From: Nocardioides caldifontis
GTDB taxonomy: Bacteria > Actinomycetota > Actinomycetes > Propionibacteriales > Nocardioidaceae
Assembly (NCBI RefSeq): GCF_008087345.1
Contig: NZ_VHIB01000001.1
Coordinates: forward strand, 744,001 to 808,000
Reading direction: 5' to 3'
Length of the DNA stretch: 64,000 nt
The notes below the pieces were generated by a model that was not told the origin of the DNA, ran no database searches, and saw only the letters and a program-made list of their open reading frames with translations. Both the position numbers and the translations under genes were made by a program. This document shows, in pieces, positions 1-64,000 of the stretch; the stretch's first letter is position 1; each line of letters starts with the position of its first letter.

Positions 1-212
1 AGCTCGTCCTCGATGGTGTGGTGGTGGTGCAGGTGCCGGGTCAGGAACTCCACGTGGTCGGCGACCACGGCGGCCCGCCGCAGGTCGCCGGCGGTGACAC
101 CGCGGACCACCCCACCGGCGAGGCGGAACTCGCGGCGGTGGAAGGTGTGCAGGGTCGGCATGACGCTGGTGTCGACGAGGGCGCCGGTCTGGCCGTGGCT
201 GGTGGTGGACAT
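1..212 (-). CDS. Hemerythrin HHE-domain protein (partial, C-terminus off the window)
   Basis: Seen: a minus-strand reading frame begins at the ATG at 212-210 behind the purine-rich stretch GGAGAGAGAAACG and runs off the left edge after about 70 codons. The N-terminal half has the His spacing of an HHE cation-binding helix bundle: LHTFHRREFR, then HVEFLTRHLHHHHTIEDE. Known: these domains bind a di-iron centre and are linked to oxygen, nitric oxide or oxidative-stress sensing in actinobacteria. Inferred: a cytosolic di-iron protein; no signal peptide is visible. It is divergent from the DEAD-box helicase gene, and an inverted repeat lies between them. The missing C-terminus prevents counting all ligands. 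Confidence 0.8.
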   Translation of the reverse strand, partial: MSTTSHGQTGALVDTSVMPTLHTFHRREFRLAGGVVRGVTAGDLRRAAVVADHVEFLTRHLHHHHTIEDE

Positions 213-264
213 CGTTTCTCTCTCCTGGTGGTCGGTGGACGTGACCACCGTGGGACCGGGCTCT

Positions 265-290
265 TGCAACCACCTTGAGCGCTGGTTGCA
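265..290. promoter_or_regulatory. Inverted repeat, candidate operator of the hemerythrin gene
   Basis: TGCAACCA (265-272) and TGGTTGCA (283-290) form a perfect 8-bp inverted repeat around a 10-nt spacer, 53 bp upstream of the hemerythrin start. Size and position fit a dimeric repressor or MerR-type site; the regulator is not identifiable here. Confidence 0.45.
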
Positions 291-326
291 CCCGTCACAG
301 TGGGCCGGAGGTCCCGCGCGGCCTGG

Positions 327-370
327 TAGGCTGGCCCCAGAGGCCGCAGCGTTTCGCGCGGCCTTCTTTC
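327..370 (+). promoter_or_regulatory. Promoter -10 and 5'-end hairpin leader of the DEAD-box helicase gene
   Basis: A -10-like TAGGCT (327-332) is followed within about 9 nt by a stem AGGCCGC (341-347) / GCGGCCT (358-364) and the pyrimidine run TCTTTC. The hairpin would sit at the very 5' end of a 100-nt leader before the GTG at 439. It looks like a terminator-type attenuator or a structured cold-responsive leader. The placement is seen; regulation is inferred. Confidence 0.45.
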
Positions 371-438
371 ATGTCGCCCGGTGTGGGGCGCCCTCTGCGG
401 CGCGGACCAGTGATCGGGCTCGACCCGAGAAGAGCTCC

Positions 439-1776
439 GTGTCCGTCGTACCGCTGCCTGTCCCTGCCGTCCCCACCTTCGAGTCCTTCGGGCTGCCCCG
501 CAAGGTGCTCGCCGCCCTCGTGCTCGAGGACATCGAGACCCCCACCCCCGTCCAGTCCGCCGTCATCCCCGACGCGCTCGCCGGCCACGACGTGCTCGGC
601 CGCGCGCAGACCGGCTCCGGGAAGACCCTCGCCTTCGGCATCCCGGTCGTCGCCCGGCTCGCGGGGGAGAAGAGCCGGATCAACCGTCCGCGGGCGATCA
701 TCATCGTCCCGACCCGCGAGCTCGCCGGCCAGGTCGAGCGGTCGATGGAGCTGGTGGCGCGGGCGGTGAAGCTGAAGCTCGCGACGGTGTACGGCGGCAC
801 GCGGTACGACCGCCAGGTGCAGCAGCTCCGCCAGGGCACCGACATCGTCGTGGCCACGCCGGGCCGGCTCCGCGACCTGATCGACAAGGGGATCCTGCAG
901 ACCGACGACGTGCAGGTGACCGTGCTCGACGAGGCCGACCACCTCTGCGACCTCGGGTTCTTCCCGGAGGTCGACGAGCTGCTGTCGCTGACCCCCGAGG
1001 GCGCGCAGCGGCTGCTGCTCAGCGCGACCCTCGACGGCGACGTCGACGTGCTCGTGAAGAAGCACCTGCGCGACCCGCGGCTCCACGAGCTCGACAGCTC
1101 CTCGGCGAGCGTCACGACGATGGACCACCACGTCCTGACCGTCGGCGGGTTCCGCGACAAGGTGGCCGCGGCCGTCGCGCTCGTCGAGGCGAACCCGCGC
1201 TCGATCGTCTTCACCCGCACCCGCGAGGGCGCCACCGAGCTCCGCGACGCCCTCGCCGAGCAGGGCGTCAACGCCGTCGACCTGCACGGCAACCTGTCGC
1301 AGCGGGTCCGGGAGCGGAACCTCGAACGGTTCTCCACCGGCCGCGCCCAGGCCGTGGTCGCCACCGACGTCGCCGCCCGCGGCATCCACGTCGACGGTGT
1401 CGGGCTGGTCGTCCACTTCGACCCGCCGACCGATCCGAAGGCGTACCTCCACCGCTCCGGGCGCACCGCCCGCGCCGGCGAGTCCGGTGCGGTGGTCACG
1501 ATCGCCACCCTGCGCCAGCTCACGAGCGTCGCGCAGCTGCAGCGGACGGCCGGCGTCGAGGCGCGCCACCACGACGTGCGTACGGCGCCCTCGCCCATGA
1601 CCGCGGAGGCGCTCGCCTCCTCCGGCACCCTCAAGGCCCCGGCCCGCAAGAAGGCCGGCGGTCCCCAGGGCCCGCGGGGCGGGTACGCCGGGAAGGGGCG
1701 CCGTCGCGACGAGCGCCCCGGCCGTCGTGGCGGCCGCCCGGCGCGCCCCTCGACGGCCCGCGCCCGCCGCGGCTGA
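439..1776 (+). CDS. DEAD-box ATP-dependent RNA helicase
   Basis: A 445-residue RNA helicase of the RhlE/CsdA type, expected to unwind RNA duplexes in ribosome assembly or mRNA decay in the cytosol. In order: Q motif around FESFGL (residue 14) ending TPTPVQ, Walker A AQTGSGKT (about 56-63), PTRELAGQ, DEAD in VLDEADHL (about 164-167), SAT (about 195-197), then the helicase C domain with ATDVAARGIHV and HRSGRTARAG. The tail is Arg/Gly/Lys rich (GRRRDERPGRRGGRP), typical of RNA-binding extensions. The GTG at 439 is chosen because upstream in-frame sequence has no family similarity and contains the promoter and leader hairpin. The exact paralogue is not assigned. Confidence 0.93.
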   Translation: MSVVPLPVPAVPTFESFGLPRKVLAALVLEDIETPTPVQSAVIPDALAGHDVLGRAQTGSGKTLAFGIPVVARLAGEKSRINRPRAIIIVPTRELAGQVERSMELVARAVKLKLATVYGGTRYDRQVQQLRQGTDIVVATPGRLRDLIDKGILQTDDVQVTVLDEADHLCDLGFFPEVDELLSLTPEGAQRLLLSATLDGDVDVLVKKHLRDPRLHELDSSSASVTTMDHHVLTVGGFRDKVAAAVALVEANPRSIVFTRTREGATELRDALAEQGVNAVDLHGNLSQRVRERNLERFSTGRAQAVVATDVAARGIHVDGVGLVVHFDPPTDPKAYLHRSGRTARAGESGAVVTIATLRQLTSVAQLQRTAGVEARHHDVRTAPSPMTAEALASSGTLKAPARKKAGGPQGPRGGYAGKGRRRDERPGRRGGRPARPSTARARRG

Positions 1777-1788
1777 CCGAGCCAGCCC

Positions 1789-1852
1789 CACCGTTCATGT
1801 CCGTGCGCACCTCCTGAGGCCGGATCACCTGCGCACCGACATGAACGCGGTG
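1789..1852. repeat. Long imperfect inverted repeat between helicase and amidotransferase genes
   Basis: TTCATGTCCGTGCGCA and, after a 20-nt loop, TGCGCACCGACATGAA pair with one mismatch; flanking CACCG and CGGTG extend the stem. It lies just after the helicase stop codon, so it may terminate that transcript, but there is no T run. It could also be a copy of a dispersed intergenic repeat. Confidence 0.55.
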
Positions 1853-1864
1853 GCCGCCCCCGGT

Positions 1865-1870
1865 TAGGTT
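1865..1870 (+). promoter_or_regulatory. -10 box of a leaderless promoter (amidotransferase gene)
   Basis: TAGGTT ends exactly 6 nt before the ATG at 1877, which places the expected transcription start on the A of the start codon. No Shine-Dalgarno sequence is present. This is the clearest of many such arrangements in the window. Confidence 0.6.
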
Positions 1871-1876
1871 CGGGCC

Positions 1877-2578
1877 ATGGAACCGACCACCGCGCAGCAC
1901 CGCGACGAGCGTCCCCCCGTCCTCGTCGTCGCCAACGTCAGCGACCCCGACGCCGGTTACGTCGGCGACCGGTTCGTCGAGCGCGGCTTCGTGCTGGAGC
2001 CGGTGTGGCGCGACAAGGCGGTGCCGTCCGCGGTGCCGCCGGAGGCCGCGGCCGTCCTGCTGCTCGGCTCGGCGTGGTCGGTCGCCGACCCGGTCGCCCC
2101 GGAGGCGCTCGAGGCGGAGTGTGCGCTCGTCCGCTCGGCGACCGCGGCGGGGGTGCCGGTGCTCGGCCTCTGCTACGGCGCCCAGGTGCTCGCCCACGCC
2201 TTCGGCGGACGGGTCCGTACGGCGACCACGCCGGAGGTCGGGCTGGTGCAGGTCGAGACCACCGACTCCTCGCTCGTCCCGGCCGGCCCGTGGTGGGAGT
2301 TCCACAGCGACGTGATCGACCTGCCTCCGTCGGCGGAGCTCCTGGCCAGCAACGGCTGCGGGGTCCAGGCCTTCACCGTGCCCGGCGCCCTCGCGGTGCA
2401 GTTCCACCCCGAGGTCCGGCCCGAGGTGCTCGAGGACTGGTTCCGCCGGGCCCCGTTCATGCTGGAGGGCGTGGAGGAGCCGCCGGAGGCGCTCGTGGCC
2501 CTCGCGACCGACCGGGAGGAGCAGTCCCGCGCCGCGGCGTACGCACTCGTCGACGACTTCCTGGCCCGCTTCTCCTGA
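1877..2578 (+). CDS. Class I glutamine amidotransferase-like protein
   Basis: A 233-residue single-domain GATase1 protein. Such domains hydrolyse glutamine to pass ammonia to a partner synthetase, or act as stand-alone peptidase-like enzymes. Seen: the nucleophile elbow GLCYGAQVLAHAFGG with Cys about 99, and the catalytic His/Glu pair in QFHPEV (about His177, Glu179). No synthetase domain is fused and none is adjacent, so the substrate cannot be named. The ATG is chosen because of the -10 box TAGGTT 6 nt upstream (leaderless). The PspC gene follows after 82 nt with its own strong ribosome site. Confidence 0.85.
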   Translation: MEPTTAQHRDERPPVLVVANVSDPDAGYVGDRFVERGFVLEPVWRDKAVPSAVPPEAAAVLLLGSAWSVADPVAPEALEAECALVRSATAAGVPVLGLCYGAQVLAHAFGGRVRTATTPEVGLVQVETTDSSLVPAGPWWEFHSDVIDLPPSAELLASNGCGVQAFTVPGALAVQFHPEVRPEVLEDWFRRAPFMLEGVEEPPEALVALATDREEQSRAAAYALVDDFLARFS

Positions 2579-2830
2579 TCAGGGGCCGACCAGGGTCTCT
2601 CCGGATGGGGTTCCGGCGACCGGCGACGCACGCTGGAAGGAGACCACACAGGAGGAAACCATGGGCACCGTCCACGACAGCATGCAGCGCCGCGGCCTCG
2701 TCCGCCCCCGCCACGGCCGGATCGTCGCCGGCGTGTGCGCCGGGCTGGCGCACCGGTTCGGCATCGACCCGTGGGCCGCGCGGCTGCTCTTCCTCGCGCT
2801 GCTCCTCATCCCCGGCAGCCAGCTGATCCT

Positions 2831-4556
<1,726 letters not shown>

Positions 4557-4622
4557 GAGAGGTCTCCGCTGGAGCGAGGGGAGCCGGGTACGGCGAGAGG
4601 CCGCCCGGCGTGGACGCCGTGG

Positions 4623-4657
4623 ACGGCAGCGGAGAGGACGAGGTCGTGCGCTGCCGT
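4623..4657 (-). promoter_or_regulatory. Hairpin in the leader of the ABC-F gene
   Basis: ACGGCAGCG and CGCTGCCGT form a perfect 9-bp stem with a 17-nt loop. Its base touches the stop codon of the 12-codon leader frame (4657-4659), and it lies 67 nt before the ABC-F start. This geometry suits ribosome-stalling control, but no alternative pairing was worked out. Confidence 0.4.
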
Positions 4658-4695
4658 CAGGCGGCGGTGCGGAGCCTCATCGATGCGGTGTGCAT
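4657..4695 (-). CDS. Putative 12-residue leader peptide upstream of ABC-F
   Basis: ATG at 4695-4693 opens the frame [12 protein letters not shown] and stops at 4657-4659. A TACCGT -10 box (4702-4707) ends 6 nt before this ATG, so the peptide would be the first thing translated on a leaderless mRNA. Known: many ABC-F resistance genes are induced when drug-stalled ribosomes on a short upstream frame alter leader folding. Inferred: this frame plays that role. There is no direct evidence that it is translated, and a chance frame of this length is possible. Confidence 0.35.
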
Positions 4696-4823
4696 GCGTC
4701 CACGGTACCGAGCGTCCCCGCGCCGCTCCACGGGATTTCCGCCGGCCGGAGAACCCTGATCTGCACAGGACCTCCACACCGCGCGCACCCGTCCCGACCA
4801 GCGGCGCTCCTAGCGTCGTCACC

Positions 4824-5192
4824 ATGAAGCGCCCCTACCTGCTGGCCCTCGGGCTCACCCTGTTCACCGCGCTGTTCCTGGTCTACGGGATCGGCGCGCT
4901 CGGGATCATCGGCGACGGCGGACGTCCCGACCGGCTCTACCTCGGCGTCCTCGGCGTGGTGCTCCTCGGTGCGCTCGCCTCCCGGCTGCGGGCCACCGGC
5001 ATGGCGCTGACCACGCTCGGCGCCGCGGCCGCGTGCGGTGTCGTCGCGGTCGTCGCGCTGCTCCTCGGGTACGCCGACGAGCCGGGCGCCTCGGCGCTGG
5101 AGATCCTCGGGCTCAACGCGATGTACGGCGCCCTGTTCGGCGCGGCAGCCTGGCTCTTCCACCGGGCGACCCCGTCGGCCGTCGACCGATGA
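4824..5192 (+). CDS. Small integral membrane protein, unknown function
   Basis: 122 residues with four hydrophobic segments: [20 protein letters not shown] (about 5-24), [15 protein letters not shown] (about 40-54), [21 protein letters not shown] (about 63-83) and [17 protein letters not shown] (about 96-112). No family is recognised. The ATG at 4824 is preferred over longer in-frame starts because TAGCGT (4811-4816) lies 7 nt upstream, the leaderless pattern, and the membrane protein begins cleanly with [10 protein letters not shown]. It is divergent from the ABC-F gene, so the 128 bp between its start and the leader peptide hold both promoters. Confidence 0.75.
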
Positions 5193-5222
5193 GTCGGACC
5201 CCGGCCGTTCGTCCACTGCCAC

Positions 5223-5630
5223 ATGGGGACGACGCGTGACGTCTGGCCGCTGGTGCACACCGAGCGGGCGGCACTGCTGGACGAGCTGGCCGAGCTCGAC
5301 GACGAGCAGTGGGAGCAGCCGTCGCGGCTCGTCGAGGAGGTCGTGCACGGCGAGGACGTCCGCCGCCCCCTCGGGCTGCGCCACGCCTACGCCGACGAGG
5401 CCGTCTCGCGGGCGCTCCGGCTGGAGGCGCGCACGCCGGTCTCGTTCGGCGGTGGCAAGGAGCGGGTGGCCGGTCTGCGGCTGGTGGCCGCGGACCACGG
5501 CACGACGCTGGGTGACGGCCCCGAGGTCCGTGGTCCTGCCCTGTCGCTGCTCCTCGTCGTGAGCGGTCGCCGGGTCGCGCTCGACGACCTCGAGGGCCCC
5601 GGCGTGGCCGCACTGGCCGCGCGGGGCTGA
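5223..5630 (+). CDS. DinB/maleylpyruvate isomerase-type protein with internal deletion
   Basis: 135 residues. The start (WPLVHTERAALLDELAELDDEQWEQPS) is the first helix of the mycothiol-dependent maleylpyruvate isomerase N-terminal (DinB-like) family. The text then jumps straight to RLVEEVVHGEDVRRPLG, which in the family follows some 60-80 residues later. The missing part normally carries the CxGWxVxDVxxH segment with a metal-ligand His. The C-terminal part (VSFGGGKERVAGLRLVAAD onward) is intact. It is therefore probably non-functional as an enzyme, though the frame is open. Stated from family knowledge; an alignment would settle the deletion ends near 5325-5330. Confidence 0.7.
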   Translation: MGTTRDVWPLVHTERAALLDELAELDDEQWEQPSRLVEEVVHGEDVRRPLGLRHAYADEAVSRALRLEARTPVSFGGGKERVAGLRLVAADHGTTLGDGPEVRGPALSLLLVVSGRRVALDDLEGPGVAALAARG

Positions 5631-5657
5631 CAGGGCAGGGTCGCCGGGCCGTGAGGG

Positions 5658-7484
5658 CTAGGGTGCCGCGACCGGCTCCTCCACCACCACGTGCTCGACC
5701 GGGACGTAGAACCGGTCGCGCGCCTCCTCCACGACGCCGTGCCGCAGCCACCGCGAGCTGCCCTCGCGCTGGGTGGAGATCACCACGAGGTCCGGCCGGA
5801 ACTCCTGGATCGCCGCCTCCATCGCCACCAGCGGCGTCGCGTCGCCGAGCTCGCCGCGCACGTCGAGCCCCTGCTCCCGGAGCTGCGCGACGGTCTCGTC
5901 GAGCCGCTCGCGGGCCGCCTCGACCGACAGCTCCGCCGCCCCGTCCTCCGGCGGCGCGCTGCCTCGGCGCCCCTGCGTGGGGACGGACGGGCGGGCGGGG
6001 ACGACGACCAGGTGCTCGGCCCGGTCGCTGCCGTCGAGCCCGTGCAGCGCGTCGTGCAGCGTGTCCGCGACCAGCGTCCGGTTGGCGACGACGAGCACCC
6101 GGCGGGGGCGGTTCTTCTCGAGCAGCTCGTCCGCCGAGACCGAGCCGCCGCGCCAGCGGGTGACGGCGTACAACCCCAGGACGACGGCCCACGACAGCAG
6201 GCTCAGCAGCAGCTGGGAGCGGGTGTCGTCCTTGACCGCCATCTGCACCAGCACCGCCAGGATCCCCGCGGCCGCGACGACCGTGAGCACCGGGTAGAGC
6301 CACATCTTCACGACCAGCTGGTCCTTCGGGGTGCGGCGGCGGAGCACCAGCTGGGACAGGGCGATCAGCAGGTAGACGAAGAGGATCACCGCACCGGAGG
6401 AGTTCAACAGGAACAGGAAGACGGTGTCCGGCGAGACGTACGCCGCGATGACGCTCAGGAACCCCACGACCGTGGAGGCGAGGATCGCCCACACCGGCAC
6501 GCCCCGGCGGTTCACGTGCACCAGCTTCATCGGCGCCTCCCGCCGCGCGGAGAGCACGAAGAGCATCCGGGAGGCGGTGTAGAGCCCGGAGTTGAGGCAG
6601 GAGAGCACGGCGGTGAGCACCACCGCGTTCATGATGTGGTCGGCGTAGGGGATCCCCATCTCGTCGAAGGCCGCGACGTACGGCGACGCGCCGAGCTCGC
6701 CGTCGTCCCACGGCAGGATGCAGACCAGCAGGAACACCGACCCGACGAAGAAGGTCAGCACGCGGACGATCACCGACTGGGTCGCGCGTGCGATGGCGCG
6801 GGCCGGGTCCTTCGACTCCGCGGCCGCGACGGTGGCGATCTCGGCGCCGACCATCGAGAAGACGACGACCACGATGCTGGAGAAGATCGCGCCGGCACCG
6901 TTGGGCATGAACCCGCCGTGGTCGGTCAGGTTGGAGAAGTTGAGCCCCTCTCCGGGCCAGAGCCCGAGCACGTACAGCGTGCCGAGGGCGAGGAAGGCCA
7001 TGATCGCGAAGACCTTCAGCCCGGCGAACCAGTACTCGAACTCGCCGTACGACCCGACGGAGACGAGGTTCGTCGCGGTCATGAGCACCATCAGCCCTAG
7101 CGAGAGCAGCCAGAGCGGGGCGTCGAACCAGAAGGTCAGGATCTTGGCGCCGGCGACCGCCTCGAAACCGACGACGATCACCCAGAAGTACCAGTAGAGC
7201 CAGGCGGCGGAGAACCCCGCCCAGCCGCCGAGCGCCATCCGGGCGTAGTCGGAGAACGAGCCTGTCGACGGGTTCGCCGCGGCCATCTCGCCGAGCATGC
7301 GCATCACGAGGACGATCAGCGACCCTGTGACGAGGTAGCTCAGGAACGCAGCCGGCCCGGTCTGGTTGATCACCACGCCGGACCCGACGAAGAGCCCCGC
7401 GCCGATGACCCCGCCGATCGCGATCATCGTGAGGTGCCGCTGCTTCAGCCCCTTCTGGAGCTGCTGTGCTTCTTGCTCGACCAT
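5658..7484 (-). CDS. Amino-acid permease (APC superfamily) with a C-terminal UspA-like domain
   Basis: A 608-residue secondary transporter expected to import an amino acid by cation symport. The N-terminal motif IAIGGVIGAGLFVGSG (about 23-38) is the APC TM1 substrate-binding segment; about 12 hydrophobic segments follow to residue 455, including the family motif EIATVAAAESKDPARAI. The closest types are the GABA/Ser/aromatic permeases (GabP, AnsP group); the substrate is not assigned. From about residue 460, after RPRRVLVVANRTLVADTL, a soluble domain of roughly 140 residues ending in DLVVISTQREGSSRWLRHG resembles a universal-stress fold, likely a regulatory nucleotide-binding tail. The start is the ATG of MVEQEAQQLQKGL. 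Confidence 0.88.
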   Translation of the reverse strand: MVEQEAQQLQKGLKQRHLTMIAIGGVIGAGLFVGSGVVINQTGPAAFLSYLVTGSLIVLVMRMLGEMAAANPSTGSFSDYARMALGGWAGFSAAWLYWYFWVIVVGFEAVAGAKILTFWFDAPLWLLSLGLMVLMTATNLVSVGSYGEFEYWFAGLKVFAIMAFLALGTLYVLGLWPGEGLNFSNLTDHGGFMPNGAGAIFSSIVVVVFSMVGAEIATVAAAESKDPARAIARATQSVIVRVLTFFVGSVFLLVCILPWDDGELGASPYVAAFDEMGIPYADHIMNAVVLTAVLSCLNSGLYTASRMLFVLSARREAPMKLVHVNRRGVPVWAILASTVVGFLSVIAAYVSPDTVFLFLLNSSGAVILFVYLLIALSQLVLRRRTPKDQLVVKMWLYPVLTVVAAAGILAVLVQMAVKDDTRSQLLLSLLSWAVVLGLYAVTRWRGGSVSADELLEKNRPRRVLVVANRTLVADTLHDALHGLDGSDRAEHLVVVPARPSVPTQGRRGSAPPEDGAAELSVEAARERLDETVAQLREQGLDVRGELGDATPLVAMEAAIQEFRPDLVVISTQREGSSRWLRHGVVEEARDRFYVPVEHVVVEEPVAAP

Positions 7485-7583
7485 CAGCCACCGCCTCGGT
7501 GTCCGGGTCCGTCGCTCCGGCGGACCGGCTGACGGCTCAGATACCCGCTCCCGGGCCGGGCGGAACCAGGTCGGCGCGGTGGC

Positions 7584-7961
7584 TCAGTCGGCGGGGTGGG
7601 CCGGCGGGTGGGCCGGGGTCTGGGTGTAGAGGGCGAGCCGCCACTGGCCGTCGATCCGGACGTAGGTGCTGGTCATCGCGGCGACGATGCTCGGCCCCTC
7701 GTCACGGTGCGCGGTGCCGACGTACACCAGGGCGGTCGCGTCACGCCCGACCGGCACCTGCCGCAACCCGCTGATCTCGTACGACGCCCACGGCGGCGCG
7801 TCCCGGAGGGAGGCGACGACCTCGTCGCGGCCCATCACCTGGCCGTTCGCCAGCACCATCAGGCCGTCCGGGGTCATCACCCGGCCGTAGAACTCGCTGC
7901 CCGTGCCGGTGCACAGCGCGTGCCACCCCTCGTGCTCCAGGTGTTCCAGCTCGTCCTTCAT
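7584..7961 (-). CDS. NTF2-like (SnoaL/DUF4440 type) protein
   Basis: 125 residues with the cone-fold pattern of the NTF2-like superfamily: an N-terminal helix with EHEGWHALCTGTGSEFYGRVM, the strand pair GLMVLANGQVMGRDEVVASL and a C-terminal VRIDGQWRLALYTQTP. Members are small hydrolases, isomerases or ligand binders; no catalytic set is diagnostic, so no reaction is given. The start is supported by TACGGT 6 nt upstream (leaderless). Inverted family-B repeats lie directly upstream. A second NTF2-like gene at 55687-56112 is also flanked by family-B repeats. Confidence 0.75.
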   Translation of the reverse strand: MKDELEHLEHEGWHALCTGTGSEFYGRVMTPDGLMVLANGQVMGRDEVVASLRDAPPWASYEISGLRQVPVGRDATALVYVGTAHRDEGPSIVAAMTSTYVRIDGQWRLALYTQTPAHPPAHPAD

Positions 7962-7980
7962 GCACCGACCGTAGCCACCC

Positions 7981-8088
7981 CGCCGAGCCGTCGCATCTTG
8001 GCGCCGAAAACGGGCCGAGCCGTCGCATCTTCACGAGGAAGTTGCGACGGCTCGGCGGCGTCAGGCGGTGAAGACGCGACGGCTCGGC
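7981..8088. repeat. Family-B intergenic repeats: two direct and two inverted copies
   Basis: Core GCCGAGCCGTCGCATCTT at 7982-7999 and GCCGAGCCGTCGCATCTTCA at 8014-8033 on the plus strand. Inverted copies follow: TGCGACGGCTCGGC at 8043-8056 and TGAAGACGCGACGGCTCGGC at 8069-8088, the last ending 1 bp before the fadE5 stop codon. The opposed pairs can fold into a large hairpin and may end the fadE5 transcript. Confidence 0.8.
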
Positions 8089-8089
8089 G

Positions 8090-9952
8090 TCAGAAGGCGC
8101 CCTCGGGGAGCTCCATGACCGAGAGGTCGACGGCCTCGGCGATCTGCCGCTCCGCGGTGACCTTCGGCAGCACCGTGCGGGCGAAGAACTGCGCCGCGGC
8201 GAGCTTGCCCTCGTAGAACTCCCGGTCGGCGTCGGAGACGTCGCCGCCGAGCTTCTCGAGCGCGACCTCGGCCTGGCGGAGCAGCAGCCACGCGCAGACG
8301 ATGTCGCCGATCGCCATCAGCAGCCGGGTGGTGTTGAGCCCGACCTTGTAGATGTTGCGCACGTCGCCGTTCTCCTGGCCGGCGTCGGCGGACATCAGGT
8401 GGCCGATCATCGTGGCCACGATCGCGTTGCCGTCCTTGAGGGCGGTCGCGAGGAGCTCGCGCTCGACCTTGAGCCGCCCGTTGCCGGCCTCGCTCTTGAC
8501 GAACTGCTCGATCTCCGAGGCGAGGTGGCCGAGGGCCTTCGCCTGGTCCTTGACGATCTTGCGGAAGAAGAAGTCCTGGCCCTGGATCGCGGTCGTGCCC
8601 TCGTAGAGGGTGTCGATCTTGGCGTCGCGGACGTACTGCTCGACCGGGTACTCCTGCAGGAAGCCGGAGCCGCCGAAGGTCTGCAGCGACTCGGTGCCCA
8701 GCAGCACCCACGAGCGCTCGGAGCCGTAGCCCTTCACGATCGGGAGCAGCAGGTCGTTGACCCGCTCGGCGAGCTCGTCCTTCTCGCCCCGGTGCTCGGC
8801 GAGCATGACCCGGTCCTGCCAGGTGGCCGTGTAGAGCACCAGCGCGCGGAGCGCCTCGGCGTACGACTTCTGCGTGAGCAGCGAGCGGCGTACGTCGGGG
8901 TGGTGGGTGATCGTGACGCGCGGCGCGGTCTTGTCCGACGCGCGGGTCAGGTCGGCGCCCTGGACGCGGCTCTTGGCGTACTCGAGCGCGTTGAGGTAGC
9001 CGGCCGAGAGCGTCGCGATCGCCTTCGTGCCGACCATCATGCGGGCGTTCTCGATGACCTGGAACATCTGCGCGATGCCGTCGTGGACCTCGCCGAGGAG
9101 GTAGCCGACGGCCGGCTCCTTCTCCCCGAAGGTCACCTCGCAGGTGTTCGAGACCTTGATCCCCATCTTCTTCTCGACGTTGGTGACGTGGGCGCCGTTG
9201 CGCTCCCCGGTCAGCTCGCCGGTCTCGAGGTCGAAGTGGAACTTCGGCACGATGAAGAGCGAGAGCCCCTTGGTGCCGGGACCGCCGACGCCCTCGATGC
9301 CCACCGGGCGGGCGAGGACGAGGTGGATGATGTTCTCGCTGAGGTCGTGCTCGGCGGAGGTGATGAACCGCTTCACGCCCTCGATGTGCCAGGTGCCGTC
9401 GTCCTGGAGGGTCGCCTTGGTGCGGCCTGCGCCGACGTCGGAGCCGGCGTCGGGCTCGGTGAGCACCATCGTGGCGCCCCACTCGCGCTCGACCATGATC
9501 TCGGCGATCCGCTGGTCGCGCTCGTTGCCGTTGCGCTGGACGATCGAGGCGAAGCTCGGACCGCAGGCGTACATCCAGACCGGGGCGTTCGCGCCGAGCA
9601 CCAGCTCGGCGAGCGCCCAGTTGAGGCTGGAGGGGGCCGGCTGGCCGCCCAGCTCCGGCGGGAGCGAGAGCCGCCAGTACTCCGCGTCCATCCAGGCGCG
9701 GTAGGACTTCTTGAACGTCTCGGGCACCGGGGCGGTGCCGGTGGCCGGGTCGAAGACGGGCGGGTTGCGGTCGCTGTCCTCGTACGACGCCGCGAGCTCC
9801 TCGCGCGCCAGCCGGTCGACCTCGGCGAGGATCGAGCGGGCGGTGTCCACGTCCACGTCCTCGAACGGGCCGGAGCCCAGGACGTCCTGGCGACCGAGCA
9901 CCTCGAAGAGGTTGAACTCGATGTCCCGCATGTTGCTCTTGTAGTGGCTCAC
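8090..9952 (-). CDS. fadE5: Acyl-CoA dehydrogenase, FadE5 type
   Basis: A 620-residue FAD-dependent acyl-CoA dehydrogenase catalysing the first step of fatty-acid beta-oxidation and passing electrons to ETF. The N-terminus [19 protein letters not shown] and the motifs [52 protein letters not shown] and [20 protein letters not shown] match mycobacterial FadE5 (about 611 residues) nearly throughout, as recalled. The GTG at 9952 is chosen because GAAGG lies just upstream and the family starts with (M)SHYKSN; the longer in-frame ATG at 10017 would overlap the promoter and operator. EtfD, its downstream electron acceptor, is encoded about 13 kb away with the same upstream motif. Confidence 0.93.
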
Positions 9953-9999
9953 GGCTGCACCTTCGTCGTACGTGGGTGGGACAGGGGCCGGCGTGCTGC

Positions 10000-10045
10000 T
10001 ACCGGCCAGTAACTTCATTATGCGAAGTCCCCGTCGCGCACACAA
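10000..10045 (-). promoter_or_regulatory. fadE5 promoter and operator
   Basis: On the minus strand, -35 TTGTGT (10045-10040), 17-nt spacer and -10 CATAAT (10022-10017). Just downstream, GTTACTGGCCGGTA (10013-10000) is a near-palindrome at the expected transcription start. The same element, AAGTTACCCGTTGGTAG, precedes etfD. A TetR-type fatty-acid repressor is the likely reader (inferred). Confidence 0.6.
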
Positions 10046-10114
10046 GCACCGGGGTCGGGTGAGGACGGCGACAGCCCGAGCGGGTTTGGTGTCCCAGGAC
10101 CCGGGAAACGCGAC

Positions 10115-10145
10115 GAGCCCCCCACGCCGGTGGCGTGGGGGGCTC
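10115..10145 (-). terminator. Rho-independent-type terminator of the CsbD gene
   Basis: GAGCCCCCCACGCC and GGCGTGGGGGGCTC make a perfect 14-bp stem with a 3-nt loop, 18 bp past the CsbD stop codon and before fadE5. No long U run follows, as is usual in actinobacteria. Confidence 0.85.
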
Positions 10146-10163
10146 TCGAACGCGGGGTGGGTG

Positions 10164-10337
10164 CTAGTTCTTGAAGGCGTCCTTGAGCTTCTCGCCGGCC
10201 TGCTTGAGGTCGCTCTTGCTCTGGTCCTTCTTGCCCTCGGCCTCGAGCGACTCGTTGCCGACCGCGCCGCCGACCTTCTCCTTCGCCTGCCCGACGACGT
10301 TGTCGATCTTGTTGTTGGTCTTCTCGGTGTCGCCCAT
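10164..10337 (-). CDS. CsbD family stress protein
   Basis: 57 residues, charged and hydrophilic: [20 protein letters not shown] (about 9-28) is the CsbD signature, followed by [25 protein letters not shown]. Known: CsbD-like proteins are small, abundant and induced by general stress (sigma-B in Bacillus); their molecular role is not established. The ATG follows GGAGGAGAAGCC, an ideal ribosome site. A strong terminator follows the gene, so it is probably monocistronic. Confidence 0.9.
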
Positions 10338-10430
10338 GGCTTCTCCTCCGCTCCTCGGGTGCTGACGAGGGAGGAGTACCCGGACCTGCGGCCCGTGAAC
10401 ACATGACGTACGACGCGGCCGAACAGGACT

Positions 10431-10470
10431 ATGCGTATTACCTCGGTTATGCCTATCATCTAGGTAGACA
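10431..10470 (+). promoter_or_regulatory. AT-rich promoter/operator region of the TauE exporter gene
   Basis: This stretch is far more AT-rich than its surroundings. It contains TACCT (10439-10443) and AGGTA (10462-10466) as inverted half-sites, and an inner CCTA/TAGG pair around TATCAT. Rrf2-family regulators bind such AT-rich dyads, and an Rrf2 gene is the second gene downstream. The -10 could be TATCAT; boundaries are uncertain. Confidence 0.45.
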
Positions 10471-10507
10471 AACTTGATCACCCGTCCTGCACCCCTGGGG
10501 GGAACCC

Positions 10508-11407
10508 GTGCGCAACCTCATCGTCCTGGGCTTCGTCGGCCTCGTCGCCCAGCTCATCGACGGCTCGCTCGGCATGGCCTACGGGGTCACGTCCTCGACG
10601 CTGCTCATCGCCACGGGGATCGCCCCGGCCGCCGCGAGCGCCGCGGTCCACTTCTCCGAGATCGGGACGACCCTGGTGTCGGGCATCGCCCACCACCGCC
10701 TCGGCAACGTCGACTGGCGGACGGTCAGCATCATCGCGGTGCCCGGCGGCATCGGCGCCTTCTTCGGCGCCACCTTCCTCTCCGGCCTCGACGGCGACAC
10801 CGCCAAACCGTGGGTCGCCGGGATCCTGCTCGCGCTCGGTGTGTACGTGATCTGGCGGTTCCTCGTGCTGGGCGGCCGCCGCCCGCAGTTCAAGGGGCAG
10901 CTCACGAAGCGGTTCCTGGCGCCGCTCGGCCTGTTCGCCGGCGCGATGGACGCCATCGGTGGCGGTGGCTGGGGCCCGGTGGGCACCACCTCGCTGCTCT
11001 CCTCGGGCCGGCTCGAGCCGCGCAAGGTCGTCGGCTCGATCGACACCTCCGAGTTCCTCGTCGCCATCGGCGGCTCGCTCGGCTTCATCGTCGGGCTGGG
11101 CCACGCGGGCATCAACTTCGGGTACGCCGCCGCGCTGCTGGTCGGCGGTGTCATCGCCGCCCCGATCGCTGCCTGGCTGGTCAAGGTCCTCCCCGGCCGC
11201 GTGCTCGGCGTGGCCGCCGGCGGGCTGATCGTGCTCACCAACACCAAGACGATCGTCGAGTCCCTCGGCGGCAGCGGACGCACCGTCGGCGCCGTCGCGG
11301 CCCTGCTGTTCGTCGTCTGGGTCTCGCTCGTCGCGACCGCCGTCAAGCACGAGCGGATCGCGCGTGCCCGCGCCGCGGAGGAGGACGCGGAGCTGGTCGC
11401 CGCCTGA
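10508..11407 (+). CDS. TauE/SafE family sulfite or sulfonate exporter
   Basis: A 299-residue membrane permease with about 8 hydrophobic segments in two repeats. The first repeat begins LGFVGLVAQLIDGSLGMAYGV and the second LAPLGLFAGAMDAIGGGGWGPVGTTSL; these GxxxG helices are typical of TauE/SafE anion exporters. Inferred role: export of sulfite, sulfoacetate or a related sulfur anion across the cytoplasmic membrane. The next gene, 30 bp on, encodes an Rrf2 regulator, a family that includes the sulfur regulator CymR; with the AT-rich dyad upstream this supports a sulfur-linked function. The GTG at 10508 follows GGGGGGAACCC. Confidence 0.88.
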   Translation: MRNLIVLGFVGLVAQLIDGSLGMAYGVTSSTLLIATGIAPAAASAAVHFSEIGTTLVSGIAHHRLGNVDWRTVSIIAVPGGIGAFFGATFLSGLDGDTAKPWVAGILLALGVYVIWRFLVLGGRRPQFKGQLTKRFLAPLGLFAGAMDAIGGGGWGPVGTTSLLSSGRLEPRKVVGSIDTSEFLVAIGGSLGFIVGLGHAGINFGYAAALLVGGVIAAPIAAWLVKVLPGRVLGVAAGGLIVLTNTKTIVESLGGSGRTVGAVAALLFVVWVSLVATAVKHERIARARAAEEDAELVAA

Positions 11408-11437
11408 TCGGGCCGCCGCTCTGAGACACTGGGCGGC

Positions 11438-11896
11438 GTGCGCGTCTCAGCCAAGTCCGACTACGCCCTCCGTGCCCTGATCGAGCTCTCCGCCCGGTCG
11501 GACGGATCACCGGTGAGCGCCGAGGAGCTGGGGCGCCTCCAGGAGATCCCCCACGGGTTCCTCCAGGCGATCCTCGCCGACCTCCGTCGAGCCGGGATCG
11601 TGCTCAGCCAGCGAGGGCAGGCAGGCGGCTGGAAGATGGCCCGGGACCCGCGCGACGTGACCGTCGCCGACGTCATCCGGGCGGTGGACGGCCCGCTCGT
11701 GAGCGTCCACGGGGTCCGGCCCGAGGCGGCGTCGTACAACGAGGCGGCGCAGGCGCTGCAGCTCGTCTGGATCGCGGCGCGCAGCAGCCTGCGCGAGGTC
11801 TGTGAGCAGGTCTCACTGCAGTCGCTCGCCGACGGCCGGCTGCCGCGGCCGGTCGCCGCCCGCACCAAGGACGAGGACGCCTGGCAGCCGCACTGA
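11438..11896 (+). CDS. Rrf2 family transcriptional regulator
   Basis: A 152-residue winged-helix repressor. The N-terminal MRVSAKSDYALRALIELS, the recognition region RLQEIPHGFLQAILADLRRAGIV and the wing SQRGQAGGWKMARDP are characteristic of Rrf2. Only one Cys is present (near residue 121), so the three-Cys iron-sulfur site of IscR/NsrR is missing; this favours a CymR-like, metabolite- or protein-sensing member. It probably controls the upstream TauE exporter, whose promoter carries a dyad. GACACT lies 7 nt before the GTG, so it may also have its own leaderless promoter. Confidence 0.88.
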   Translation: MRVSAKSDYALRALIELSARSDGSPVSAEELGRLQEIPHGFLQAILADLRRAGIVLSQRGQAGGWKMARDPRDVTVADVIRAVDGPLVSVHGVRPEAASYNEAAQALQLVWIAARSSLREVCEQVSLQSLADGRLPRPVAARTKDEDAWQPH

Positions 11897-11915
11897 CGGC
11901 GGGTCGGCGGGTCTC

Positions 11916-12779
11916 GTGCAGCTCGGCGTCCACCTGAGCCGTTACCTCGTCGAGGGCGGCCCCGCCGGCGTCCCGACCGCCCTCGCGGCGCTCGCCCGGG
12001 CCGCCGACGAGGCCGGCGTCGCCGTGCTGTCGGTGCCCGACCACGTCCTGCAGGTGCCGTACGTCGCGCCGGTCGGCGAGCCGGTCCTGGAGGGGTACTC
12101 CACCCTCGCCTTCCTCGCCGCGCACAGCGAGCGCGTCGAGCTCCAGCTCCTCGACGGCAGCATCGGCTACCGCCACCCGGCGCTGCTCGCACGCACGGTC
12201 GCCACCCTCGACGTGCTCTCCGGGGGGCGTGCGCGGCTCGGGACGGGAGCAGGCTGGTACGAGCGCGAGCACCGGGCCCTCGGCGCGCCGTTCCCGCCGC
12301 TGCGTGACCGGCTCGAGCTGCTCGACGAGGCGCTGCTGCTGATCCGCCGGATCTGGTCCGACGACGACGGCCCCTGGGAGGGCACCCACTACCCTCTCCC
12401 GGAGACGGTGTGCACGCCGCGGCCGTTGCGGCGGGTACCGGTCATGGTGTCCGGCGTCGACGAGCGGAAGGCGCTGCGACTCGTCGCCCGCCACGCCGAC
12501 GCCTGCAGCATCTTCGCCGGGGGCGGCTCCGGCGCGGAGTTCGTCGCCGGGAAGCTCGCGGCGCTGCGGGCGCACTGCGAGCGCGAGGGCACGTCGTACG
12601 ACGCGATCAGCCGTACCGTCCTGTGGACCGATCCCGTCGACGACCTGGCCGGGTTCACGACCTCGATGGCGGAGCTGGCCGACGTCGGTGTCCAGGAGGT
12701 GCACGTCGTGGCGGCCGAGCGCCCCTTGCAGCTGGTCCGCCGGCTGGGCGAGGTCGTCCCGGTCCTCGAGGCGCTCTGA
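11916..12779 (+). CDS. LLM-class (F420-type) flavin-dependent oxidoreductase
   Basis: 287 residues of the bacterial luciferase-like monooxygenase superfamily, which in actinomycetes usually use coenzyme F420. Seen: SVPDHVLQVPYV near the N-terminus, RVELQLLDGSIGYRHPALLARTVATLDVLSGGRARLGTGAGWYEREH (the typical barrel segment, split over residues 70-115), and PVMVSGVDERKALRLVARHADACS. The substrate is unknown. The GTG at 11916 lies 19 bp after the Rrf2 stop, so the gene is probably co-transcribed with it; longer in-frame starts would overlap the Rrf2 gene. Confidence 0.85.
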   Translation: MQLGVHLSRYLVEGGPAGVPTALAALARAADEAGVAVLSVPDHVLQVPYVAPVGEPVLEGYSTLAFLAAHSERVELQLLDGSIGYRHPALLARTVATLDVLSGGRARLGTGAGWYEREHRALGAPFPPLRDRLELLDEALLLIRRIWSDDDGPWEGTHYPLPETVCTPRPLRRVPVMVSGVDERKALRLVARHADACSIFAGGGSGAEFVAGKLAALRAHCEREGTSYDAISRTVLWTDPVDDLAGFTTSMAELADVGVQEVHVVAAERPLQLVRRLGEVVPVLEAL

Positions 12780-12798
12780 CGGCGCAGATGAGGAACCC

Positions 12799-12831
12799 CT
12801 CATCCGGCTCTCACGGACGACTCATGGCGGG
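12799..12831 (+). promoter_or_regulatory. Three 11-bp-phased CTCAY direct repeats upstream of a secreted-protein gene
   Basis: CTCAT (12799), CTCAC (12810) and CTCAT (12821) recur at exactly 11-bp spacing, 55-87 bp before the ATG at 12886. Helically phased direct repeats are the usual binding pattern of OmpR/PhoP-family response regulators. An overlapping hairpin GATGAGG/CCTCATC (12787-12804) may terminate the preceding operon. CAGAGT near 12836 could be a -10. Confidence 0.45.
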
Positions 12832-12885
12832 GACCCAGAGTGGGGACAGTCAAGGAGGTCCGATCCCCACCGAACGGAGCGCACC

Positions 12886-13272
12886 ATGTCGAAGACCCGC
12901 ACCACCACCGCCGCCCTCGGCGCCGCCGCCCTCGTCGCCACGACGCTGGGCATGACCGCCGGCCCCGCTGCGGCGGACGGCAAGGACCGCGAGTTCCGCA
13001 TCGGAGGCGCCCAGGTCGACTTCTCCGTCGAGAAGGACGATGGCCGCTTCGAGGTCGACGTGGACATCGATGACGCGCGGCCGGGCAGCAAGTGGCGGGT
13101 CGTTCTGTGGCACGACGGCAAGCGTTTCCACAAGAAGGTCCACCGGGCCGACCGCGAGGGTGACGTCGACATCGACAAGCGCCGCTCGAACACCAAGGGC
13201 AAGGACACATTCAAGGTCAAGGTCGAGAAGATCGGCGGCGGCGCGAAGTCGCGCACGATCGTGGTGCGCTGA
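12886..13272 (+). CDS. Secreted protein of unknown function
   Basis: 128 residues. The first ~31 form a Sec signal peptide (MSKTRTTTAALGAAALVATT, then GMTAGPAAADG with an AxA-type cleavage site after residue 31). The mature ~97-residue domain is rich in alternating charged and hydrophobic residues (DFSVEKDDGRFEVDVDIDDA, WRVVLWHDGKRFHKKVH, TFKVKVEKIG), consistent with an all-beta immunoglobulin-like fold. No family is recognised. The ATG is 24 nt past AAGGAGG. The upstream phased CTCAY repeats suggest control by a two-component system. Confidence 0.75.
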   Translation: MSKTRTTTAALGAAALVATTLGMTAGPAAADGKDREFRIGGAQVDFSVEKDDGRFEVDVDIDDARPGSKWRVVLWHDGKRFHKKVHRADREGDVDIDKRRSNTKGKDTFKVKVEKIGGGAKSRTIVVR

Positions 13273-13292
13273 GCCACCTGACCAGCCGTCAT

Positions 13293-13342
13293 CCGGTGCA
13301 GCCGGTTCCTCGCCGAGCGCGGTCAGCACCCGACTGCACCGG
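13293..13342. terminator. Possible bidirectional terminator between convergent secreted-protein genes
   Basis: CCGGTGCAG (13293-13301) and CTGCACCGG (13334-13342) are perfectly complementary across a 32-nt loop, in the 84-bp gap between two convergent genes. The loop is long, so the termination role is uncertain. Confidence 0.4.
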
Positions 13343-13356
13343 AAGAGAGGGGCCGC

Positions 13357-13845
13357 TCAGCGGCGGAAGCTCCCGAAGAACGAGGCCTGGCCGCCGAGCA
13401 TCGACTGCCCCACGGAGATGAACCCCTCGCCCTGGAGCCTGGGCTTGCACCGCCCGTACCCCTGGTAGCGGACGTCCTTCTGCTTGAACCCGGCGAACAT
13501 CGACAGGCTCCCGTCGACGACGTGCGCACAGACCTCGCCGCGCGCCTTCGCGGTGATGACCTTGCCCGGCTGCACGGTGACGACGGCCTCGACCCGGGCC
13601 GGCTCGCAGGCCCCGAAGGTGGTCGGCAGCGTGCCGTCGGCCGCGCGCAGCGTGACGTCCATCGCGCCGCCGAGCGGGCCGGAGGTCGGGCCGTCGACGC
13701 GGAGGCTCGAGGTCGTGAGCTCCGGCGTGGCGTCGAACAGGCTGCGGTCGACGACCTCGGTGCGGGGCGCGGCGCCGGCGGCGGCCGGGAAGGCGGCGAT
13801 GACGGCGGCGGCGGACGCGGTGGTCAGGGCGATACGGGCGAACAT
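13357..13845 (-). CDS. Secreted hypothetical protein
   Basis: 162 residues with a signal peptide: MFARIALTTASAAAVIAAFP followed by AAAGAAPRT, cleavage expected near residue 26. The mature part has three Cys (in FGACEP, GEVCAHV and GRCKPRL), so one disulfide is possible. No known family is recognised. It is convergent with the secreted protein at 12886 and is followed upstream by the MOSC gene on the same strand after 103 bp. That gap carries GTTCAAG twice as a direct repeat 22 bp apart, a possible activator site. Confidence 0.7.
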   Translation of the reverse strand: MFARIALTTASAAAVIAAFPAAAGAAPRTEVVDRSLFDATPELTTSSLRVDGPTSGPLGGAMDVTLRAADGTLPTTFGACEPARVEAVVTVQPGKVITAKARGEVCAHVVDGSLSMFAGFKQKDVRYQGYGRCKPRLQGEGFISVGQSMLGGQASFFGSFRR

Positions 13846-13948
13846 GGCTGCTCCTCGGTTCGTGCCGGGCCGCGCCCGGCTGTCTGGTGAGGCAGCCAGC
13901 GTCGGCGGGACCCCTTGAACCGGGGTTGCGCGCCTCTTGAACGACGGC

Positions 13949-14857
13949 TCAAGGTGCCGTCGGCCGCGCCCCCTCGTCGTCGACGGTCTCGACCACCGAG
14001 CCCACCTCGACCCGCCCGTCGGTGAGGACGTCGGCGCGGAGCCCGCCGCGGTGGATCAGGGCGCGCAGCGTGCCGGGGGCGGTGAGCCGCTCGAGGTGGG
14101 TGCAGGGCTCGCAGAGCCGCTGGCCGACGCACTCGACGTCGCCGATCCGGAACCGCCTGCCGACCAAGGCGTTGAGGTCGATGCCGCGGGTGACGACGTT
14201 GCGCCGCGCCTCGGCGTACCCGAGGGTGCCGCCGCCGGGGAGCCCCAGGTCGTCGAGGACCTCGGCCTCGACGAGGGTCAGGTCGTAGCCACGGACGGTC
14301 GGGTCGGCCGGGGTGAAGGTGCCGGCGCGGGCGGCGTACCGGTCGCCCTCCAGCCCGCGTCCGGCCAGCGCCGTCGCGGCCTCGACCACGCGCATCGGTG
14401 CGGTGGCCTCCCCTGCGAGGGCGAGCAGCTCGACGGTGCCGCGCAGGTGGGGGAGCGGCGAGGAGGTCGACGGGAGGAGGGCCGGGTCGAGGCCGGCGAC
14501 GACGTACCCCTGGCGGACGGGCAGCGCGGCGGACGCCGCACCGAGCAGCCCGGGGTCCTGAGGGCTCAGCACGACGCCGGAGGGCGTGCCGAACATCAGC
14601 ACGACCGTCGGGTCGGCCTCGCCGTCGAGGACCGCCACCCAGTAGCCGGGCCAGTTGAACGTCGCGGGCGCGGCGATCGGCACCAGCCCGGTGCCGCGGC
14701 CGGCGAGCCAGCTGCGCCAGTGCGCCACCGCCCCGCGCAGGTCCGCGTCGGGGAGCGGCACCTGGTCGACCGGGGTCTCGAGGGCCGACGCCAGGCACGC
14801 GGTGAAGGAGCGTACGGCGGCCGGCGCGGCGGAGTCGGGGAGCTCGACGTCGATCAC
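13949..14857 (-). CDS. MOSC-domain protein with an extra N-terminal domain
   Basis: 302 residues. The C-terminal ~150 residues form a MOSC (molybdenum cofactor sulfurase C-terminal) domain: GRGLEGDRYAARAGTF, TLGYAEARRNVVTRGIDLNAL, and the conserved Cys region VGQRLCEPCTHLERLT. Known: MOSC proteins bind Moco or carry sulfur to metal cofactors. Residues 1-135 (from FTACLASALETP to VVLSPQDPGLLG) are a separate domain that I do not recognise. The GTG start follows TGAGGAGGCCTCC, and the stop of the upstream DUF2461 gene is only 10 bp away, so the two form an operon. Confidence 0.82.
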   Translation of the reverse strand: MIDVELPDSAAPAAVRSFTACLASALETPVDQVPLPDADLRGAVAHWRSWLAGRGTGLVPIAAPATFNWPGYWVAVLDGEADPTVVLMFGTPSGVVLSPQDPGLLGAASAALPVRQGYVVAGLDPALLPSTSSPLPHLRGTVELLALAGEATAPMRVVEAATALAGRGLEGDRYAARAGTFTPADPTVRGYDLTLVEAEVLDDLGLPGGGTLGYAEARRNVVTRGIDLNALVGRRFRIGDVECVGQRLCEPCTHLERLTAPGTLRALIHRGGLRADVLTDGRVEVGSVVETVDDEGARPTAP

Positions 14858-14867
14858 GGAGGCCTCC

Positions 14868-15497
14868 TCAGCCCGTCACCCGGACGACCCACTCGACCAG
14901 CGGCCGGGCGGCCCGCCAGTCGCGGCGCACCTCGTCGAGGAGCTCGGGCTTGTGGACGATCTCGTCGAAGCCGTACGAGCGGCTCATCGCGAGCGACTTG
15001 TGGCGCAGCAGCTCGATGCGGGGGTGGTCGGCGGGCCAGCCGCGGGGCGAGGTCTTCAGCTGCTCGCCGCCACGGGTCCAGCCCCGCCGTTCGAGGCCGC
15101 GGAGGATCCGCTCGAGCTCCGGCCCGGTGAGGTCGTGGGCGACGGCCGCCCGGAACGCCGCCAGCCGGTCCGCCTCGGCGTGGTAGAACCCCGCGCCGAC
15201 CCGGACGCCCGGTGCCCCCACCTCGACGTACCACCCCGTCGCCGGCCCGGCGGCGACGAAGGCGCCCTGGTGGTCCTTGTACGGCGTCTTGTCCTTGGAG
15301 AACCGCACGTCCCGGTAGGGGCGGAACACCTTCGCCGGGCCGAACTCGTCGGCCAGCGCGTCGGTCAATGCGACCATCGGGCCGCGCACCGCCTCGTCGT
15401 ACACGTGCTTGTGCGCGCTCCAGAACGAGCGGGTGTTGTCGAGCTCGAGGTCGTCGTAGAAGTCGAGTGCAGCAACGGGAAAGCCGGCGAACGCCAT
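14868..15497 (-). CDS. DUF2461 family protein
   Basis: 209 residues matching the DUF2461 (TIGR02453) family: FPVAALDFYDDLELDNTR at the start, then AKVFRPYRDVRFSKDKTPYK and a C-terminal helical part with RHKSLAMSRSYGFDEI. The function of the family is unknown. The ATG at 15497 is chosen because TAGGGT lies 7 nt upstream (leaderless) and because the longer in-frame start has no family similarity. It is the first gene of an operon with the MOSC protein and is divergent from the universal stress protein gene. Confidence 0.85.
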   Translation of the reverse strand: MAFAGFPVAALDFYDDLELDNTRSFWSAHKHVYDEAVRGPMVALTDALADEFGPAKVFRPYRDVRFSKDKTPYKDHQGAFVAAGPATGWYVEVGAPGVRVGAGFYHAEADRLAAFRAAVAHDLTGPELERILRGLERRGWTRGGEQLKTSPRGWPADHPRIELLRHKSLAMSRSYGFDEIVHKPELLDEVRRDWRAARPLVEWVVRVTG

Positions 15498-15597
15498 GGC
15501 GCCGACCCTAGGTGAGCCCCGGTCGTGTCTCGTGTGCCACCTTCGGTTGAGGTCGCGGCACGGGGAGGAGAAGGATCGGAGGTGGAAGGGAGAAGCC

Positions 15598-16446
15598 ATG
15601 ACCAGCACCAGCTCTTCCCGCAAGGTCGTCGTCGCGTACGACGGCTCGCCGGACGCCGACCTCGGTCTGGACTGGGCCGTCGAGCACGCGCGGGCGCGGC
15701 ACCTGTCGCTCGAGGTGCTCGCCGCGTGGGGCGACCTGACCTACCTCCCCGAGAGGGCGTCGAGCGACGCCGAGCCGCTCGTCCGCTCCTGGCTCGACCG
15801 AGCGGCCGCACGGCTGGAGACGGCCGGGGCGACGGACTGGACGACCACCGCGACCGCCGAGAAGGTCGTGCCCGAGCTCCTCGAACGGAGCAGGGACGCG
15901 TCGATGGTCGTCCTCGGCGCCCGCGGCCACAGCCTGATCGGCGGCATGCTCCTGGGGTCGGTGAGCCAGCACGTCACCCGGCACGCCGCGTGCCCGGTCG
16001 TCGTGGTGCGCGGTCACACCCCGCTGCGGCGTCGCGTCGTGGTCGGCGTCGACGGGTCCCAGGGGGCACGGCGGGCCCTGGAGCTCGCGTTCGAGGAGGC
16101 CGACCGCACCGGCTCGACGCTCGTCGCCGTGCACGGCATGGACGTCTCGGCGGTGCACGGTCCGTGGGACGTCACCGTCGCCCCGCACGTCGCCGAGGAG
16201 ATCGACGCGGGCCGCCGGCTCCTCGCCGAGGCCGTCGCCGGCCACCGTGAGCAGCACCCCGACGTCGAGGTCGAGCTGCTCGCCGTTCCGGTGCCCGCGG
16301 TCCGGGCGCTCGCCGACGCCTCGAGCACCGCGTCGCTGGTCGTCGTCGGCACCCGCGGACGCGGCGGCTTCGTCGGGCTCCTGCTCGGCTCGGTCAGCGC
16401 GACCGTGCTCCAGCACGCGACGTGCCCGGTGATGGTGGTGCGGTGA
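15598..16446 (+). CDS. Universal stress protein, tandem UspA domains
   Basis: 282 residues forming two UspA repeats of about 140 each. Both have the ATP-binding-type signature Gx2Gx9G(S/T): VVLGARGHSLIGGMLLGSVS in the first and VVVGTRGRGGFVGLLLGSVS in the second, each ending with the CPVVVVR/CPVMVVR strand. Known: tandem Usps of actinobacteria bind ATP and are often induced by hypoxia or stationary phase. The ATG follows GAAGGGAGAAGCC. The gene is monocistronic and ends 15 bp before the tRNA-Gly, which is on the opposite strand. Confidence 0.9.
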   Translation: MTSTSSSRKVVVAYDGSPDADLGLDWAVEHARARHLSLEVLAAWGDLTYLPERASSDAEPLVRSWLDRAAARLETAGATDWTTTATAEKVVPELLERSRDASMVVLGARGHSLIGGMLLGSVSQHVTRHAACPVVVVRGHTPLRRRVVVGVDGSQGARRALELAFEEADRTGSTLVAVHGMDVSAVHGPWDVTVAPHVAEEIDAGRRLLAEAVAGHREQHPDVEVELLAVPVPAVRALADASSTASLVVVGTRGRGGFVGLLLGSVSATVLQHATCPVMVVR

Positions 16447-16460
16447 GCTCGCCGGATCGG

Positions 16461-16531
16461 AGCGGATGACGGGAATCGAACCCGCATTCTGAGCTTGGGA
16501 AGCTCATGTTCTGCCATTGAACTACATCCGC
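16461..16531 (-). tRNA. tRNA-Gly, anticodon CCC
   Basis: The minus strand folds as a cloverleaf: acceptor GCGGATG/CATCCGC, D arm GTTC..GAAC, anticodon arm TGAGC-TTCCCAA-GCTCA (anticodon CCC, reads GGG), T arm with GGGTTCGATTCCC, discriminator T. The 3' CCA is not encoded. A TACTAT -10 box lies at 16556-16551, about 20 nt upstream. Confidence 0.95.
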
Positions 16532-16577
16532 ATGGCCTGAGGCCGGTCAGATAGTACCTGACCTCCTCGGGCCCGGA

Positions 16578-17375
16578 TCACCGCGGCGTGCCCGTCGCCT
16601 CCGCGGTCGGCAGGGGCGGCCTCTGGAGGGTGGGGTACTTCGCGGCCAGCAGGTCGCCCGACGAACGGCCGGTCAGCCGGCGCTGCACCCACGGGGCCGC
16701 GTGCGCCCGCGCCCAGGCGACGTCGGCCTGCCGCCGCTGCGCCGCGGTGAGCGGCGGCAGCTCGGGCAGCGGGTCGAGCCGCAGGTCGTGGGCGACGCCG
16801 AGCCGGTCGAGGACCGTCGCAGCCATGTGCCGGTGGCCCAGTGTCGACATGTGGATCCGGTCGACGTCCCACATCCGCGGGTCGCGGTACTCCCGCAGCC
16901 GCCAGAAGTCGACGAGCGTCGCGTCGAGCTCCTCGGCGACCTCCCGGACCAGCTCGTTGTAGATCGCGACCCGCCCCCGGAGCCGCCCGAAGACCGGGGC
17001 CCAGCCGAGGTCGAACCCGGTGAAGAGCACCAGGTGGGCCCCGGCGGCCCGGACCTTCGCCAGCCCCTCGGCGTACGCCGTCACGATCGCGTCGACGTCG
17101 ACCGCGGGGCGCAGGATGTCGTTGCCGCCGACGTACGCGCTCACCAGGTCGGGGCCGAGCGCGACCGCCGCGTCGACCTGCTCGTCGAGGAAGCCGCGCA
17201 TCTTGCGGCCGCGGATCGCGAGGTTGGCGTAGCGGAGCTCCGGGTCGGCCTGGCCGAGGACCTCGGCGACGCGGTCGGCCCAGCCGCGGACGCCGTTCGG
17301 GCGGGACGGGTCGGGGTCGCCGACGCCCTCGGTGAAGGAGTCCCCGACGGCGACGTAGGCACGGTAGGTCGGCAC
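16578..17375 (-). CDS. SGNH/GDSL-family hydrolase
   Basis: A 265-residue esterase/lipase-like hydrolase. Block [14 protein letters not shown] carries the nucleophile Ser (about residue 12); block III is GGNDILRP, supplying oxyanion Asn; block V is [14 protein letters not shown] with the catalytic Asp and His. There is no signal peptide, so it is cytosolic. The substrate is unknown. The GTG at 17375 puts the GDS block at the usual place; upstream in-frame sequence lies antisense to dcd. It is divergent from dcd, with 49 bp between starts. Confidence 0.88.
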
Positions 17376-17424
17376 CGACCCATTGTCCTCGGGGGCTGGT
17401 GAGCCCGCCGGTAGGGTGCCCCAC

Positions 17425-18003
17425 GTGCTGCTCTCCGACCGCGACATCACCGCCGAGCTCGACAAGGGCCGGGTTGCCCTGGAGCCGTTCGACCCGGCGA
17501 TGATCCAGCCGTCCAGCATCGACGTGCGGCTCGACCGGTTCTTCCGGGTGTTCGAGAACCACCGGTACCCGCACATCGACCCCGCCGAGGACCAGCCCGA
17601 GCTCACCCGTCAGGTCGAGCCGGAGGGGGAGGAGCCGTTCATCCTGCACCCGGGGGAGTTCGTGCTCGGGTCGACGTACGAGGTGGTCACGCTGCCCGAC
17701 GACGTCGCCGCCCGGCTCGAGGGGAAGTCGTCGCTGGGCCGCCTGGGGCTGCTGACCCACTCGACCGCCGGCTTCATCGACCCCGGGTTCTCCGGCCACG
17801 TCACCCTCGAGCTGGCCAACGTCGCGAACCTGCCGATCAAGCTGTGGCCCGGGATGAAGATCGGCCAGCTGTGCTTCTTCCGGCTGTCGTCGCCGGCGGA
17901 GCACCCGTACGGGTCGGCGAAGTACGGCTCGCGCTACCAGGGCCAGCGGGGCCCGACGCCGTCCCGGTCGTCCCAGTCCTTCCACCGGACCCCCATCACC
18001 TGA
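17425..18003 (+). CDS. dcd: dCTP deaminase
   Basis: 192 residues converting dCTP to dUTP (or, in bifunctional forms of actinobacteria, on to dUMP) for thymidylate synthesis. Conserved blocks: [20 protein letters not shown] at the N-terminus, [36 protein letters not shown] (catalytic Glu and nucleotide-binding loop) and the C-terminal [18 protein letters not shown] that closes over substrate. The GTG start is supported by TAGGGT (17412-17417) 7 nt upstream, a leaderless arrangement. Length is as expected for the family. A family-A repeat array follows the stop codon. Confidence 0.96.
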
Positions 18004-18022
18004 CCGGTCTTCGTCGCTGGTG

Positions 18023-18144
18023 TGTCGAGCCGCCCTTCGTGGCGCGCGGTCTGGTGTCGAACCGCCCTTCGTGGCGCGCATCCTGGGTGTCGAGCCGCCC
18101 CTCGTGGCGCGCGGTCTGGTGTCGAGCCGCCCTTCGTGGCGCGC
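18023..18144 (+). repeat. Family-A repeat array, four direct copies
   Basis: Four copies of a 25-bp unit (TGTCGARCCGCCC followed by YTCGTGGCGCGC) start at 18023, 18055, 18088 and 18120, so the period is 32-33 bp with 7-8 nt spacers such as GGTCTGG. It fills the gap between the convergent dcd and DUF4097 genes. No spacer diversity, so not CRISPR. Confidence 0.88.
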
Positions 18145-18155
18145 GCCGGAGCCCG

Positions 18156-18932
18156 TCAGGGCGCGGCGGTGAGCTGGCGCAGGTAGACGTCGCCCGTCGC
18201 GGTCCGGGCCGTGACCGCCACGTGCGGCTGGCCGGGGGCCGGCTTCCCGAGGGGCGCCAGGTCCGAGACGATCCGACCGGTGCCGGTGGTGATGTCGGTC
18301 CACACCGGGGTCGACTCCGGCACGCCGACGCGGATGTCGCCGAACCCGTTCTTGAACGTCGCCTCGCCGTTGGTGAACCGGCCGATGCCCAGGTCGCCCG
18401 TGCCGCTTCGGACCGCCACCTTCCCGTCGACCTCACCGAGCGTGACGTCGCCGGTGCCGGTGGTGAGCCTGGCGTCGCCGTGGACGTGCTCGACGGCGAC
18501 CGTGCCGGCTCCGGTCTTCAGCTGGCCGCCGCCGCTGAGCTCGCGCACGCGGATCGCGCCGGCACCGGACTTCACGACCGCGGAGCCGAGCACCTGGTCG
18601 AGCACGACGTCGCCCGCCCCCACGGCGAAGCGGACGTGCTCGAGGGCGCCGGTGGTGGTGAGGTCGCCGGCGCCCAGCTTGCCGGTCAGCGAGCTGCGGC
18701 GGGGGAGGCGTACGTCGACGTCGACCGGTGCCGGCGGCCGGTGGAACCCGGCCCTTCGCGGACCCTTGACGACCACGCGGTCACCCTCGGTCTCCACCGT
18801 GACCGCGGCGGCCTCGACGCCCTCCACCCGGACGACGACCTGGTCGGTGTCGTCCGTGGTCACGGCGAGCCGTGCGCTCTGGAGGTCGACGTGGAGCTGG
18901 CGCGGCCCGTCGGCCGGGAACTCGTGCTGCAT
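18156..18932 (-). CDS. DUF4097 beta-strand repeat protein
   Basis: 258 residues of short repeated beta strands with the recurrent pattern GAGD/GTGD and V/L alternation (LGAGDLTTTGALEHV, VGAGDVVLDQVLG, KTGAGTVAVEHVHGDA, TTGTGDVTLGEVDG, RSGTGDLGIGRFTNG), typical of the DUF4097 family whose role is unknown. No signal peptide or membrane segment. It is the second gene of an operon: the RHH/HicB-like gene ends 23 bp upstream. Homologous pairs occur across actinobacteria (general knowledge), so the two proteins probably work together. The ATG follows AGAGGAGTCCCCG. Confidence 0.85.
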   Translation of the reverse strand: MQHEFPADGPRQLHVDLQSARLAVTTDDTDQVVVRVEGVEAAAVTVETEGDRVVVKGPRRAGFHRPPAPVDVDVRLPRRSSLTGKLGAGDLTTTGALEHVRFAVGAGDVVLDQVLGSAVVKSGAGAIRVRELSGGGQLKTGAGTVAVEHVHGDARLTTGTGDVTLGEVDGKVAVRSGTGDLGIGRFTNGEATFKNGFGDIRVGVPESTPVWTDITTGTGRIVSDLAPLGKPAPGQPHVAVTARTATGDVYLRQLTAAP

Positions 18933-18955
18933 CGGGGACTCCTCTGGTGGGTGGG

Positions 18956-19453
18956 TCAGATCCAGCCCGACATGCGGCGGCTGGGGCGGTCGGCGGAGAA
19001 CGGGATGCTCGAGACGTCCATGTCGAACGCCGTCGTGCCGCGCTGCGTCGCGGCGCGCACGGCCTGCACGATCCAGTTGTTGAGCGAGTGGCCGGTCGCG
19101 CTGGCGAGCTCCTCGGCGCGGGACTTCACCGACTCGGGGAGCCGGAGCGTGATCCGGGCGACCGGACCGTCCTCGGGATCCGCCGGCTCCGCCGACGTGG
19201 GCGGGGGCGGCTCGGGCAGGTCGACCACCATCTCCGGGTCGCGGCCCTGGAGGCGTACCTCGACCGTGCCGCTCGGGAGCTCGGCGGTCACCTCGGCAGC
19301 GGCCTGGGAGAGCACCTCGAGCACGAGCAGCCGGACCGACGGTTCGAGCGCCACGAGCATCCGCTCGGCGCCAGCACGCATCTCGGGCCCCCCGATCTCG
19401 GCTGCGGCGAGGAGGTCGCGGCGGAGACTCTCGGCGTACGGCGTGATGTCCAT
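18956..19453 (-). CDS. Ribbon-helix-helix (HicB-like) regulator paired with DUF4097
   Basis: 165 residues. The C-terminal RITLRLPESVKSRAEELASA, then TGHSLNNWIVQAVRAAT, is an RHH DNA-binding domain like the C-terminus of HicB antitoxins. Residues 1-90 (DITPYAESLRRDLLAAAEIG onwards) are a helical domain unlike the HicB fold, and no HicA toxin is adjacent. The start is taken as ATG 19453, since CATAGT lies 7 nt upstream (leaderless); a GTG at 19462 is an alternative. A perfect 19-bp palindrome overlaps the promoter, so the protein probably represses its own operon. A classic toxin-antitoxin role is unlikely. Confidence 0.8.
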   Translation of the reverse strand: MDITPYAESLRRDLLAAAEIGGPEMRAGAERMLVALEPSVRLLVLEVLSQAAAEVTAELPSGTVEVRLQGRDPEMVVDLPEPPPPTSAEPADPEDGPVARITLRLPESVKSRAEELASATGHSLNNWIVQAVRAATQRGTTAFDMDVSSIPFSADRPSRRMSGWI

Positions 19454-19464
19454 GTGCACCACTA

Positions 19465-19483
19465 TGACACCACTGTGGTGTCA
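19465..19483. promoter_or_regulatory. Palindromic operator of the HicB-like/DUF4097 operon
   Basis: TGACACCACTGTGGTGTCA is a perfect 19-bp palindrome with a single central base. It overlaps the CATAGT -10 box at one end and lies 11 bp from the ATG at 19453. RHH proteins bind just such dyads in their own promoters. Confidence 0.75.
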
Positions 19484-19520
19484 CCACAAGGTCAAACGGC
19501 GGCAAGGTGGTGTCGGCGGA

Positions 19521-19690
19521 TGTCGAGCCGCCCTTCGTGGCGCGGCTCGAACGGTCAGACCCGCGCAGGTGGACGAGCTTTCGCGCGTCCGGCCGTAGAT
19601 GGCGTCAAGGCTCGTTCACGTGCGTGACCCCCGGCACGCCACGAAGGGCGGTTCAACGCCCAGGACGCGCGCCACGAGGGGCGGTTCGAC
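19521..19690. repeat. Family-A repeats, one direct and two inverted copies
   Basis: A direct copy at 19521-19544, then two reversed copies at 19634-19657 and 19667-19690, the last ending 13 bp before the stop of the next minus-strand gene. With the array at 18023-18144 they bracket the HicB-like/DUF4097 operon on both sides. Confidence 0.82.
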
Positions 19691-19703
19691 GTGGAAGAGG
19701 CGG

Positions 19704-20111
19704 TCAGGCGGCCTGGGGAGACCCGGTCGGGGTGAAGTCCGACGTCGCCACGAAGGACGAGAGCAGCGCCTGCTCCTTGCGCATGGCGGCGGCGATCGCG
19801 GGGTGGTCGCGGTTCGCCTCGAGGATCTGGCGTACGCCGGTCAGCCGCTTCGCGACCTTCTCGTACGCCGAACGCACGTCATGGGCCAGGTCGCCGTCAC
19901 CGACCTCGATCGCCACGTAGACCGCGCCGGCCAGGGCGTGGCGCCACTCCGCCTGGAGCTCGCGGAGGACCGCCCCCTCGTCGGCGTAGAAGTGCAGCAC
20001 GTCGGGGTCGGCCCGCCACGGGGCCTCGACCATCCCGGTGTCCACGGCCGCGCGGACCATGTCCAGGAGTGCGGTGCGCTGGCGACGTCGGGTGATGCCG
20101 GAACGCCACAT
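19704..20111 (-). CDS. Hypothetical helical protein
   Basis: 135 residues, mostly helical, no signal peptide: MWRSGITRRRQRTALLDMVR, DPDVLHFYADEGAVLRELQA, HDVRSAYEKVAKRLTGVRQI. I do not recognise a family. The start is firm: AGGAGGACTC lies just before the ATG. The gap of 152 bp to the EtfD terminator on the far side contains no gene. Codon use (GC3) is like that of neighbours, so it is a genuine gene. Confidence 0.7.
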   Translation of the reverse strand: MWRSGITRRRQRTALLDMVRAAVDTGMVEAPWRADPDVLHFYADEGAVLRELQAEWRHALAGAVYVAIEVGDGDLAHDVRSAYEKVAKRLTGVRQILEANRDHPAIAAAMRKEQALLSSFVATSDFTPTGSPQAA

Positions 20112-20263
20112 GAGTCCTCCTCGGAGCCGGTGCTCGCCTTGTCCTCCCAGTTGGCGGCGCAAGCGCCTCGGCAGATCCCGTGTCCCGCCGGCCTCTCCCG
20201 TGGCCGGCCCCGAGTGGGCGGAGCTGCTGCGCCGTAAATCCCCGGAGGGTGTGGCCCGAAACA

Positions 20264-20300
20264 CGACGGCGGGGCACCCCTGAGGGGCGCCCCGCCGTCG
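20264..20300 (-). terminator. Terminator of etfD
   Basis: CGACGGCGGGGC and GCCCCGCCGTCG form a perfect 12-bp stem, with an inner CCCC/GGGG pair in the loop, 13 bp past the etfD stop codon. A strong hairpin without a U run. Confidence 0.85.
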
Positions 20301-20313
20301 GGCGAGGGTCGGC

Positions 20314-23241
20314 TCAGAGGGAGCCGATCAGCAGCGGACCGTCGTCGCCGTCCTCCTTCTTGGCCTCCGGCGCGGGCTCCTGCTTCGGCTCCTCCGCCGG
20401 CTTCTCCGCGGCCGGCTCCGGAGCCGGCTCCGGCTCGGGCTCGCTCTTCGCCACCGGCTCCGGCGCCGCCTCGGGCTCCGGCTCCGGCTTCGACCCGGCC
20501 ACCGGCGCCGCCGCAGCCGCCGCGGGCGCCGACGTCGAGACGGTCTCCGCCGTCACCGGCTCGGAGACCCCGGAGTCGGAGTTGAGCGCACCGGCGAGCT
20601 CCTGCTTGATCTCGGCCAGCACCTCCGCCTTCAGCTCCGCCTTGAGCTTGGTCTTGAACTCGCTGATGTCCACCTCGTCACCTTCCAGAATCGATTCAAC
20701 GTCCAGCCCCGACCACGTCTCCGCGACGGTCGCCTGTCCTGCGGGGAGCTCGATGCGCAGGGCTGCCGTGCCCGCCGCGACGGTCGCGCCCACCGCGGCA
20801 GCCGCGTGCGCCCCTGACGGGGCCGAGTGAGCTGAGGGAGCCGACGGCTCCGACGACGCGGCCGGCTGCGTCGACGGGTCGTCGACCCCCGGCGCCGCCT
20901 CCTCGCGCTCGTTCGCCGGCTCGGTCTGCTCCTCGCCGAGCCGGTCGGGCGCCTGCTCCGGGTCCTCGGTGCCGTCGTGGCGGACGGTCAGCGGGATGCC
21001 GGCGTCGTCGGCCTCCTCGTCACCGGTCTCGGTGCTGTCCTCCGGCGCCTCGGGGGCCCGCTTCACCGACGCGAGCAGCATCTGCGCGACGTCGAGGACC
21101 TCGACCTCCTCGCGCGCCTCGCCCTTCGCCTGCAGCGCGGTGAGCCCGTCGGAGAGCATCACGCGGCAGAACGGGCACGCGACGGCGATCTGGTCCGCCC
21201 CGGTGCCGACGGCCTCGGTCGTGCGGTTCACGTTGATCCGCTCGCCGATGCGCTCCTCCATCCACATGCGGGCGCCACCGGCGCCGCAGCAGAACGAGCG
21301 GTCGCCGCTGCGCTCCATCTCCTTGAACTCGGTCGAGGGGATGACCTCGAGCAGCTCGCGCGGCGGCTCGTAGACCTTGTTGTGACGCCCGATGTAGCAG
21401 GGGTCGTGGTAGGTCACCGACCGCTTCGGCCCACCGTTCGCGGCGACCGGCGTCAGCTTGCCCTCGCGGACGAGCCGGTTGAGCAGCTGGGTGTGGTGCA
21501 CGACCTCGAGCTCGACACCGAACTGGGAGTACTCGTTCTTGAGCGTGTTGAAGCAGTGCGCACAGGTGGAGACGACCTTCTTGACCTTCGTCTCCTTGAA
21601 CATCTCGGCGTTCTGCATCGCGAGCTGCTGGAAGATGAACTCGTTGCCGGCACGCCGGGCGGGGTCGCCGGAGCAGGTCTCCCCGTTGCCCAGCACGCCG
21701 AACGAGACGTCGGCCAGGTCGAGCAGCTCCGCCACCGCACGGGTGGTCTTCTTCGCCCGGTCCTCGTAGGCGCCGGCGCAGCCGACCCAGAACAGCCAGT
21801 CGACCTCGTCGAGCGACTCGATGTCCTCGCCGACGACCTTGACGTCGAAGGGCAGGTCCTGCGCCCACTCGAGCCGGCTGTTCGGCGACATGTTCCAGGG
21901 GTTGCCCTTGTTCTCCAGCCCCTTGAAGAGGCCGTTGAGCTCGGACGGGAAGCTCGACTCGATGAGCACCTGGTAGCGCCGCATGTCGACGATGTGGTCG
22001 ACGTGCTCGATGTCGACGGGGCACTGCTGGACGCAGGCGCCACAGCTGGTGCAGGACCAGAGGACGTCCTCGTCGATCACCGCGCCGGCGTCCGGAGCCC
22101 ACGCCGGGCCCTCGGTCGAGCCGACCAGCGGCCGCTCGGCCTCGGCCTTGACGAGGTCGGGCAGCGAGGTGCGCTGCTCCTCCGAGGCCAGGAGGTACGG
22201 CGCCTTGGCGTGCGCGTGGTCGCGGAGGTTGAGGATCACCATCTTGGGCGACAGCGGCTTGTCGGTGTTCCACGCCGGGCACTGGCTCTGGCAGCGGCCG
22301 CACTCGGTGCAGGTGTTGAAGTCGAGGATCCCCTTCCAGGCGAAGTCCTCGATCTTCCCGACACCCATCGCGGTGTCCTCGTCCATCTCGTCGACCATCT
22401 CGAGGTCGAACGGCTTGCCGTCGATGACGATCGGCTTCAGGGCACCGAGGGCGTTGCTGCCGTCGGCCTCGCGCTTGAACCAGATGTTGAAGAACGCGAG
22501 GAACCGGTGCCACGCCACGCCCATGTTGGCGTTGAGCGAGATCACGATCATCCAGGTGAACGAGATGACGATCTTGATCATCGCGACGAGCAGGACCAGG
22601 TTCTCCAGGGTGCCGACCGACAGGTCGGCGAAGAGCTCGCCGGCCCAGGCCGTGAACGGGAAGTGGAGCAGCGAGGCGTCGTCGGAGTCGCCGTTCTTCG
22701 CGAGCGCGTACTCGAGGAACCGCAGCAGCAGGATGCAGATGCCGACGGTGAGGATCACCGTCTCCACGAAGTAGCCCCACCACATCCGCGAGCCGAAGAA
22801 CCGCCCGGCCTCGCCGCGGGCACGCTCCTTCGGGCGGGTCGCGCGGTAGACGATGAACGGCACGATCGCCACGATCATCATCCAGGCGAAGACCTCGGTC
22901 ACCCACTCGAACGGCGGGAAGTGGCCGATCAGCGGCAGGATGAAGTGCGGGTCGAAGAGCTGCCCGAACGCGTTGACCAGCGTGAAGAACAGCAACCCGA
23001 AGCCGACCATGATGAACCAGTGGGCGGCGCCCACCCGCGTCCACTGCAGCATCCGGGTGTGGCCGAGCGTCTCCTTGACCAGCGTCTTGGTGCGCTGGGC
23101 CGGCTCGTTCGTACGGTCGATCGGCTGGCCGATCCGGACCACCGCCAGGATCTTCCGGATGGCCCGGACGAACAACGCGATGCCGACGGCCGTGAAGGCC
23201 AGCGACACCACGATGGCGACGACTTGCAAAGTCTGCGACAT
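20314..23241 (-). CDS. etfD: EtfD-type membrane iron-sulfur oxidoreductase (ETF dehydrogenase)
   Basis: 975 residues, homologous in layout to mycobacterial Rv0338c/EtfD, which takes electrons from ETF during beta-oxidation and reduces menaquinone. Order: about six membrane segments to residue 245 (NarI/HdrE-like), then two 4Fe-4S ferredoxin motifs, CTECGRCQSQCP (about 310) and CTSCGACVQQCP (about 394), then two CCG domains with HDPCYIGRHNKVYEPPREL and RSFCCGAGGARMW. The last ~240 residues are a low-complexity Glu/Pro/Ala tail ending PLLIGSL. ATG 23241 (MSQTLQVVAIV) follows GAGGAGCCCC; the upstream in-frame start is less likely. Shares an operator-like motif with fadE5. Confidence 0.92.
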   Translation of the reverse strand: MSQTLQVVAIVVSLAFTAVGIALFVRAIRKILAVVRIGQPIDRTNEPAQRTKTLVKETLGHTRMLQWTRVGAAHWFIMVGFGLLFFTLVNAFGQLFDPHFILPLIGHFPPFEWVTEVFAWMMIVAIVPFIVYRATRPKERARGEAGRFFGSRMWWGYFVETVILTVGICILLLRFLEYALAKNGDSDDASLLHFPFTAWAGELFADLSVGTLENLVLLVAMIKIVISFTWMIVISLNANMGVAWHRFLAFFNIWFKREADGSNALGALKPIVIDGKPFDLEMVDEMDEDTAMGVGKIEDFAWKGILDFNTCTECGRCQSQCPAWNTDKPLSPKMVILNLRDHAHAKAPYLLASEEQRTSLPDLVKAEAERPLVGSTEGPAWAPDAGAVIDEDVLWSCTSCGACVQQCPVDIEHVDHIVDMRRYQVLIESSFPSELNGLFKGLENKGNPWNMSPNSRLEWAQDLPFDVKVVGEDIESLDEVDWLFWVGCAGAYEDRAKKTTRAVAELLDLADVSFGVLGNGETCSGDPARRAGNEFIFQQLAMQNAEMFKETKVKKVVSTCAHCFNTLKNEYSQFGVELEVVHHTQLLNRLVREGKLTPVAANGGPKRSVTYHDPCYIGRHNKVYEPPRELLEVIPSTEFKEMERSGDRSFCCGAGGARMWMEERIGERINVNRTTEAVGTGADQIAVACPFCRVMLSDGLTALQAKGEAREEVEVLDVAQMLLASVKRAPEAPEDSTETGDEEADDAGIPLTVRHDGTEDPEQAPDRLGEEQTEPANEREEAAPGVDDPSTQPAASSEPSAPSAHSAPSGAHAAAAVGATVAAGTAALRIELPAGQATVAETWSGLDVESILEGDEVDISEFKTKLKAELKAEVLAEIKQELAGALNSDSGVSEPVTAETVSTSAPAAAAAAPVAGSKPEPEPEAAPEPVAKSEPEPEPAPEPAAEKPAEEPKQEPAPEAKKEDGDDGPLLIGSL

Positions 23242-23332
23242 GGGGCTCCTCGCCGAGGACGAGACGTAGGTCATCGAAGCCTAGGTCCCGCGAGCTGCCC
23301 GCCGGGAGGCGCGGGGCCTGTGACCATTGTCC

Positions 23333-23346
23333 TACCAACGGGTAAC
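23333..23346 (-). promoter_or_regulatory. etfD operator, same motif as upstream of fadE5
   Basis: Plus-strand TACCAACGGGTAAC, followed by TT, compares with TACCGGCCAGTAACTT at fadE5: common form CTACC-N2-C-N2-GTAACTT. It lies 92 bp before the etfD start, next to a GACAAT -10-like box at 23331-23326. Confidence 0.6.
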
Positions 23347-23400
23347 TTGCGCCGCGGAGGACGGTTCGACGCGAGACACCAGTCCCGCGCGCCACGACGG

Positions 23401-26055
23401 TCACAGGCGGACCCGGGTGAGCCTCCCGGCCGGGGTGAAGGTGAGCCGCACGTCGGTGCTCCCGCCCGCGGCGGTCCGGGCGCAGTAGGAGAGCTCCGTG
23501 CCGAGCCGCTGGTGCGGCTGGCCGACGCTCCGCAGCACCTGCTCGACCGACGCCCCCTTCGCCAGCCCGCGGAACGCCCGGACCGGAGACGCCTCGGACG
23601 GCTCGCGGCAGCCGTCGTTGCTGATCCCGAGGGCGCGCTCCCACATCTGGAGGTACGCCTCGGCGCCCCGGTCCAAGTCCGCGGTGATCTCCTCGCCGGC
23701 GAGGTTCTCGAGGTCCTGGAACCAGTCGGGGTAGAGCCCGTAGTGCGCGACGCCGTCCTCGTTGAGGTCGTAGACGCGCTCGCCGCTGACCTGCTGCCCG
23801 ACGGTCACCCGACCCAGCTTCGAGTAGAACGGGTAGGTGACCTTGTCCGAGGCGTCGGAGCCCCGGGGGTCGCCCTGGGCGCCGAGCCCGTTGATGTCCG
23901 CGCCGTACCCGAAGCCGAAGTAGTAGCGCGGGTCGGCCCAGGTGAGGTGCTGGCGCCACTTCTCGACGAACCCCTCGGCGTCGCCGGCGTACGGCATCAC
24001 CACGCCGCCGAGCTCGTAGATCCGCGGGTAGGCGTCGGGGGTCGACCACGAGTGGCTGGAGATGACGCCGGAGTAGTCGAGCTCCTCGAGCAGGTCGAGG
24101 CTGGCCCGCCGGGCCGCCACGCTCATGTGGTCGGGGTCGAAGATCATCCCGCGGTCGACCATCCCGCGGATCGTGTGCTCGCCGAGCGCGCTGAGCCCGC
24201 GGGTGTTGCAGTGCGGCGCCGGGGCGTAGACCGGGACGGCCGGCAGCCGGATGCCGGCCACCTCGGCGATCGCCCCGAAGAGACCGTCGCGGGCGGAGAA
24301 CACCCCACCGTCCTCGGGCACGGCGTACTGCTCCTTGTCCTCGACGCCCTCGCCGTGGCTGCCGGGGCACCGGTTCATGTCCCAGAAGGACTGCGTCTCG
24401 AGGAAGTTGGCGGCATTGACGAGCACGCCGACCGGCCCCTCGTCGCCGGCGACGCCGGAGAGCGCGTTGTCGAACTTGTTGACCAGCTCCATCTGGCGCA
24501 CCCCGAGCTCGTGCACCTCCTGCAGCTGCCGGTCGATCGTCGCCCGGTTGCACTCGGGGATGTTGTCGAGCGCCAGCGAGCAGCCGAACGGCACGCTGGT
24601 CTCGATCCCCATCACGACCGCCAGCCGGCCGGAGTTGATCACCCGGCGGGCCTCGAACGGGTCGGTGACGATGCGGTACCACCCCTTGCCGGGGCCGCCG
24701 TGCTGGGCGTCGACGTACGCCTCGAACTCGCGCATCCGCTGCGCCTGCAGCCGGATCGACCGCATGTCGTCGCAACGGGTCTGCGGCCAGCTCGGCCCCT
24801 TCAGGGGGTAGATCGCGCAGAGCTGGTTGTTCTCGACGAGCAGGTTCACGAAGAGCCGGAGCCCGCCGCGCCAGGCCCGCTCCATCCACGCGTGGTAGGT
24901 GCCCTCGTGGGTCAGCGAGTCCGGCGCCGGCCAGTCGCGGAAGGTCGGCCAGCCGGTGGTGTCGTGGGCCGCGACCGGGGAGCCTCCGCGGGTGAGGTTC
25001 TCCAGCAGCGCGCCGTAGCCGCCGCTCACGGAGTGGTCGGGGCAGTCGACGAGCGCGGCGGTGACGCCGAGCGGGGACCACGGCTTGCCGCAGTGCGCGG
25101 CGCCGCCGAGGAACTCGAAGGCCATCTGGTGGGTGTGCGCGTCGGTGGTGCCGCGGACCTCCTGGAACGGCGTGACCCCGGCGAACGGCCGACCGGTGAT
25201 CCCGGTGCCGATCTCGGGGAACTCAGCGCACCCGGTGGTCAGTCGCAGCCGGAACACCGACGCGGCCCCCGTGGCCAGCGGCGTCCCGGCACGCAGCCCG
25301 GTCGAGCCGCGGGTGAAGGTGAAGCCGCCCTGCTCCTGGCGGAGCGTCCACACCGCCTGCTTGCGCGGCTTCGAGGCGACCACCGGCGGCTCGAGCAGCG
25401 ACGCGCGCGCCGAGAGGACGCGGTCGGTGGTGTCCATCAGGAGGTACTCGCCGAGCGTCGCGGCCTTGAAGAAGAAGGGCTCCGCGGTCGCGGCGGAGGT
25501 GCCCGTCACCGTCCAGCCGCGACGGCCCTCACGGACCACCCAGCGGCCGTCGGGCGCCTGGAGCGCGTAGCAGCCGCCGGCCATCGCGTAGCGGTCCTGC
25601 GGGACGGTACGACGGGGTGGCTCGGCCGCCATCCGGGTGAGCACGGGGTCGGGCTCGGCCCGCTGCGCCTCCACGGCCTCGACCGACTCCTGGGCCTCCT
25701 CCGGGGTGGTCGGGTCCTCGGTGTCCGCGGCCTCCTCGCTGCGCGAGACGTCGTTCTTGGTCGCCGGGTCGTCGTGGCGGTGGCCGCCCGCGGTCTGCTG
25801 GTCGTGGGTGTGGAAGCCGTCCGGCTCGGCGGTGCTCCCGGTGGCCTCGTCCTGGCGAGCCTGGGCGGCCTCGTCGTAGCTGCGCAGGAGCGCCTTCGCC
25901 TGCCCCGTGCCCGACCCGCCGTCGTCGCCGTACGACGGGGCGACGACGCCGGCCACGACCAGCCCGGCCGCGACGGCGAGCGAGGCGACGAGCCGGCGTC
26001 GCTGGCTCGACGGGCCCAGGTCCAGGCCGGGCTGCGGGGTGGGTTCCTGCTCCAC
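23401..26055 (-). CDS. Secreted M19 (membrane dipeptidase)-like hydrolase
   Basis: 884 residues. One N-terminal hydrophobic segment (LVASLAVAAGLVVAGVVAPS, about 22-41) exports or anchors it. Residues 75-105 are His/Asp rich (FHTHDQQTAGG, HRHDDPATKND). A lectin- or beta-like part follows (CYALQAPDGRWVVREGRRGW). The catalytic barrel starts near DAHTHQM (about 307) and shows the renal-dipeptidase pattern VVMGIETSVPFGCS, ELGVRQMELVNKFDNALSG and MIFDPDHMSVAARR (compare DVSH). The C-terminus GASVEQVLRSVGQP looks like a BamE/SmpA-type module. Function inferred: extracellular zinc amidohydrolase, substrate unknown. It is on the same strand as the broken LuxR gene, 83 bp downstream of it. Confidence 0.72.
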   Translation of the reverse strand: MEQEPTPQPGLDLGPSSQRRRLVASLAVAAGLVVAGVVAPSYGDDGGSGTGQAKALLRSYDEAAQARQDEATGSTAEPDGFHTHDQQTAGGHRHDDPATKNDVSRSEEAADTEDPTTPEEAQESVEAVEAQRAEPDPVLTRMAAEPPRRTVPQDRYAMAGGCYALQAPDGRWVVREGRRGWTVTGTSAATAEPFFFKAATLGEYLLMDTTDRVLSARASLLEPPVVASKPRKQAVWTLRQEQGGFTFTRGSTGLRAGTPLATGAASVFRLRLTTGCAEFPEIGTGITGRPFAGVTPFQEVRGTTDAHTHQMAFEFLGGAAHCGKPWSPLGVTAALVDCPDHSVSGGYGALLENLTRGGSPVAAHDTTGWPTFRDWPAPDSLTHEGTYHAWMERAWRGGLRLFVNLLVENNQLCAIYPLKGPSWPQTRCDDMRSIRLQAQRMREFEAYVDAQHGGPGKGWYRIVTDPFEARRVINSGRLAVVMGIETSVPFGCSLALDNIPECNRATIDRQLQEVHELGVRQMELVNKFDNALSGVAGDEGPVGVLVNAANFLETQSFWDMNRCPGSHGEGVEDKEQYAVPEDGGVFSARDGLFGAIAEVAGIRLPAVPVYAPAPHCNTRGLSALGEHTIRGMVDRGMIFDPDHMSVAARRASLDLLEELDYSGVISSHSWSTPDAYPRIYELGGVVMPYAGDAEGFVEKWRQHLTWADPRYYFGFGYGADINGLGAQGDPRGSDASDKVTYPFYSKLGRVTVGQQVSGERVYDLNEDGVAHYGLYPDWFQDLENLAGEEITADLDRGAEAYLQMWERALGISNDGCREPSEASPVRAFRGLAKGASVEQVLRSVGQPHQRLGTELSYCARTAAGGSTDVRLTFTPAGRLTRVRL

Positions 26056-26138
26056 GGTTCTCGCGCCTTTCGTCCCAGGACGGGGCGGAAGCCGTCCCGC
26101 CTCTGCAACGACGGGGGAGCGGCGGGGTCACGACGGGC

Positions 26139-28453
26139 TCAAGCCCTGCGGCTGACCACCCAGGTCGCGACCTGGGTGCGGGAGGCCAGCTCCAGCTTGC
26201 GCAGGATCTTCTCGACGTGGCCCTGCGCGGTGCGCACCGAGATCACCAGCCGGTCGGCGATCTGCTGGTTGGTGAGCCCCTCGCCGATGAGCAGCGCGAT
26301 CTCGCGCTCGCGGCGGGTGAGCCGGGTGCCGTCGAGCGGGTCGTCGGCCACCGCCCGGTCGGCGGTGAGCGCCCACCGCACGGCCTCGGCGGTCGACATG
26401 GCTTGCCCGCAGCGGTAGGCGTCCTCGAAGAGCTGGTCCCGCAGCGAGCCCCGTGCGAGCCGCTCGCCGAGCTCGCGCTGCGCGGCGATGTACGGCGCGG
26501 AGAGCGCGGTCACGCCGATCCGCCGCCAGAGCCGTTCCGCGGCCCCGAGCAGCGTCGCCGAGCGGGCGGGGTCGCGCCGGACCGAGGCCGTCGCCGCCAG
26601 CGACTCGAGGCAGAGCGCCACCCCGACCTCGTCGCCGATCGGCCGCTTGAGCTCGAGGGCACGGGTGGCGTGCGCGTCGGCGGCGTCGAGGTCACCGCGC
26701 TCGCGGAGGTCGAGGCTGAGCGACCACAGCGCCATGGAGTGGAGGAACCGCTCGCCGACGGCGCCGGTGCGCTGCGCGAGCCGCTGGTTGACCTCGACCG
26801 CCTCGTCGAGGCGGCCGAGCGCGCTGAGCGCCAGCCCCTGGGCGAGCAGGAGCATCGACTCGATCTGCAGGTGGCAGCCGGCGTGTGCGCGGCGCAGCCA
26901 GCCGGCGCTCGTCTCGACGGCGCGCTCAGGGCGGCCGTCGAAGAGCGCCAGGCCGGCGTCGGCGAACGCGAGGTACCCCTCGACGCCGACGTCGTCGAGG
27001 CCGGCGCCCAGCGCCCGGGCCTCGTCGAGGTGCCGGGCGGCCGTGCCGAGGTCGGCCTGCAAGGACGAGAGGTACGACGCGACGGCGTGCGCGCGGGCCC
27101 GGAGCGCGGGGTCGGCCCCCTCGTGGCGCAACCCCGTGGTCAGCCAGTGCACGCCCTCGCTGATCCGGCCGGTCATCACCCAGTAGTGCTCGAGCCGCAC
27201 CACCATCGTCAGCCCGGTCGCGGCCTGGTCGGGCGTGGCGCAGGTGCGCTGCAGGACCCCGCGCAGGTTGTCGTGGTTGCGGCGGGCGAGCCGGACGAGC
27301 TCGTCCTGGTCGGGGCCCATCCACCGCTCGGCGATCTCGCGGACCCGCTCCATGCCGACGAGGGTCTGCCGCTCCTCCCACCGCGCCGTCCCGCCCTCCT
27401 CGAGCAGCCGCGCGGCGCCGTACTCCCGGATCGTGTCGAGCATCCGGTAGTGCGCGACCTCCTCGTCGGGGTCGCGGAAGAGCACCGACTTGTCGACCAG
27501 GGAGGCGACGAGGTCCATCACCTCCGCGCGGGGGACGAGTGCGTCGGTGCAGGCGTGCTCGGCGTCACGGAGGTCGAACCCGGCAGCGAAAACCGACAGC
27601 CGCTGCCACAGCAGCTGCTCCGGGCGGGTGCAGAGGTCGTAGCTCCAGGCGACCGAGGCCTCCATGGACCGCTGCCGGTCGGGGGTGTCCACGTAGCCGC
27701 GGCTGAGCAGCCGGTAGCGGTCGCGGAGCCGGGTGAGCACGGTGCCGAGTACGACCAGCGGGCCACCCTCGCGGCGAGCATCTCCTGGGGGCTCAGCGCA
27801 CGGATGCGGGCGGCCGCCAGCTCCAGCGCGAGCGGCACCCCTTCGAGCTCGGTGCACAGCCGGGCGACGGCGGCGGCGTTGGCGTGGTCGACCTCGAACC
27901 CGGGCAGGGCTTCCGCGGCGCGGGCCGCGAACAGCGCGACGGCCTCGGAGCTCCGCAGTGCGTCCAGGTCGTCCTCCGGCCCCGGCAGCGCGAGCGGCGG
28001 GACCCGGTAGACGAGCTCACCGGCCAGGCCGAGGGGCTGGCGGGAGGTGGTGAGCACCCGCAGCCCCGGGCAGCTCGCGAGGAGCTCGGCGACCAGCACC
28101 GTGCAGGAGTCGAGGAGGTGCTCGCAGTTGTCGAGGCAGAGCACCGCCGGCTGGTCCCCGATGCTCTCGGCGAGGAGCCGGACCTGGCTGGTGCCCGGGT
28201 GCGGGTGGAGCCCCAGTGCCTCGGCGACCGTGAGGTGAACCGTCGCCGGGTCGCGCAGGTCGCCCAGCCCGACCCACCAGGTCGTCGTGGTCGCCCCGAG
28301 CTCTCGGAGGACCTGGCGCGCGAGCCGCGTCTTCCCGGCGCCCCCGAACCCGATGAGCGTGACGCATCGGGCCGTCGTCAGCGCCCGCTGGATCTCCCCC
28401 AGCTCTCGACGGCGACCGGTGAACGGCGTGCTCCCGAGGGCCGTGGTGGTCAC
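26139..28453 (-). pseudogene. LuxR-family regulator with NB-ARC-type ATPase and TPR domains, disrupted
   Basis: The two reading frames belong to one gene. The first (from 28453) carries the P-loop TLIGFGGAGKTRLARQVL, VLCLDNCEHLLDSC and PLALELAAARIRALSPQEML. The second (to 26139) carries RYRLLSRGYVDTPDRQRSME, the helical repeat region and the C-terminal LuxR helix-turn-helix LTRREREIALLIGEGLTNQQ, IADRLVISVRTAQGHVEKIL. Removing the 41 bp at 27735-27775, which end in a copy of the adjoining TGCTC, restores EMLTRLRDRYRLL and an open frame of 757 residues. So an insertion, not a base-call slip, probably inactivated it. The C-terminal part could still be made from an internal start. Confidence 0.82.
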
Positions 28454-28524
28454 GATGCCTCGAACCCTATGCCGACTCGGGTTCGGGGGACAGGGCGGAG
28501 CGCGGCTCGGAGCAGCACCCGGGG

Positions 28525-28557
28525 GGCGGGCAGCCGAGGGGTCAACGGCTGCCCGCC
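28525..28557. terminator. Strong hairpin between the LuxR gene and the nitroreductase gene
   Basis: GGCGGGCAGCCG and CGGCTGCCCGCC form a perfect 12-bp stem with a 9-nt loop; an outer arm AGCACCC (28514) / GGGTGCT (28564) extends it. It probably ends transcription from the nitroreductase side. The rest of the 257-bp gap shows only a possible small frame. Confidence 0.65.
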
Positions 28558-28670
28558 GCGGAGGGGTGCTCCGGTCCGACGGCGTGCCGCCGGACCCCGA
28601 CGGGGTCCCCGTCGGTGGCGACGCACTCCGGCGAGTCGGGGAACCGGACGGTCGTGCGTCGCGACGTCAT
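28542..28670 (-). CDS. Possible 42-residue protein
   Basis: ATG at 28670 to TGA at 28542. The frame begins MTSRRTTVRFPDSPECVATD and continues GDPVGVRRHAV; about nine tenths of codons end in G or C, as in real genes here, but no ribosome site is seen and the stop lies within a terminator-like hairpin. No family is recognised. It is 40 bp downstream of the nitroreductase stop. Offered as a candidate only. Confidence 0.3.
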   Translation of the reverse strand: MTSRRTTVRFPDSPECVATDGDPVGVRRHAVGPEHPSAAGSR

Positions 28671-28710
28671 CGAGTCTTGCCGTGGGCGCACCGCCCCGAC
28701 ACGGGCAGAA

Positions 28711-29322
28711 TTACCTGTTTCCCCAGCCGCCGCGGTGCACGACCTCCGCAGCCGGCCGCCGCCCGCGCCGGGCGGACCCCCGGGAACCGGGGTCCGCGGC
28801 GGGGTGGCCGATGGTCAGCGCGCCGACCGGGCGGTACGCCGGGGGCACCCCGAACTCGGCCCGCAGCGCGTCCACCGCGTCCCCGGGGACGCCGAAGAAG
28901 CAGCTGCCGAGCCCCTCGTCGACGGCGGCGAGCATCATCAGCAGCGCCGCCATCCCGGTGTCGACGTCCCAGTACGGCACCGGCCACCGCTCCTCGGACC
29001 GGTCGGTCCACCCCTTGTCGGGCTCGGCGTACCGGTCGAGGTAGGCCTGCTTGTGGCTGAACGGCACGACCACGACCGGCGCGGTCATCATCCCGCGCAG
29101 CCAGCGGTCCGGAGCGTCGACGCGGTCGCCGGCGGTCGAGCGCCAGTAGCGGGCGACGTCCACGGGGGTGTCGAGCACGAGGAACGCCCACCCCTGGCTG
29201 AAGCCGGCGCTGGGGGCGCGGAGCGCGTGGCCGAGGATCCGGTCGAGCGCCTCCGGGTCGACCGGCCGGGGTGAGTAGTTTCGGACCATCCGGCGTCGCC
29301 GGACCACGTCGGTGAGCTCCAT
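28711..29322 (-). CDS. Nitroreductase family protein
   Basis: A 203-residue FMN-dependent oxidoreductase. MELTDVVRRRRMVRNYSPRP is the classical nitroreductase N-terminus with FMN phosphate-binding arginines, followed by HALRAPSAGFSQGWAFLVLD; the central GMAALLMMLAAVDEGLGSCF and the RPVGALTIGHP strand complete the fold. Known members reduce nitro groups, quinones or take part in flavin/cobamide chemistry; the substrate is unknown. ATG 29322 is used because the family begins with ME(L/F)xxVV. It is divergent from the HutF-like gene with 30 bp between starts, so promoters overlap. Confidence 0.85.
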   Translation of the reverse strand: MELTDVVRRRRMVRNYSPRPVDPEALDRILGHALRAPSAGFSQGWAFLVLDTPVDVARYWRSTAGDRVDAPDRWLRGMMTAPVVVVPFSHKQAYLDRYAEPDKGWTDRSEERWPVPYWDVDTGMAALLMMLAAVDEGLGSCFFGVPGDAVDALRAEFGVPPAYRPVGALTIGHPAADPGSRGSARRGRRPAAEVVHRGGWGNR

Positions 29323-29352
29323 GGCCCAAGCATGGTGTCCGGCGTGCGACGG

Positions 29353-30654
29353 ATGAGCGAGGGGAGGCGCAGGTTGAGCCGCACGTCGAGCCGCACGTCG
29401 AGCCGCACGTCGAGCCGCACGTCGTACCTCCTCGAGCACGGCTGGGTCGACGACCGGCTGTGCTCCGACGTGACCGTCGTGGTCGAGGACGGCCGGTTCG
29501 TCACCGTCGGCGGCCCGCCCGTGCCCGGCGCCGAGCGGCTGCCCGGGGTGACGCTGCCCGGGTTCGCCGACGTGCACAGCCGCGTGCTCGACCGGGCCCT
29601 CGGCCCCTGGACCGGAGCAGGCCGGGGGGAGCGCTGGGCCACGCTGGTCGATCGGCTCGACCCGGACGGCTACCGCGAGCTGGCCACCGCCGTCTTCCGC
29701 GTGCTGGTCGCGGGTGGCACGACGAGCGTCGGCGAGATGCACCTGCTCCACCACCAGGCCGGGGGCGTGCCCTACGACGAGCCGAACGCGACGGGGCTCG
29801 CGCTCGTCGAGGCCGCCCGTGACGCCGGGGTGCGGATCGCCCTGCTCGACACCTGCTTCCTCGCCGACGGGTTCGGCCGTCCGGTGTCCGGCGTGGCCCG
29901 GCGGTTCTCCGACGGCACGGCGGAGGAGTGGCAGCAGCGTGCCGACGAGCTCACCGCCGACGCCGGTGGCGACGTGGTGGTGGGCGCCGCGGTCGAGTCG
30001 GTGGAGCACGTCCCGCTCGACGACATGCGGCTGGTGGCCGAGTGGGCCGACCGCTTCGAGACGCCGCTGCACGTGCGGCTGTCGGCGAGCCGGTCGGAGA
30101 ACGACGCCTGCTCCGAGGTGTACGGGCGGACGCCGACCGAGCTCCTCTCGGAGGCCGGTGTCCTCACCGACCGGACCACCGCCGTCCACGCGTCGTACCT
30201 CGTCGGGAGCGACCTCGTCCGGCTCGGCGCGGCGTCCTGCACGGTCTGCCTGTGCCCGGGCAGCGAGCGGGAGCGTGGCGCGGCCGCCGCCTCGGCGGAG
30301 GAGCTGCGGGGTTGCGGGGCCCGGCCGGTGCTGGGCACGGCGGGCGGTGTCCTGGGGGTGCGGGAGCAGCTCGGCCACCTGGACGGGCCGGTTGCCGACC
30401 GCGTCCGGGCCGCCACCGCCGACGGCCACGCCGCGCTCGGCTTCACCGACGCGGGCCGGATCGCGGTGGGCCACCGCGCCGACCTGGTCACCTTCGATCT
30501 CGGGGACGCACCGTCAACCGAGTCGGCGCTGGTCGGAGCACCGGGTGCCGAGGTCGTGCAGGTCGTCGTCGGAGGGCGGGTCCGGCACCGCGCCGGTGAG
30601 GGGCCGGAGGCCGCCCGGGCGCTCGACCGGGTGCTCGAGAGGTGGGTTCCCTAG
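29353..30654 (+). CDS. HutF-like amidohydrolase homologue lacking metal ligands
   Basis: 433 residues aligned by eye with formimidoylglutamate deiminase/amidohydrolases: [64 protein letters not shown] and [13 protein letters not shown] are all HutF-like. The active site is not: the HSH metal motif reads HSR (residues 75-77), the HVHVSEQ strand reads HVRLSAS, and the late Asp region LGSDSH reads LGTAGG. It is therefore probably a non-catalytic relative. The N-terminus holds four 12-bp repeats. ATG 29353 is used; TTG 29374 has the better ribosome site (GGGGAGG, 6-nt spacing) and would give 426 residues. Confidence 0.75.
29377..29424 (+). repeat. Four perfect 12-bp tandem repeats in the HutF-like gene start
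   Basis: AGCCGCACGTCG is repeated four times without a mismatch, encoding SRTS units just before YLLEHGWV. Perfect identity suggests recent expansion by slippage; the length is a multiple of three, so copy-number changes keep the frame. Confidence 0.9.
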
Positions 30655-30768
30655 GGGGGTCCGGGGGTGGTCCCGCAGACGAATAGGGAGTTCTTCCGAT
30701 GTGCGGGGCTACCTCAGACGCGCAGTCTCGTGGTGTCGCGAGAAGAGAAGCCATCCGAGGAGGACGCC

Positions 30769-30909
30769 GTGGGACCCGTCGACCTGTACCTGCTGCCCGC
30801 CGAGCTCGACTACCGCCGCGAGGAGCTCCGAGGCTCCCGCTACCGGAAGCCGCGCCGCCGCCTGGTCGCGCGCCGCGCCGCCCAGCCACCGGCGCGCCGG
30901 ACCGGCTGA
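30769..30909 (+). CDS. Small basic protein, unknown
   Basis: 46 residues from GTG 30769: a start of [20 protein letters not shown], then a strongly basic stretch [20 protein letters not shown]. The ribosome site GAGGAGG, 5-6 nt before the GTG, is excellent. No family is recognised. It ends 91 bp before the large LuxR-ATPase gene and may be co-transcribed with it. An upstream in-frame ATG at 30667 exists but has no ribosome site. The 114-bp gap before it holds no other clear element. Confidence 0.55.
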
Positions 30910-31000
30910 GCCGCTGACCGCGCTCACCGGACCGGCCGCGGCCGCACCGGCCGAGCTGCTGGGTGCGCGGCTTGTCGGTGGCCCTTGGGAGACTGGCGAG

Positions 31001-33979
31001 GTGCCTCCGCCGCTGACCGTCTCCACCTCCGCGCTGCTGGGCCGTGACGACGAGCTCGAGTCGTTGCTCGCCCACGCGGGCGTCTCCGCGCCCGCGGGCG
31101 GCCCGGCGCGCGTGGACGCGGGGCCCGACGGCGGCCGGGCCGTGCTGCTCGGCGGCGACGCCGGACTCGGCAAGACCCGGCTCCTGGTCGAGCTCGCCGA
31201 CCGCGCCCGCTCCGCCGGCTGGCGGGTGCTCGTCGGCCACTGCCTCGACATGGCCGACCTCCTCCTGCCCTACCTCCCCTTCTCCGAGCTGGTCGGCCGG
31301 TTCGCCGACGAGGAGCCCGAGCGCGCTCGCGACGTGGTCGGCCTCCACCCCGCCGTCGCCGCCCTCGCGCCTGGCCGGCGGCTCCTCGTCGGTGCGGAGC
31401 GGCCCCGCGCCGCCGACGACCACCTCGACCGGGCCGAGCTCTTCGAGCACGTCCACGCCGCCTTCGAGGAGCTCGCCACCGACCGGCCGCTGCTCGTGAT
31501 CCTGGAGGACCTCCACTGGGCCGACCAGTCGACCCGCGACCTGCTGACCCTCCTGCTGACCCGGTCGTTCCGCGGGCCGGTCTGCCTCATCGGCTCCTAC
31601 CGCTCCGACGACCTCAACCGCCGCCACCCGCTGCGCGCCGCCCTGGGCGCGTGGGCCCGGCTCCCGGGCGTCCTGCGCCACCAGCTCGCGCCCCTCCCCG
31701 ACCCCGCGGTGCGGGGGCTGGTGCGCGCCCTGCACCCCGGGCTCCTCGAGCGCCAGGTGGCCGAGGTCGTGGCGCGTGCCGAGGGCAACCCGTTCTTCGC
31801 CGGCGAGCTGGTGGCCGCGGCGCTGCAGAGCCGCTCGGCGGGGGCGCCGGCCCTGCCGGAGACCCTCGCCGACGTGCTGCTGGTCCGGCTCGACGCGCTC
31901 GACGACGCCACCCGCCAGGTGGTCCGGGCGGCCGCGTGCTCGGGGCGGCGGGTCACCCACGACGCGCTGGCCGCGGTCGTCGACCTGCCCGACGCCGGGC
32001 TCGAGCAGGCGCTGCGGACCGCGGTCGAGGCCAACGTGCTGGCCCGGGTCGGCGCCGACGGCTACGCGTTCCGCCACGCGCTGCTCGCCGAGGCGGTCCA
32101 CGACGACCTGCTGCCCGGCGAGCGGGTGCGGCTGCACGGCCGCTACGTCGCCGCGCTCGCCGGCGGCACCGTCGCGGGCACCGCCGCGGAGCTCGCCACC
32201 CACGCCCGCGCCGCCCACGACCACGCCACCGCGGTGGCGGCCTCGATCCGCGCCGGCGAGGACGCCCTGGCGGTCGGCGGCCCGGACGACGCCGCCACCC
32301 ACTTCCAGGCGGCGCTCGAGCTGGTCAGCCGCCCGGGGTCGACCGTCCCCGACGGCGTCGACGTGCCGCTGCTGGTCCGCCGGGCCAGCGAGGCGCTGAC
32401 CGCCTCCGGCCAGCCCGGGCGTGCGGTCGCCCTGGTCCGTGACCACCTCGACGCCCACGGCGCCGAGCTCGACGCCCCGACCCGGGCCAGGCTGCTCGTC
32501 GCGCTCGCGGCCGCCGCCCTGCTCAACGAGAGCAGCGACGAGCCGATCGACGTCACCTCCGAGGCCGTCGAGCTCGCCGGTCCCGAGGCGTCCCGGCTCC
32601 GCGCGCAGGCGCTCTCCGTGCACGCCCGCGCGCTCACCAACGCGGGCCGCTTCGACGAGGCGGCCCCGGTCGCCGGCGAGGCCGCCGCGCTCGCCCAGGT
32701 GCTCGGGATGAGCGAGGTGGCCGCCGACGCCACCACCACGCTGGCCGACCTCGACGTGCAGTCCGGCGACCACGAGTCGGCGTTGCAGGCGCTCGAGCGC
32801 GTCGCGACCGAGGCGCGCGCCGCAGGGGACATCGAGGGGGAGACCCGGGGCCGCTACCACCTGGCGTTGATCCACCTGGAGCGCGGCAGGCTCGAGGAGG
32901 CCGCGGCCGCGTTCCACGACTCGGCGGCGGCCGCCGCGGAGGCCGGCCGGCCCTGGGCGCCGTACGGCTACAGCGCGCGCTACCACGAGGCGATGACCCT
33001 CTACCTCCTCGGCCGCTGGGACGAGGCCACCCGGGTTGCCGACTTCTCGGGCGAGACCCCGCCCGGCGACCCGGAGGCGCTGCTGTGCAGCGTGCAGATG
33101 CTGGTCGGCGCCGGCCGCGGCGATCGCGGCGTGCTCCGTCACTACGACACCTGGCGGGGCGCCTGGGGTCGCGAGGGGCTGGTCGCGCTCAACACCGGGG
33201 CTGCGGCGCTCGACCTGCTCGGCGCCGACCACGACGTCGAGGGGCTCTGGCGGGTCCACGACGAGGTCACGGCCTCGCTCGCCTCGCTCTGGTCGCCGCG
33301 GTTCCAGGGGCGGATCCGGCTCGCCGCCGTCCTGTTCGGCCGGCTCGCCGACGCCGTGGCCGCCGGCACGCCGCTCACCCCCGACTCGGTGGCCCGGGCG
33401 GCCGACGTCGCGGCCACCGTCGACGACATCGCCCGGCGCGCCGAGGCGCGGCCCCGGGGGTTCGGGGCCGAGGGGCGGGCCTGGGTGCTGCGGGCGCGGG
33501 CCGAGCACGGATGGCTCTGCCACCGCTCCGGCGGGCGTGGCCACCTCGACGAGCTGGTGAGCCAGTGGCGCGACGCCGTGGCTGCCTTCGACGCCTTCGG
33601 CCACCCCTACGAGGCGGCCCGGTCACGGCTGCGGCTCGCCGAGCTGCTCACGGCGCGTCGCGAGCAGGCCGAGGCGGGCCGGCTCGCGGAGGAGGCGCGC
33701 CGGACCGCGCGCTCGCTGGGCGCCCGTCCGCTGCTGGACGCCGCTCCTGAGCCCGCGACCCAGAAGGCCGCGGACAAGGGTGCCGCGCTGCTGACCCCCC
33801 GCGAGCAGGAGGTCCTCGAGCTGGTCGCGGAGGGGTGCACCAACGGCGAGGTGGCGCAGCGGCTCTTCATCAGCACCAAGACCGTCTCGGTCCACGTGTC
33901 GAACCTGCTCGCCAAGCTCGGCGCGGGCAGCCGCACCGAGGCCGTGGCGCTCGCCCGGAGGCGCGGCCTGCTCGGCTGA
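31001..33979 (+). CDS. Large LuxR-family transcriptional regulator (LAL type, AAA ATPase plus HTH)
   Basis: 992 residues. An N-terminal AAA ATPase module starts [16 protein letters not shown]; the P loop is [17 protein letters not shown] (about 48-64) and Walker B is [20 protein letters not shown] long helical repeat (TPR-like) region follows. The C-terminal LuxR/FixJ helix-turn-helix begins [20 protein letters not shown], then [20 protein letters not shown]. Known: LAL regulators activate transcription on sensing a ligand and often control secondary or sugar metabolism. GTG 31001 is preferred since GAGACT lies 6 nt upstream (leaderless) and the domain starts right away. The target is unknown; it is intact, unlike its relative at 26139. 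Confidence 0.9.
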
Positions 33980-34197
33980 GCCGCCGCTCAGGGGTGTGAC
34001 TTTTCGGGCAGAGGCTGTTTACTGGTCGGTGGGGGAGGGTTGGCGAGCCACTCCCGCGTGCACGCGGGACCACGAGCTGCCGGGCTCTGCTCGGCGGGTC
34101 CAGGCCCTCGCGTCGACCGCACCGCCCTGTCGTTCCCCCGTGGCAGGCGGTGGCGGGCTCGGCGCGGGGGCTGCGGACCCGCGCGCCCGTGACCGGC
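33980..34197. other. Non-coding stretch after the large LuxR gene
   Basis: No convincing gene on either strand. It holds the perfect 16-bp palindrome CCCGCGTGCACGCGGG (34053-34068), possibly a terminator, and a TTTACT box near 34018. Otherwise nothing is seen before the gene remnant that starts at 34198. Confidence 0.5.
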
Positions 34198-34305
34198 TCA
34201 GAAGGCCGCGCGCACCTGGTCCGCGGTCAGCCCGAGGTCGGCGGCCTGCGCAAGCGGCACGAAGGAGGTCGCGTCGGTCATCGCCTGGGCGTATGTGAAC
34301 CGCAT
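34198..34305 (-). pseudogene. Remnant of an F420-dependent LLM oxidoreductase gene
   Basis: A 35-codon frame reading MRFTYAQAMTDATSFVPLAQ, then AADLGLTADQVRAAF and a stop. The first ~22 residues match the N-terminus of the TIGR03854-type F420-dependent oxidoreductases (normally about 300-350 residues, starting MRFTYAEAMTDPxxYxPLAxAAE), as recalled; the last ~13 look like the end of a protein. An internal deletion of nearly the whole gene is the simplest reading. TACCTT lies 7 nt upstream and a KstR-like operator overlaps it, so the promoter survived. A genuine micropeptide cannot be excluded. Confidence 0.55.
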
Positions 34306-34316
34306 GGCCGCGAAGG

Positions 34317-34330
34317 TAGAACGTGTTTCA
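34317..34330. promoter_or_regulatory. KstR-like operator at the oxidoreductase remnant
   Basis: TAGAACGTGTTTCA matches the KstR (cholesterol catabolism repressor) inverted repeat TAGAAC-N2-GTTCTA in one perfect half-site and most of the other. It overlaps the -10 region of the remnant, as expected of a repressor site. Assigned from memory of the consensus. Confidence 0.5.
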
Positions 34331-34428
34331 GTTCTCGGCTAGGGTGCGATGCGGACCGGAAGGGGCCCTGACCTGAACGTCGTTCACCCGGCTGGCCGCC
34401 TCTTGCGGAGGTCGGCCAGACTGGAGCC

Positions 34429-34989
34429 ATGGCCGAGCTCCACGACGAGTCACCGGGGCGCGCGCTGCTCGTCGCGCTCCTCGCGATGGCCGGCGTCGCG
34501 CTCCTCGTCGGGCTGGCCATCGGCGGGGTGGTCATGGGTGCGGTCAACGTGCTCGGCGGCGGAGGCGGCTCCGGAGGCGGTCCGGCGGCCTCGGACACCC
34601 TCGTGATGCCGGAGTACTCGCCCACCGAGTCCGCCGAGGAGGAGCCCGGGCTCCCCGGCGCCAACGAGTCCTCGGGCCCCGACGTGACCCTCCCGCCCGA
34701 CGAGCCGACCGCGAACACCGAGGTCATCACCCTCTCGGTCTCCCCGCAGAGCGTCGGCCCGGGCGAGCAGATCACCTTCAACGGCGTCTACGTCGACGGC
34801 GACGGCCGCACGCTCCAGGTGCAGCGCAAGCAGGACGGCGCCTGGACCGACTTCCCGGTCGAGGCCACCGTCACCGGCGGCGCCTTCCGGACCTGGATCC
34901 AGACCTCCCAGACCGGCGTCAGCCAGTTCCGGGTGTACGACGAGGAGGCCGACCGGGCCTCCAACGCCGTCACCGTCACCATCGGCTGA
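34429..34989 (+). CDS. Membrane-anchored protein with an extracytoplasmic beta domain
   Basis: 186 residues: a short cytosolic start, one membrane segment (LLVALLAMAGVALLVGLAIG, about 13-32, to about 40), a Gly/Ser/Pro/Glu-rich linker (about 44-95) and a C-terminal beta-rich domain of about 85 residues (ITLSVSPQSVGPGEQITFNG to NAVTVTIG) resembling an immunoglobulin-like or bacterial Ig fold. The function is unknown. CAGACT lies 6 nt before the ATG (leaderless). Family-A repeats follow the stop, then dnaK. Confidence 0.75.
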   Translation: MAELHDESPGRALLVALLAMAGVALLVGLAIGGVVMGAVNVLGGGGGSGGGPAASDTLVMPEYSPTESAEEEPGLPGANESSGPDVTLPPDEPTANTEVITLSVSPQSVGPGEQITFNGVYVDGDGRTLQVQRKQDGAWTDFPVEATVTGGAFRTWIQTSQTGVSQFRVYDEEADRASNAVTVTIG

Positions 34990-34999
34990 CCGTTCCCGC

Positions 35000-35073
35000 G
35001 TCGAGCCGCCCCTCGTGGCGCGCGGATCGTGGTTGAGCCGCCCCTCGTGGCGCGCCACGACGGGCGGCTCGAC
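35000..35073. repeat. Family-A repeats, two direct and one inverted
   Basis: Direct copies at 35000-35023 and 35032-35055; the reversed copy at 35050-35073 shares the palindrome GGCGCGCC with the second. Together 35032-35073 can form a nearly perfect 20-bp hairpin, probably a terminator for the preceding gene. Confidence 0.85.
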
Positions 35074-35153
35074 AGGGCAAGGACAGCGAGGAAAAGCATG
35101 CTCCGGACGGGAATGGACCCACCCGGGACGTCGTTGGAACCAGTGCGACGAGG

Positions 35154-35172
35154 TTGAGTTGAAGCGGCTCAA
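35154..35172. promoter_or_regulatory. HAIR element (HspR operator) upstream of dnaK
   Basis: TTGAGT-N7-GCTCAA closely fits the HspR-binding HAIR consensus CTTGAGT-N7-ACTCAAG. It is 98 bp before the dnaK start, next to TTGACA (35178-35183), a possible -35. HspR is encoded as the last gene of the same operon. Confidence 0.85.
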
Positions 35173-35269
35173 CTTGTTTGACAGACTTCAACGGTGAGGC
35201 CGGACCGGCCCACCACGGACTGAACAACCACGCACGCAGACGACATCCCGGACAGCGGAGGTAACAGGA

Positions 35270-37110
<1,841 letters not shown>

Positions 37111-37114
<4 letters not shown>

Positions 37115-37788
37115 CCGACTCCCACGAGACCGACACCGTCCCCACGGACGAGGTCGCCCCGGAGGAGCAGGCTGACGGCACGGCGGCCGCCGAGGAGGGG
37201 GCCGCCCCTGCCGAGCCGGTCGCGGGCGCGCCGTACGAGACGCCCGAGGAGATGGCGGCGCGGGTCAAGGAGCTGACCGCCGACCTCCAGCGGCTCCAGG
37301 CGGAGTACGTCAACTACAAGCGGCGCGTCGACCGTGACCGCGACCTGGTGCTGCAGAACGCGAAGTTCACCATCCTCTCCGCGCTCCTCCCGGTCCTCGA
37401 CGACGTCGACCGGGCCCGCGAGCACGAGGAGCTGACCGGTGGCTTCAAGGTCATCGCCGAGTCGCTCGAGCGGATCGTGTCGGGCGAGGGGCTGGTGAAG
37501 TTCGGCAAGACCGGCGACCCGTTCGACCCGCGGATCCACGAGGCGCTGATGCACGGCCTCTCGCCCGAGGTGACCACGACGACCTGCGACAAGATCGTGC
37601 AGGCCGGCTACCGGATCGGCGACCGGGTCGTCCGTCCGGCGATGGTCACCGTGCTCGACCCCGACCCGTCGGGCGCGGCCGAGCAGGCCGCCCCCGACAC
37701 CGGGGCGGACGCGGGCGGTGACGGTGATGGTGGCAGCGCGGGACCGACCGGCGACAGTGGCGCCGACGCGGGCGACACGAACGGCTGA
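37111..37788 (+). CDS. grpE: Nucleotide exchange factor GrpE
   Basis: 225 residues; releases ADP from DnaK. An acidic, disordered N-terminus (1-45), then the coiled-coil [20 protein letters not shown] (about 54-73) and the conserved [16 protein letters not shown], ending in the beta domain with [19 protein letters not shown] and [16 protein letters not shown]. The C-terminus is Gly/Asp rich. The GTG start overlaps the dnaK stop codon (GTGA), which implies translational coupling. Confidence 0.96.
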
Positions 37789-37839
37789 CGGCCCGACCAC
37801 GGGTGAGAATGGAGACATGACAGGGGAGGAGGTGCGCGG

Positions 37840-38988
37840 GTGACGAACACCGACTGGGCGAACAAGGACTTCTACAAGGTCCTCGGTGTCGCCAAGGACG
37901 CGTCGCAGGCCGAGATCAAGAAGGCCTACCGCAAGCTCGCGCGCGCCAACCACCCCGACTCCAAGCCCGGGGACAAGGCCGCCGAGGAGCGGTTCAAGGC
38001 GATCGCCGAGGCCTACGACGTCCTCGGCGACGAGACGAAGCGCAAGCAGTACGACGAGATGCGGACGCTGTTCGCCGGCGGCGGGTTCGGCCCGTTCGCC
38101 GGCGGGCGCCCCGGAGGTGGCACGCCGTTCGACTCCAGCGACCTCTTCGGAGGCGCCGGAGCGGGTGGCGGCGGGTTCGCCGACGTGCTCGGCGACCTGT
38201 TCGGCACCGGTGGACGCCGTGCCCGGAGCCGTGCGCGGCGCGGCGCGGACATCGAGACCACCGCGACGATCGGGTTCACCGAGTCCGTCGAGGGGGTCAC
38301 CGTCTCGCTTCGGCTCGCGGCGGAGTCCGCCTGCCAGGCGTGCCGGGGCACCGGCGCGAAGGCGGGCACGATGCCGCGCGTCTGTCCTGACTGCGAGGGC
38401 GTCGGGATGCGTGCGGCGTCCGTGGGCGGGGCGTTCCAGCTCAACGAGACGTGCCCGACCTGCCGCGGCCGCGGGATGGTCGTCGACGACCCGTGCCCGG
38501 TCTGCAACGGCTCGGGGCGCGGCGTCTCCGACCGGACCATCCAGGCCCGCATCCCGGCCGGCGTGAAGGACGGCCAGCGGATCCGGCTGCGCGGCAAGGG
38601 CGCCCCCGGCGAGCACGGCGGCCAGGCCGGCGACCTCTTCGTGGTCGTCAAGGTCCAGCCGCACCCGGTGTTCGGGCGCTCCGGCGACAACCTGACGCTG
38701 ACCGTGCCGATCACCTTCGACGAGGCGGCGCTCGGCGCGGACGTGAAGGTCCCGACGCTGCTGGGCGCGCCGGTGACCGTGAAGATCCCCGCGGGCACCC
38801 CGAGCGGCCGTACGTTCCGGGTCCGCGGCCGAGGCGCCCCGCGCAAGGACGGCACGAAGGGCGACCTGCTCGTCACCGTCGAGGTGCACGTGCCGCCCAC
38901 CCTGAACGACGAGGCGAGGAAGGCGGTGGAGGCCTACAAGGCCGCCGTCGCCGGCCCTGACGTGAGAAGCGGACTCTTCGGGAGCTGA
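37840..38988 (+). CDS. dnaJ: Chaperone protein DnaJ
   Basis: A 382-residue class I Hsp40. The J domain (about 8-75) contains the HPD motif in ARANHPDSKPGDK; a Gly/Phe-rich linker follows (FAGGGFGPFAGGRPGGG); the zinc centre has four CxxCxGxG repeats: CQACRGTG, CPDCEGVG, CPTCRGRG and CPVCNGSG. The substrate domain follows (RIPAGVKDGQRIRLRGKGAP). The GTG start is fixed by GGGGAGGAGGTGCGCGG. Third gene of the operon; 51 bp separate it from grpE. Confidence 0.96.
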   Translation: MTNTDWANKDFYKVLGVAKDASQAEIKKAYRKLARANHPDSKPGDKAAEERFKAIAEAYDVLGDETKRKQYDEMRTLFAGGGFGPFAGGRPGGGTPFDSSDLFGGAGAGGGGFADVLGDLFGTGGRRARSRARRGADIETTATIGFTESVEGVTVSLRLAAESACQACRGTGAKAGTMPRVCPDCEGVGMRAASVGGAFQLNETCPTCRGRGMVVDDPCPVCNGSGRGVSDRTIQARIPAGVKDGQRIRLRGKGAPGEHGGQAGDLFVVVKVQPHPVFGRSGDNLTLTVPITFDEAALGADVKVPTLLGAPVTVKIPAGTPSGRTFRVRGRGAPRKDGTKGDLLVTVEVHVPPTLNDEARKAVEAYKAAVAGPDVRSGLFGS

Positions 38989-38990
38989 CC

Positions 38991-39473
38991 ATGCCGACCA
39001 TGCCGACCGGGCCAAGCCCTGCGAGCCAGACGCCCCGCCGGGGCGCCGGAGCCGACGCGGGACCACCGGGACCGCCTGGGCCGGACGTCCCGGTCTACGT
39101 CATCTCCGTGGCCGCGGAGCTGACCGGGCTCCACCCCCAGACGCTGCGCACCTACGACCGCCTCGGGCTGGTCTCCCCGGGTCGTACGGGCGGCGGCGGC
39201 CGGCGCTACTCCTGGCGTGACATCGAGCTGCTCCGCGAGGTCGCCGAGCTCACCGCGGCCGGGATCGGCCTGGAGGGCGTGCGACGGATCCTCCAGCTGG
39301 AGAACCACGTCGCGGCCCTCCAGCAGCGGCTCCAGGAGGCCGAGGAGCAACTGGCCGCGACGCAGTACGCCCTGGCCAACGCGCTCGCCGACCGCGGCAG
39401 CGCCCGTAACCTGCCCGCCGTCGCGCCCGGCCGGGCTGCGCAGTCCGTCGTCGTGTGGCGCCGGCGCGGGTGA
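38991..39473 (+). CDS. hspR: Heat-shock repressor HspR (MerR family)
   Basis: 160 residues. A Pro/Gly-rich extension of about 35 residues precedes the MerR helix-turn-helix: YVISVAAELTGLHPQTLRTY, DRLGLVSPGRTGGGGRRYS, then a short coiled coil LENHVAALQQRLQEAEEQLA. Known: HspR represses dnaK and clpB operons by binding HAIR sites, with DnaK as co-repressor. Both target sites are present in this window (35154 and 42291). The ATG is 2 bp after the dnaJ stop, so it is co-translated. Confidence 0.95.
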   Translation: MPTMPTGPSPASQTPRRGAGADAGPPGPPGPDVPVYVISVAAELTGLHPQTLRTYDRLGLVSPGRTGGGGRRYSWRDIELLREVAELTAAGIGLEGVRRILQLENHVAALQQRLQEAEEQLAATQYALANALADRGSARNLPAVAPGRAAQSVVVWRRRG

Positions 39474-39479
39474 GATCGA

Positions 39480-39508
39480 GTGACTTTCGTCCCGCCCGGC
39501 GCTAGCAT
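39480..39508 (+). promoter_or_regulatory. Promoter of the response-regulator gene
   Basis: GTGACT (39480-39485), a 17-nt spacer and TAGCAT (39503-39508) fit a sigma-70-type promoter, about 66 bp before the GTG at 39575. GCGCGC..GCGCG sequence in the leader may fold. Confidence 0.5.
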
Positions 39509-39574
39509 CGGGACCCGGCCTAGGGGTGGGCCGGTTGCGCGCGAAGAGCGCGGGAAGAGAGTCGGGAGCGCTCA

Positions 39575-39955
39575 GTGACGGTTGTGCTGGCTGAGGACGA
39601 TGTCGACATCCGCGACCTCGTCCAGATCGTCCTCGAGGGGCTCGACCTCGAGGTCCGCGCCGTGGGCACCGGGTCCGACGCGCTGGAGGCGTGCCGGGAG
39701 ATCGGTCCCCGGCTGCTCCTCCTCGACATCACCATGCCGGGGATGAACGGGCTCGAGGTCTGCCGGGCGATCCGCGCCGACGAGAGGCTCCACGACCTGC
39801 CGGTGATCATCATGACCGCGCGGGCGCAGGCCAGCGACGTGGCGGCCGGCATCGAGGCGGGCGCGGACACCTACATCATCAAGCCCTTCGGCCCGATCGA
39901 GCTGCGCGAGCACGTCGAGGCGCTGCTCGCCCGCACGGCCCCCGCCAACGACTGA
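39575..39955 (+). CDS. Single-domain response regulator (CheY-like)
   Basis: 126 residues, a lone receiver domain. Acidic pocket EDD at residues 7-9, phospho-acceptor Asp in LLLLDITMPGMNG (about residue 51), conserved Thr in VIIMTARAQ (about 81) and Lys in YIIKPFGP (about 104). There is no output domain, so it probably acts by protein contact, like CheY or Spo0F. Its likely partner is the MASE1 histidine kinase encoded convergently 165 bp away. GTG 39575 gives the expected N-terminus MTVVLAEDDVDIR. Confidence 0.9.
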   Translation: MTVVLAEDDVDIRDLVQIVLEGLDLEVRAVGTGSDALEACREIGPRLLLLDITMPGMNGLEVCRAIRADERLHDLPVIIMTARAQASDVAAGIEAGADTYIIKPFGPIELREHVEALLARTAPAND

Positions 39956-39984
39956 CGCCTGCCTGCCGTACGCCCGGGGTTGGT

Positions 39985-40101
39985 GTTGAGCCGCCCCTTC
40001 TGGCGCGCGCCTGAGGTGTTGAACCGCCCTTTCTGGCGCGCTCTCGCCCGCCACGAGGGGCGGCTCAACGCAGGCCGGTTCGCCACGAGGGGCGGCTCAA
40101 C
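39985..40101. repeat. Family-A repeats, two direct and two inverted
   Basis: Direct copies at 39985-40008 and 40018-40041 (variant with CTTCTGGCGCGC), reversed copies at 40046-40069 and 40078-40101. They fill the gap between the convergent response-regulator and kinase genes and could form a bidirectional terminator. Confidence 0.85.
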
Positions 40102-40119
40102 AACACGGCCTCGGCACCG

Positions 40120-42210
40120 TCAGGCCGGGTCGTCCTCGGTGAGGAGCGGCAGCCGTACGACGAACGTGCTGCCCCGGCCCAGGGCGGACTCGACCTCGAT
40201 CGCCCCCTGGTGGCCGGCGACGATCGAGGCGGCGATCGGGAGCCCCAGCCCGACGCCCTGGATCGCCCGGGCGTGCGCCTCGGCGGCCCGGAAGAACCGG
40301 TCGAAGAGGTGCGCCTGGTCCTCCAGCGAGATGCCGATGCCGGTGTCGGTGACCCGGAAGACCGCCTCGTCGCCGTCGACCCCGAGCCGGACGACGACGG
40401 TGTCGCCCTCGTGGCTGAACTTCGCGGCGTTGCTGAGCAAGTTGGCGAAGACCCGCTCGAGCTTCTCGGCGTCGCCGAGCACCTTGACGGACTCCCCGAG
40501 CTCGTGGACCAGCGCGACCCCGTGCTGGGCGAAGGTCGGCTCCACGGTCTCGAGGGCGCGGGCGACCGGCTCGCGGAGGTCGAGCGGGGTCCGGTCGAAC
40601 CGGACGTTGCCCACCTCGACCTGCGACATCGTCAGCATGTCCTCGATCAGCCCGAGCAGCCGCCGGCCGTTGCGCTCGATGCGGCCGACGATCTGCTGGT
40701 GCATCGGCGGGAGCGTGCCGGTGTCGTCGGCGAGGAGCAGCTCGCTGTAGCCGAGGATGCTGGTGATCGGGGTGCGCAGCTCGTGGCTGACCGTCGCGAG
40801 GAAGTCGTTCTTCGTCTGGTCGACCTGGGCGAGCCGGTCGACGAGCTGCTTCTCGGTCTCGAGCGCCGCGGCGATGGACGCCTCCCGGCGGCGCCGGTCG
40901 GTGACGTCGTCGGCGACCCCGAGGTAACCGATCGGGGTCCCGTCGTCGCCGAACCGGTGGTTGACCACCACCGAGACGGTGCGTACCTCGCCGTCGGGGC
41001 GGACCAGCTCCCAGTCGGCGGAGGCCGGCGACTGGCGGGCGAGCATCTCCTCGACCCGCTCGGCCAGCGACCGGTCGGGCGGGTCACCGGGGACGACCGC
41101 GACCCGGAGCACGCCGTCGGGACTGGGGACGGCCGCGAGGCTGGCCCGGCCGACGACGTCCTCGGCGCGGCGGCCGCTGATCCGCTCGGCGCCGATGTTG
41201 AAGAACTCGACGCGGGCGTCGAGCGTGGTGCCGAGGATGGCGTTGCCGGTGGTGGCGTCGAGGATGTTGCTGACCATGTCGTGCTGGGCGGTGAGCCGCT
41301 CCACCGTCAGCCACTGCTGGGTCCGGACCAGCGACAGCGGCAGCGCGATCAGGGCGGCCGCCGCGATGTTGAGCTGGAGCAGGGTGCCGACCGTCTCCGG
41401 CGAGTGGCCGGTGCCCTCCACGATCTCGTAGAGCGGCCCGGAGCCGACCGTCGTCAGCCAGCTGATCAGCGTCCCGTAGGCCAGCAGCTGCACGGTGACC
41501 TCGCGGGTCGTCAGCCGCAGCGCGCCCCAGGCGAGGAACGGGAACGGCACGAACGCGAGCGGGAGGCCATGTCCCGGGCCGAAGACCACGAGCGAGGCGG
41601 CCAGCATCGAGCACCACTGCACGACGACCTCGGGGCCGGCAGAGCGGCGGTGAAACCGCTGGGGGCGCATCGCGAACGGGACCAGCAGGAGCAGCGCCGC
41701 GCCGTGCGACGCCATGACCGCCCGCACGGTGGCCCCGAAGTCGCCGCCGGCCACCAGGCTCACCGCGCCGCCGGCGATCAGCCCGCCCACGACCGCGCCG
41801 ACGACCGCCGTCGCGGCGAGCCGCAGCAGGTCGACGAGCGCCACCAGCGGCGGCGGGTCCTGGTTGCCCCGGGTGAGCACCTCGACCGCGACGAGCGGCG
41901 CCACCAGGTTGACCACGCCGAGCGCGAGGGCGAGGTCGAGCGGCCGGCCACCGACGAGGTTGGCGAGCACCGCCACGACGTACAGGGCCGGCAGCAGCCG
42001 GGGCCGCTGCCCGCGTGGGAGCAGGGCGAGCGCGATGACGGAGAGCCCGGCGTTCGGCCAGTACGCCGAGATCTGCCTCTCCGGCGCGGACGCCTGCACC
42101 GACAGCGCGCCGAGCGGGACCTGGACGGCCACGAGCACGACCACCGCGACGAGGCGTCGCTGGCGTCGCGTGAGGGAGGTGCGCGCTGGCGACTGCGAGA
42201 GGGGGTTCAT
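40120..42210 (-). CDS. MASE1-PAS sensor histidine kinase
   Basis: 696 residues. A membrane MASE1 sensor of about eight segments (residues 20-310; contains [20 protein letters not shown]), a PAS domain (about 335-450: [20 protein letters not shown]), the phospho-acceptor H box [20 protein letters not shown] (His about 474), N box [21 protein letters not shown]1 VTDTGIGIS and G2 [12 protein letters not shown]. Known: such kinases phosphorylate a response regulator; the single-domain regulator opposite is the obvious candidate. The signal is unknown. ATG 42210 ([11 protein letters not shown]) is used; a longer frame would run across the HAIR site of clpB. Confidence 0.9.
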
Positions 42211-42290
42211 CGTGGCTTCCTGGGCGGCCGGTCGGCTCACGCTACCGCCGGGGGAGGAGTACCGCGGCGATCTCCGATAAGTTCTCAGAG

Positions 42291-42309
42291 TTGAGCGGAA
42301 CAGACTCAA
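42291..42309. promoter_or_regulatory. HAIR element (HspR operator) upstream of clpB
   Basis: TTGAGC-N7-ACTCAA matches the HAIR consensus and lies 65 bp before the clpB start. Together with the dnaK site it defines the HspR regulon within this window. Confidence 0.85.
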
Positions 42310-42374
42310 CTCCGGGAACGTTGGACCCGGTGGAACCACCCCGCCACGGCCCGCAGGAGGAAGGTCAGCACCCG

Positions 42375-44972
42375 ATGGAGATCTCGAAGTTCACCACCCG
42401 CACCCAGGAGGCCATCGCCGCGGCGATCCAGTCCGCCACCGGCGCCGGCCACAGCCAGCTCGAGGCGGCCCACCTGCTCGCCGCCCTGCTCGACCAGCGC
42501 GACACCCTGGTGCGCTCCCTCCTCGAGGCGGCCGGGGTGAAGGTCGACGCGGTCGTCGCCGACGCGCAGGCCGAGCTCCGCCGGCTGCCCTCCGCGAGCG
42601 GCTCGACGGTCGCCGCCCCGTCGTACTCCCGGGCCGCGGTCCAGGCCCTCAGCACCTCGCAGGACGTCGCCGCGGAGATGAAGGACGACTTCACCTCCGG
42701 CGAGCACCTGCTGATCGCGCTCGCCACCGTCGACTCCCCGGCCAAGCGGGTGCTCACCGAGCACGGCGCGAGCGCCGAGGCGCTGCGCGGCGCGATGCCG
42801 CAGGTGCGGACCCAGCGGATCACCAGCCAGGACCCGGAGTCGACGTTCGAGGCGCTCGAGAAGTACGCCGTCGACCTGACCGCCCGCGCCAACGAGGGCA
42901 AGATCGACCCGGTCATCGGCCGTGACGACGAGATCCGCCGCGTCGTGCAGGTGCTGTCGCGGCGCACCAAGAACAACCCGGTCCTCATCGGCGAGCCCGG
43001 CGTCGGCAAGACCGCCGTCGTCGAGGGGCTCGCCCAGCGCATCGTCGACGGCGACGTCCCGGACTCCCTCAAGGGGCGGAAGCTGCTCGCGCTCGACCTG
43101 GGCGCGATGCTCGCCGGCGCGAAGTACCGCGGCGAGTTCGAGGAGCGGCTCAAGGCCGTCCTCAACGAGATCAAGGCGGCCGAGGGCCAGGTCATCACGT
43201 TCATCGACGAGCTGCACACCGTCGTCGGCGCGGGCGCCGGCGGCGACTCGGCGATGGACGCCGGCAACATGCTCAAGCCGATGCTGGCCCGCGGCGAGCT
43301 GCGGATGATCGGCGCGACGACGCTCGACGAGTACCGCGAGCGGATCGAGAAGGACCCGGCGCTCGAGCGCCGCTTCCAGCAGGTGTACGTCGGTGAGCCG
43401 AGCGTCGAGGACACGATCGCGATCCTCCGCGGGCTCCAGGAGAAGTACGAGGCCCACCACGGCGTGAAGATCACCGACGCCGCTCTGGTGTCCGCCGCGA
43501 TGCTCTCCGACCGCTACATCACCGGCCGCAACCTCCCCGACAAGGCGATCGACCTCGTCGACGAGGCGGCGTCCCGGCTGCGGATGGAGATCGAGTCCTC
43601 GCCCGTCGAGGTCGACCAGCTCCGCCGGGCCGTCGACCGGATGAAGATGGAGGAGCTCGCGCTCGAGCGGGAGACCGACGACGCCTCCCGCGACCGGCTC
43701 GAGCGGCTCCGCCGCGACCTCGCCGACCGGCAGGAGGAGCTGCGGGTGCTCGAGGCGCGGTGGGAGCGCGAGAAGGCCGGGCTCGAGGGCGCCGGCGAGT
43801 TGCGCCGCCAGCTCGAGCAGCTGCGCGTCGAGGCCGACCGGTTCCAGCGCGAGGGCGACCTGACCAAGGCGAGCGAGATCCTCTACGGCCGGATCCCGGC
43901 GCTGGAGAAGCAGATCGAGCAGGCCGCGCGTGCCGAGGCCGTCGAGGACCCGATGGTCCGCGAGGAGGTCGGTCCCGAGGAGGTCGCCGAGGTCGTCGAG
44001 GCCTGGACGGGCATCCCCACCGGCCGGCTGCTCGAGGGCGAGACCCAGAAGCTGCTGCAGATGGAGGAGTTCATCGGCGCCCGGCTGATCGGCCAGCGCA
44101 AGGCGGTCGCCGCGGTCTCCGACGCCGTACGCCGTTCGCGGGCAGGGATCTCCGACCCGAACCGGCCGACCGGCTCCTTCCTGTTCCTCGGTCCGACCGG
44201 TGTCGGCAAGACCGAGCTGGCGAAGTCGCTGGCGGACTTCCTCTTCGACGACGAGCGCGCGATCGTCCGCGTCGACATGAGCGAGTACTCCGAGAAGCAC
44301 AGCGTCGCCCGGCTGGTCGGCGCGCCTCCCGGCTACGTCGGCTACGAGGAGGGCGGCCAGCTCACCGAGGCGGTCCGCCGCCGCCCGTACTCCGTCGTGC
44401 TCCTCGACGAGGTCGAGAAGGCCCATCCCGAGGTCTTCGACATCCTGCTGCAGGTGCTCGACGACGGCCGGCTGACCGACGGGCAGGGGCGCACGGTCGA
44501 CTTCCGCAACGTCGTCCTGATCATGACCTCGAACCTCGGGTCGCACTACCTCGTCGACCCGACGCTCGAGGAGGACAAGCAGCGCGACGCCGTCATGGGG
44601 GTCGTCCGGTCGCACTTCAAGCCGGAGTTCCTCAACCGGCTCGACGAGGTGGTGGTCTTCGACGCCCTGTCGATGGAGGACCTCACGCACATCGTCGACC
44701 TGCAGGTGGCGGCGCTGGCCAAGCGGCTCGAGGTCCGGCGGATCGCCCTCGAGGTGAGCGCGGCGGCCCGCGAGTGGCTGTCGATGACCGGCTACGACCC
44801 GGCGTACGGCGCCCGGCCGCTGCGCCGGCTCGTGCAGACCTCGATCGGCGACCCGCTCGCCCGGCTGCTGCTCTCCGGCGAGGTGCTCGACGGGAGCACG
44901 GTCCGCGTGGACGTCGAGCCGGAGGGCGACTCGCTCACCCTCACCCCGGTCGACACCTCCGCGGAGGGGTGA
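42375..44972 (+). CDS. clpB: Chaperone ClpB (Hsp100 disaggregase)
   Basis: 865 residues; extracts polypeptides from aggregates with DnaK. N-terminal Clp domain (1-150: [20 protein letters not shown]), NBD1 Walker [14 protein letters not shown] (about 206) and Walker [16 protein letters not shown], a middle coiled coil (about 405-520), NBD2 Walker [14 protein letters not shown] (about 606) and [14 protein letters not shown], then the D2-small domain with [16 protein letters not shown]. No ClpP-binding loop was noticed, as expected for ClpB. The ATG starts the family N-terminus. Confidence 0.97.
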
Positions 44973-45000
44973 CCGGGTGGCGCGTGGTGCAATGGGGCGG

Positions 45001-46158
45001 GTGAGCGAGAAGGAGCGGCTGCCCCGACCCCGCCAGGTGACGATGGCGGCGGTGATGTCCGTCGTCGGCAGCGTCGTCCTGGTGGTGAGCCTGGTGGACA
45101 CGCTCGGCCGGCTGCGCAGCGCGGAGACCCGCCGCACCATCGACGACTTCCTCGCGCAGCCGCCGGGCAGCGGGCTCGGGATCGACACCGCGCAGGTCGT
45201 CGAGCTCATGCGGGTCCTCGGCTACGCCAGCGCCGTCCTCGCCGCGACCACCCTGGTGCTCGGCGTCTTCGTCGCGCAGCGCCACCACGGGGCCCGGATC
45301 GGGTTGACGGTGGCGGCCGGGCTGCTGCTGCTCACCATGCCGGTCTCCGGGCTGATGCCGCTGTTCGTCGCCGCGGCGGCCGGGTTGGCGTGGACCCGGC
45401 CGGCGCGCGACTGGTTCGCCGGGCGGCCGGCCGCGGCCGCCGCGCCGAGCCCGGCGCTCTCCGAGCAGGGGCCGCCGCCCTCGCCGTTCCCCTACGGAGG
45501 GTCCGGCGGCCGGCCCGAGGAGCGGCCTGTCCACCTGCCGGACGAGAGCCCGGCGCAGCAGCCGCCCCCCACGCCGGAGTGGCAGCCGGGCACCGCACCC
45601 GTTCAGCACCCCGACGCCCAGGGCCAGCCGTGGCCATCCCCGTCGTACCCGCCCGCCCCCGCCCGCCCGCCGGGCAAGCGCCCCGCGACGGTGACCGCCG
45701 CCGCGGTGCTCACCTGGGCCGGCGCGGGGGTCACCGCCGGGCTCGCCGCACTGACCGGGATCGTGGTCGCGGTGGCACCCGACGCGGTGGTCGACGAGTT
45801 CGACCGGATCTCCGCGGACAGCGGCGCGGACCTCTCGCTCACCCGCCAGGAGGTCCTCGCCACCGCTTGGGTGTCGGTCGCGATCCTCCTGGTGTGGTCG
45901 TTGATCGCGATCCTGCTCGCGGTGCTCGCGTTCCGCCGCTCCAACGTCGGCCGGGTGCTGCTCACGATCTCCGCGGCGATGACGGCGCTGCTCAGCCTGC
46001 TGTCGATCGTCAGCCTGGTCCCCGGCATCACGCTGGTGATGGGGATCGCCACCGTGGTGCTGCTCTACACCGGCGGCGCGAACCAGTGGTACCGCAAGGA
46101 GCAGCCCTGGCAGCAGCCGCAGTGGGGACCGCCCGCCGACCGGCCCGGCCCCTGGTGA
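45001..46158 (+). CDS. Membrane protein of unknown function, two membrane halves joined by a proline-rich linker
   Basis: 385 residues. The N-terminal half has about three hydrophobic segments (VTMAAVMSVVGSVVLVVSLV, VLGYASAVLAATTLVLGVFV, LTVAAGLLLLTMPVSGLMPL); residues 150-220 are Pro/Gln/Ser-rich and disordered; the C-terminal half has three more (VLTWAGAGVTAGLAALTGIV, VSVAILLVWSLIAILLAVLA, ISAAMTALLSLLSIVSLVPG), ending PPADRPGPW. No family is recognised. The start is ambiguous: GTG 45001 (MSEKERLPRPRQ), ATG 44992 or GTG 44977. It follows clpB by 28 bp, so it may be in the HspR-controlled transcript. Confidence 0.72.
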   Translation: MSEKERLPRPRQVTMAAVMSVVGSVVLVVSLVDTLGRLRSAETRRTIDDFLAQPPGSGLGIDTAQVVELMRVLGYASAVLAATTLVLGVFVAQRHHGARIGLTVAAGLLLLTMPVSGLMPLFVAAAAGLAWTRPARDWFAGRPAAAAAPSPALSEQGPPPSPFPYGGSGGRPEERPVHLPDESPAQQPPPTPEWQPGTAPVQHPDAQGQPWPSPSYPPAPARPPGKRPATVTAAAVLTWAGAGVTAGLAALTGIVVAVAPDAVVDEFDRISADSGADLSLTRQEVLATAWVSVAILLVWSLIAILLAVLAFRRSNVGRVLLTISAAMTALLSLLSIVSLVPGITLVMGIATVVLLYTGGANQWYRKEQPWQQPQWGPPADRPGPW

Positions 46159-46164
46159 CCCGCG

Positions 46165-47343
46165 TCAGGCGGTGAGGTCGGCCTTCCCGAGCCGCTCGAG
46201 CGCCTCCTCGACCGTCGACCGCTCCTTGCAGAACGCCCACCGGACCAGGTGCGTGCCACCCGACTCGTCGGGGTCGTCGTAGAAGACCTGCGCCGGGATC
46301 GCGACCACCCCGGCCCGCTCGGGCAGCGCCTCGCAGAACGCGACCGAGTCCTTCCACCCGAGGTGGCCGACGTCGCTGAGCGTGAAGTACGTGCCCTCCG
46401 GCACCACCGGGTCGAGCCCGAGCTCGCGGAGCCCCGCGCAGAGCAGGTCGCGCCGCTCCTGCAGCCGCCGGGCCAGCTCCTCGACGTGCGCCATCTCGTG
46501 GTCGAGCGCGTGGGCGACCGCCGGCTGCAGCGGCGCGGCGTTGGTGAACGTCAGCCACTGCTTCGCCGCCATCACCACCTCGACCAGCTCCGGTGATCCG
46601 GTCACCCACCCGACCTTCCAGCCGGTGACCGAGAACGTCTTGCCCGCGCTGGAGATCGACACCGTCCGGTCCGCCATCCCGGGCAGCGTCGCGAGCGGGA
46701 CGTGCTCGCGACCGTCGTACAGCAGGTGCTCGTAGACCTCGTCGACGACGACCACCACGTCGTGGCGCACCGCCACCTCCGCGACCGCACGCAGCTCCTC
46801 CTCGGTCAGGACGGCCCCGGTCGGGTTGTGCGGGGTGTTGAGCAGCACGACCGCGGTGCGGTCGGTGACCGCGGCCCGCAGCGCCTCGACGTCGAGCCGG
46901 AACCCCGTGTCGGTACGCCGGAGCGGGACGGGGCGTCGTACGCCGCCGGCCATCGCGATCGTCGCGACGTAGGAGTCGTAGTAGGGCTCGGTGACCACCA
47001 CCTCGTCCCCCGGGTCGACGAGCGCGAGCACCGCGGCCGCGATCGCCTCGGTGGCGCCCGCGGTGACCAGCACCTGCCGGTCGGGGTCGAGCTCGATGCC
47101 GTAGCGGCGGGCCTGGTGGCGGGCGACCGCCTCGCGCAGCTCCGGGACGCCGGGGCCGGGGGCGTACTGGTTGCGCCCCGAGCGCAGTGCCTCCTCCGCC
47201 GCCGCGAGCAGCCCGGGCGGCCCGTCCCGGTCGGGGAACCCCTGCCCCAGGTTCACCGAGCCGGTGCGGAGCGCCAGCGCGGACATCGTCGTGAAGATCG
47301 TGGGCGGGACGTCCTGCAGCCGCCGGGCCAGCCGTGCACGCAT
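46165..47343 (-). CDS. dapC: Class I/II aminotransferase, probable N-succinyldiaminopimelate aminotransferase (DapC type)
   Basis: 392 residues, PLP-dependent fold type I. Matches, as recalled, mycobacterial DapC (Rv0858c) over its length: MSALALRTGSVNLGQGFPDR, NQYAPGPGVPELREAVARHQ, TAGATEAIAAAVLALV, LLNTPHNPTGAVLTEEELRA, DEVYEHLLYDGREHVPL, and the PLP-Lys motif SISSAGKTFSVTGWKVGW. Inferred role: transamination in lysine/diaminopimelate synthesis for peptidoglycan; other members of the clade are kynurenine or methionine aminotransferases. TAGCGT lies 7 nt before the ATG (leaderless). It is convergent with the membrane protein gene, with a 6-bp gap. Confidence 0.85.
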   Translation of the reverse strand: MRARLARRLQDVPPTIFTTMSALALRTGSVNLGQGFPDRDGPPGLLAAAEEALRSGRNQYAPGPGVPELREAVARHQARRYGIELDPDRQVLVTAGATEAIAAAVLALVDPGDEVVVTEPYYDSYVATIAMAGGVRRPVPLRRTDTGFRLDVEALRAAVTDRTAVVLLNTPHNPTGAVLTEEELRAVAEVAVRHDVVVVVDEVYEHLLYDGREHVPLATLPGMADRTVSISSAGKTFSVTGWKVGWVTGSPELVEVVMAAKQWLTFTNAAPLQPAVAHALDHEMAHVEELARRLQERRDLLCAGLRELGLDPVVPEGTYFTLSDVGHLGWKDSVAFCEALPERAGVVAIPAQVFYDDPDESGGTHLVRWAFCKERSTVEEALERLGKADLTA

Positions 47344-47478
47344 GGTCCCGACGCTAGTCGAGCGGTGGAGGCAACCGTTCGGCTCGCACGTGCGTCTATC
47401 CCTGCACAGGGCTGGTCCGGATGGTTGGCTCCTGCACATGATCGACCGTCGCACGCCGGCGGAGGGGGGAGCCGAGCC

Positions 47479-49197
47479 GTGGTCGAACCGTCCCGCTCCC
47501 GCGCACGTGCGGCGTGGCTGGCGCTCGGCGCGCTGCTGCTCGTCGCCGCCTGCTCGGCCCCGGTGGCCGAGCAGCGGGTCGACCCGGCGCCCACCCCGCG
47601 GCCGGTGCAGCGCGAGGAACCGCCGCAGCAGCTCGACCCGCGCCCGCCGAACCTCCTGGTCATCGAGACCGACGACATGCGCGCCGACGACCTGCGCTGG
47701 ATGCCCCGGACCCGGCGGCTGCTCGGCGGGCGCGGCCTGACCTGGCACAACTCCTTCGCCCCGGACCCGCTCTGCTGCCCGTCGCGGGCAAGCTTCCTGA
47801 CCGGACAGTACTCCCACAACCACGGCGTCCTCAGCCACGAGCCGCCCTACGGGTTCGCGTCGTTCCGCGACGAGGTGACGCTGGCGACCGTCCTCGAGGA
47901 GGCGGGGTACCGCACCGCGCTGGTCGGCAAGTACCTCAACGGCTACGGGATGCCGCCCGAGGGGCCGCGGAGCAAGGACCGCGACTACGTGCCGCCCGGG
48001 TGGACCCGGTGGGTGGGTGCGCTCGACCTCTGGCTGGGCGAGGACGGCGGCTACCAGGGCAGCACCTACGACTACTTCCACCTCGCGGCCAACGTGGACG
48101 GGGAGCTGCGCCACTGGCCGGGGGAGTACTCCACCACCGTCCTCGGCGAGCACACCCGGCAGCTGGTCACCGAGCTCGGGCAGCGGCCGCGGGCGCCCTG
48201 GTTCGTCTGGTGGACCCCCGTGACCCCGCACCACGGCACTCCCGTCGAGGCCGACGACCCGCCGCCGGTGCGCTACCGCAAGGACGGCTCGGCCGTGCTG
48301 TGGCAGACCCCGGCCCGCCCCGACGCCGTGAAGGGGATGTTCGACGAGGAGGTCGCCCGCGGCCTCGGCGTGCCCGAGGACGGCGAGCCGGAGCGCGACC
48401 TCGCCGACAAGCCGCGCTACCTGCGGTCCTCGCCACCGCTGACCGAGTCCGACCTGGCGGCGCTGGCCGAGGTGACCCGGCAGCGGGCGGAGTCGCTCCA
48501 CGCCCTCGACCTCGAGGTCGCCCGCACCTTGGACCGGCTGCGGACGACCGGTCAACAGGACCGGACGGTCGTCGTGTTCACCTCCGACAACGGCTACTAC
48601 CTCGGCGAGCACGGCAAGCGGCAGGGCAAGATCACGCTCCACGAGCCGTCGATCCGGGTGCCGATGCTGATGGCCGGCCCCGGGATCCCGCACGGCGACC
48701 GCTACGACCCGATCAGCACCGTGGACCTCAGCGTCACGCTCGCGGGGTGGGCCGGGGTGGAGCTGCCCCGCGCCGACGGGCTCGACCTGCGGCCGACCGT
48801 CGAGCAGGGCGACCAGGGGTGGCACCGCCCGGTGGTGCTCGAGGGCCGGATGCTCGAGCCGACGTACCTCCGCGCCTCGGACCGGCGGGCCGCCTTCGGC
48901 GGGCTCGGCACCGCCGGGTTCCGCGCCGGCCGTTGGAAGTACGTCCGCTACGCCACCGGCGAGCACGAGCTCTACGACCTGCTCGAGGACCCGCTGGAGC
49001 TCGAGAGCATCGCCGACCCGCCGCCGGAGCTCCGGCGGCTGCTCGACCGAGCCTGGCGCCGGGCCGTGCGGTGCGCGGCGGCGGGGTGCCGGGCTCCGCT
49101 GCCCGAGGCGCTCCGGGTCACCGCGGCCGAGGGGCGGCGGATCACGCGGCTCCAGGAGGCCGCCCTCGGCCGCTACTACGGCGGGGGCGGCCAGTAG
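47479..49197 (+). CDS. Sulfatase, lipoprotein
   Basis: A 572-residue type I sulfatase. The lipoprotein signal LALGALLLVAACSAP has its lipobox Cys near residue 25, so the enzyme is membrane-anchored outside the cell. Metal site LLVIETDDMRADDLRWMPRT; the formylglycine motif C-C-P-S-R at residues 99-103 (the first Cys is modified by FGE) in DPLCCPSRASFLTGQYSHNH; also VVFTSDNGYYLGEHGKRQGK. The substrate is not known; similar secreted arylsulfatase-like proteins are common in actinobacteria. GTG 47479 is chosen because it gives a proper signal sequence and follows GGAGGGGGGAGCCG. Confidence 0.88.
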   Translation: MVEPSRSRARAAWLALGALLLVAACSAPVAEQRVDPAPTPRPVQREEPPQQLDPRPPNLLVIETDDMRADDLRWMPRTRRLLGGRGLTWHNSFAPDPLCCPSRASFLTGQYSHNHGVLSHEPPYGFASFRDEVTLATVLEEAGYRTALVGKYLNGYGMPPEGPRSKDRDYVPPGWTRWVGALDLWLGEDGGYQGSTYDYFHLAANVDGELRHWPGEYSTTVLGEHTRQLVTELGQRPRAPWFVWWTPVTPHHGTPVEADDPPPVRYRKDGSAVLWQTPARPDAVKGMFDEEVARGLGVPEDGEPERDLADKPRYLRSSPPLTESDLAALAEVTRQRAESLHALDLEVARTLDRLRTTGQQDRTVVVFTSDNGYYLGEHGKRQGKITLHEPSIRVPMLMAGPGIPHGDRYDPISTVDLSVTLAGWAGVELPRADGLDLRPTVEQGDQGWHRPVVLEGRMLEPTYLRASDRRAAFGGLGTAGFRAGRWKYVRYATGEHELYDLLEDPLELESIADPPPELRRLLDRAWRRAVRCAAAGCRAPLPEALRVTAAEGRRITRLQEAALGRYYGGGGQ

Positions 49198-49208
49198 GGT
49201 CGGGCCCC

Positions 49209-49880
49209 ATGGACGCCGCCCGACTGACCGCGCCCCTCGCGGCCTCCGGTGGTGAGGAGCTCGACGGCATCGCCGGGTGGGCGGTCGACCTCATGGAGCG
49301 GGCCGGCGGCCCCGGAGCCGGCGCCGCGGTGGCGCTGGAGAACCTCTTCCCACCGCTGCCCAGCGAGATCATCCTGCCGCTGGCCGGCTTCACCGCCAGC
49401 CGCGGCGACTTCACCCTGGCCTCGGCGATCTTCTGGACGACGCTCGGATCGGTGGTCGGGGCGCTGCTGATGTACGGCATCGGCGCCGCGTTCGGCCGGC
49501 GCCGGATGTACGCCGTGTGGGAGCGGGTGCCCCTCGTGAAGACCGAGGACCTCGAGCGCACCGAGGCGTGGTTCGGCCGGCACGGCCGCAAGGCGGTGTT
49601 CTTCGGCCGGATGATCCCGATCTTCCGCAGCCTGATCTCGGTCCCCGCCGGCATCGAGCGGATGCCGCTCGCCCAGTTCACCCTGTTCACGACCGCGGGC
49701 AGCCTGATCTGGAACACCACGTTCGTGGTCGCCGGTTACCAGCTCGGCGAGCAGTGGCACAAGGTCGAGGGGTACGTCGGGACGTTCCAGAACGTCGTGA
49801 TCGTGCTCGTCGTGCTGTTCGTCTGCTGGTTCGTGGTCAACAGGGTGCGCTCGGTCATGGCCACCCGCCGCTCCCGCTAG
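49209..49880 (+). CDS. DedA family membrane protein
   Basis: 223 residues of the DedA/VTT superfamily of membrane proteins, involved in lipid scrambling or envelope homeostasis. Seen: the re-entrant motif NLFPPLPSEIILPLAGFTAS (about 45-64) and GRMIPIFRSLISVPAGIERM (about 137-156), the two arginine-containing family signatures, plus a C-terminal membrane segment VVIVLVVLFVCWFVV. TAGGGT ends 8 nt before the ATG (near-leaderless). Located 11 bp past the sulfatase; the methyltransferase gene starts 2 bp after it. Confidence 0.9.
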   Translation: MDAARLTAPLAASGGEELDGIAGWAVDLMERAGGPGAGAAVALENLFPPLPSEIILPLAGFTASRGDFTLASAIFWTTLGSVVGALLMYGIGAAFGRRRMYAVWERVPLVKTEDLERTEAWFGRHGRKAVFFGRMIPIFRSLISVPAGIERMPLAQFTLFTTAGSLIWNTTFVVAGYQLGEQWHKVEGYVGTFQNVVIVLVVLFVCWFVVNRVRSVMATRRSR

Positions 49881-49882
49881 CC

Positions 49883-50563
49883 GTGGACGCGGACGAGCGG
49901 CGGGCGCCGTACGACCCGATGCCGCACGGCCCCGCGGAGGTCGGCGTCGGCCCGTGGGAGGGGCCCTGGCCCTCCGGTGACCACTGGGACCCGGCGCTGC
50001 TCGCGGAGGGCGACCGGCGCAACGTCGTCGACCGCTACCGCTACTGGCGGCTCGAGGCGATCGTCGCCGACCTCGACGCCCGGCGCCACGACTTCCACGT
50101 CGCGATCGAGAACTGGCAGCACGACTTCAACATCGGGACGATCGTGCGGACCGCCAACGCCTTCCTCGCCCGCGAGGTGCACATCGTCGGGCGGCGTCGG
50201 TGGAACCGGCGCGGCGCGATGGTCACCGACCGCTACCAGCACGTGCGCCACCACCCGGACGTGGCGTCGTTGGCCGCGGCGATGGCCGAGGAGGGGGTGC
50301 CGGTCTACGGGATCGACAACCTGCCGGGGTCGGTGCCGCTGGAGACGCTGGCACTGCCGCGGCGGGTCTGCCTGCTCTTCGGCCAGGAGGGACCGGGGCT
50401 CTCCGACGCGGCGCGGGAGGCGTGCACCGGGACGTTCTCGATCGCGCAGTTCGGGTCGACCCGGTCGATCAACGCCTCGGCGGCCGCGGCGATCGCCATG
50501 CACACCTGGGTGGTGCAGCATGTCCTGCCGACCGCGCCGGACGACTCCGTCTGGCGCGGCTGA
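49883..50563 (+). CDS. TrmH/SpoU family RNA methyltransferase
   Basis: 226 residues with the SPOUT knot: IENWQHDFNIGTIVRTANAF (motif 1), VCLLFGQEGPGLSDAAREA (motif 2) and SIAQFGSTRSINASAAAAIA (motif 3), which bind S-adenosylmethionine for 2'-O-ribose methylation of tRNA or rRNA. An N-terminal extension of 50 residues is present. The target nucleotide is unknown. GTG 49883 is 2 bp after the dedA stop; ATG 49919 (MPHGPAEVG) is an alternative start that would give 214 residues. Confidence 0.86.
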   Translation: MDADERRAPYDPMPHGPAEVGVGPWEGPWPSGDHWDPALLAEGDRRNVVDRYRYWRLEAIVADLDARRHDFHVAIENWQHDFNIGTIVRTANAFLAREVHIVGRRRWNRRGAMVTDRYQHVRHHPDVASLAAAMAEEGVPVYGIDNLPGSVPLETLALPRRVCLLFGQEGPGLSDAAREACTGTFSIAQFGSTRSINASAAAAIAMHTWVVQHVLPTAPDDSVWRG

Positions 50564-50586
50564 CGTCCTGGGCACGCGGTCGTGGT

Positions 50587-50643
50587 GTCGAGCCGCCCCT
50601 CGTGGCGCGCGGCCGTGGTGTCGAGCCGCCCCTCGTGGCGCGG
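50587..50643 (+). repeat. Family-A repeats, two direct copies
   Basis: Copies at 50587-50610 and 50620-50643, spaced 33 bp apart with the spacer GGCCGTGGT. They lie between the convergent methyltransferase and HDOD genes; the second ends 1 bp before the HDOD stop codon. Confidence 0.85.
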
Positions 50644-50644
50644 G

Positions 50645-51625
50645 TCAGCCCGCCCGGTACCGCTCCGCGAGCTCGACGTACCGCGTGGTCGCCGCCTCGA
50701 GCAGCGCCGGGTACTCCTCCGGCATGATCCCGAGCCCGGTCAGCACCTCGACGTGCGTGCGGGCCGGGTCGTCGAGCGAGGGGTCGCACGGGATCGGGAG
50801 CTGCGTCGGGTCGATGAGCTCGGCCTGCTGCAGGACGTCGGGGACCATGGCGTGCGCCAGGCTGACCACCGCACTGACGACGCTCGTGTGGGCGCCGGTG
50901 TGGTGGTGGTGGATGATCGCCTCGACGATCGAGTGCGGCAGCTTCCACTGCTGGGCGACGAGCCCGCCGATGTCGGCGTGGTTGACGCCGAAGACCCGCT
51001 TCTCGGCGTCGAGCAGCCCGAGGTGGTCGGCGGCCGCGGCGGCGCCGAGCAGGTTCAGCACCCGGGGGCCGTAGTGCTGGGCGAGCACGACCTTGCCGAA
51101 GTCGTGGAGCAGCGCAGCGGTCGGCGCCTCCGGCGGCACGTCGGCCTTGACGAACTTGCGTATCGCCTCGGCGGCGAGCGAGGCGGCGACCGACTGCTTC
51201 CACAGCTGCCCCTCCGCCAGGCCGTACGCCGGGATCGGCGCGCTCAGCCGCGGTGACACGCTCGTCGCCAGCGCCATGGAGAGGACCGCGCCGCTGCCCA
51301 GCCACATGGCGGCGTCGCGGACGGTCTTCACCTGGACGCGGGAGCCGAGGGCCGCCGAGTTCGCGCGGCGCAGCACCGACGCGGTCAGGGACTGGTCGAA
51401 GGAGACGACCTCGACGATGTCGCGGATCTCGTGCTCGGGGTCGCTGACCACGCTGGCCAGCCGGGTCACCGTCGTCGGCAGCCCGCCGAGGTGCTCGGCC
51501 GAGTCGAGGAGCTCGCGCAGGTCGATGACCGCCGACTGGGTGTGCTCGACCGGGACGACGTTGCTGTCGTCCTGCTCAGGGGCCCCCGTGTCGATGGGGT
51601 GCGTGGTCGCCAGGGCGCCGTCCAA
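50645..51625 (-). CDS. HDOD-domain signalling protein
   Basis: 326 residues. The HDOD domain covers about 35-250: LGGLPTTVTRLASVVSDPEH, RRANSAALGSRVQVKTVRDA, ALLHDFGKVVLAQHYGPRV, and VNHADIGGLVAQQWKLPHSI. HDOD proteins are output modules of signal pathways, often near motility or c-di-GMP genes; HD-type residues are only partly kept (HDFGK), and no hydrolase activity is expected. The start is TTG 51625 behind GAGGAGGACC. A sigma-28-like promoter lies 35 bp upstream, suggesting co-expression with flagellar genes. Confidence 0.86.
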   Translation of the reverse strand: MDGALATTHPIDTGAPEQDDSNVVPVEHTQSAVIDLRELLDSAEHLGGLPTTVTRLASVVSDPEHEIRDIVEVVSFDQSLTASVLRRANSAALGSRVQVKTVRDAAMWLGSGAVLSMALATSVSPRLSAPIPAYGLAEGQLWKQSVAASLAAEAIRKFVKADVPPEAPTAALLHDFGKVVLAQHYGPRVLNLLGAAAAADHLGLLDAEKRVFGVNHADIGGLVAQQWKLPHSIVEAIIHHHHTGAHTSVVSAVVSLAHAMVPDVLQQAELIDPTQLPIPCDPSLDDPARTHVEVLTGLGIMPEEYPALLEAATTRYVELAERYRAG

Positions 51626-51659
51626 CAGGTCCTCCTCGGTGGCTGGTCCGCGACCTCTG

Positions 51660-51686
51660 TGATCGGCAGCCGGCGACCCGGGTTGA
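51660..51686 (-). promoter_or_regulatory. Sigma-28 (FliA/WhiG)-like promoter of the HDOD gene
   Basis: On the minus strand TCAA (51686-51683), exactly 15 nt, then GCCGATCA (51667-51660). This fits the flagellar sigma consensus TAAA-N15-GCCGATAA, with start of transcription expected about 25-30 nt before the TTG start codon and its ribosome site. Confidence 0.5.
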
Positions 51687-51746
51687 GTGGTTGGCCGAAC
51701 CTTTACCCGGCGCCCGGGGCCCGGGGCGGGTGTCCGTGGGGGCCAC

Positions 51747-51752
51747 TAGAGT
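51747..51752 (+). promoter_or_regulatory. -10 box of the fba promoter
   Basis: TAGAGT, 39 bp before the ATG. The leader between is short and carries TAGGAG (51778-51783) as ribosome site. No clear -35 in the preceding GC-rich stretch. Confidence 0.4.
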
Positions 51753-51791
51753 GGGCGGCGCCGGTTCGCCGACCCCCTAGGAGACGCCACC

Positions 51792-52832
51792 ATGCCCATC
51801 GCGACCCCGGAGAGCTACGCGGAGATGCTGGACCGGGCCAAGCGCGACTCGTTCGCGTTCCCCGCCATCAACGTCTCCTCCTCGCAGACCCTCAACGCGG
51901 CCCTCGCCGGCTTCGCGGAGGCGGAGAGCGACGGGATCATCCAGATCTCGACCGGCGGCGCGGAGTACCTCTCCGGCCCCACGGTCAAGGACATGGTCAC
52001 CGGCTCGCTGGCGTTCGCGGCCTACGCCGCCGAGGTCGCGAAGAAGTACCCGGTCAACATCGCGCTGCACACCGACCACTGCCCGAAGAACAAGCTCGAC
52101 GGCTTCGTCCGGCCGCTGCTCGCCGCGTCGGTCGAGCGGGTGAAGAACGGCCAGGACCCGCTGTTCCAGTCGCACATGTGGGACGGCTCCGCCGTACCCC
52201 TGGAGGAGAACCTGCAGATCGCCGCCGAGCTGCTCGAGCAGTGCGCGCAGGCGAAGATCATCCTCGAGATCGAGGTGGGCGTCGTCGGCGGCGAGGAGGA
52301 CGGCATCGTCGGCGCGATCGACGAGAAGCTCTACACCACCCCCGAGGACGCGCTGGCGACCGTCGAGGCGCTCGGGCTCGGTGAGAAGGGGCGCTACATG
52401 ACCGCGCTGACCTTCGGCAACGTGCACGGCGTCTACAAGCCCGGCAACGTCAAGCTGCGCCCCGAGATCCTCGAGAAGGCGCAGGAGGCGATCGTCGAGA
52501 AGTACGGCTCCGACGCCGGCTTCGGCCCGGGCACCCGTCCGCTCGACCTCGTCTTCCACGGCGGCTCGGGCTCCACCGCCGAGGAGATCGCCGCCGCGGT
52601 GGACTACGGCGTGGTGAAGATGAACGTCGACACCGACACGCAGTACGCCTTCACCCGCCCGGTGGCCGCGCACATGTTCACCAACTACGACGGCGTGCTG
52701 AAGGTCGACGGCGAGGTCGGCAGCAAGAAGGCCTATGACCCCCGCGCGTGGGGCAAGGCCGCCGAGGCCGGCATGGCCGCGCGGGTCGTCGAGGCCTGCG
52801 AGAACCTCCGCTCGACCGGTCACAAGCTCTGA
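51792..52832 (+). CDS. fba: Class II fructose-bisphosphate aldolase
   Basis: 346 residues; zinc-dependent cleavage of fructose 1,6-bisphosphate to dihydroxyacetone phosphate and glyceraldehyde 3-phosphate in glycolysis/gluconeogenesis. Conserved: SFAFPAINVSSSQTLNAALA, the Zn-binding LHTDHCPKNKLDGF (about 92-105), EIEVGVVGGEEDGIVG, LTFGNVHGVYKPGNVKLRPE and LVFHGGSGSTAEEIAAAVDY. Normal length for the actinobacterial class IIA enzyme. The ATG follows CCTAGGAGACGCCACC. The stop codon overlaps the start of the DUF3151 gene. Confidence 0.96.
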   Translation: MPIATPESYAEMLDRAKRDSFAFPAINVSSSQTLNAALAGFAEAESDGIIQISTGGAEYLSGPTVKDMVTGSLAFAAYAAEVAKKYPVNIALHTDHCPKNKLDGFVRPLLAASVERVKNGQDPLFQSHMWDGSAVPLEENLQIAAELLEQCAQAKIILEIEVGVVGGEEDGIVGAIDEKLYTTPEDALATVEALGLGEKGRYMTALTFGNVHGVYKPGNVKLRPEILEKAQEAIVEKYGSDAGFGPGTRPLDLVFHGGSGSTAEEIAAAVDYGVVKMNVDTDTQYAFTRPVAAHMFTNYDGVLKVDGEVGSKKAYDPRAWGKAAEAGMAARVVEACENLRSTGHKL

Positions 52833-53245
52833 TGCCGGGACCCGACCTGATGGCGGGGCCCCCGCCGACGCACCTGCCGGAGGACCCCGCGGCGGCCGAG
52901 CTCGCCGAGGGACGGCCCACCGGCGACGTCGTGCGGGCCCACCCGGAGTCGCCGTTCGCCTGGGCGACCCTCGCCGAGGAGGCCCGTGGTTCCGGGGCCG
53001 ACGAGCTGACGGTCTACGCCTATGCCCGCGTGGGCTACCACCGCTCGCTCGACCTGCTGCGCCGCAACGGGTGGAAGGGGCACGGCCCGGTCCCGTGGGA
53101 GCACGAGCCGAACCGCGGGTTCCTCAGGGCGCTCGCCGCGCTCTCGCAGGCGGCCGCCTCGATCGGCGAGACCGCCGAGGCGGAGCGGTGCGCCACGTTC
53201 CTGCGCGACTCCAGCCCCACGGCGTACGACGCGCTGCTGGGCTGA
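52832..53245 (+). CDS. DUF3151 family protein
   Basis: 137 residues; contains HPESPFAWATLAEEARGSG, YAYARVGYHRSLDLLRRNGW and VPWEHEPNRGFLRALAALSQ, typical of DUF3151, an actinobacterial family of unknown function resembling a TPR-like helical fold. The ATG shares its A with the fba TGA (TGATG), so translation is coupled to aldolase. The same gene pair is common in actinobacteria (general knowledge), which suggests a link to glycolysis or its regulation. Confidence 0.88.
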   Translation: MPGPDLMAGPPPTHLPEDPAAAELAEGRPTGDVVRAHPESPFAWATLAEEARGSGADELTVYAYARVGYHRSLDLLRRNGWKGHGPVPWEHEPNRGFLRALAALSQAAASIGETAEAERCATFLRDSSPTAYDALLG

Positions 53246-53254
53246 GCCCTCGGT

Positions 53255-54178
53255 TCAGTCGGCCGGGGTGGACCCCGGGGCGGGCCGTGGCTCGCGCTCG
53301 GGGAGGTACATCTGCACCGCCCCGGCCTCGAGCTTCCAGCTGCGCCGGCGGAAGGGCTGCTCGGAGATCTCGCCGTCGGAGATGACGTAGAACGGCTCGC
53401 CCTCCACGACGACCTCGCAGCCGCTGGTCCGGTCGACCTCCCTCATCAGGTGGTGCTTGCCGGTTCGGAGGCGGGCGACGTACGCGAACCGGCGCAGCCT
53501 GCCCCGCGCCCGCGACACGATGATCACGAGCTCGCCGTCGGCGGGGTCGGCGCCGGGGATGAGCTCGGTCCCGCCGCCGACGCTCGAGCCGTTGCCGATC
53601 GCGACCTGGGCGACCCGCCGCCGGCGGACCACCGCCCGGCCGTCGACGGTCACGGTGACCTTGAGGAACTTCGGGTCGTAGCCGGCCGAGAGCGCGCCGA
53701 GCGCGTAACCGATCCGGCCGAGCCGCGGCTTCCACTTGTCCGCCGCCCGGCTCGCCTCCGCCCCGACCCCGAGGTGGGCGTTGTTGACCACGACCGTGCC
53801 GGCGTCGTCCACGGCGAGGTCCACGGGCACCAGCCTGTCGCTCGTGATCACCTCCGCGGCCTGCTCCGGCTCGAGCGGGATCCCGACCCCGCGGGCGAAG
53901 TCGTTGCCGGTGCCGAGCGGGACCAGCCCCAGCCGGGTGCCGCGGAGCGTCCCGCTACGGTGCAGCGCGTTGACGACGGCGTGGAGGCTGCCGTCGCCGC
54001 CGGCGACGACCAGGACCCGCCCGTCGAGCCGGGCGCAGACCTCGTCGAGCTCGTCGGGGCTGCTGGTCTCGACGACCTCCACGGAGGCGCCCTTCCGGAG
54101 CACCTCGAGCGCGGCGGCGAGCGCCTCCTGCTCGTGGGTGCCGGCGTTGGCGTTGGCCACGAGCACGATGTCGTCCAC
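53255..54178 (-). CDS. Diacylglycerol/lipid kinase (YegS/DgkB type)
   Basis: 307 residues. The nucleotide-binding motif VLVVAGGDGSLHAVVNAL (about 55-72), the GTGNDFARG motif (about 88-96) and a C-terminal beta sandwich with GEPFYVISDGEISEQPFRRR are typical of DAGK-catalytic lipid kinases, which phosphorylate diacylglycerol or related lipids at the inner membrane face. TAGGGT is exactly 6 nt before the GTG start, so the mRNA is leaderless. It is convergent with DUF3151 (9-bp gap) and divergent from purA. Confidence 0.9.
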   Translation of the reverse strand: MDDIVLVANANAGTHEQEALAAALEVLRKGASVEVVETSSPDELDEVCARLDGRVLVVAGGDGSLHAVVNALHRSGTLRGTRLGLVPLGTGNDFARGVGIPLEPEQAAEVITSDRLVPVDLAVDDAGTVVVNNAHLGVGAEASRAADKWKPRLGRIGYALGALSAGYDPKFLKVTVTVDGRAVVRRRRVAQVAIGNGSSVGGGTELIPGADPADGELVIIVSRARGRLRRFAYVARLRTGKHHLMREVDRTSGCEVVVEGEPFYVISDGEISEQPFRRRSWKLEAGAVQMYLPEREPRPAPGSTPAD

Positions 54179-54222
54179 CCCGCGACCCTAGTCCGGACCG
54201 GGACCTCCGGCCCGTCCGGTGG

Positions 54223-54270
54223 TAGCGTGTGGCCGCAAGAGCCCCGACCTGCTGTTGCAGCCTCGGGGCT
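54223..54270 (+). promoter_or_regulatory. purA promoter with a hairpin at the 5' end of the leader
   Basis: -10 TAGCGT (54223-54228); about 11 nt later the stem AGCCCCGA (54240-54247) / TCGGGGCT (54263-54270), with an inner CTGC/GCAG pair, followed by TTTCGCG. It resembles a terminator-type attenuator located at about +5, 40 nt before the start codon. A purine-responsive element is possible; the ligand is unproven. Confidence 0.5.
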
Positions 54271-54298
54271 TTCGCGTGTTGACCTGGCTGCACCGTGA

Positions 54299-55597
<1,299 letters not shown>

Positions 55598-55607
55598 CCC
55601 CCTCGGC

Positions 55608-55689
55608 GCCGAGCCGTCGCATCTTCAACCGATTTGGTGCCGAGCCGTCGCATCTTCAACCGATTTGGTGCCGAGCCGTCGCATCTTCA
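55608..55689 (+). repeat. Family-B repeat array, three direct copies
   Basis: The core GCCGAGCCGTCGCATCTTCA starts at 55608, 55639 and 55670, an exact 31-bp period; the spacer is ACCGATTTGGT both times. The third copy includes the stop codon of the convergent NTF2-like gene (55687-55689). Confidence 0.9.
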
Positions 55690-56112
55690 CGCCGGATCAG
55701 CCTCAGCCGGCGCGTCCTGCCCGAGCGGGAACGAGTGGTGCTCGTGCGCGACCACCCAGCTGCCCGCCTCCTTCCGCAGCCCCAGGGTGAGCCTGAGCCG
55801 CAGGTCGGGATTCCTCCTCAGCTCGTCCTCCGTCGCGCAGCGGAGCAGCGCGTGCGCGTAGGCGACCTCGTCCCCGGCGGTGACCTCGAGCTCGGTCAGC
55901 TCGAAGCTCCCACCTGACCGCTGCCACTCGAAGAACGGCGGCCACGTCTCCCGGTAGGCGGCGATCCCGCGGACCCCGTCGTACGGCGGGGGCACGTCGA
56001 ACATCACGATGTCCTCCGCGTGGTCGGCGAGGACGGTGGCCAAGTCACCGGCGTGCACCGCCCGTACCCACGTCTCCACCAGCGCGCGGATCTCCTGCTC
56101 GTCTCCGGTCAC
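55687..56112 (-). CDS. NTF2-like protein (SgcJ/EcaC type)
   Basis: 141 residues of the NTF2-like superfamily: EIRALVETWVRAVHAGDLAT, ADHAEDIVMFDVPPPYDGVR, GIAAYRETWPPFFEWQRSGG, and the C-terminal GSWVVAHEHHSFPL. SgcJ/EcaC relatives are annotated as oxidoreductases, but no reaction is proven. GTG 56112 is preferred, with GAGAGGAGTC 5 nt before; GTG 56130 is an alternative. It is bracketed by family-B repeats on both sides, the 3' set even covering its stop codon, and its strand is opposite to the flanking purine genes, so it may be an inserted cassette. Confidence 0.82.
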   Translation of the reverse strand: MTGDEQEIRALVETWVRAVHAGDLATVLADHAEDIVMFDVPPPYDGVRGIAAYRETWPPFFEWQRSGGSFELTELEVTAGDEVAYAHALLRCATEDELRRNPDLRLRLTLGLRKEAGSWVVAHEHHSFPLGQDAPAEADPA

Positions 56113-56205
56113 GGCGACTCCTCTCGACACCCTTCCGACGACGCGTGCGGACCGGACTCATCGGGGGGTGCTGGCCCGACGCACCGGCTCGGCGCCGATT
56201 GGCCG

Positions 56206-56289
56206 TGAAGATGCGACGAGTCGGCGGGAAATCCAGGTGAAAATGCGACGGGTCGGCGCCAAATCGGGGTGAAGATGCGACGGGTCGGC
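56206..56289 (-). repeat. Family-B repeat array, three inverted copies
   Basis: TGAAGATGCGACGAGTCGGC (56206), TGAAAATGCGACGGGTCGGC (56238) and TGAAGATGCGACGGGTCGGC (56270), period 32 bp, in reverse orientation to the array at 55608. Spacers contain CCAAATCGGGG, matching the spacer of the other array on the opposite strand. It lies upstream of both divergent genes, the NTF2-like gene and purD; the rest of the gap (56113-56205) shows nothing clear. Confidence 0.88.
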
Positions 56290-56360
56290 GGGGGTGGGGC
56301 GCTGTCCGAGGGACGGCGGGCGCCGGGTCCGTGCCCGGCGGGCGACTAGGGTGGCGCCCT

Positions 56361-57602
56361 GTGAAGACGCTCGTCATCGGCACCGGCGGACGGGAGCACG
56401 CGCTGGCCCTGGCGCTCTCCCGGGACCCGAACGTCACCGAGGTCCACGCCGCCCCCGGGAACCCGGGGATCGCCCGGGTCGCGACGCTCCACCGCGTCGA
56501 CCCGGTGGACGGCGCGGCGGTCGCGGGGCTGGCCACGAGGCTGGGCGTCGACCTGGTCGTCGTCGGGCCGGAGGCGCCGCTGGTCGCCGGCGTCGCCGAT
56601 GCCGTACGCGCGGCCGGGATCTCGTGCTTCGGGCCGAGCGCGGAGGCCGCCCGGCTGGAGGGGTCGAAGGCGTTCGCCAAGGAGGTCATGGCGGCTGCCG
56701 GTGTCCCCACGGCGCTCTGCCGGGTCTGCGACACCGACGAGGAGGTCGCCGCGGGGCTCGACTCCTTCGGGGCGCCGTACGTCGTGAAGGACGACGGGCT
56801 CGCCGCCGGCAAGGGCGTCGTGGTGACCGAGGACCGCGAGGTCGCCCTGCAGCATGCCAAGTCGTGCGGGCGGGTCGTGCTCGAGGAGTACCTCGACGGC
56901 CCCGAGGTCTCGCTCTTCGCGATCACCGACGGCGCCACCGTGCGGCCGTTGGAGCCGGCGCAGGACTTCAAGCGCGCGCTGGACGGCGACGCCGGGCCGA
57001 ACACCGGGGGGATGGGCGCCTACACGCCGCTGCCCTGGGCGCCCGACGGGCTGGTCGCCGAGGTGACCGAACGCGTCCTCGAGCCGACCGTCCGCGAGAT
57101 GGCTCGTCGCGGGGCGCCGTTCCAGGGGTTGCTGTACGCCGGCCTCGCCCTCACGTCGAAGGGCGTCCGCGTCGTCGAGTTCAACGCCCGGTTCGGCGAC
57201 CCGGAGACGCAGGCACTGCTGCAGCGGCTGGCCTCGCCGCTCGGCGTGCTGCTCAAGGCCGCGGCCGACGGCCGTCTCGCAGAGGTGGCGCCGCCGCGCT
57301 GGAACGGCGGCGCCGCGGTGACCGTGGTGATGTCCGCGCAGGGCTACCCGGAGAGCCCCCGCAAGGGCGACGTGATCACCGGCATCGGGGACGCGGAGGC
57401 GCTCGACGGCGTCGACGTGATCCACGCCGGCACGGCGCTCACCGACGCGGGGCTGGTCACCGCCGGCGGCCGGGTGCTCGCGGTCACCGCCGTGGGCGAC
57501 GACCTCACCGACGCCCGGGACCGTGCTTACGCCGGCGTGGCCCGGATCCACTTCGACGGCGCCCACCACCGCACCGACATCGCGCTGGAGGCGACCCGGT
57601 GA
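56361..57602 (+). CDS. purD: Phosphoribosylamine-glycine ligase (GAR synthetase)
   Basis: 413 residues; ATP-grasp enzyme joining phosphoribosylamine and glycine in purine synthesis. MKTLVIGTGGREHALALALS starts the N domain; GPSAEAARLEGSKAFAKEVM and VVKDDGLAAGKGVVVTED bind ATP; NTGGMGAYTPLPW and VVEFNARFGDPETQALLQRL are the metal-binding ATP-grasp motifs. Normal length. GTG 56361 is preceded by TAGGGT at an 8-nt distance, a near-leaderless promoter. The stop overlaps the purB start by 4 bp. Confidence 0.96.
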   Translation: MKTLVIGTGGREHALALALSRDPNVTEVHAAPGNPGIARVATLHRVDPVDGAAVAGLATRLGVDLVVVGPEAPLVAGVADAVRAAGISCFGPSAEAARLEGSKAFAKEVMAAAGVPTALCRVCDTDEEVAAGLDSFGAPYVVKDDGLAAGKGVVVTEDREVALQHAKSCGRVVLEEYLDGPEVSLFAITDGATVRPLEPAQDFKRALDGDAGPNTGGMGAYTPLPWAPDGLVAEVTERVLEPTVREMARRGAPFQGLLYAGLALTSKGVRVVEFNARFGDPETQALLQRLASPLGVLLKAAADGRLAEVAPPRWNGGAAVTVVMSAQGYPESPRKGDVITGIGDAEALDGVDVIHAGTALTDAGLVTAGGRVLAVTAVGDDLTDARDRAYAGVARIHFDGAHHRTDIALEATR

Positions 57603-59014
57603 CCCACCCCAACGTCCTCGCCACCCGGTACGCCGGCGCCGACCTCGCCGAGATCTGGTCACCTGTACACAAAATCATTCTCGAGCGCCGTCTCTGGATC
57701 GCGGTCCTCAAGGCTCAGCGGGACCTGGGGATCGACGTGCCGGACGGCGTCGTCGAGGCCTACGAGAAGGTCGTCGACCAGGTCGACCTCGAGAGCATCG
57801 CGGCGCGCGAGCGGGTGACCCGTCACGACGTGAAGGCGCGCATCGAGGAGTTCTGCGCGCTCGCCGGCCACGAGCACGTGCACAAGGGGATGACCTCCCG
57901 CGACCTGACGGAGAACGTCGAGCAGCTGCAGGTGCTCTCCTCCCTCAGGATCATCCGTGGCCGCGCCGTTGCCGCGCTCGCCCGGCTGGCCCGGCTCGCC
58001 TCCGAGCACGAGGCGCTGGTGATGGCCGGCCGGTCGCACAACGTGGCCGCGCAGGCGACGACGCTGGGCAAGCGGTTCGCGACGGTCGCCGACGAGATGC
58101 TGGTCGCGTTCGCCCGGATCGAGGAGCTGGTCGCGCGCTACCCGCTGCGGGGGATCAAGGGGCCGGTCGGCACCGCGCAGGACATGCTCGACCTCCTCGA
58201 CGGCGACGCGGACCGCCTGCAGCAGCTCGAGGAGCGGGTCGCCGCCCACCTCGGCTTCGACAACGTGCTGACCAGCGTCGGCCAGGTCTACCCGCGGTCG
58301 CTGGACTTCGAGGTGGTCTCCGCCCTGGTGCAGCTGGTCGCCGGCCCCTCGAACCTCGCCACCACGATCCGGCTGATGGCCGGCATCGAGCTGGTCACCG
58401 AGGGGTTCAAGGAGGGTCAGGTCGGCTCCAGCGCGATGCCGCACAAGATGAACAGCCGCTCGTGCGAGCGGGTCAACGGGCTCGCCGTGGTCCTGCGCGG
58501 CCACCTCTCCATGGTCGGCGAGCTCGCCGGGGACCAGTGGAACGAGGGCGACGTCTCGGACTCCGTCGTACGACGCGTGGCGCTGCCGGACGCGTTCTTC
58601 GCCGCGGACGGGCTCTTCCAGACCTTCCTCACCGTGCTCGACGAGTTCGGGATCTTCCCGGCCGTGGTGCAGCGCGAGCTCGACCGGTACCTGCCGTTCC
58701 TCGCCACGACCAAGGTGCTGATGGCCGCGGTGCGCAACGGTGTCGGCCGCGAGACCGCCCACGAGGCGATCAAGACCGCGGCGGTCGGTGCGGCCCTCGA
58801 CATGCGCCAGGGTGGTGACAACGACGTGTTCGCCCGGCTCGCGCGTGACGAGTCGCTGGGGCTCACCGAGGAGCAGATCGCGTCGCTGGTCGCGGAGCCG
58901 ATCACCTTCACCGGCGCGGCCGTCGACCAGGTCCGCTCCGTCGTACGCCGGGTCGAGCAGGTGGTCGAGCGGTACCCCGACGACGCGGCGTACTCCCCGG
59001 GCTCGATCCTCTAG
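57599..59014 (+). CDS. purB: Adenylosuccinate lyase
   Basis: 471 residues; cleaves SAICAR and adenylosuccinate, releasing fumarate, in IMP and AMP synthesis. Signature SSAMPHKMNSRSCERVNGL (about 277-295, flexible loop with the catalytic Ser), HKGMTSRDLTENVEQLQVL and GRSHNVAAQATTLGKRFATV (catalytic His). Overlaps purD by GTGA, so translation is coupled. The first 25 codons include an AT-rich run (CTGTACACAAAATCATTC) unlike the rest, but the encoded SPVHKIILERR is conserved. It converges on the TetR gene with a 4-bp overlap. Confidence 0.96.
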   Translation: MTHPNVLATRYAGADLAEIWSPVHKIILERRLWIAVLKAQRDLGIDVPDGVVEAYEKVVDQVDLESIAARERVTRHDVKARIEEFCALAGHEHVHKGMTSRDLTENVEQLQVLSSLRIIRGRAVAALARLARLASEHEALVMAGRSHNVAAQATTLGKRFATVADEMLVAFARIEELVARYPLRGIKGPVGTAQDMLDLLDGDADRLQQLEERVAAHLGFDNVLTSVGQVYPRSLDFEVVSALVQLVAGPSNLATTIRLMAGIELVTEGFKEGQVGSSAMPHKMNSRSCERVNGLAVVLRGHLSMVGELAGDQWNEGDVSDSVVRRVALPDAFFAADGLFQTFLTVLDEFGIFPAVVQRELDRYLPFLATTKVLMAAVRNGVGRETAHEAIKTAAVGAALDMRQGGDNDVFARLARDESLGLTEEQIASLVAEPITFTGAAVDQVRSVVRRVEQVVERYPDDAAYSPGSIL

Positions 59015-59763
59015 CGCTCCGCGAGCCACTCCTCGACGAGCGGCGCGAGCCGCGGCAGCTCGTCGGTGATGCCGAACAGCTCCGCCTGCCCCGCCAGCAT
59101 CGACCGGAACAACGACGCGCTCTCGATGACCCGCGGGTCGCAGTGGCCGAACACCTCGAGCGTCACGGTGCCGTACAGCCGGGCCCACGACTGGATCAGC
59201 AGCCAGGTCAGCGTCCGGGCCTCCTCGGGGATCCCGTCGAGCTTGCCGGGGATCATCGGGTCCTCGACGATCTCGAGGACCAGCGGGTCGAGCGACGCGG
59301 GGTCGGGCAGCGGGAAGCGGTGCTTCTGCCACAGCTGCCACACCATCTCGTGGAAGACGACGGCGGTCTCCTCGTCGGCCATCATCTCGGCGTGGTCCTC
59401 GGCCGTCGACGACGGGTTCGCGAAGACGAGCGCGAACTCGGCGCGGTTCGCGAGCGCCCAGCGCCGGAACGCGATGCCGGCGCAGATGATCCTGGCCGCC
59501 GGGTCGTCCTCCGGCTGGCTGTCCCGGGCCGCCCGGATCAGGGCCGCGGTCTCGCGGTCGATGTCGCGCGTGATCAGCCGGACCAGCGCCCGGTAGTCGT
59601 CGACGTACCGGTACAGCGCCGGCGCGGTCATCCCGACCTTCTGCGCCACCGCCCGCAGGGTGAGCCCGCCGGGCTCGCGGAGCAGCGACCGGGAGGCGCG
59701 CACGATCTCGTCGAGGGTCGCCAGCCGTTGCCGTTCACGCCGGCTCACCGGTGTCGCCGTCAC
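59011..59763 (-). CDS. TetR family transcriptional regulator
   Basis: 250 residues. The N-terminal helix-turn-helix RRERQRLATLDEIVRASRSL, then LTLRAVAQKVGMTAPALYRY, is TetR-like; the C-terminal region RAEFALVFANPSS belongs to a TetR_C-type ligand domain. It is divergent from an MMPL transporter gene; the AT-rich gap of 105 bp has a dyad ACAGTG-N2-CACTGT, the likely operator, so it probably represses the transporter and itself. GTG 59763 follows AAGGAGG; an upstream ATG (59814) lies within the operator and is less likely. Confidence 0.87.
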   Translation of the reverse strand: MTATPVSRRERQRLATLDEIVRASRSLLREPGGLTLRAVAQKVGMTAPALYRYVDDYRALVRLITRDIDRETAALIRAARDSQPEDDPAARIICAGIAFRRWALANRAEFALVFANPSSTAEDHAEMMADEETAVVFHEMVWQLWQKHRFPLPDPASLDPLVLEIVEDPMIPGKLDGIPEEARTLTWLLIQSWARLYGTVTLEVFGHCDPRVIESASLFRSMLAGQAELFGITDELPRLAPLVEEWLAER

Positions 59764-59803
59764 GGTCCTCCTTCGAGAAAGGGTGTTGACGTCGTTCGAG
59801 TTT

Positions 59804-59817
59804 ACAGTGTTCACTGT
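59804..59817. promoter_or_regulatory. Candidate TetR operator between regulator and MMPL gene
   Basis: ACAGTGTTCACTGT, a 14-bp dyad in a strikingly AT-rich block (GTTTACAGTGTTCACTGTTT). It lies 41 bp before the TetR start and 51 bp before the MMPL start, suited to repress both. Confidence 0.6.
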
Positions 59818-59868
59818 TTACGCCGTTAACACGAGTGATGGGCATTAACGCACGGTGCGGAGGTCGGG

Positions 59869-62067
59869 ATGTTGGAGCGTTGGGGATCGTTCGTCGCACG
59901 TCGCGCGCTGAGCGTGGTCGTTCTCGGGGTGGTGGCCCTCCTGGCCGCCGGTGCCTACGGCGCGGGGGTGTTCGACTCGCTGTCCCAGGGCGGCTTCGAC
60001 GACCCGGCGAGCGAGTCGAGCATCGAGCGCGACGCCGAGCAGGAGCTGTTCGGCAACCGCTCCGCCGACGTGGTCGCGGTGTACTCCAGCGACGAGCTCC
60101 GCGTCACCGACCCGGCGTTCCGCAGCGCCGTCCTCGACGCGGTCGGCCGGATCCCCGACGGGACGACGTCGTCGGTCACCACCTACTACGACACCGGGGC
60201 GCGGGACCTCGTCAGCCGCGACGGCGACACCACCCGCGTCGTCATCTCGCTCGCCGGCGACAGCCAGGACGAGGTGCTCAGCAGCTGGGAGCGGGTCGAG
60301 CCGGCGCTGGAGGCCGAGGATCTCCGCACCGACCTGGCCGGCTCGTTCGCGGTGTACGGAGACGTCAACGAGATCAGCGAGCACGACCTCCGGCGGGCGG
60401 AAACCCTGTCGCTGCCGATCGTGCTGCTGCTGTCGCTGCTGATCTTCGGCAGTCTGGTCGCCGCCGGCATGCCGGTCCTGGTCGGGGTGTTCTCGGTGCT
60501 CGGCGGGCTCGCGGTCGTGCGGCTGATCGCCGAGGTGACCGAGGTGTCGGTCTTCTCGATCAACGTGATCACGCTGATCGGGCTGGGGCTGGCGGTCGAC
60601 TACGCGCTGTTCGTGATCAGCCGGTTCCGTGAGGAGCTCGGCCGCCGCGACCCCGACGACCCGGACGCGGTGGCCGACGCCGTCCGCACGACGATGGTCA
60701 CGGCCGGCCGGACCGTGCTCTTCTCCGGGCTGACGGTCGCCGCCGCGCTGGCCTCGCTGCTCGTGTTCCCGCAGAGCTTCCTCCGCTCCATGGGGTACGG
60801 CGGGATGGCGGCCGTCCTCGTCGCGATGGTGACCGCGCTGACCGTCCTCCCCGCGACCCTGCGGCTGCTCGGCCGACGGATCGACGCCGGCCGGGTCCGG
60901 CTGCCCGGCCGCCGGTCGACCAACAAGCACGCCGCCGGGGAGCACGTCGCGGAGCACATCGCGGAGGAGCACGGCGCCTGGGCCCGGCTGGCGCGGAGCG
61001 TGATGCGCCGCCCCGGCACCTACCTGGTCGTCGTCACCGGCGCGCTGCTCCTGGTCGCCTCACCGTTCCTCGGCGTCAAGTGGGGCAGCGTCGACTACCG
61101 GGTCCTCCCCGAGGACGCGCCCTCGCGGGTCGCCGCCGAACGGCTCGCGCAGGAGTTCGGCGCCGAGCAGTCCACGGCCAACGTGCTGCTCCGCGGCGCC
61201 GACCAGGCGACCGTCCGGGACGTCGCCGCGCAGGTCGAGGCGGTCGAGGGCGTCGAGGCGGTGGCGGTGGTCGCGCAGGACGACGGCGCCGCGCTGCTCC
61301 AGGCGTCCTGGACCGGCAACAGCCAGACCGAGGCGTCGCAGGCCGTCGTCGAGCGGATCCGCGACGTCGAGCCGGCCGAGGGCTCGATGCTCGTCGGTGG
61401 GCTCGCCGCGAGCACCGTCGACCTCCTCGACTCCGTGGGCGCGCACCTGCCGTGGATGGGGCTGATCGTCGTCGCGGTGATGCTGGTGCTGCTCTTCCTG
61501 GCGTTCGGCTCGGTGGTGCTCCCGCTCAAGGCGGTGCTGGTGAACGTCCTGTCGATCACCGCCTCGTTCGGCGTGGTGACCTGGATCTTCTCCGACGGCC
61601 ACCTCGAGAGCGTCCTCGGCTTCGAGTCCCAGGGGTTCCTGGACGCCACCCAGCCGATCCTCATGCTCGCGATCCTCTTCGGGCTGTCGATGGACTACGA
61701 GGTGTTCCTGCTCTCCCGTGTCCGCGAGGAGTGGGACCGCAGCCACGACAACACCCGGTCGGTCGCCGTGGGGCTGCAGAAGACCGGGCGGATCATCACC
61801 AGCGCCGCCCTGCTGCTCGCGGTCGTCATCGGCGCCTTCGGCACTTCCGGGATCGTGTTCATGAAGCTCATCGGCATCGGCATGCTCGTCGCGCTCCTCG
61901 TCGACGCCACCGTGGTGCGGGCACTTCTGGTGCCGGCGACGATGAAGCTGCTCGGCCGGGCCAACTGGTGGGCCCCGGGGCCGCTGCGCCGCTGGTGGGA
62001 GCGGTACGGCTTCCGCGAGGAGCCGCCGGTCGTCCGGGAGCCCGAGCGGCTCCCGGAGCCGGTCTGA
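59869..62067 (+). CDS. MMPL family RND transporter
   Basis: A 732-residue membrane exporter with two RND halves. Each half has an extracellular loop domain and about six membrane segments; ITLIGLGLAVDYALFVISRF (about 225-244) and LAILFGLSMDYEVFLLSRVR (about 602-621) carry the GLxxDYxxF/xxSR motif with the proton-relay Asp-Tyr pairs. Known substrates of MmpL-like proteins are lipids or hydrophobic compounds; none is assigned here. Start ATG 59869 with GGAGGTCGGG. A divergent TetR gene probably controls it. This gene is smaller than mycolate MmpL3 and lacks its long C-tail. Confidence 0.92.
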   Translation: MLERWGSFVARRALSVVVLGVVALLAAGAYGAGVFDSLSQGGFDDPASESSIERDAEQELFGNRSADVVAVYSSDELRVTDPAFRSAVLDAVGRIPDGTTSSVTTYYDTGARDLVSRDGDTTRVVISLAGDSQDEVLSSWERVEPALEAEDLRTDLAGSFAVYGDVNEISEHDLRRAETLSLPIVLLLSLLIFGSLVAAGMPVLVGVFSVLGGLAVVRLIAEVTEVSVFSINVITLIGLGLAVDYALFVISRFREELGRRDPDDPDAVADAVRTTMVTAGRTVLFSGLTVAAALASLLVFPQSFLRSMGYGGMAAVLVAMVTALTVLPATLRLLGRRIDAGRVRLPGRRSTNKHAAGEHVAEHIAEEHGAWARLARSVMRRPGTYLVVVTGALLLVASPFLGVKWGSVDYRVLPEDAPSRVAAERLAQEFGAEQSTANVLLRGADQATVRDVAAQVEAVEGVEAVAVVAQDDGAALLQASWTGNSQTEASQAVVERIRDVEPAEGSMLVGGLAASTVDLLDSVGAHLPWMGLIVVAVMLVLLFLAFGSVVLPLKAVLVNVLSITASFGVVTWIFSDGHLESVLGFESQGFLDATQPILMLAILFGLSMDYEVFLLSRVREEWDRSHDNTRSVAVGLQKTGRIITSAALLLAVVIGAFGTSGIVFMKLIGIGMLVALLVDATVVRALLVPATMKLLGRANWWAPGPLRRWWERYGFREEPPVVREPERLPEPV

Positions 62068-62086
62068 GCCCACCTAGGGTGGCCGG

Positions 62087-62683
62087 GTGCGGATGTTCGT
62101 GGCGGTGGTCCCACCCGAGGACGTGCTCGAGGAGCTCGAGGAGTTCCTCGCCCCGCGGCGCGAGGCCGAGGCCCTGCGGTGGACGCGGCCGGAGAGCTGG
62201 CACCTCACGCTCGCCTTCATGGCCTCGGTCCCCGACCGTGCGTACGACGACCTCGTGGAGCGGCTGACCCGCGCCGGCCGCAAGCGCACGCCGTTCACGG
62301 TCAGCCTCGGCGGCGGCGGTGCGTTCCCGAACGTCGGCCGGGCCAAGGTGCTGTACGCCGGCGTGGCCGGCGAGCCCGACGCGCTGGAGGAGCTGCGCCG
62401 GCTGGCCGCCGGGGCCCGGGCGGCCGCGGGGAAGGCCGGGGCTCCGGTCGACGGCTCGGCGTTCCGGCCGCACGTGACGCTTGCCCGGATGAGCCGGCCG
62501 ATCGAGGCGACCCGCTGGATCCGGGTGCTGTCGGCGTACCTGAGCCGTCCCTTCCAGGTGGAGGAGATGGTGCTGGTGCAGTCGTTCCTGGGGGAGGGGC
62601 CGGGCGGTCGGCCGCGCTACGAGACCGTCGCAGAGTTCGCCCTCGGCGGGGGCGCGGAGGAGCCCCGGGAGCCGTCCGGCTGA
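62087..62683 (+). CDS. thpR: RNA 2',3'-cyclic phosphodiesterase
   Basis: 198 residues of the 2H phosphoesterase family (ThpR/LigT). The two catalytic HxT motifs are HLTLAF (His about 39) and HVTLAR (His about 129), about 90 residues apart as expected, with FVAVVPPEDVLEELEEFL as N-terminal strand. Role: opens RNA 2',3'-cyclic phosphate ends. The GTG start is preceded by TAGGGT and exactly 6 nt (leaderless). It follows the MMPL gene by 19 bp with no sign of shared function. Confidence 0.9.
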   Translation: MRMFVAVVPPEDVLEELEEFLAPRREAEALRWTRPESWHLTLAFMASVPDRAYDDLVERLTRAGRKRTPFTVSLGGGGAFPNVGRAKVLYAGVAGEPDALEELRRLAAGARAAAGKAGAPVDGSAFRPHVTLARMSRPIEATRWIRVLSAYLSRPFQVEEMVLVQSFLGEGPGGRPRYETVAEFALGGGAEEPREPSG

Positions 62684-62772
62684 AACGCGAGGTTCACGTC
62701 CGGGGGTTAGAGTCGTGGGGTCCCCGTCGGTCCGGGGACGGACCTGATCGCGACGCGGAGGGTGGAGCCGAC

Positions 62773-63417
62773 GTGCCGTTCCTGTTGAGGGTGGAACTGC
62801 CCGACGTCCCCGGTTCGCTGGGTCGCGTCGCGACCGCCATCGGTGAGGCCGGCGGTGACATCGAGGCGATCGAGATCGTCGAGCACCGCCACGACGGCAC
62901 CGCCGTCGACGACGTGCTCCTCGAGATGGCCCCTGGCGTCATGCCCGACTCCGTGGTCTCGGCCTGCAACATGCTCGACGGCGTCCACGTCCTGTGGGTC
63001 TCGCGCTACGCGGCGGGCGGGAACGTCTTCCTCGACCTCGAGGTCGTCGAGCAGCTGACCCTCAACCCGACGCTCGCCCTCGACGAGCTGGTCGACCACC
63101 TGCCGATCACCTTCCGCGCCGACTGGGGCGTGCGGCTGGCCCCGACCGGCTCGGGGCTCAAGCAGGTGCACGCCACCTCCGCTGCGCCCGACCTCGGTGA
63201 CGAGCAGGCGGTCTGGTTCCCGCTCGAGCGCGCCGCCCGGCTGGAGGTCGACCCCTCCTGGGTGCAGCTCCACGACAACGAGGTGGCCGGGGCGCCCGTC
63301 CACGACGGCGGCATCGTGGTGATCGGGCGCCGCGGTGGCCCGGCGATCCTCGACTCCGAGGTGGCCCGGCTCGGCCACCTCGCCGCGCTGGCGGTCACGA
63401 TCTCCCAGGCCGGCTGA
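62773..63417 (+). CDS. ACT-domain protein
   Basis: 214 residues. An ACT domain at about 1-75: PFLLRVELPDVPGSLGRVAT, AIGEAGGDIEAIEIVEHRHD; such domains bind amino acids and regulate enzymes allosterically. The rest, 80-214 (VFLDLEVVEQLTLNPTLALD to GHLAALAVTISQAG), resembles a GAF-like or receptor-type fold but is not identified. Conserved stand-alone actinobacterial type. The GTG follows GGAGGGTGGAGCCGAC; the -10 TAGAGT lies at 62708-62713. It probably forms an operon with the methyltransferase gene 6 bp downstream. Confidence 0.8.
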   Translation: MPFLLRVELPDVPGSLGRVATAIGEAGGDIEAIEIVEHRHDGTAVDDVLLEMAPGVMPDSVVSACNMLDGVHVLWVSRYAAGGNVFLDLEVVEQLTLNPTLALDELVDHLPITFRADWGVRLAPTGSGLKQVHATSAAPDLGDEQAVWFPLERAARLEVDPSWVQLHDNEVAGAPVHDGGIVVIGRRGGPAILDSEVARLGHLAALAVTISQAG

Positions 63418-63423
63418 GCCCGC

Positions 63424-64000
63424 GTGCCCGAGCCCGGTGAGGTCTGGCGACGCGTCGCCCGGGCGACCCAGGGCGAGGACTACGCGCGCGGCTACGCCGG
63501 CCACTTCGCCCGGATCGCCGCCGCCGGGGAGGACGTGCACGGCGAGGCGGCGTACGTCGCCGGACTGCTCGCGCCGGGCTCCTCCGTCCTCGACGCGGGG
63601 TGCGGCACCGGCCGCGTCGCGGCCCGGCTGGCCGACCTCGGCTTCGACGTCGTGGGCGTCGACGTCGACGCCGCGATGGTCCAGGTCGCCCGGGCCGAGC
63701 GCCCCGAGCTGACCTGGGTGGTCGCGGACCTCGGCGCCCTCGACCTCGGCCGCCGGTTCGACCTCGTCGTGCTGGCCGGCAACGTGGTCCCGTTCATCGA
63801 CCCGTCCGCGCTCCCGGTCGCCGTCGCCCGGCTGGCCGACCACCTCCGGCCCGGAGGACGGGTGGTCTGCGGGTTCGGCCTCGACGAGGAGCACCTCCCG
63901 ACCGGAGGGCCGGTCGTGACCCTCGCGGCGTACGACGAGGCCTGCGGCTCGGCCGGCCTGGAGCTCGTCACGCGGCACGCCGGCTGGGACGCCACGCCGT
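63424..64000 (+). CDS. Class I SAM-dependent methyltransferase (partial, C-terminus off the window)
   Basis: 192 full codons from GTG 63424 to the window edge. SAM motif I is SSVLDAGCGTGRVAARLADL (about 53-72), followed by motif II GVDVDAAMVQVARAERP, acidic VVADLGALDLGRRFDLVVLA, and post-motif HLRPGGRVVCGFGLDEEH. The substrate is unknown. Only 6 bp after the ACT-domain gene, so co-transcription is likely. Confidence 0.85.
   Translation, partial: MPEPGEVWRRVARATQGEDYARGYAGHFARIAAAGEDVHGEAAYVAGLLAPGSSVLDAGCGTGRVAARLADLGFDVVGVDVDAAMVQVARAERPELTWVVADLGALDLGRRFDLVVLAGNVVPFIDPSALPVAVARLADHLRPGGRVVCGFGLDEEHLPTGGPVVTLAAYDEACGSAGLELVTRHAGWDATP

Follow-up and report, generated by a model that had tools for sequence, protein, structure and literature searches.

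Two adjacent minus-strand genes of Nocardioides caldifontis, here called P1 and P2, encode a ribbon-helix-helix (RHH) protein and a DUF4097 protein of the toastrack superfamily. As the DNA site of the P1 promoter recurs at drug-type exporters in relatives, the pair probably acts as a stress-responsive regulator and not as toxin and antitoxin. With confidence that is evenly balanced, we propose that P1 would repress its own promoter and that its toastrack partner would set how active it is, exporters being the output in the full form of the system. The pair in the window (the whole 64,000-nucleotide stretch of DNA that was analysed) would represent a solo form, because its own promoter is the only detectable target.

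The putative autorepressor P1 (165 aa; 18956–19453, minus strand) is followed downstream, after 23 nt, by P2 (258 aa; 18156–18932, minus strand), whose ATG is preceded by the Shine-Dalgarno-like sequence AGAGGAG. The AlphaFold model of P1 runs from two helices and a hairpin through a disordered linker to the RHH domain and a disordered tail. The N-terminal domain (aa 1–78; 19220–19453, minus strand) consists in this model of helices 4–20 and 23–58 and strands 63–69 and 72–78, and a search with the whole P1 model gave no convincing solved-structure match for it. The DNA-binding domain (aa 97–142; 19028–19165, minus strand) has the strand-helix-helix motif of RHH transcription factors; its approximately 45 residues align with PutA, AtaR, CopG, Arc and VapB-type domains [Z ~5], and Foldseek likewise places it with Arc, AtaR and VapB-type domains. 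The match to HicB [PF05534, 8e-6, above the Pfam cut-off] is confined to aa 100–132 in the C-terminal half, and the preliminary description was correct both in limiting the RHH to this part of P1 and in recognizing a same-strand pair of a HicB-type and a DUF4097 gene.

P2 was identified as possessing the DUF4097 motif [PF13349, 3e-10, 40 bits versus a cut-off of 22.9]. Its AlphaFold model is a very confident beta-solenoid (pLDDT 96.7), closest in Foldseek to 4QRK and 4OPW, which serve Ravi et al. (PMC11237479) as references for the Toastrack fold; motif and beta-helix fold together place P2 in the toastrack superfamily. NCBIfam LiaG [NF049997] matches it weakly, at 45.5 bits against a cut-off of 285, and P2 therefore does not count as a LiaG equivalog. 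No signal peptide or membrane segment is apparent in its sequence. The window P2 lacks about one 18-residue rung of the solenoid that is common to most relatives (alignment columns 204–221). Among relatives P2 is the less conserved of the two proteins, with 26–42% identity to the window protein as against 48–66% for P1.

The region upstream of P1 was described initially as a leaderless promoter overlapped by a 19-bp palindromic operator. The perfect palindrome TGACACCACTGTGGTGTCA does exist (19465–19483) and occurs nowhere else, either in the window or in the rest of the 4.8-Mb genome. By itself it is unremarkable, because perfect palindromes with 9-bp arms are near the chance level in the window (10, versus a mean of 5.9 in 20 shuffles); the sign of function is conservation, and what is kept across the 186 unique P1 promoters is a different unit. 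This is a tandem array of TGRYRYCA in an 11-bp register, extending from the -35 to the leaderless ATG, and the palindrome was accordingly dropped as the conserved operator. In the window it is made up of unit 1 (TGACACCA, 19476–19483, minus strand, -30 to -23 from the ATG) and unit 2 (TGGTGTCA, 19465–19472, minus strand, 11 bp downstream of unit 1). A degenerate unit 3 (TGGTGCAC, 19454–19461, minus strand) lies 11 bp past unit 2 and abuts the start codon. Units 1 and 2 occupy the 17-nt spacer behind the -35 element TTGTGG (19484–19489, minus strand; TTGACA in orthologues). Based upon spacing and conservation, CATAGT (19461–19466, minus strand), 7 nt upstream of the ATG, is the presumed -10 element; a scan for the strict promoter consensus found no -10 here.

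A pair of units at exactly 11 bp is present in 163 of the 186 promoters, with harmonics at 22 and 33, and unit starts cluster around -30, -19 and -7 from the ATG. Nearly all have TTG at -36 or -35. The leaderless character of the promoter is borne out by this geometry and by conservation: the start is an ATG at the same place in 184 of 186 orthologues, and none of the 186 promoters has a Shine-Dalgarno sequence before P1. In the window genome the tandem operator occurs once, at P1–P2. Six scattered sites found there when up to 2 mismatches were allowed were unconvincing as additional targets.

The family-A repeats (TGTCGARCCGCCCYTCGTGGCGCGC), which flank the pair on both sides as claimed, occur in both orientations at a spacing of about 33 bp (18023–18144, 19521–19545 and 19634–19691). 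They are not part of the operon, because 190 matches with at most 2 mismatches are found genome-wide and none in 29 relatives, the same genus included. Judged from the genome sequences they are a lineage-specific repeat expansion, and as genome-wide repeats unrelated to the pair they were rejected as a component of the system.

P1 was found in 143 of the 394 Actinomycetia genomes sampled (about a third of these class-mates), which agrees with the wide retention in actinobacteria that had been claimed, and in 42 of 58 relatives; the window genome has a single copy. All 30 P1 loci retrieved from relatives have P2 next, as do 77 of 79 named loci, mostly from Nocardioides, with Georgenia and Intrasporangium also represented. 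One of the two misses is a locus cut by a contig end and the other is probably a gene-call artefact. P1 appeared to stand without P2 also in L097, L116 and L125, where P2 is present and was missed by gene calling or was too divergent for the first profile. Checked across lineages, the co-location of the pair holds, intact P1 being followed by P2 in every lineage examined with the exception of one clade. A frequent address, stable on the chromosome of many genomes, is Fe-S oxidoreductase–P1–P2–dcd. In the P1 tree the window protein lies near those of other Nocardioidaceae and of Georgenia. The Georgenia P1 (L143, L145) groups with it inside Nocardioidaceae-type sequences, a placement which suggests transfer between orders.

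The tandem operator accompanies P1, being present in 131 of 143 P1-positive versus 37 of 251 P1-negative genomes (Fisher 1e-54, a value which ignores kinship among the 394 genomes). P1-positive genomes within the order mostly have one or two tandem sites each. Part of the matches in P1-negative genomes belong to FitA-like RHH genes of 76 aa (L223 in G072, L227, L234–L238 and L242), which have the same layout of tandem TGRYRYCA, 11-bp register and leaderless ATG, with TGGCGCCA or TGGTGCCA as units; in G072 such a gene, arranged as TGRYRYCA, 11 bp, ATG, is followed by a PIN gene. The operator and ATG combinations in f7 genomes without P1 were likewise assigned to this different family. Several other sites were set aside: those in G333 and G336, without an adjoining P1, have no leaderless start at the operator; single-strand sites in G010 and G019 lie away from any start codon and were taken as chance; and a second operator-like site in the 8-Mb f3 genomes, about 690 bp farther upstream, falls within an SDR gene, in codons for DITVTSIAPG, and was also put down to chance. 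A full -35/operator array precedes a small basic ORF of 53–67 aa with no Pfam match in G049 (L036:4894–5118), and in G378 (L246) an operator stands before a hydrophobic ORF of 41 aa, which is followed by a cytochrome P450-like gene.

The C-terminal tail of P1 (RPSRRMSGWI; 18959–18988, minus strand), which the preliminary description did not include, is conserved in the family and is a candidate P2-docking peptide. Its consensus is R-[MIVL]-x-G-W-[VA]-R, with the close variants GYGR and GKGxS. The tail is present in 178 of 179 P1 genes that are followed by a toastrack, from many families, and in none of the five complete P1 genes that are not. On this ground it probably docks P2, while the RHH would serve DNA independently. 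The sole exception among the 179 is in G005 (L020/L048), where P1 has no tail and P2 is in pieces. L112, one of the five genes without P2, still has the operator, so the DNA site and the coupling to P2 look separable. Since the five tail-less P1 genes form one clade of the P1 tree, the correlation may rest on a single loss event, and perhaps tail and P2 were lost together once. The tail could also serve some other purpose, for example as a degron or in membrane contact.

That the pair has no assigned function, as was stated initially, is nearly right, but a third partner, a DrrAB-type ABC-2 exporter, occurs in many lineages, and RHH-toastrack-ABC operons had been noted earlier (PMC11237479). 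Of 186 loci, 21, drawn from many families, have a DrrA-type ABC ATPase gene behind P1–P2, and a gene for an ABC-2 permease often comes after it. In the P1 tree these loci all fall within a single large sub-branch that does not include the window P1, and the window organism may therefore have no exporter control of this kind; neither ABC ATPase nor permease genes lie beside the window pair, and most Nocardioidaceae loci have no exporter gene adjoining the pair. Exporter genes also carry the operator in trans. In G005 it lies directly before the leaderless start codon of a DrrAB operon, and in G052 and G067, which belong to different families, it lies at or within 2 nt of the leaderless ATG of MFS antiporters that are TIGR00900-like, their matches falling below the TIGR00900 cut-off. 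A reversed-pattern control of operator plus ATG gave about 1 match in the 394 genomes. G005, G052 and G067 are all lineages with solo-type pairs.

We would picture the regulation as follows. P1 dimers would sit side by side on tandem TGRYRYCA units, one per 11-bp step. As these units extend over the spacer between -35 and -10 and over the beginning of the leaderless transcript, P1 would in this way shut off its own promoter. The disordered tail (..RMxGW[VA]R) would dock on P2, as its co-occurrence with the partner suggests, and P2, a scaffold of the LiaG/PSP-associated superfamily, may alter the grip of P1 on DNA upon an envelope or drug signal. The output in the full form would be a DrrAB-type ABC-2 exporter in the operon, or DrrAB or MFS exporters elsewhere under the same operator. 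The more specific proposal, that the tail is a dedicated toastrack-docking motif and that the toxin of an antitoxin-style circuit has been replaced by a beta-solenoid scaffold setting an RHH repressor, with exporters controlled across Actinomycetia, we hold somewhat more tentatively, at a little under an even chance.

By profile alone P1 reads as a HicB-type antitoxin adjoining a DUF4097 protein, and one might take P2 for an unrecognised toxin. The RHH fold is common to many antitoxins, and the FitA-like RHH gene and PIN gene of G072 share the operator style. P1 indeed resembles HicAB in that PF05534 covers its RHH, but its neighbour is a toastrack, and no match to HicA [PF07927] was found in the whole genome. 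No Pfam match to the partial RNase H-like N-terminal domain of HicB was detected in P1, which is modelled there as two helices plus hairpin. P1 shares with the FitA/VapB/AtaR-type antitoxins the RHH domain, and with the G072 gene the operator layout, but differs in carrying the RHH C-terminally behind another N-terminal domain, in having no toxin, and in its toastrack-linked tail. The beta-solenoid P2 is unlike known toxins, P1 exists without P2, and the pair keeps its address beside dcd and the Fe-S oxidoreductase in many genomes. We regard a toxin-antitoxin pair as very improbable; the absence of a toxin, noted at the outset, is supported, and the toastrack fold is consistent with the scaffold or sensor module then suggested. 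A somewhat better, still unlikely, candidate is that the tail directs P1 to degradation or to the membrane, its joint absence with P2 being a coincidence of one lineage. Short C-terminal peptides can be degrons, and the tail-less genes are indeed one clade; against this, P2-paired loci of many families keep the tail almost without exception, and the GW, GY and GKG variants are all still paired with P2.

The strongest competitor, which we consider possible though clearly less probable than the regulator proposed here, is that P1 represses only itself and that the effector is P2, acting beneath the membrane as a scaffold like those of PSP/Lia systems. The tail would then bind P2 only for feedback on P2 dosage, and solo lineages would control neither an exporter nor a wider regulon. 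Most solo-type genomes have one operator each, which would fit, as would the lack of an adjoining exporter gene in the window and most Nocardioidaceae loci, and toastracks have been proposed as scaffolds (PMC11237479). The trans exporter sites of G005, G052 and G067 speak against it, since these are solo-type lineages, and so does the lower conservation of P2 relative to P1, which would be unusual for a sole effector.

Among known systems P2 shares its fold with the LiaG-type toastracks of Lia/PSP systems (4QRK, 4OPW), but is partnered by an RHH repressor, with no two-component system or PspA alongside. The nearest precedent is a single sentence of Ravi et al. 2024 on an actinobacterial toastrack-ABC operon in which an RHH replaces the GntR factor; the toastrack of the GntR version is membrane-anchored (PMC11237479). 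Compared by description, such RHH-Toastrack-ABC ATPase-permease operons contain the same kinds of domain, whereas the window pair has no ABC genes and P2 no visible membrane segment, and the account of these operons in PMC11237479 mentions no operator. Our literature search found no functional work on the P1–P2 pair and no paper pairing DUF4097 with HicB. Within the literature searched, the following are new: the architecture of the operator and how widely it occurs, the tail motif with its link to the toastrack, the exporter sites in trans and, as a correction, the finding that no toxin goes with the HicB-like P1 gene.

If the proposal is correct, many genes of this kind would be regulators tied to drug-type exporters, not antitoxins, and some of them perhaps lie in antibiotic gene clusters. 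In the lunaemycin cluster the first gene encodes a 177-aa protein without known function and the second a DUF4097 protein (PMC9866976); the two may be such a P1–P2 pair. The operator, the tail motif and the exporter targets make the function of the DUF4097 protein directly testable.
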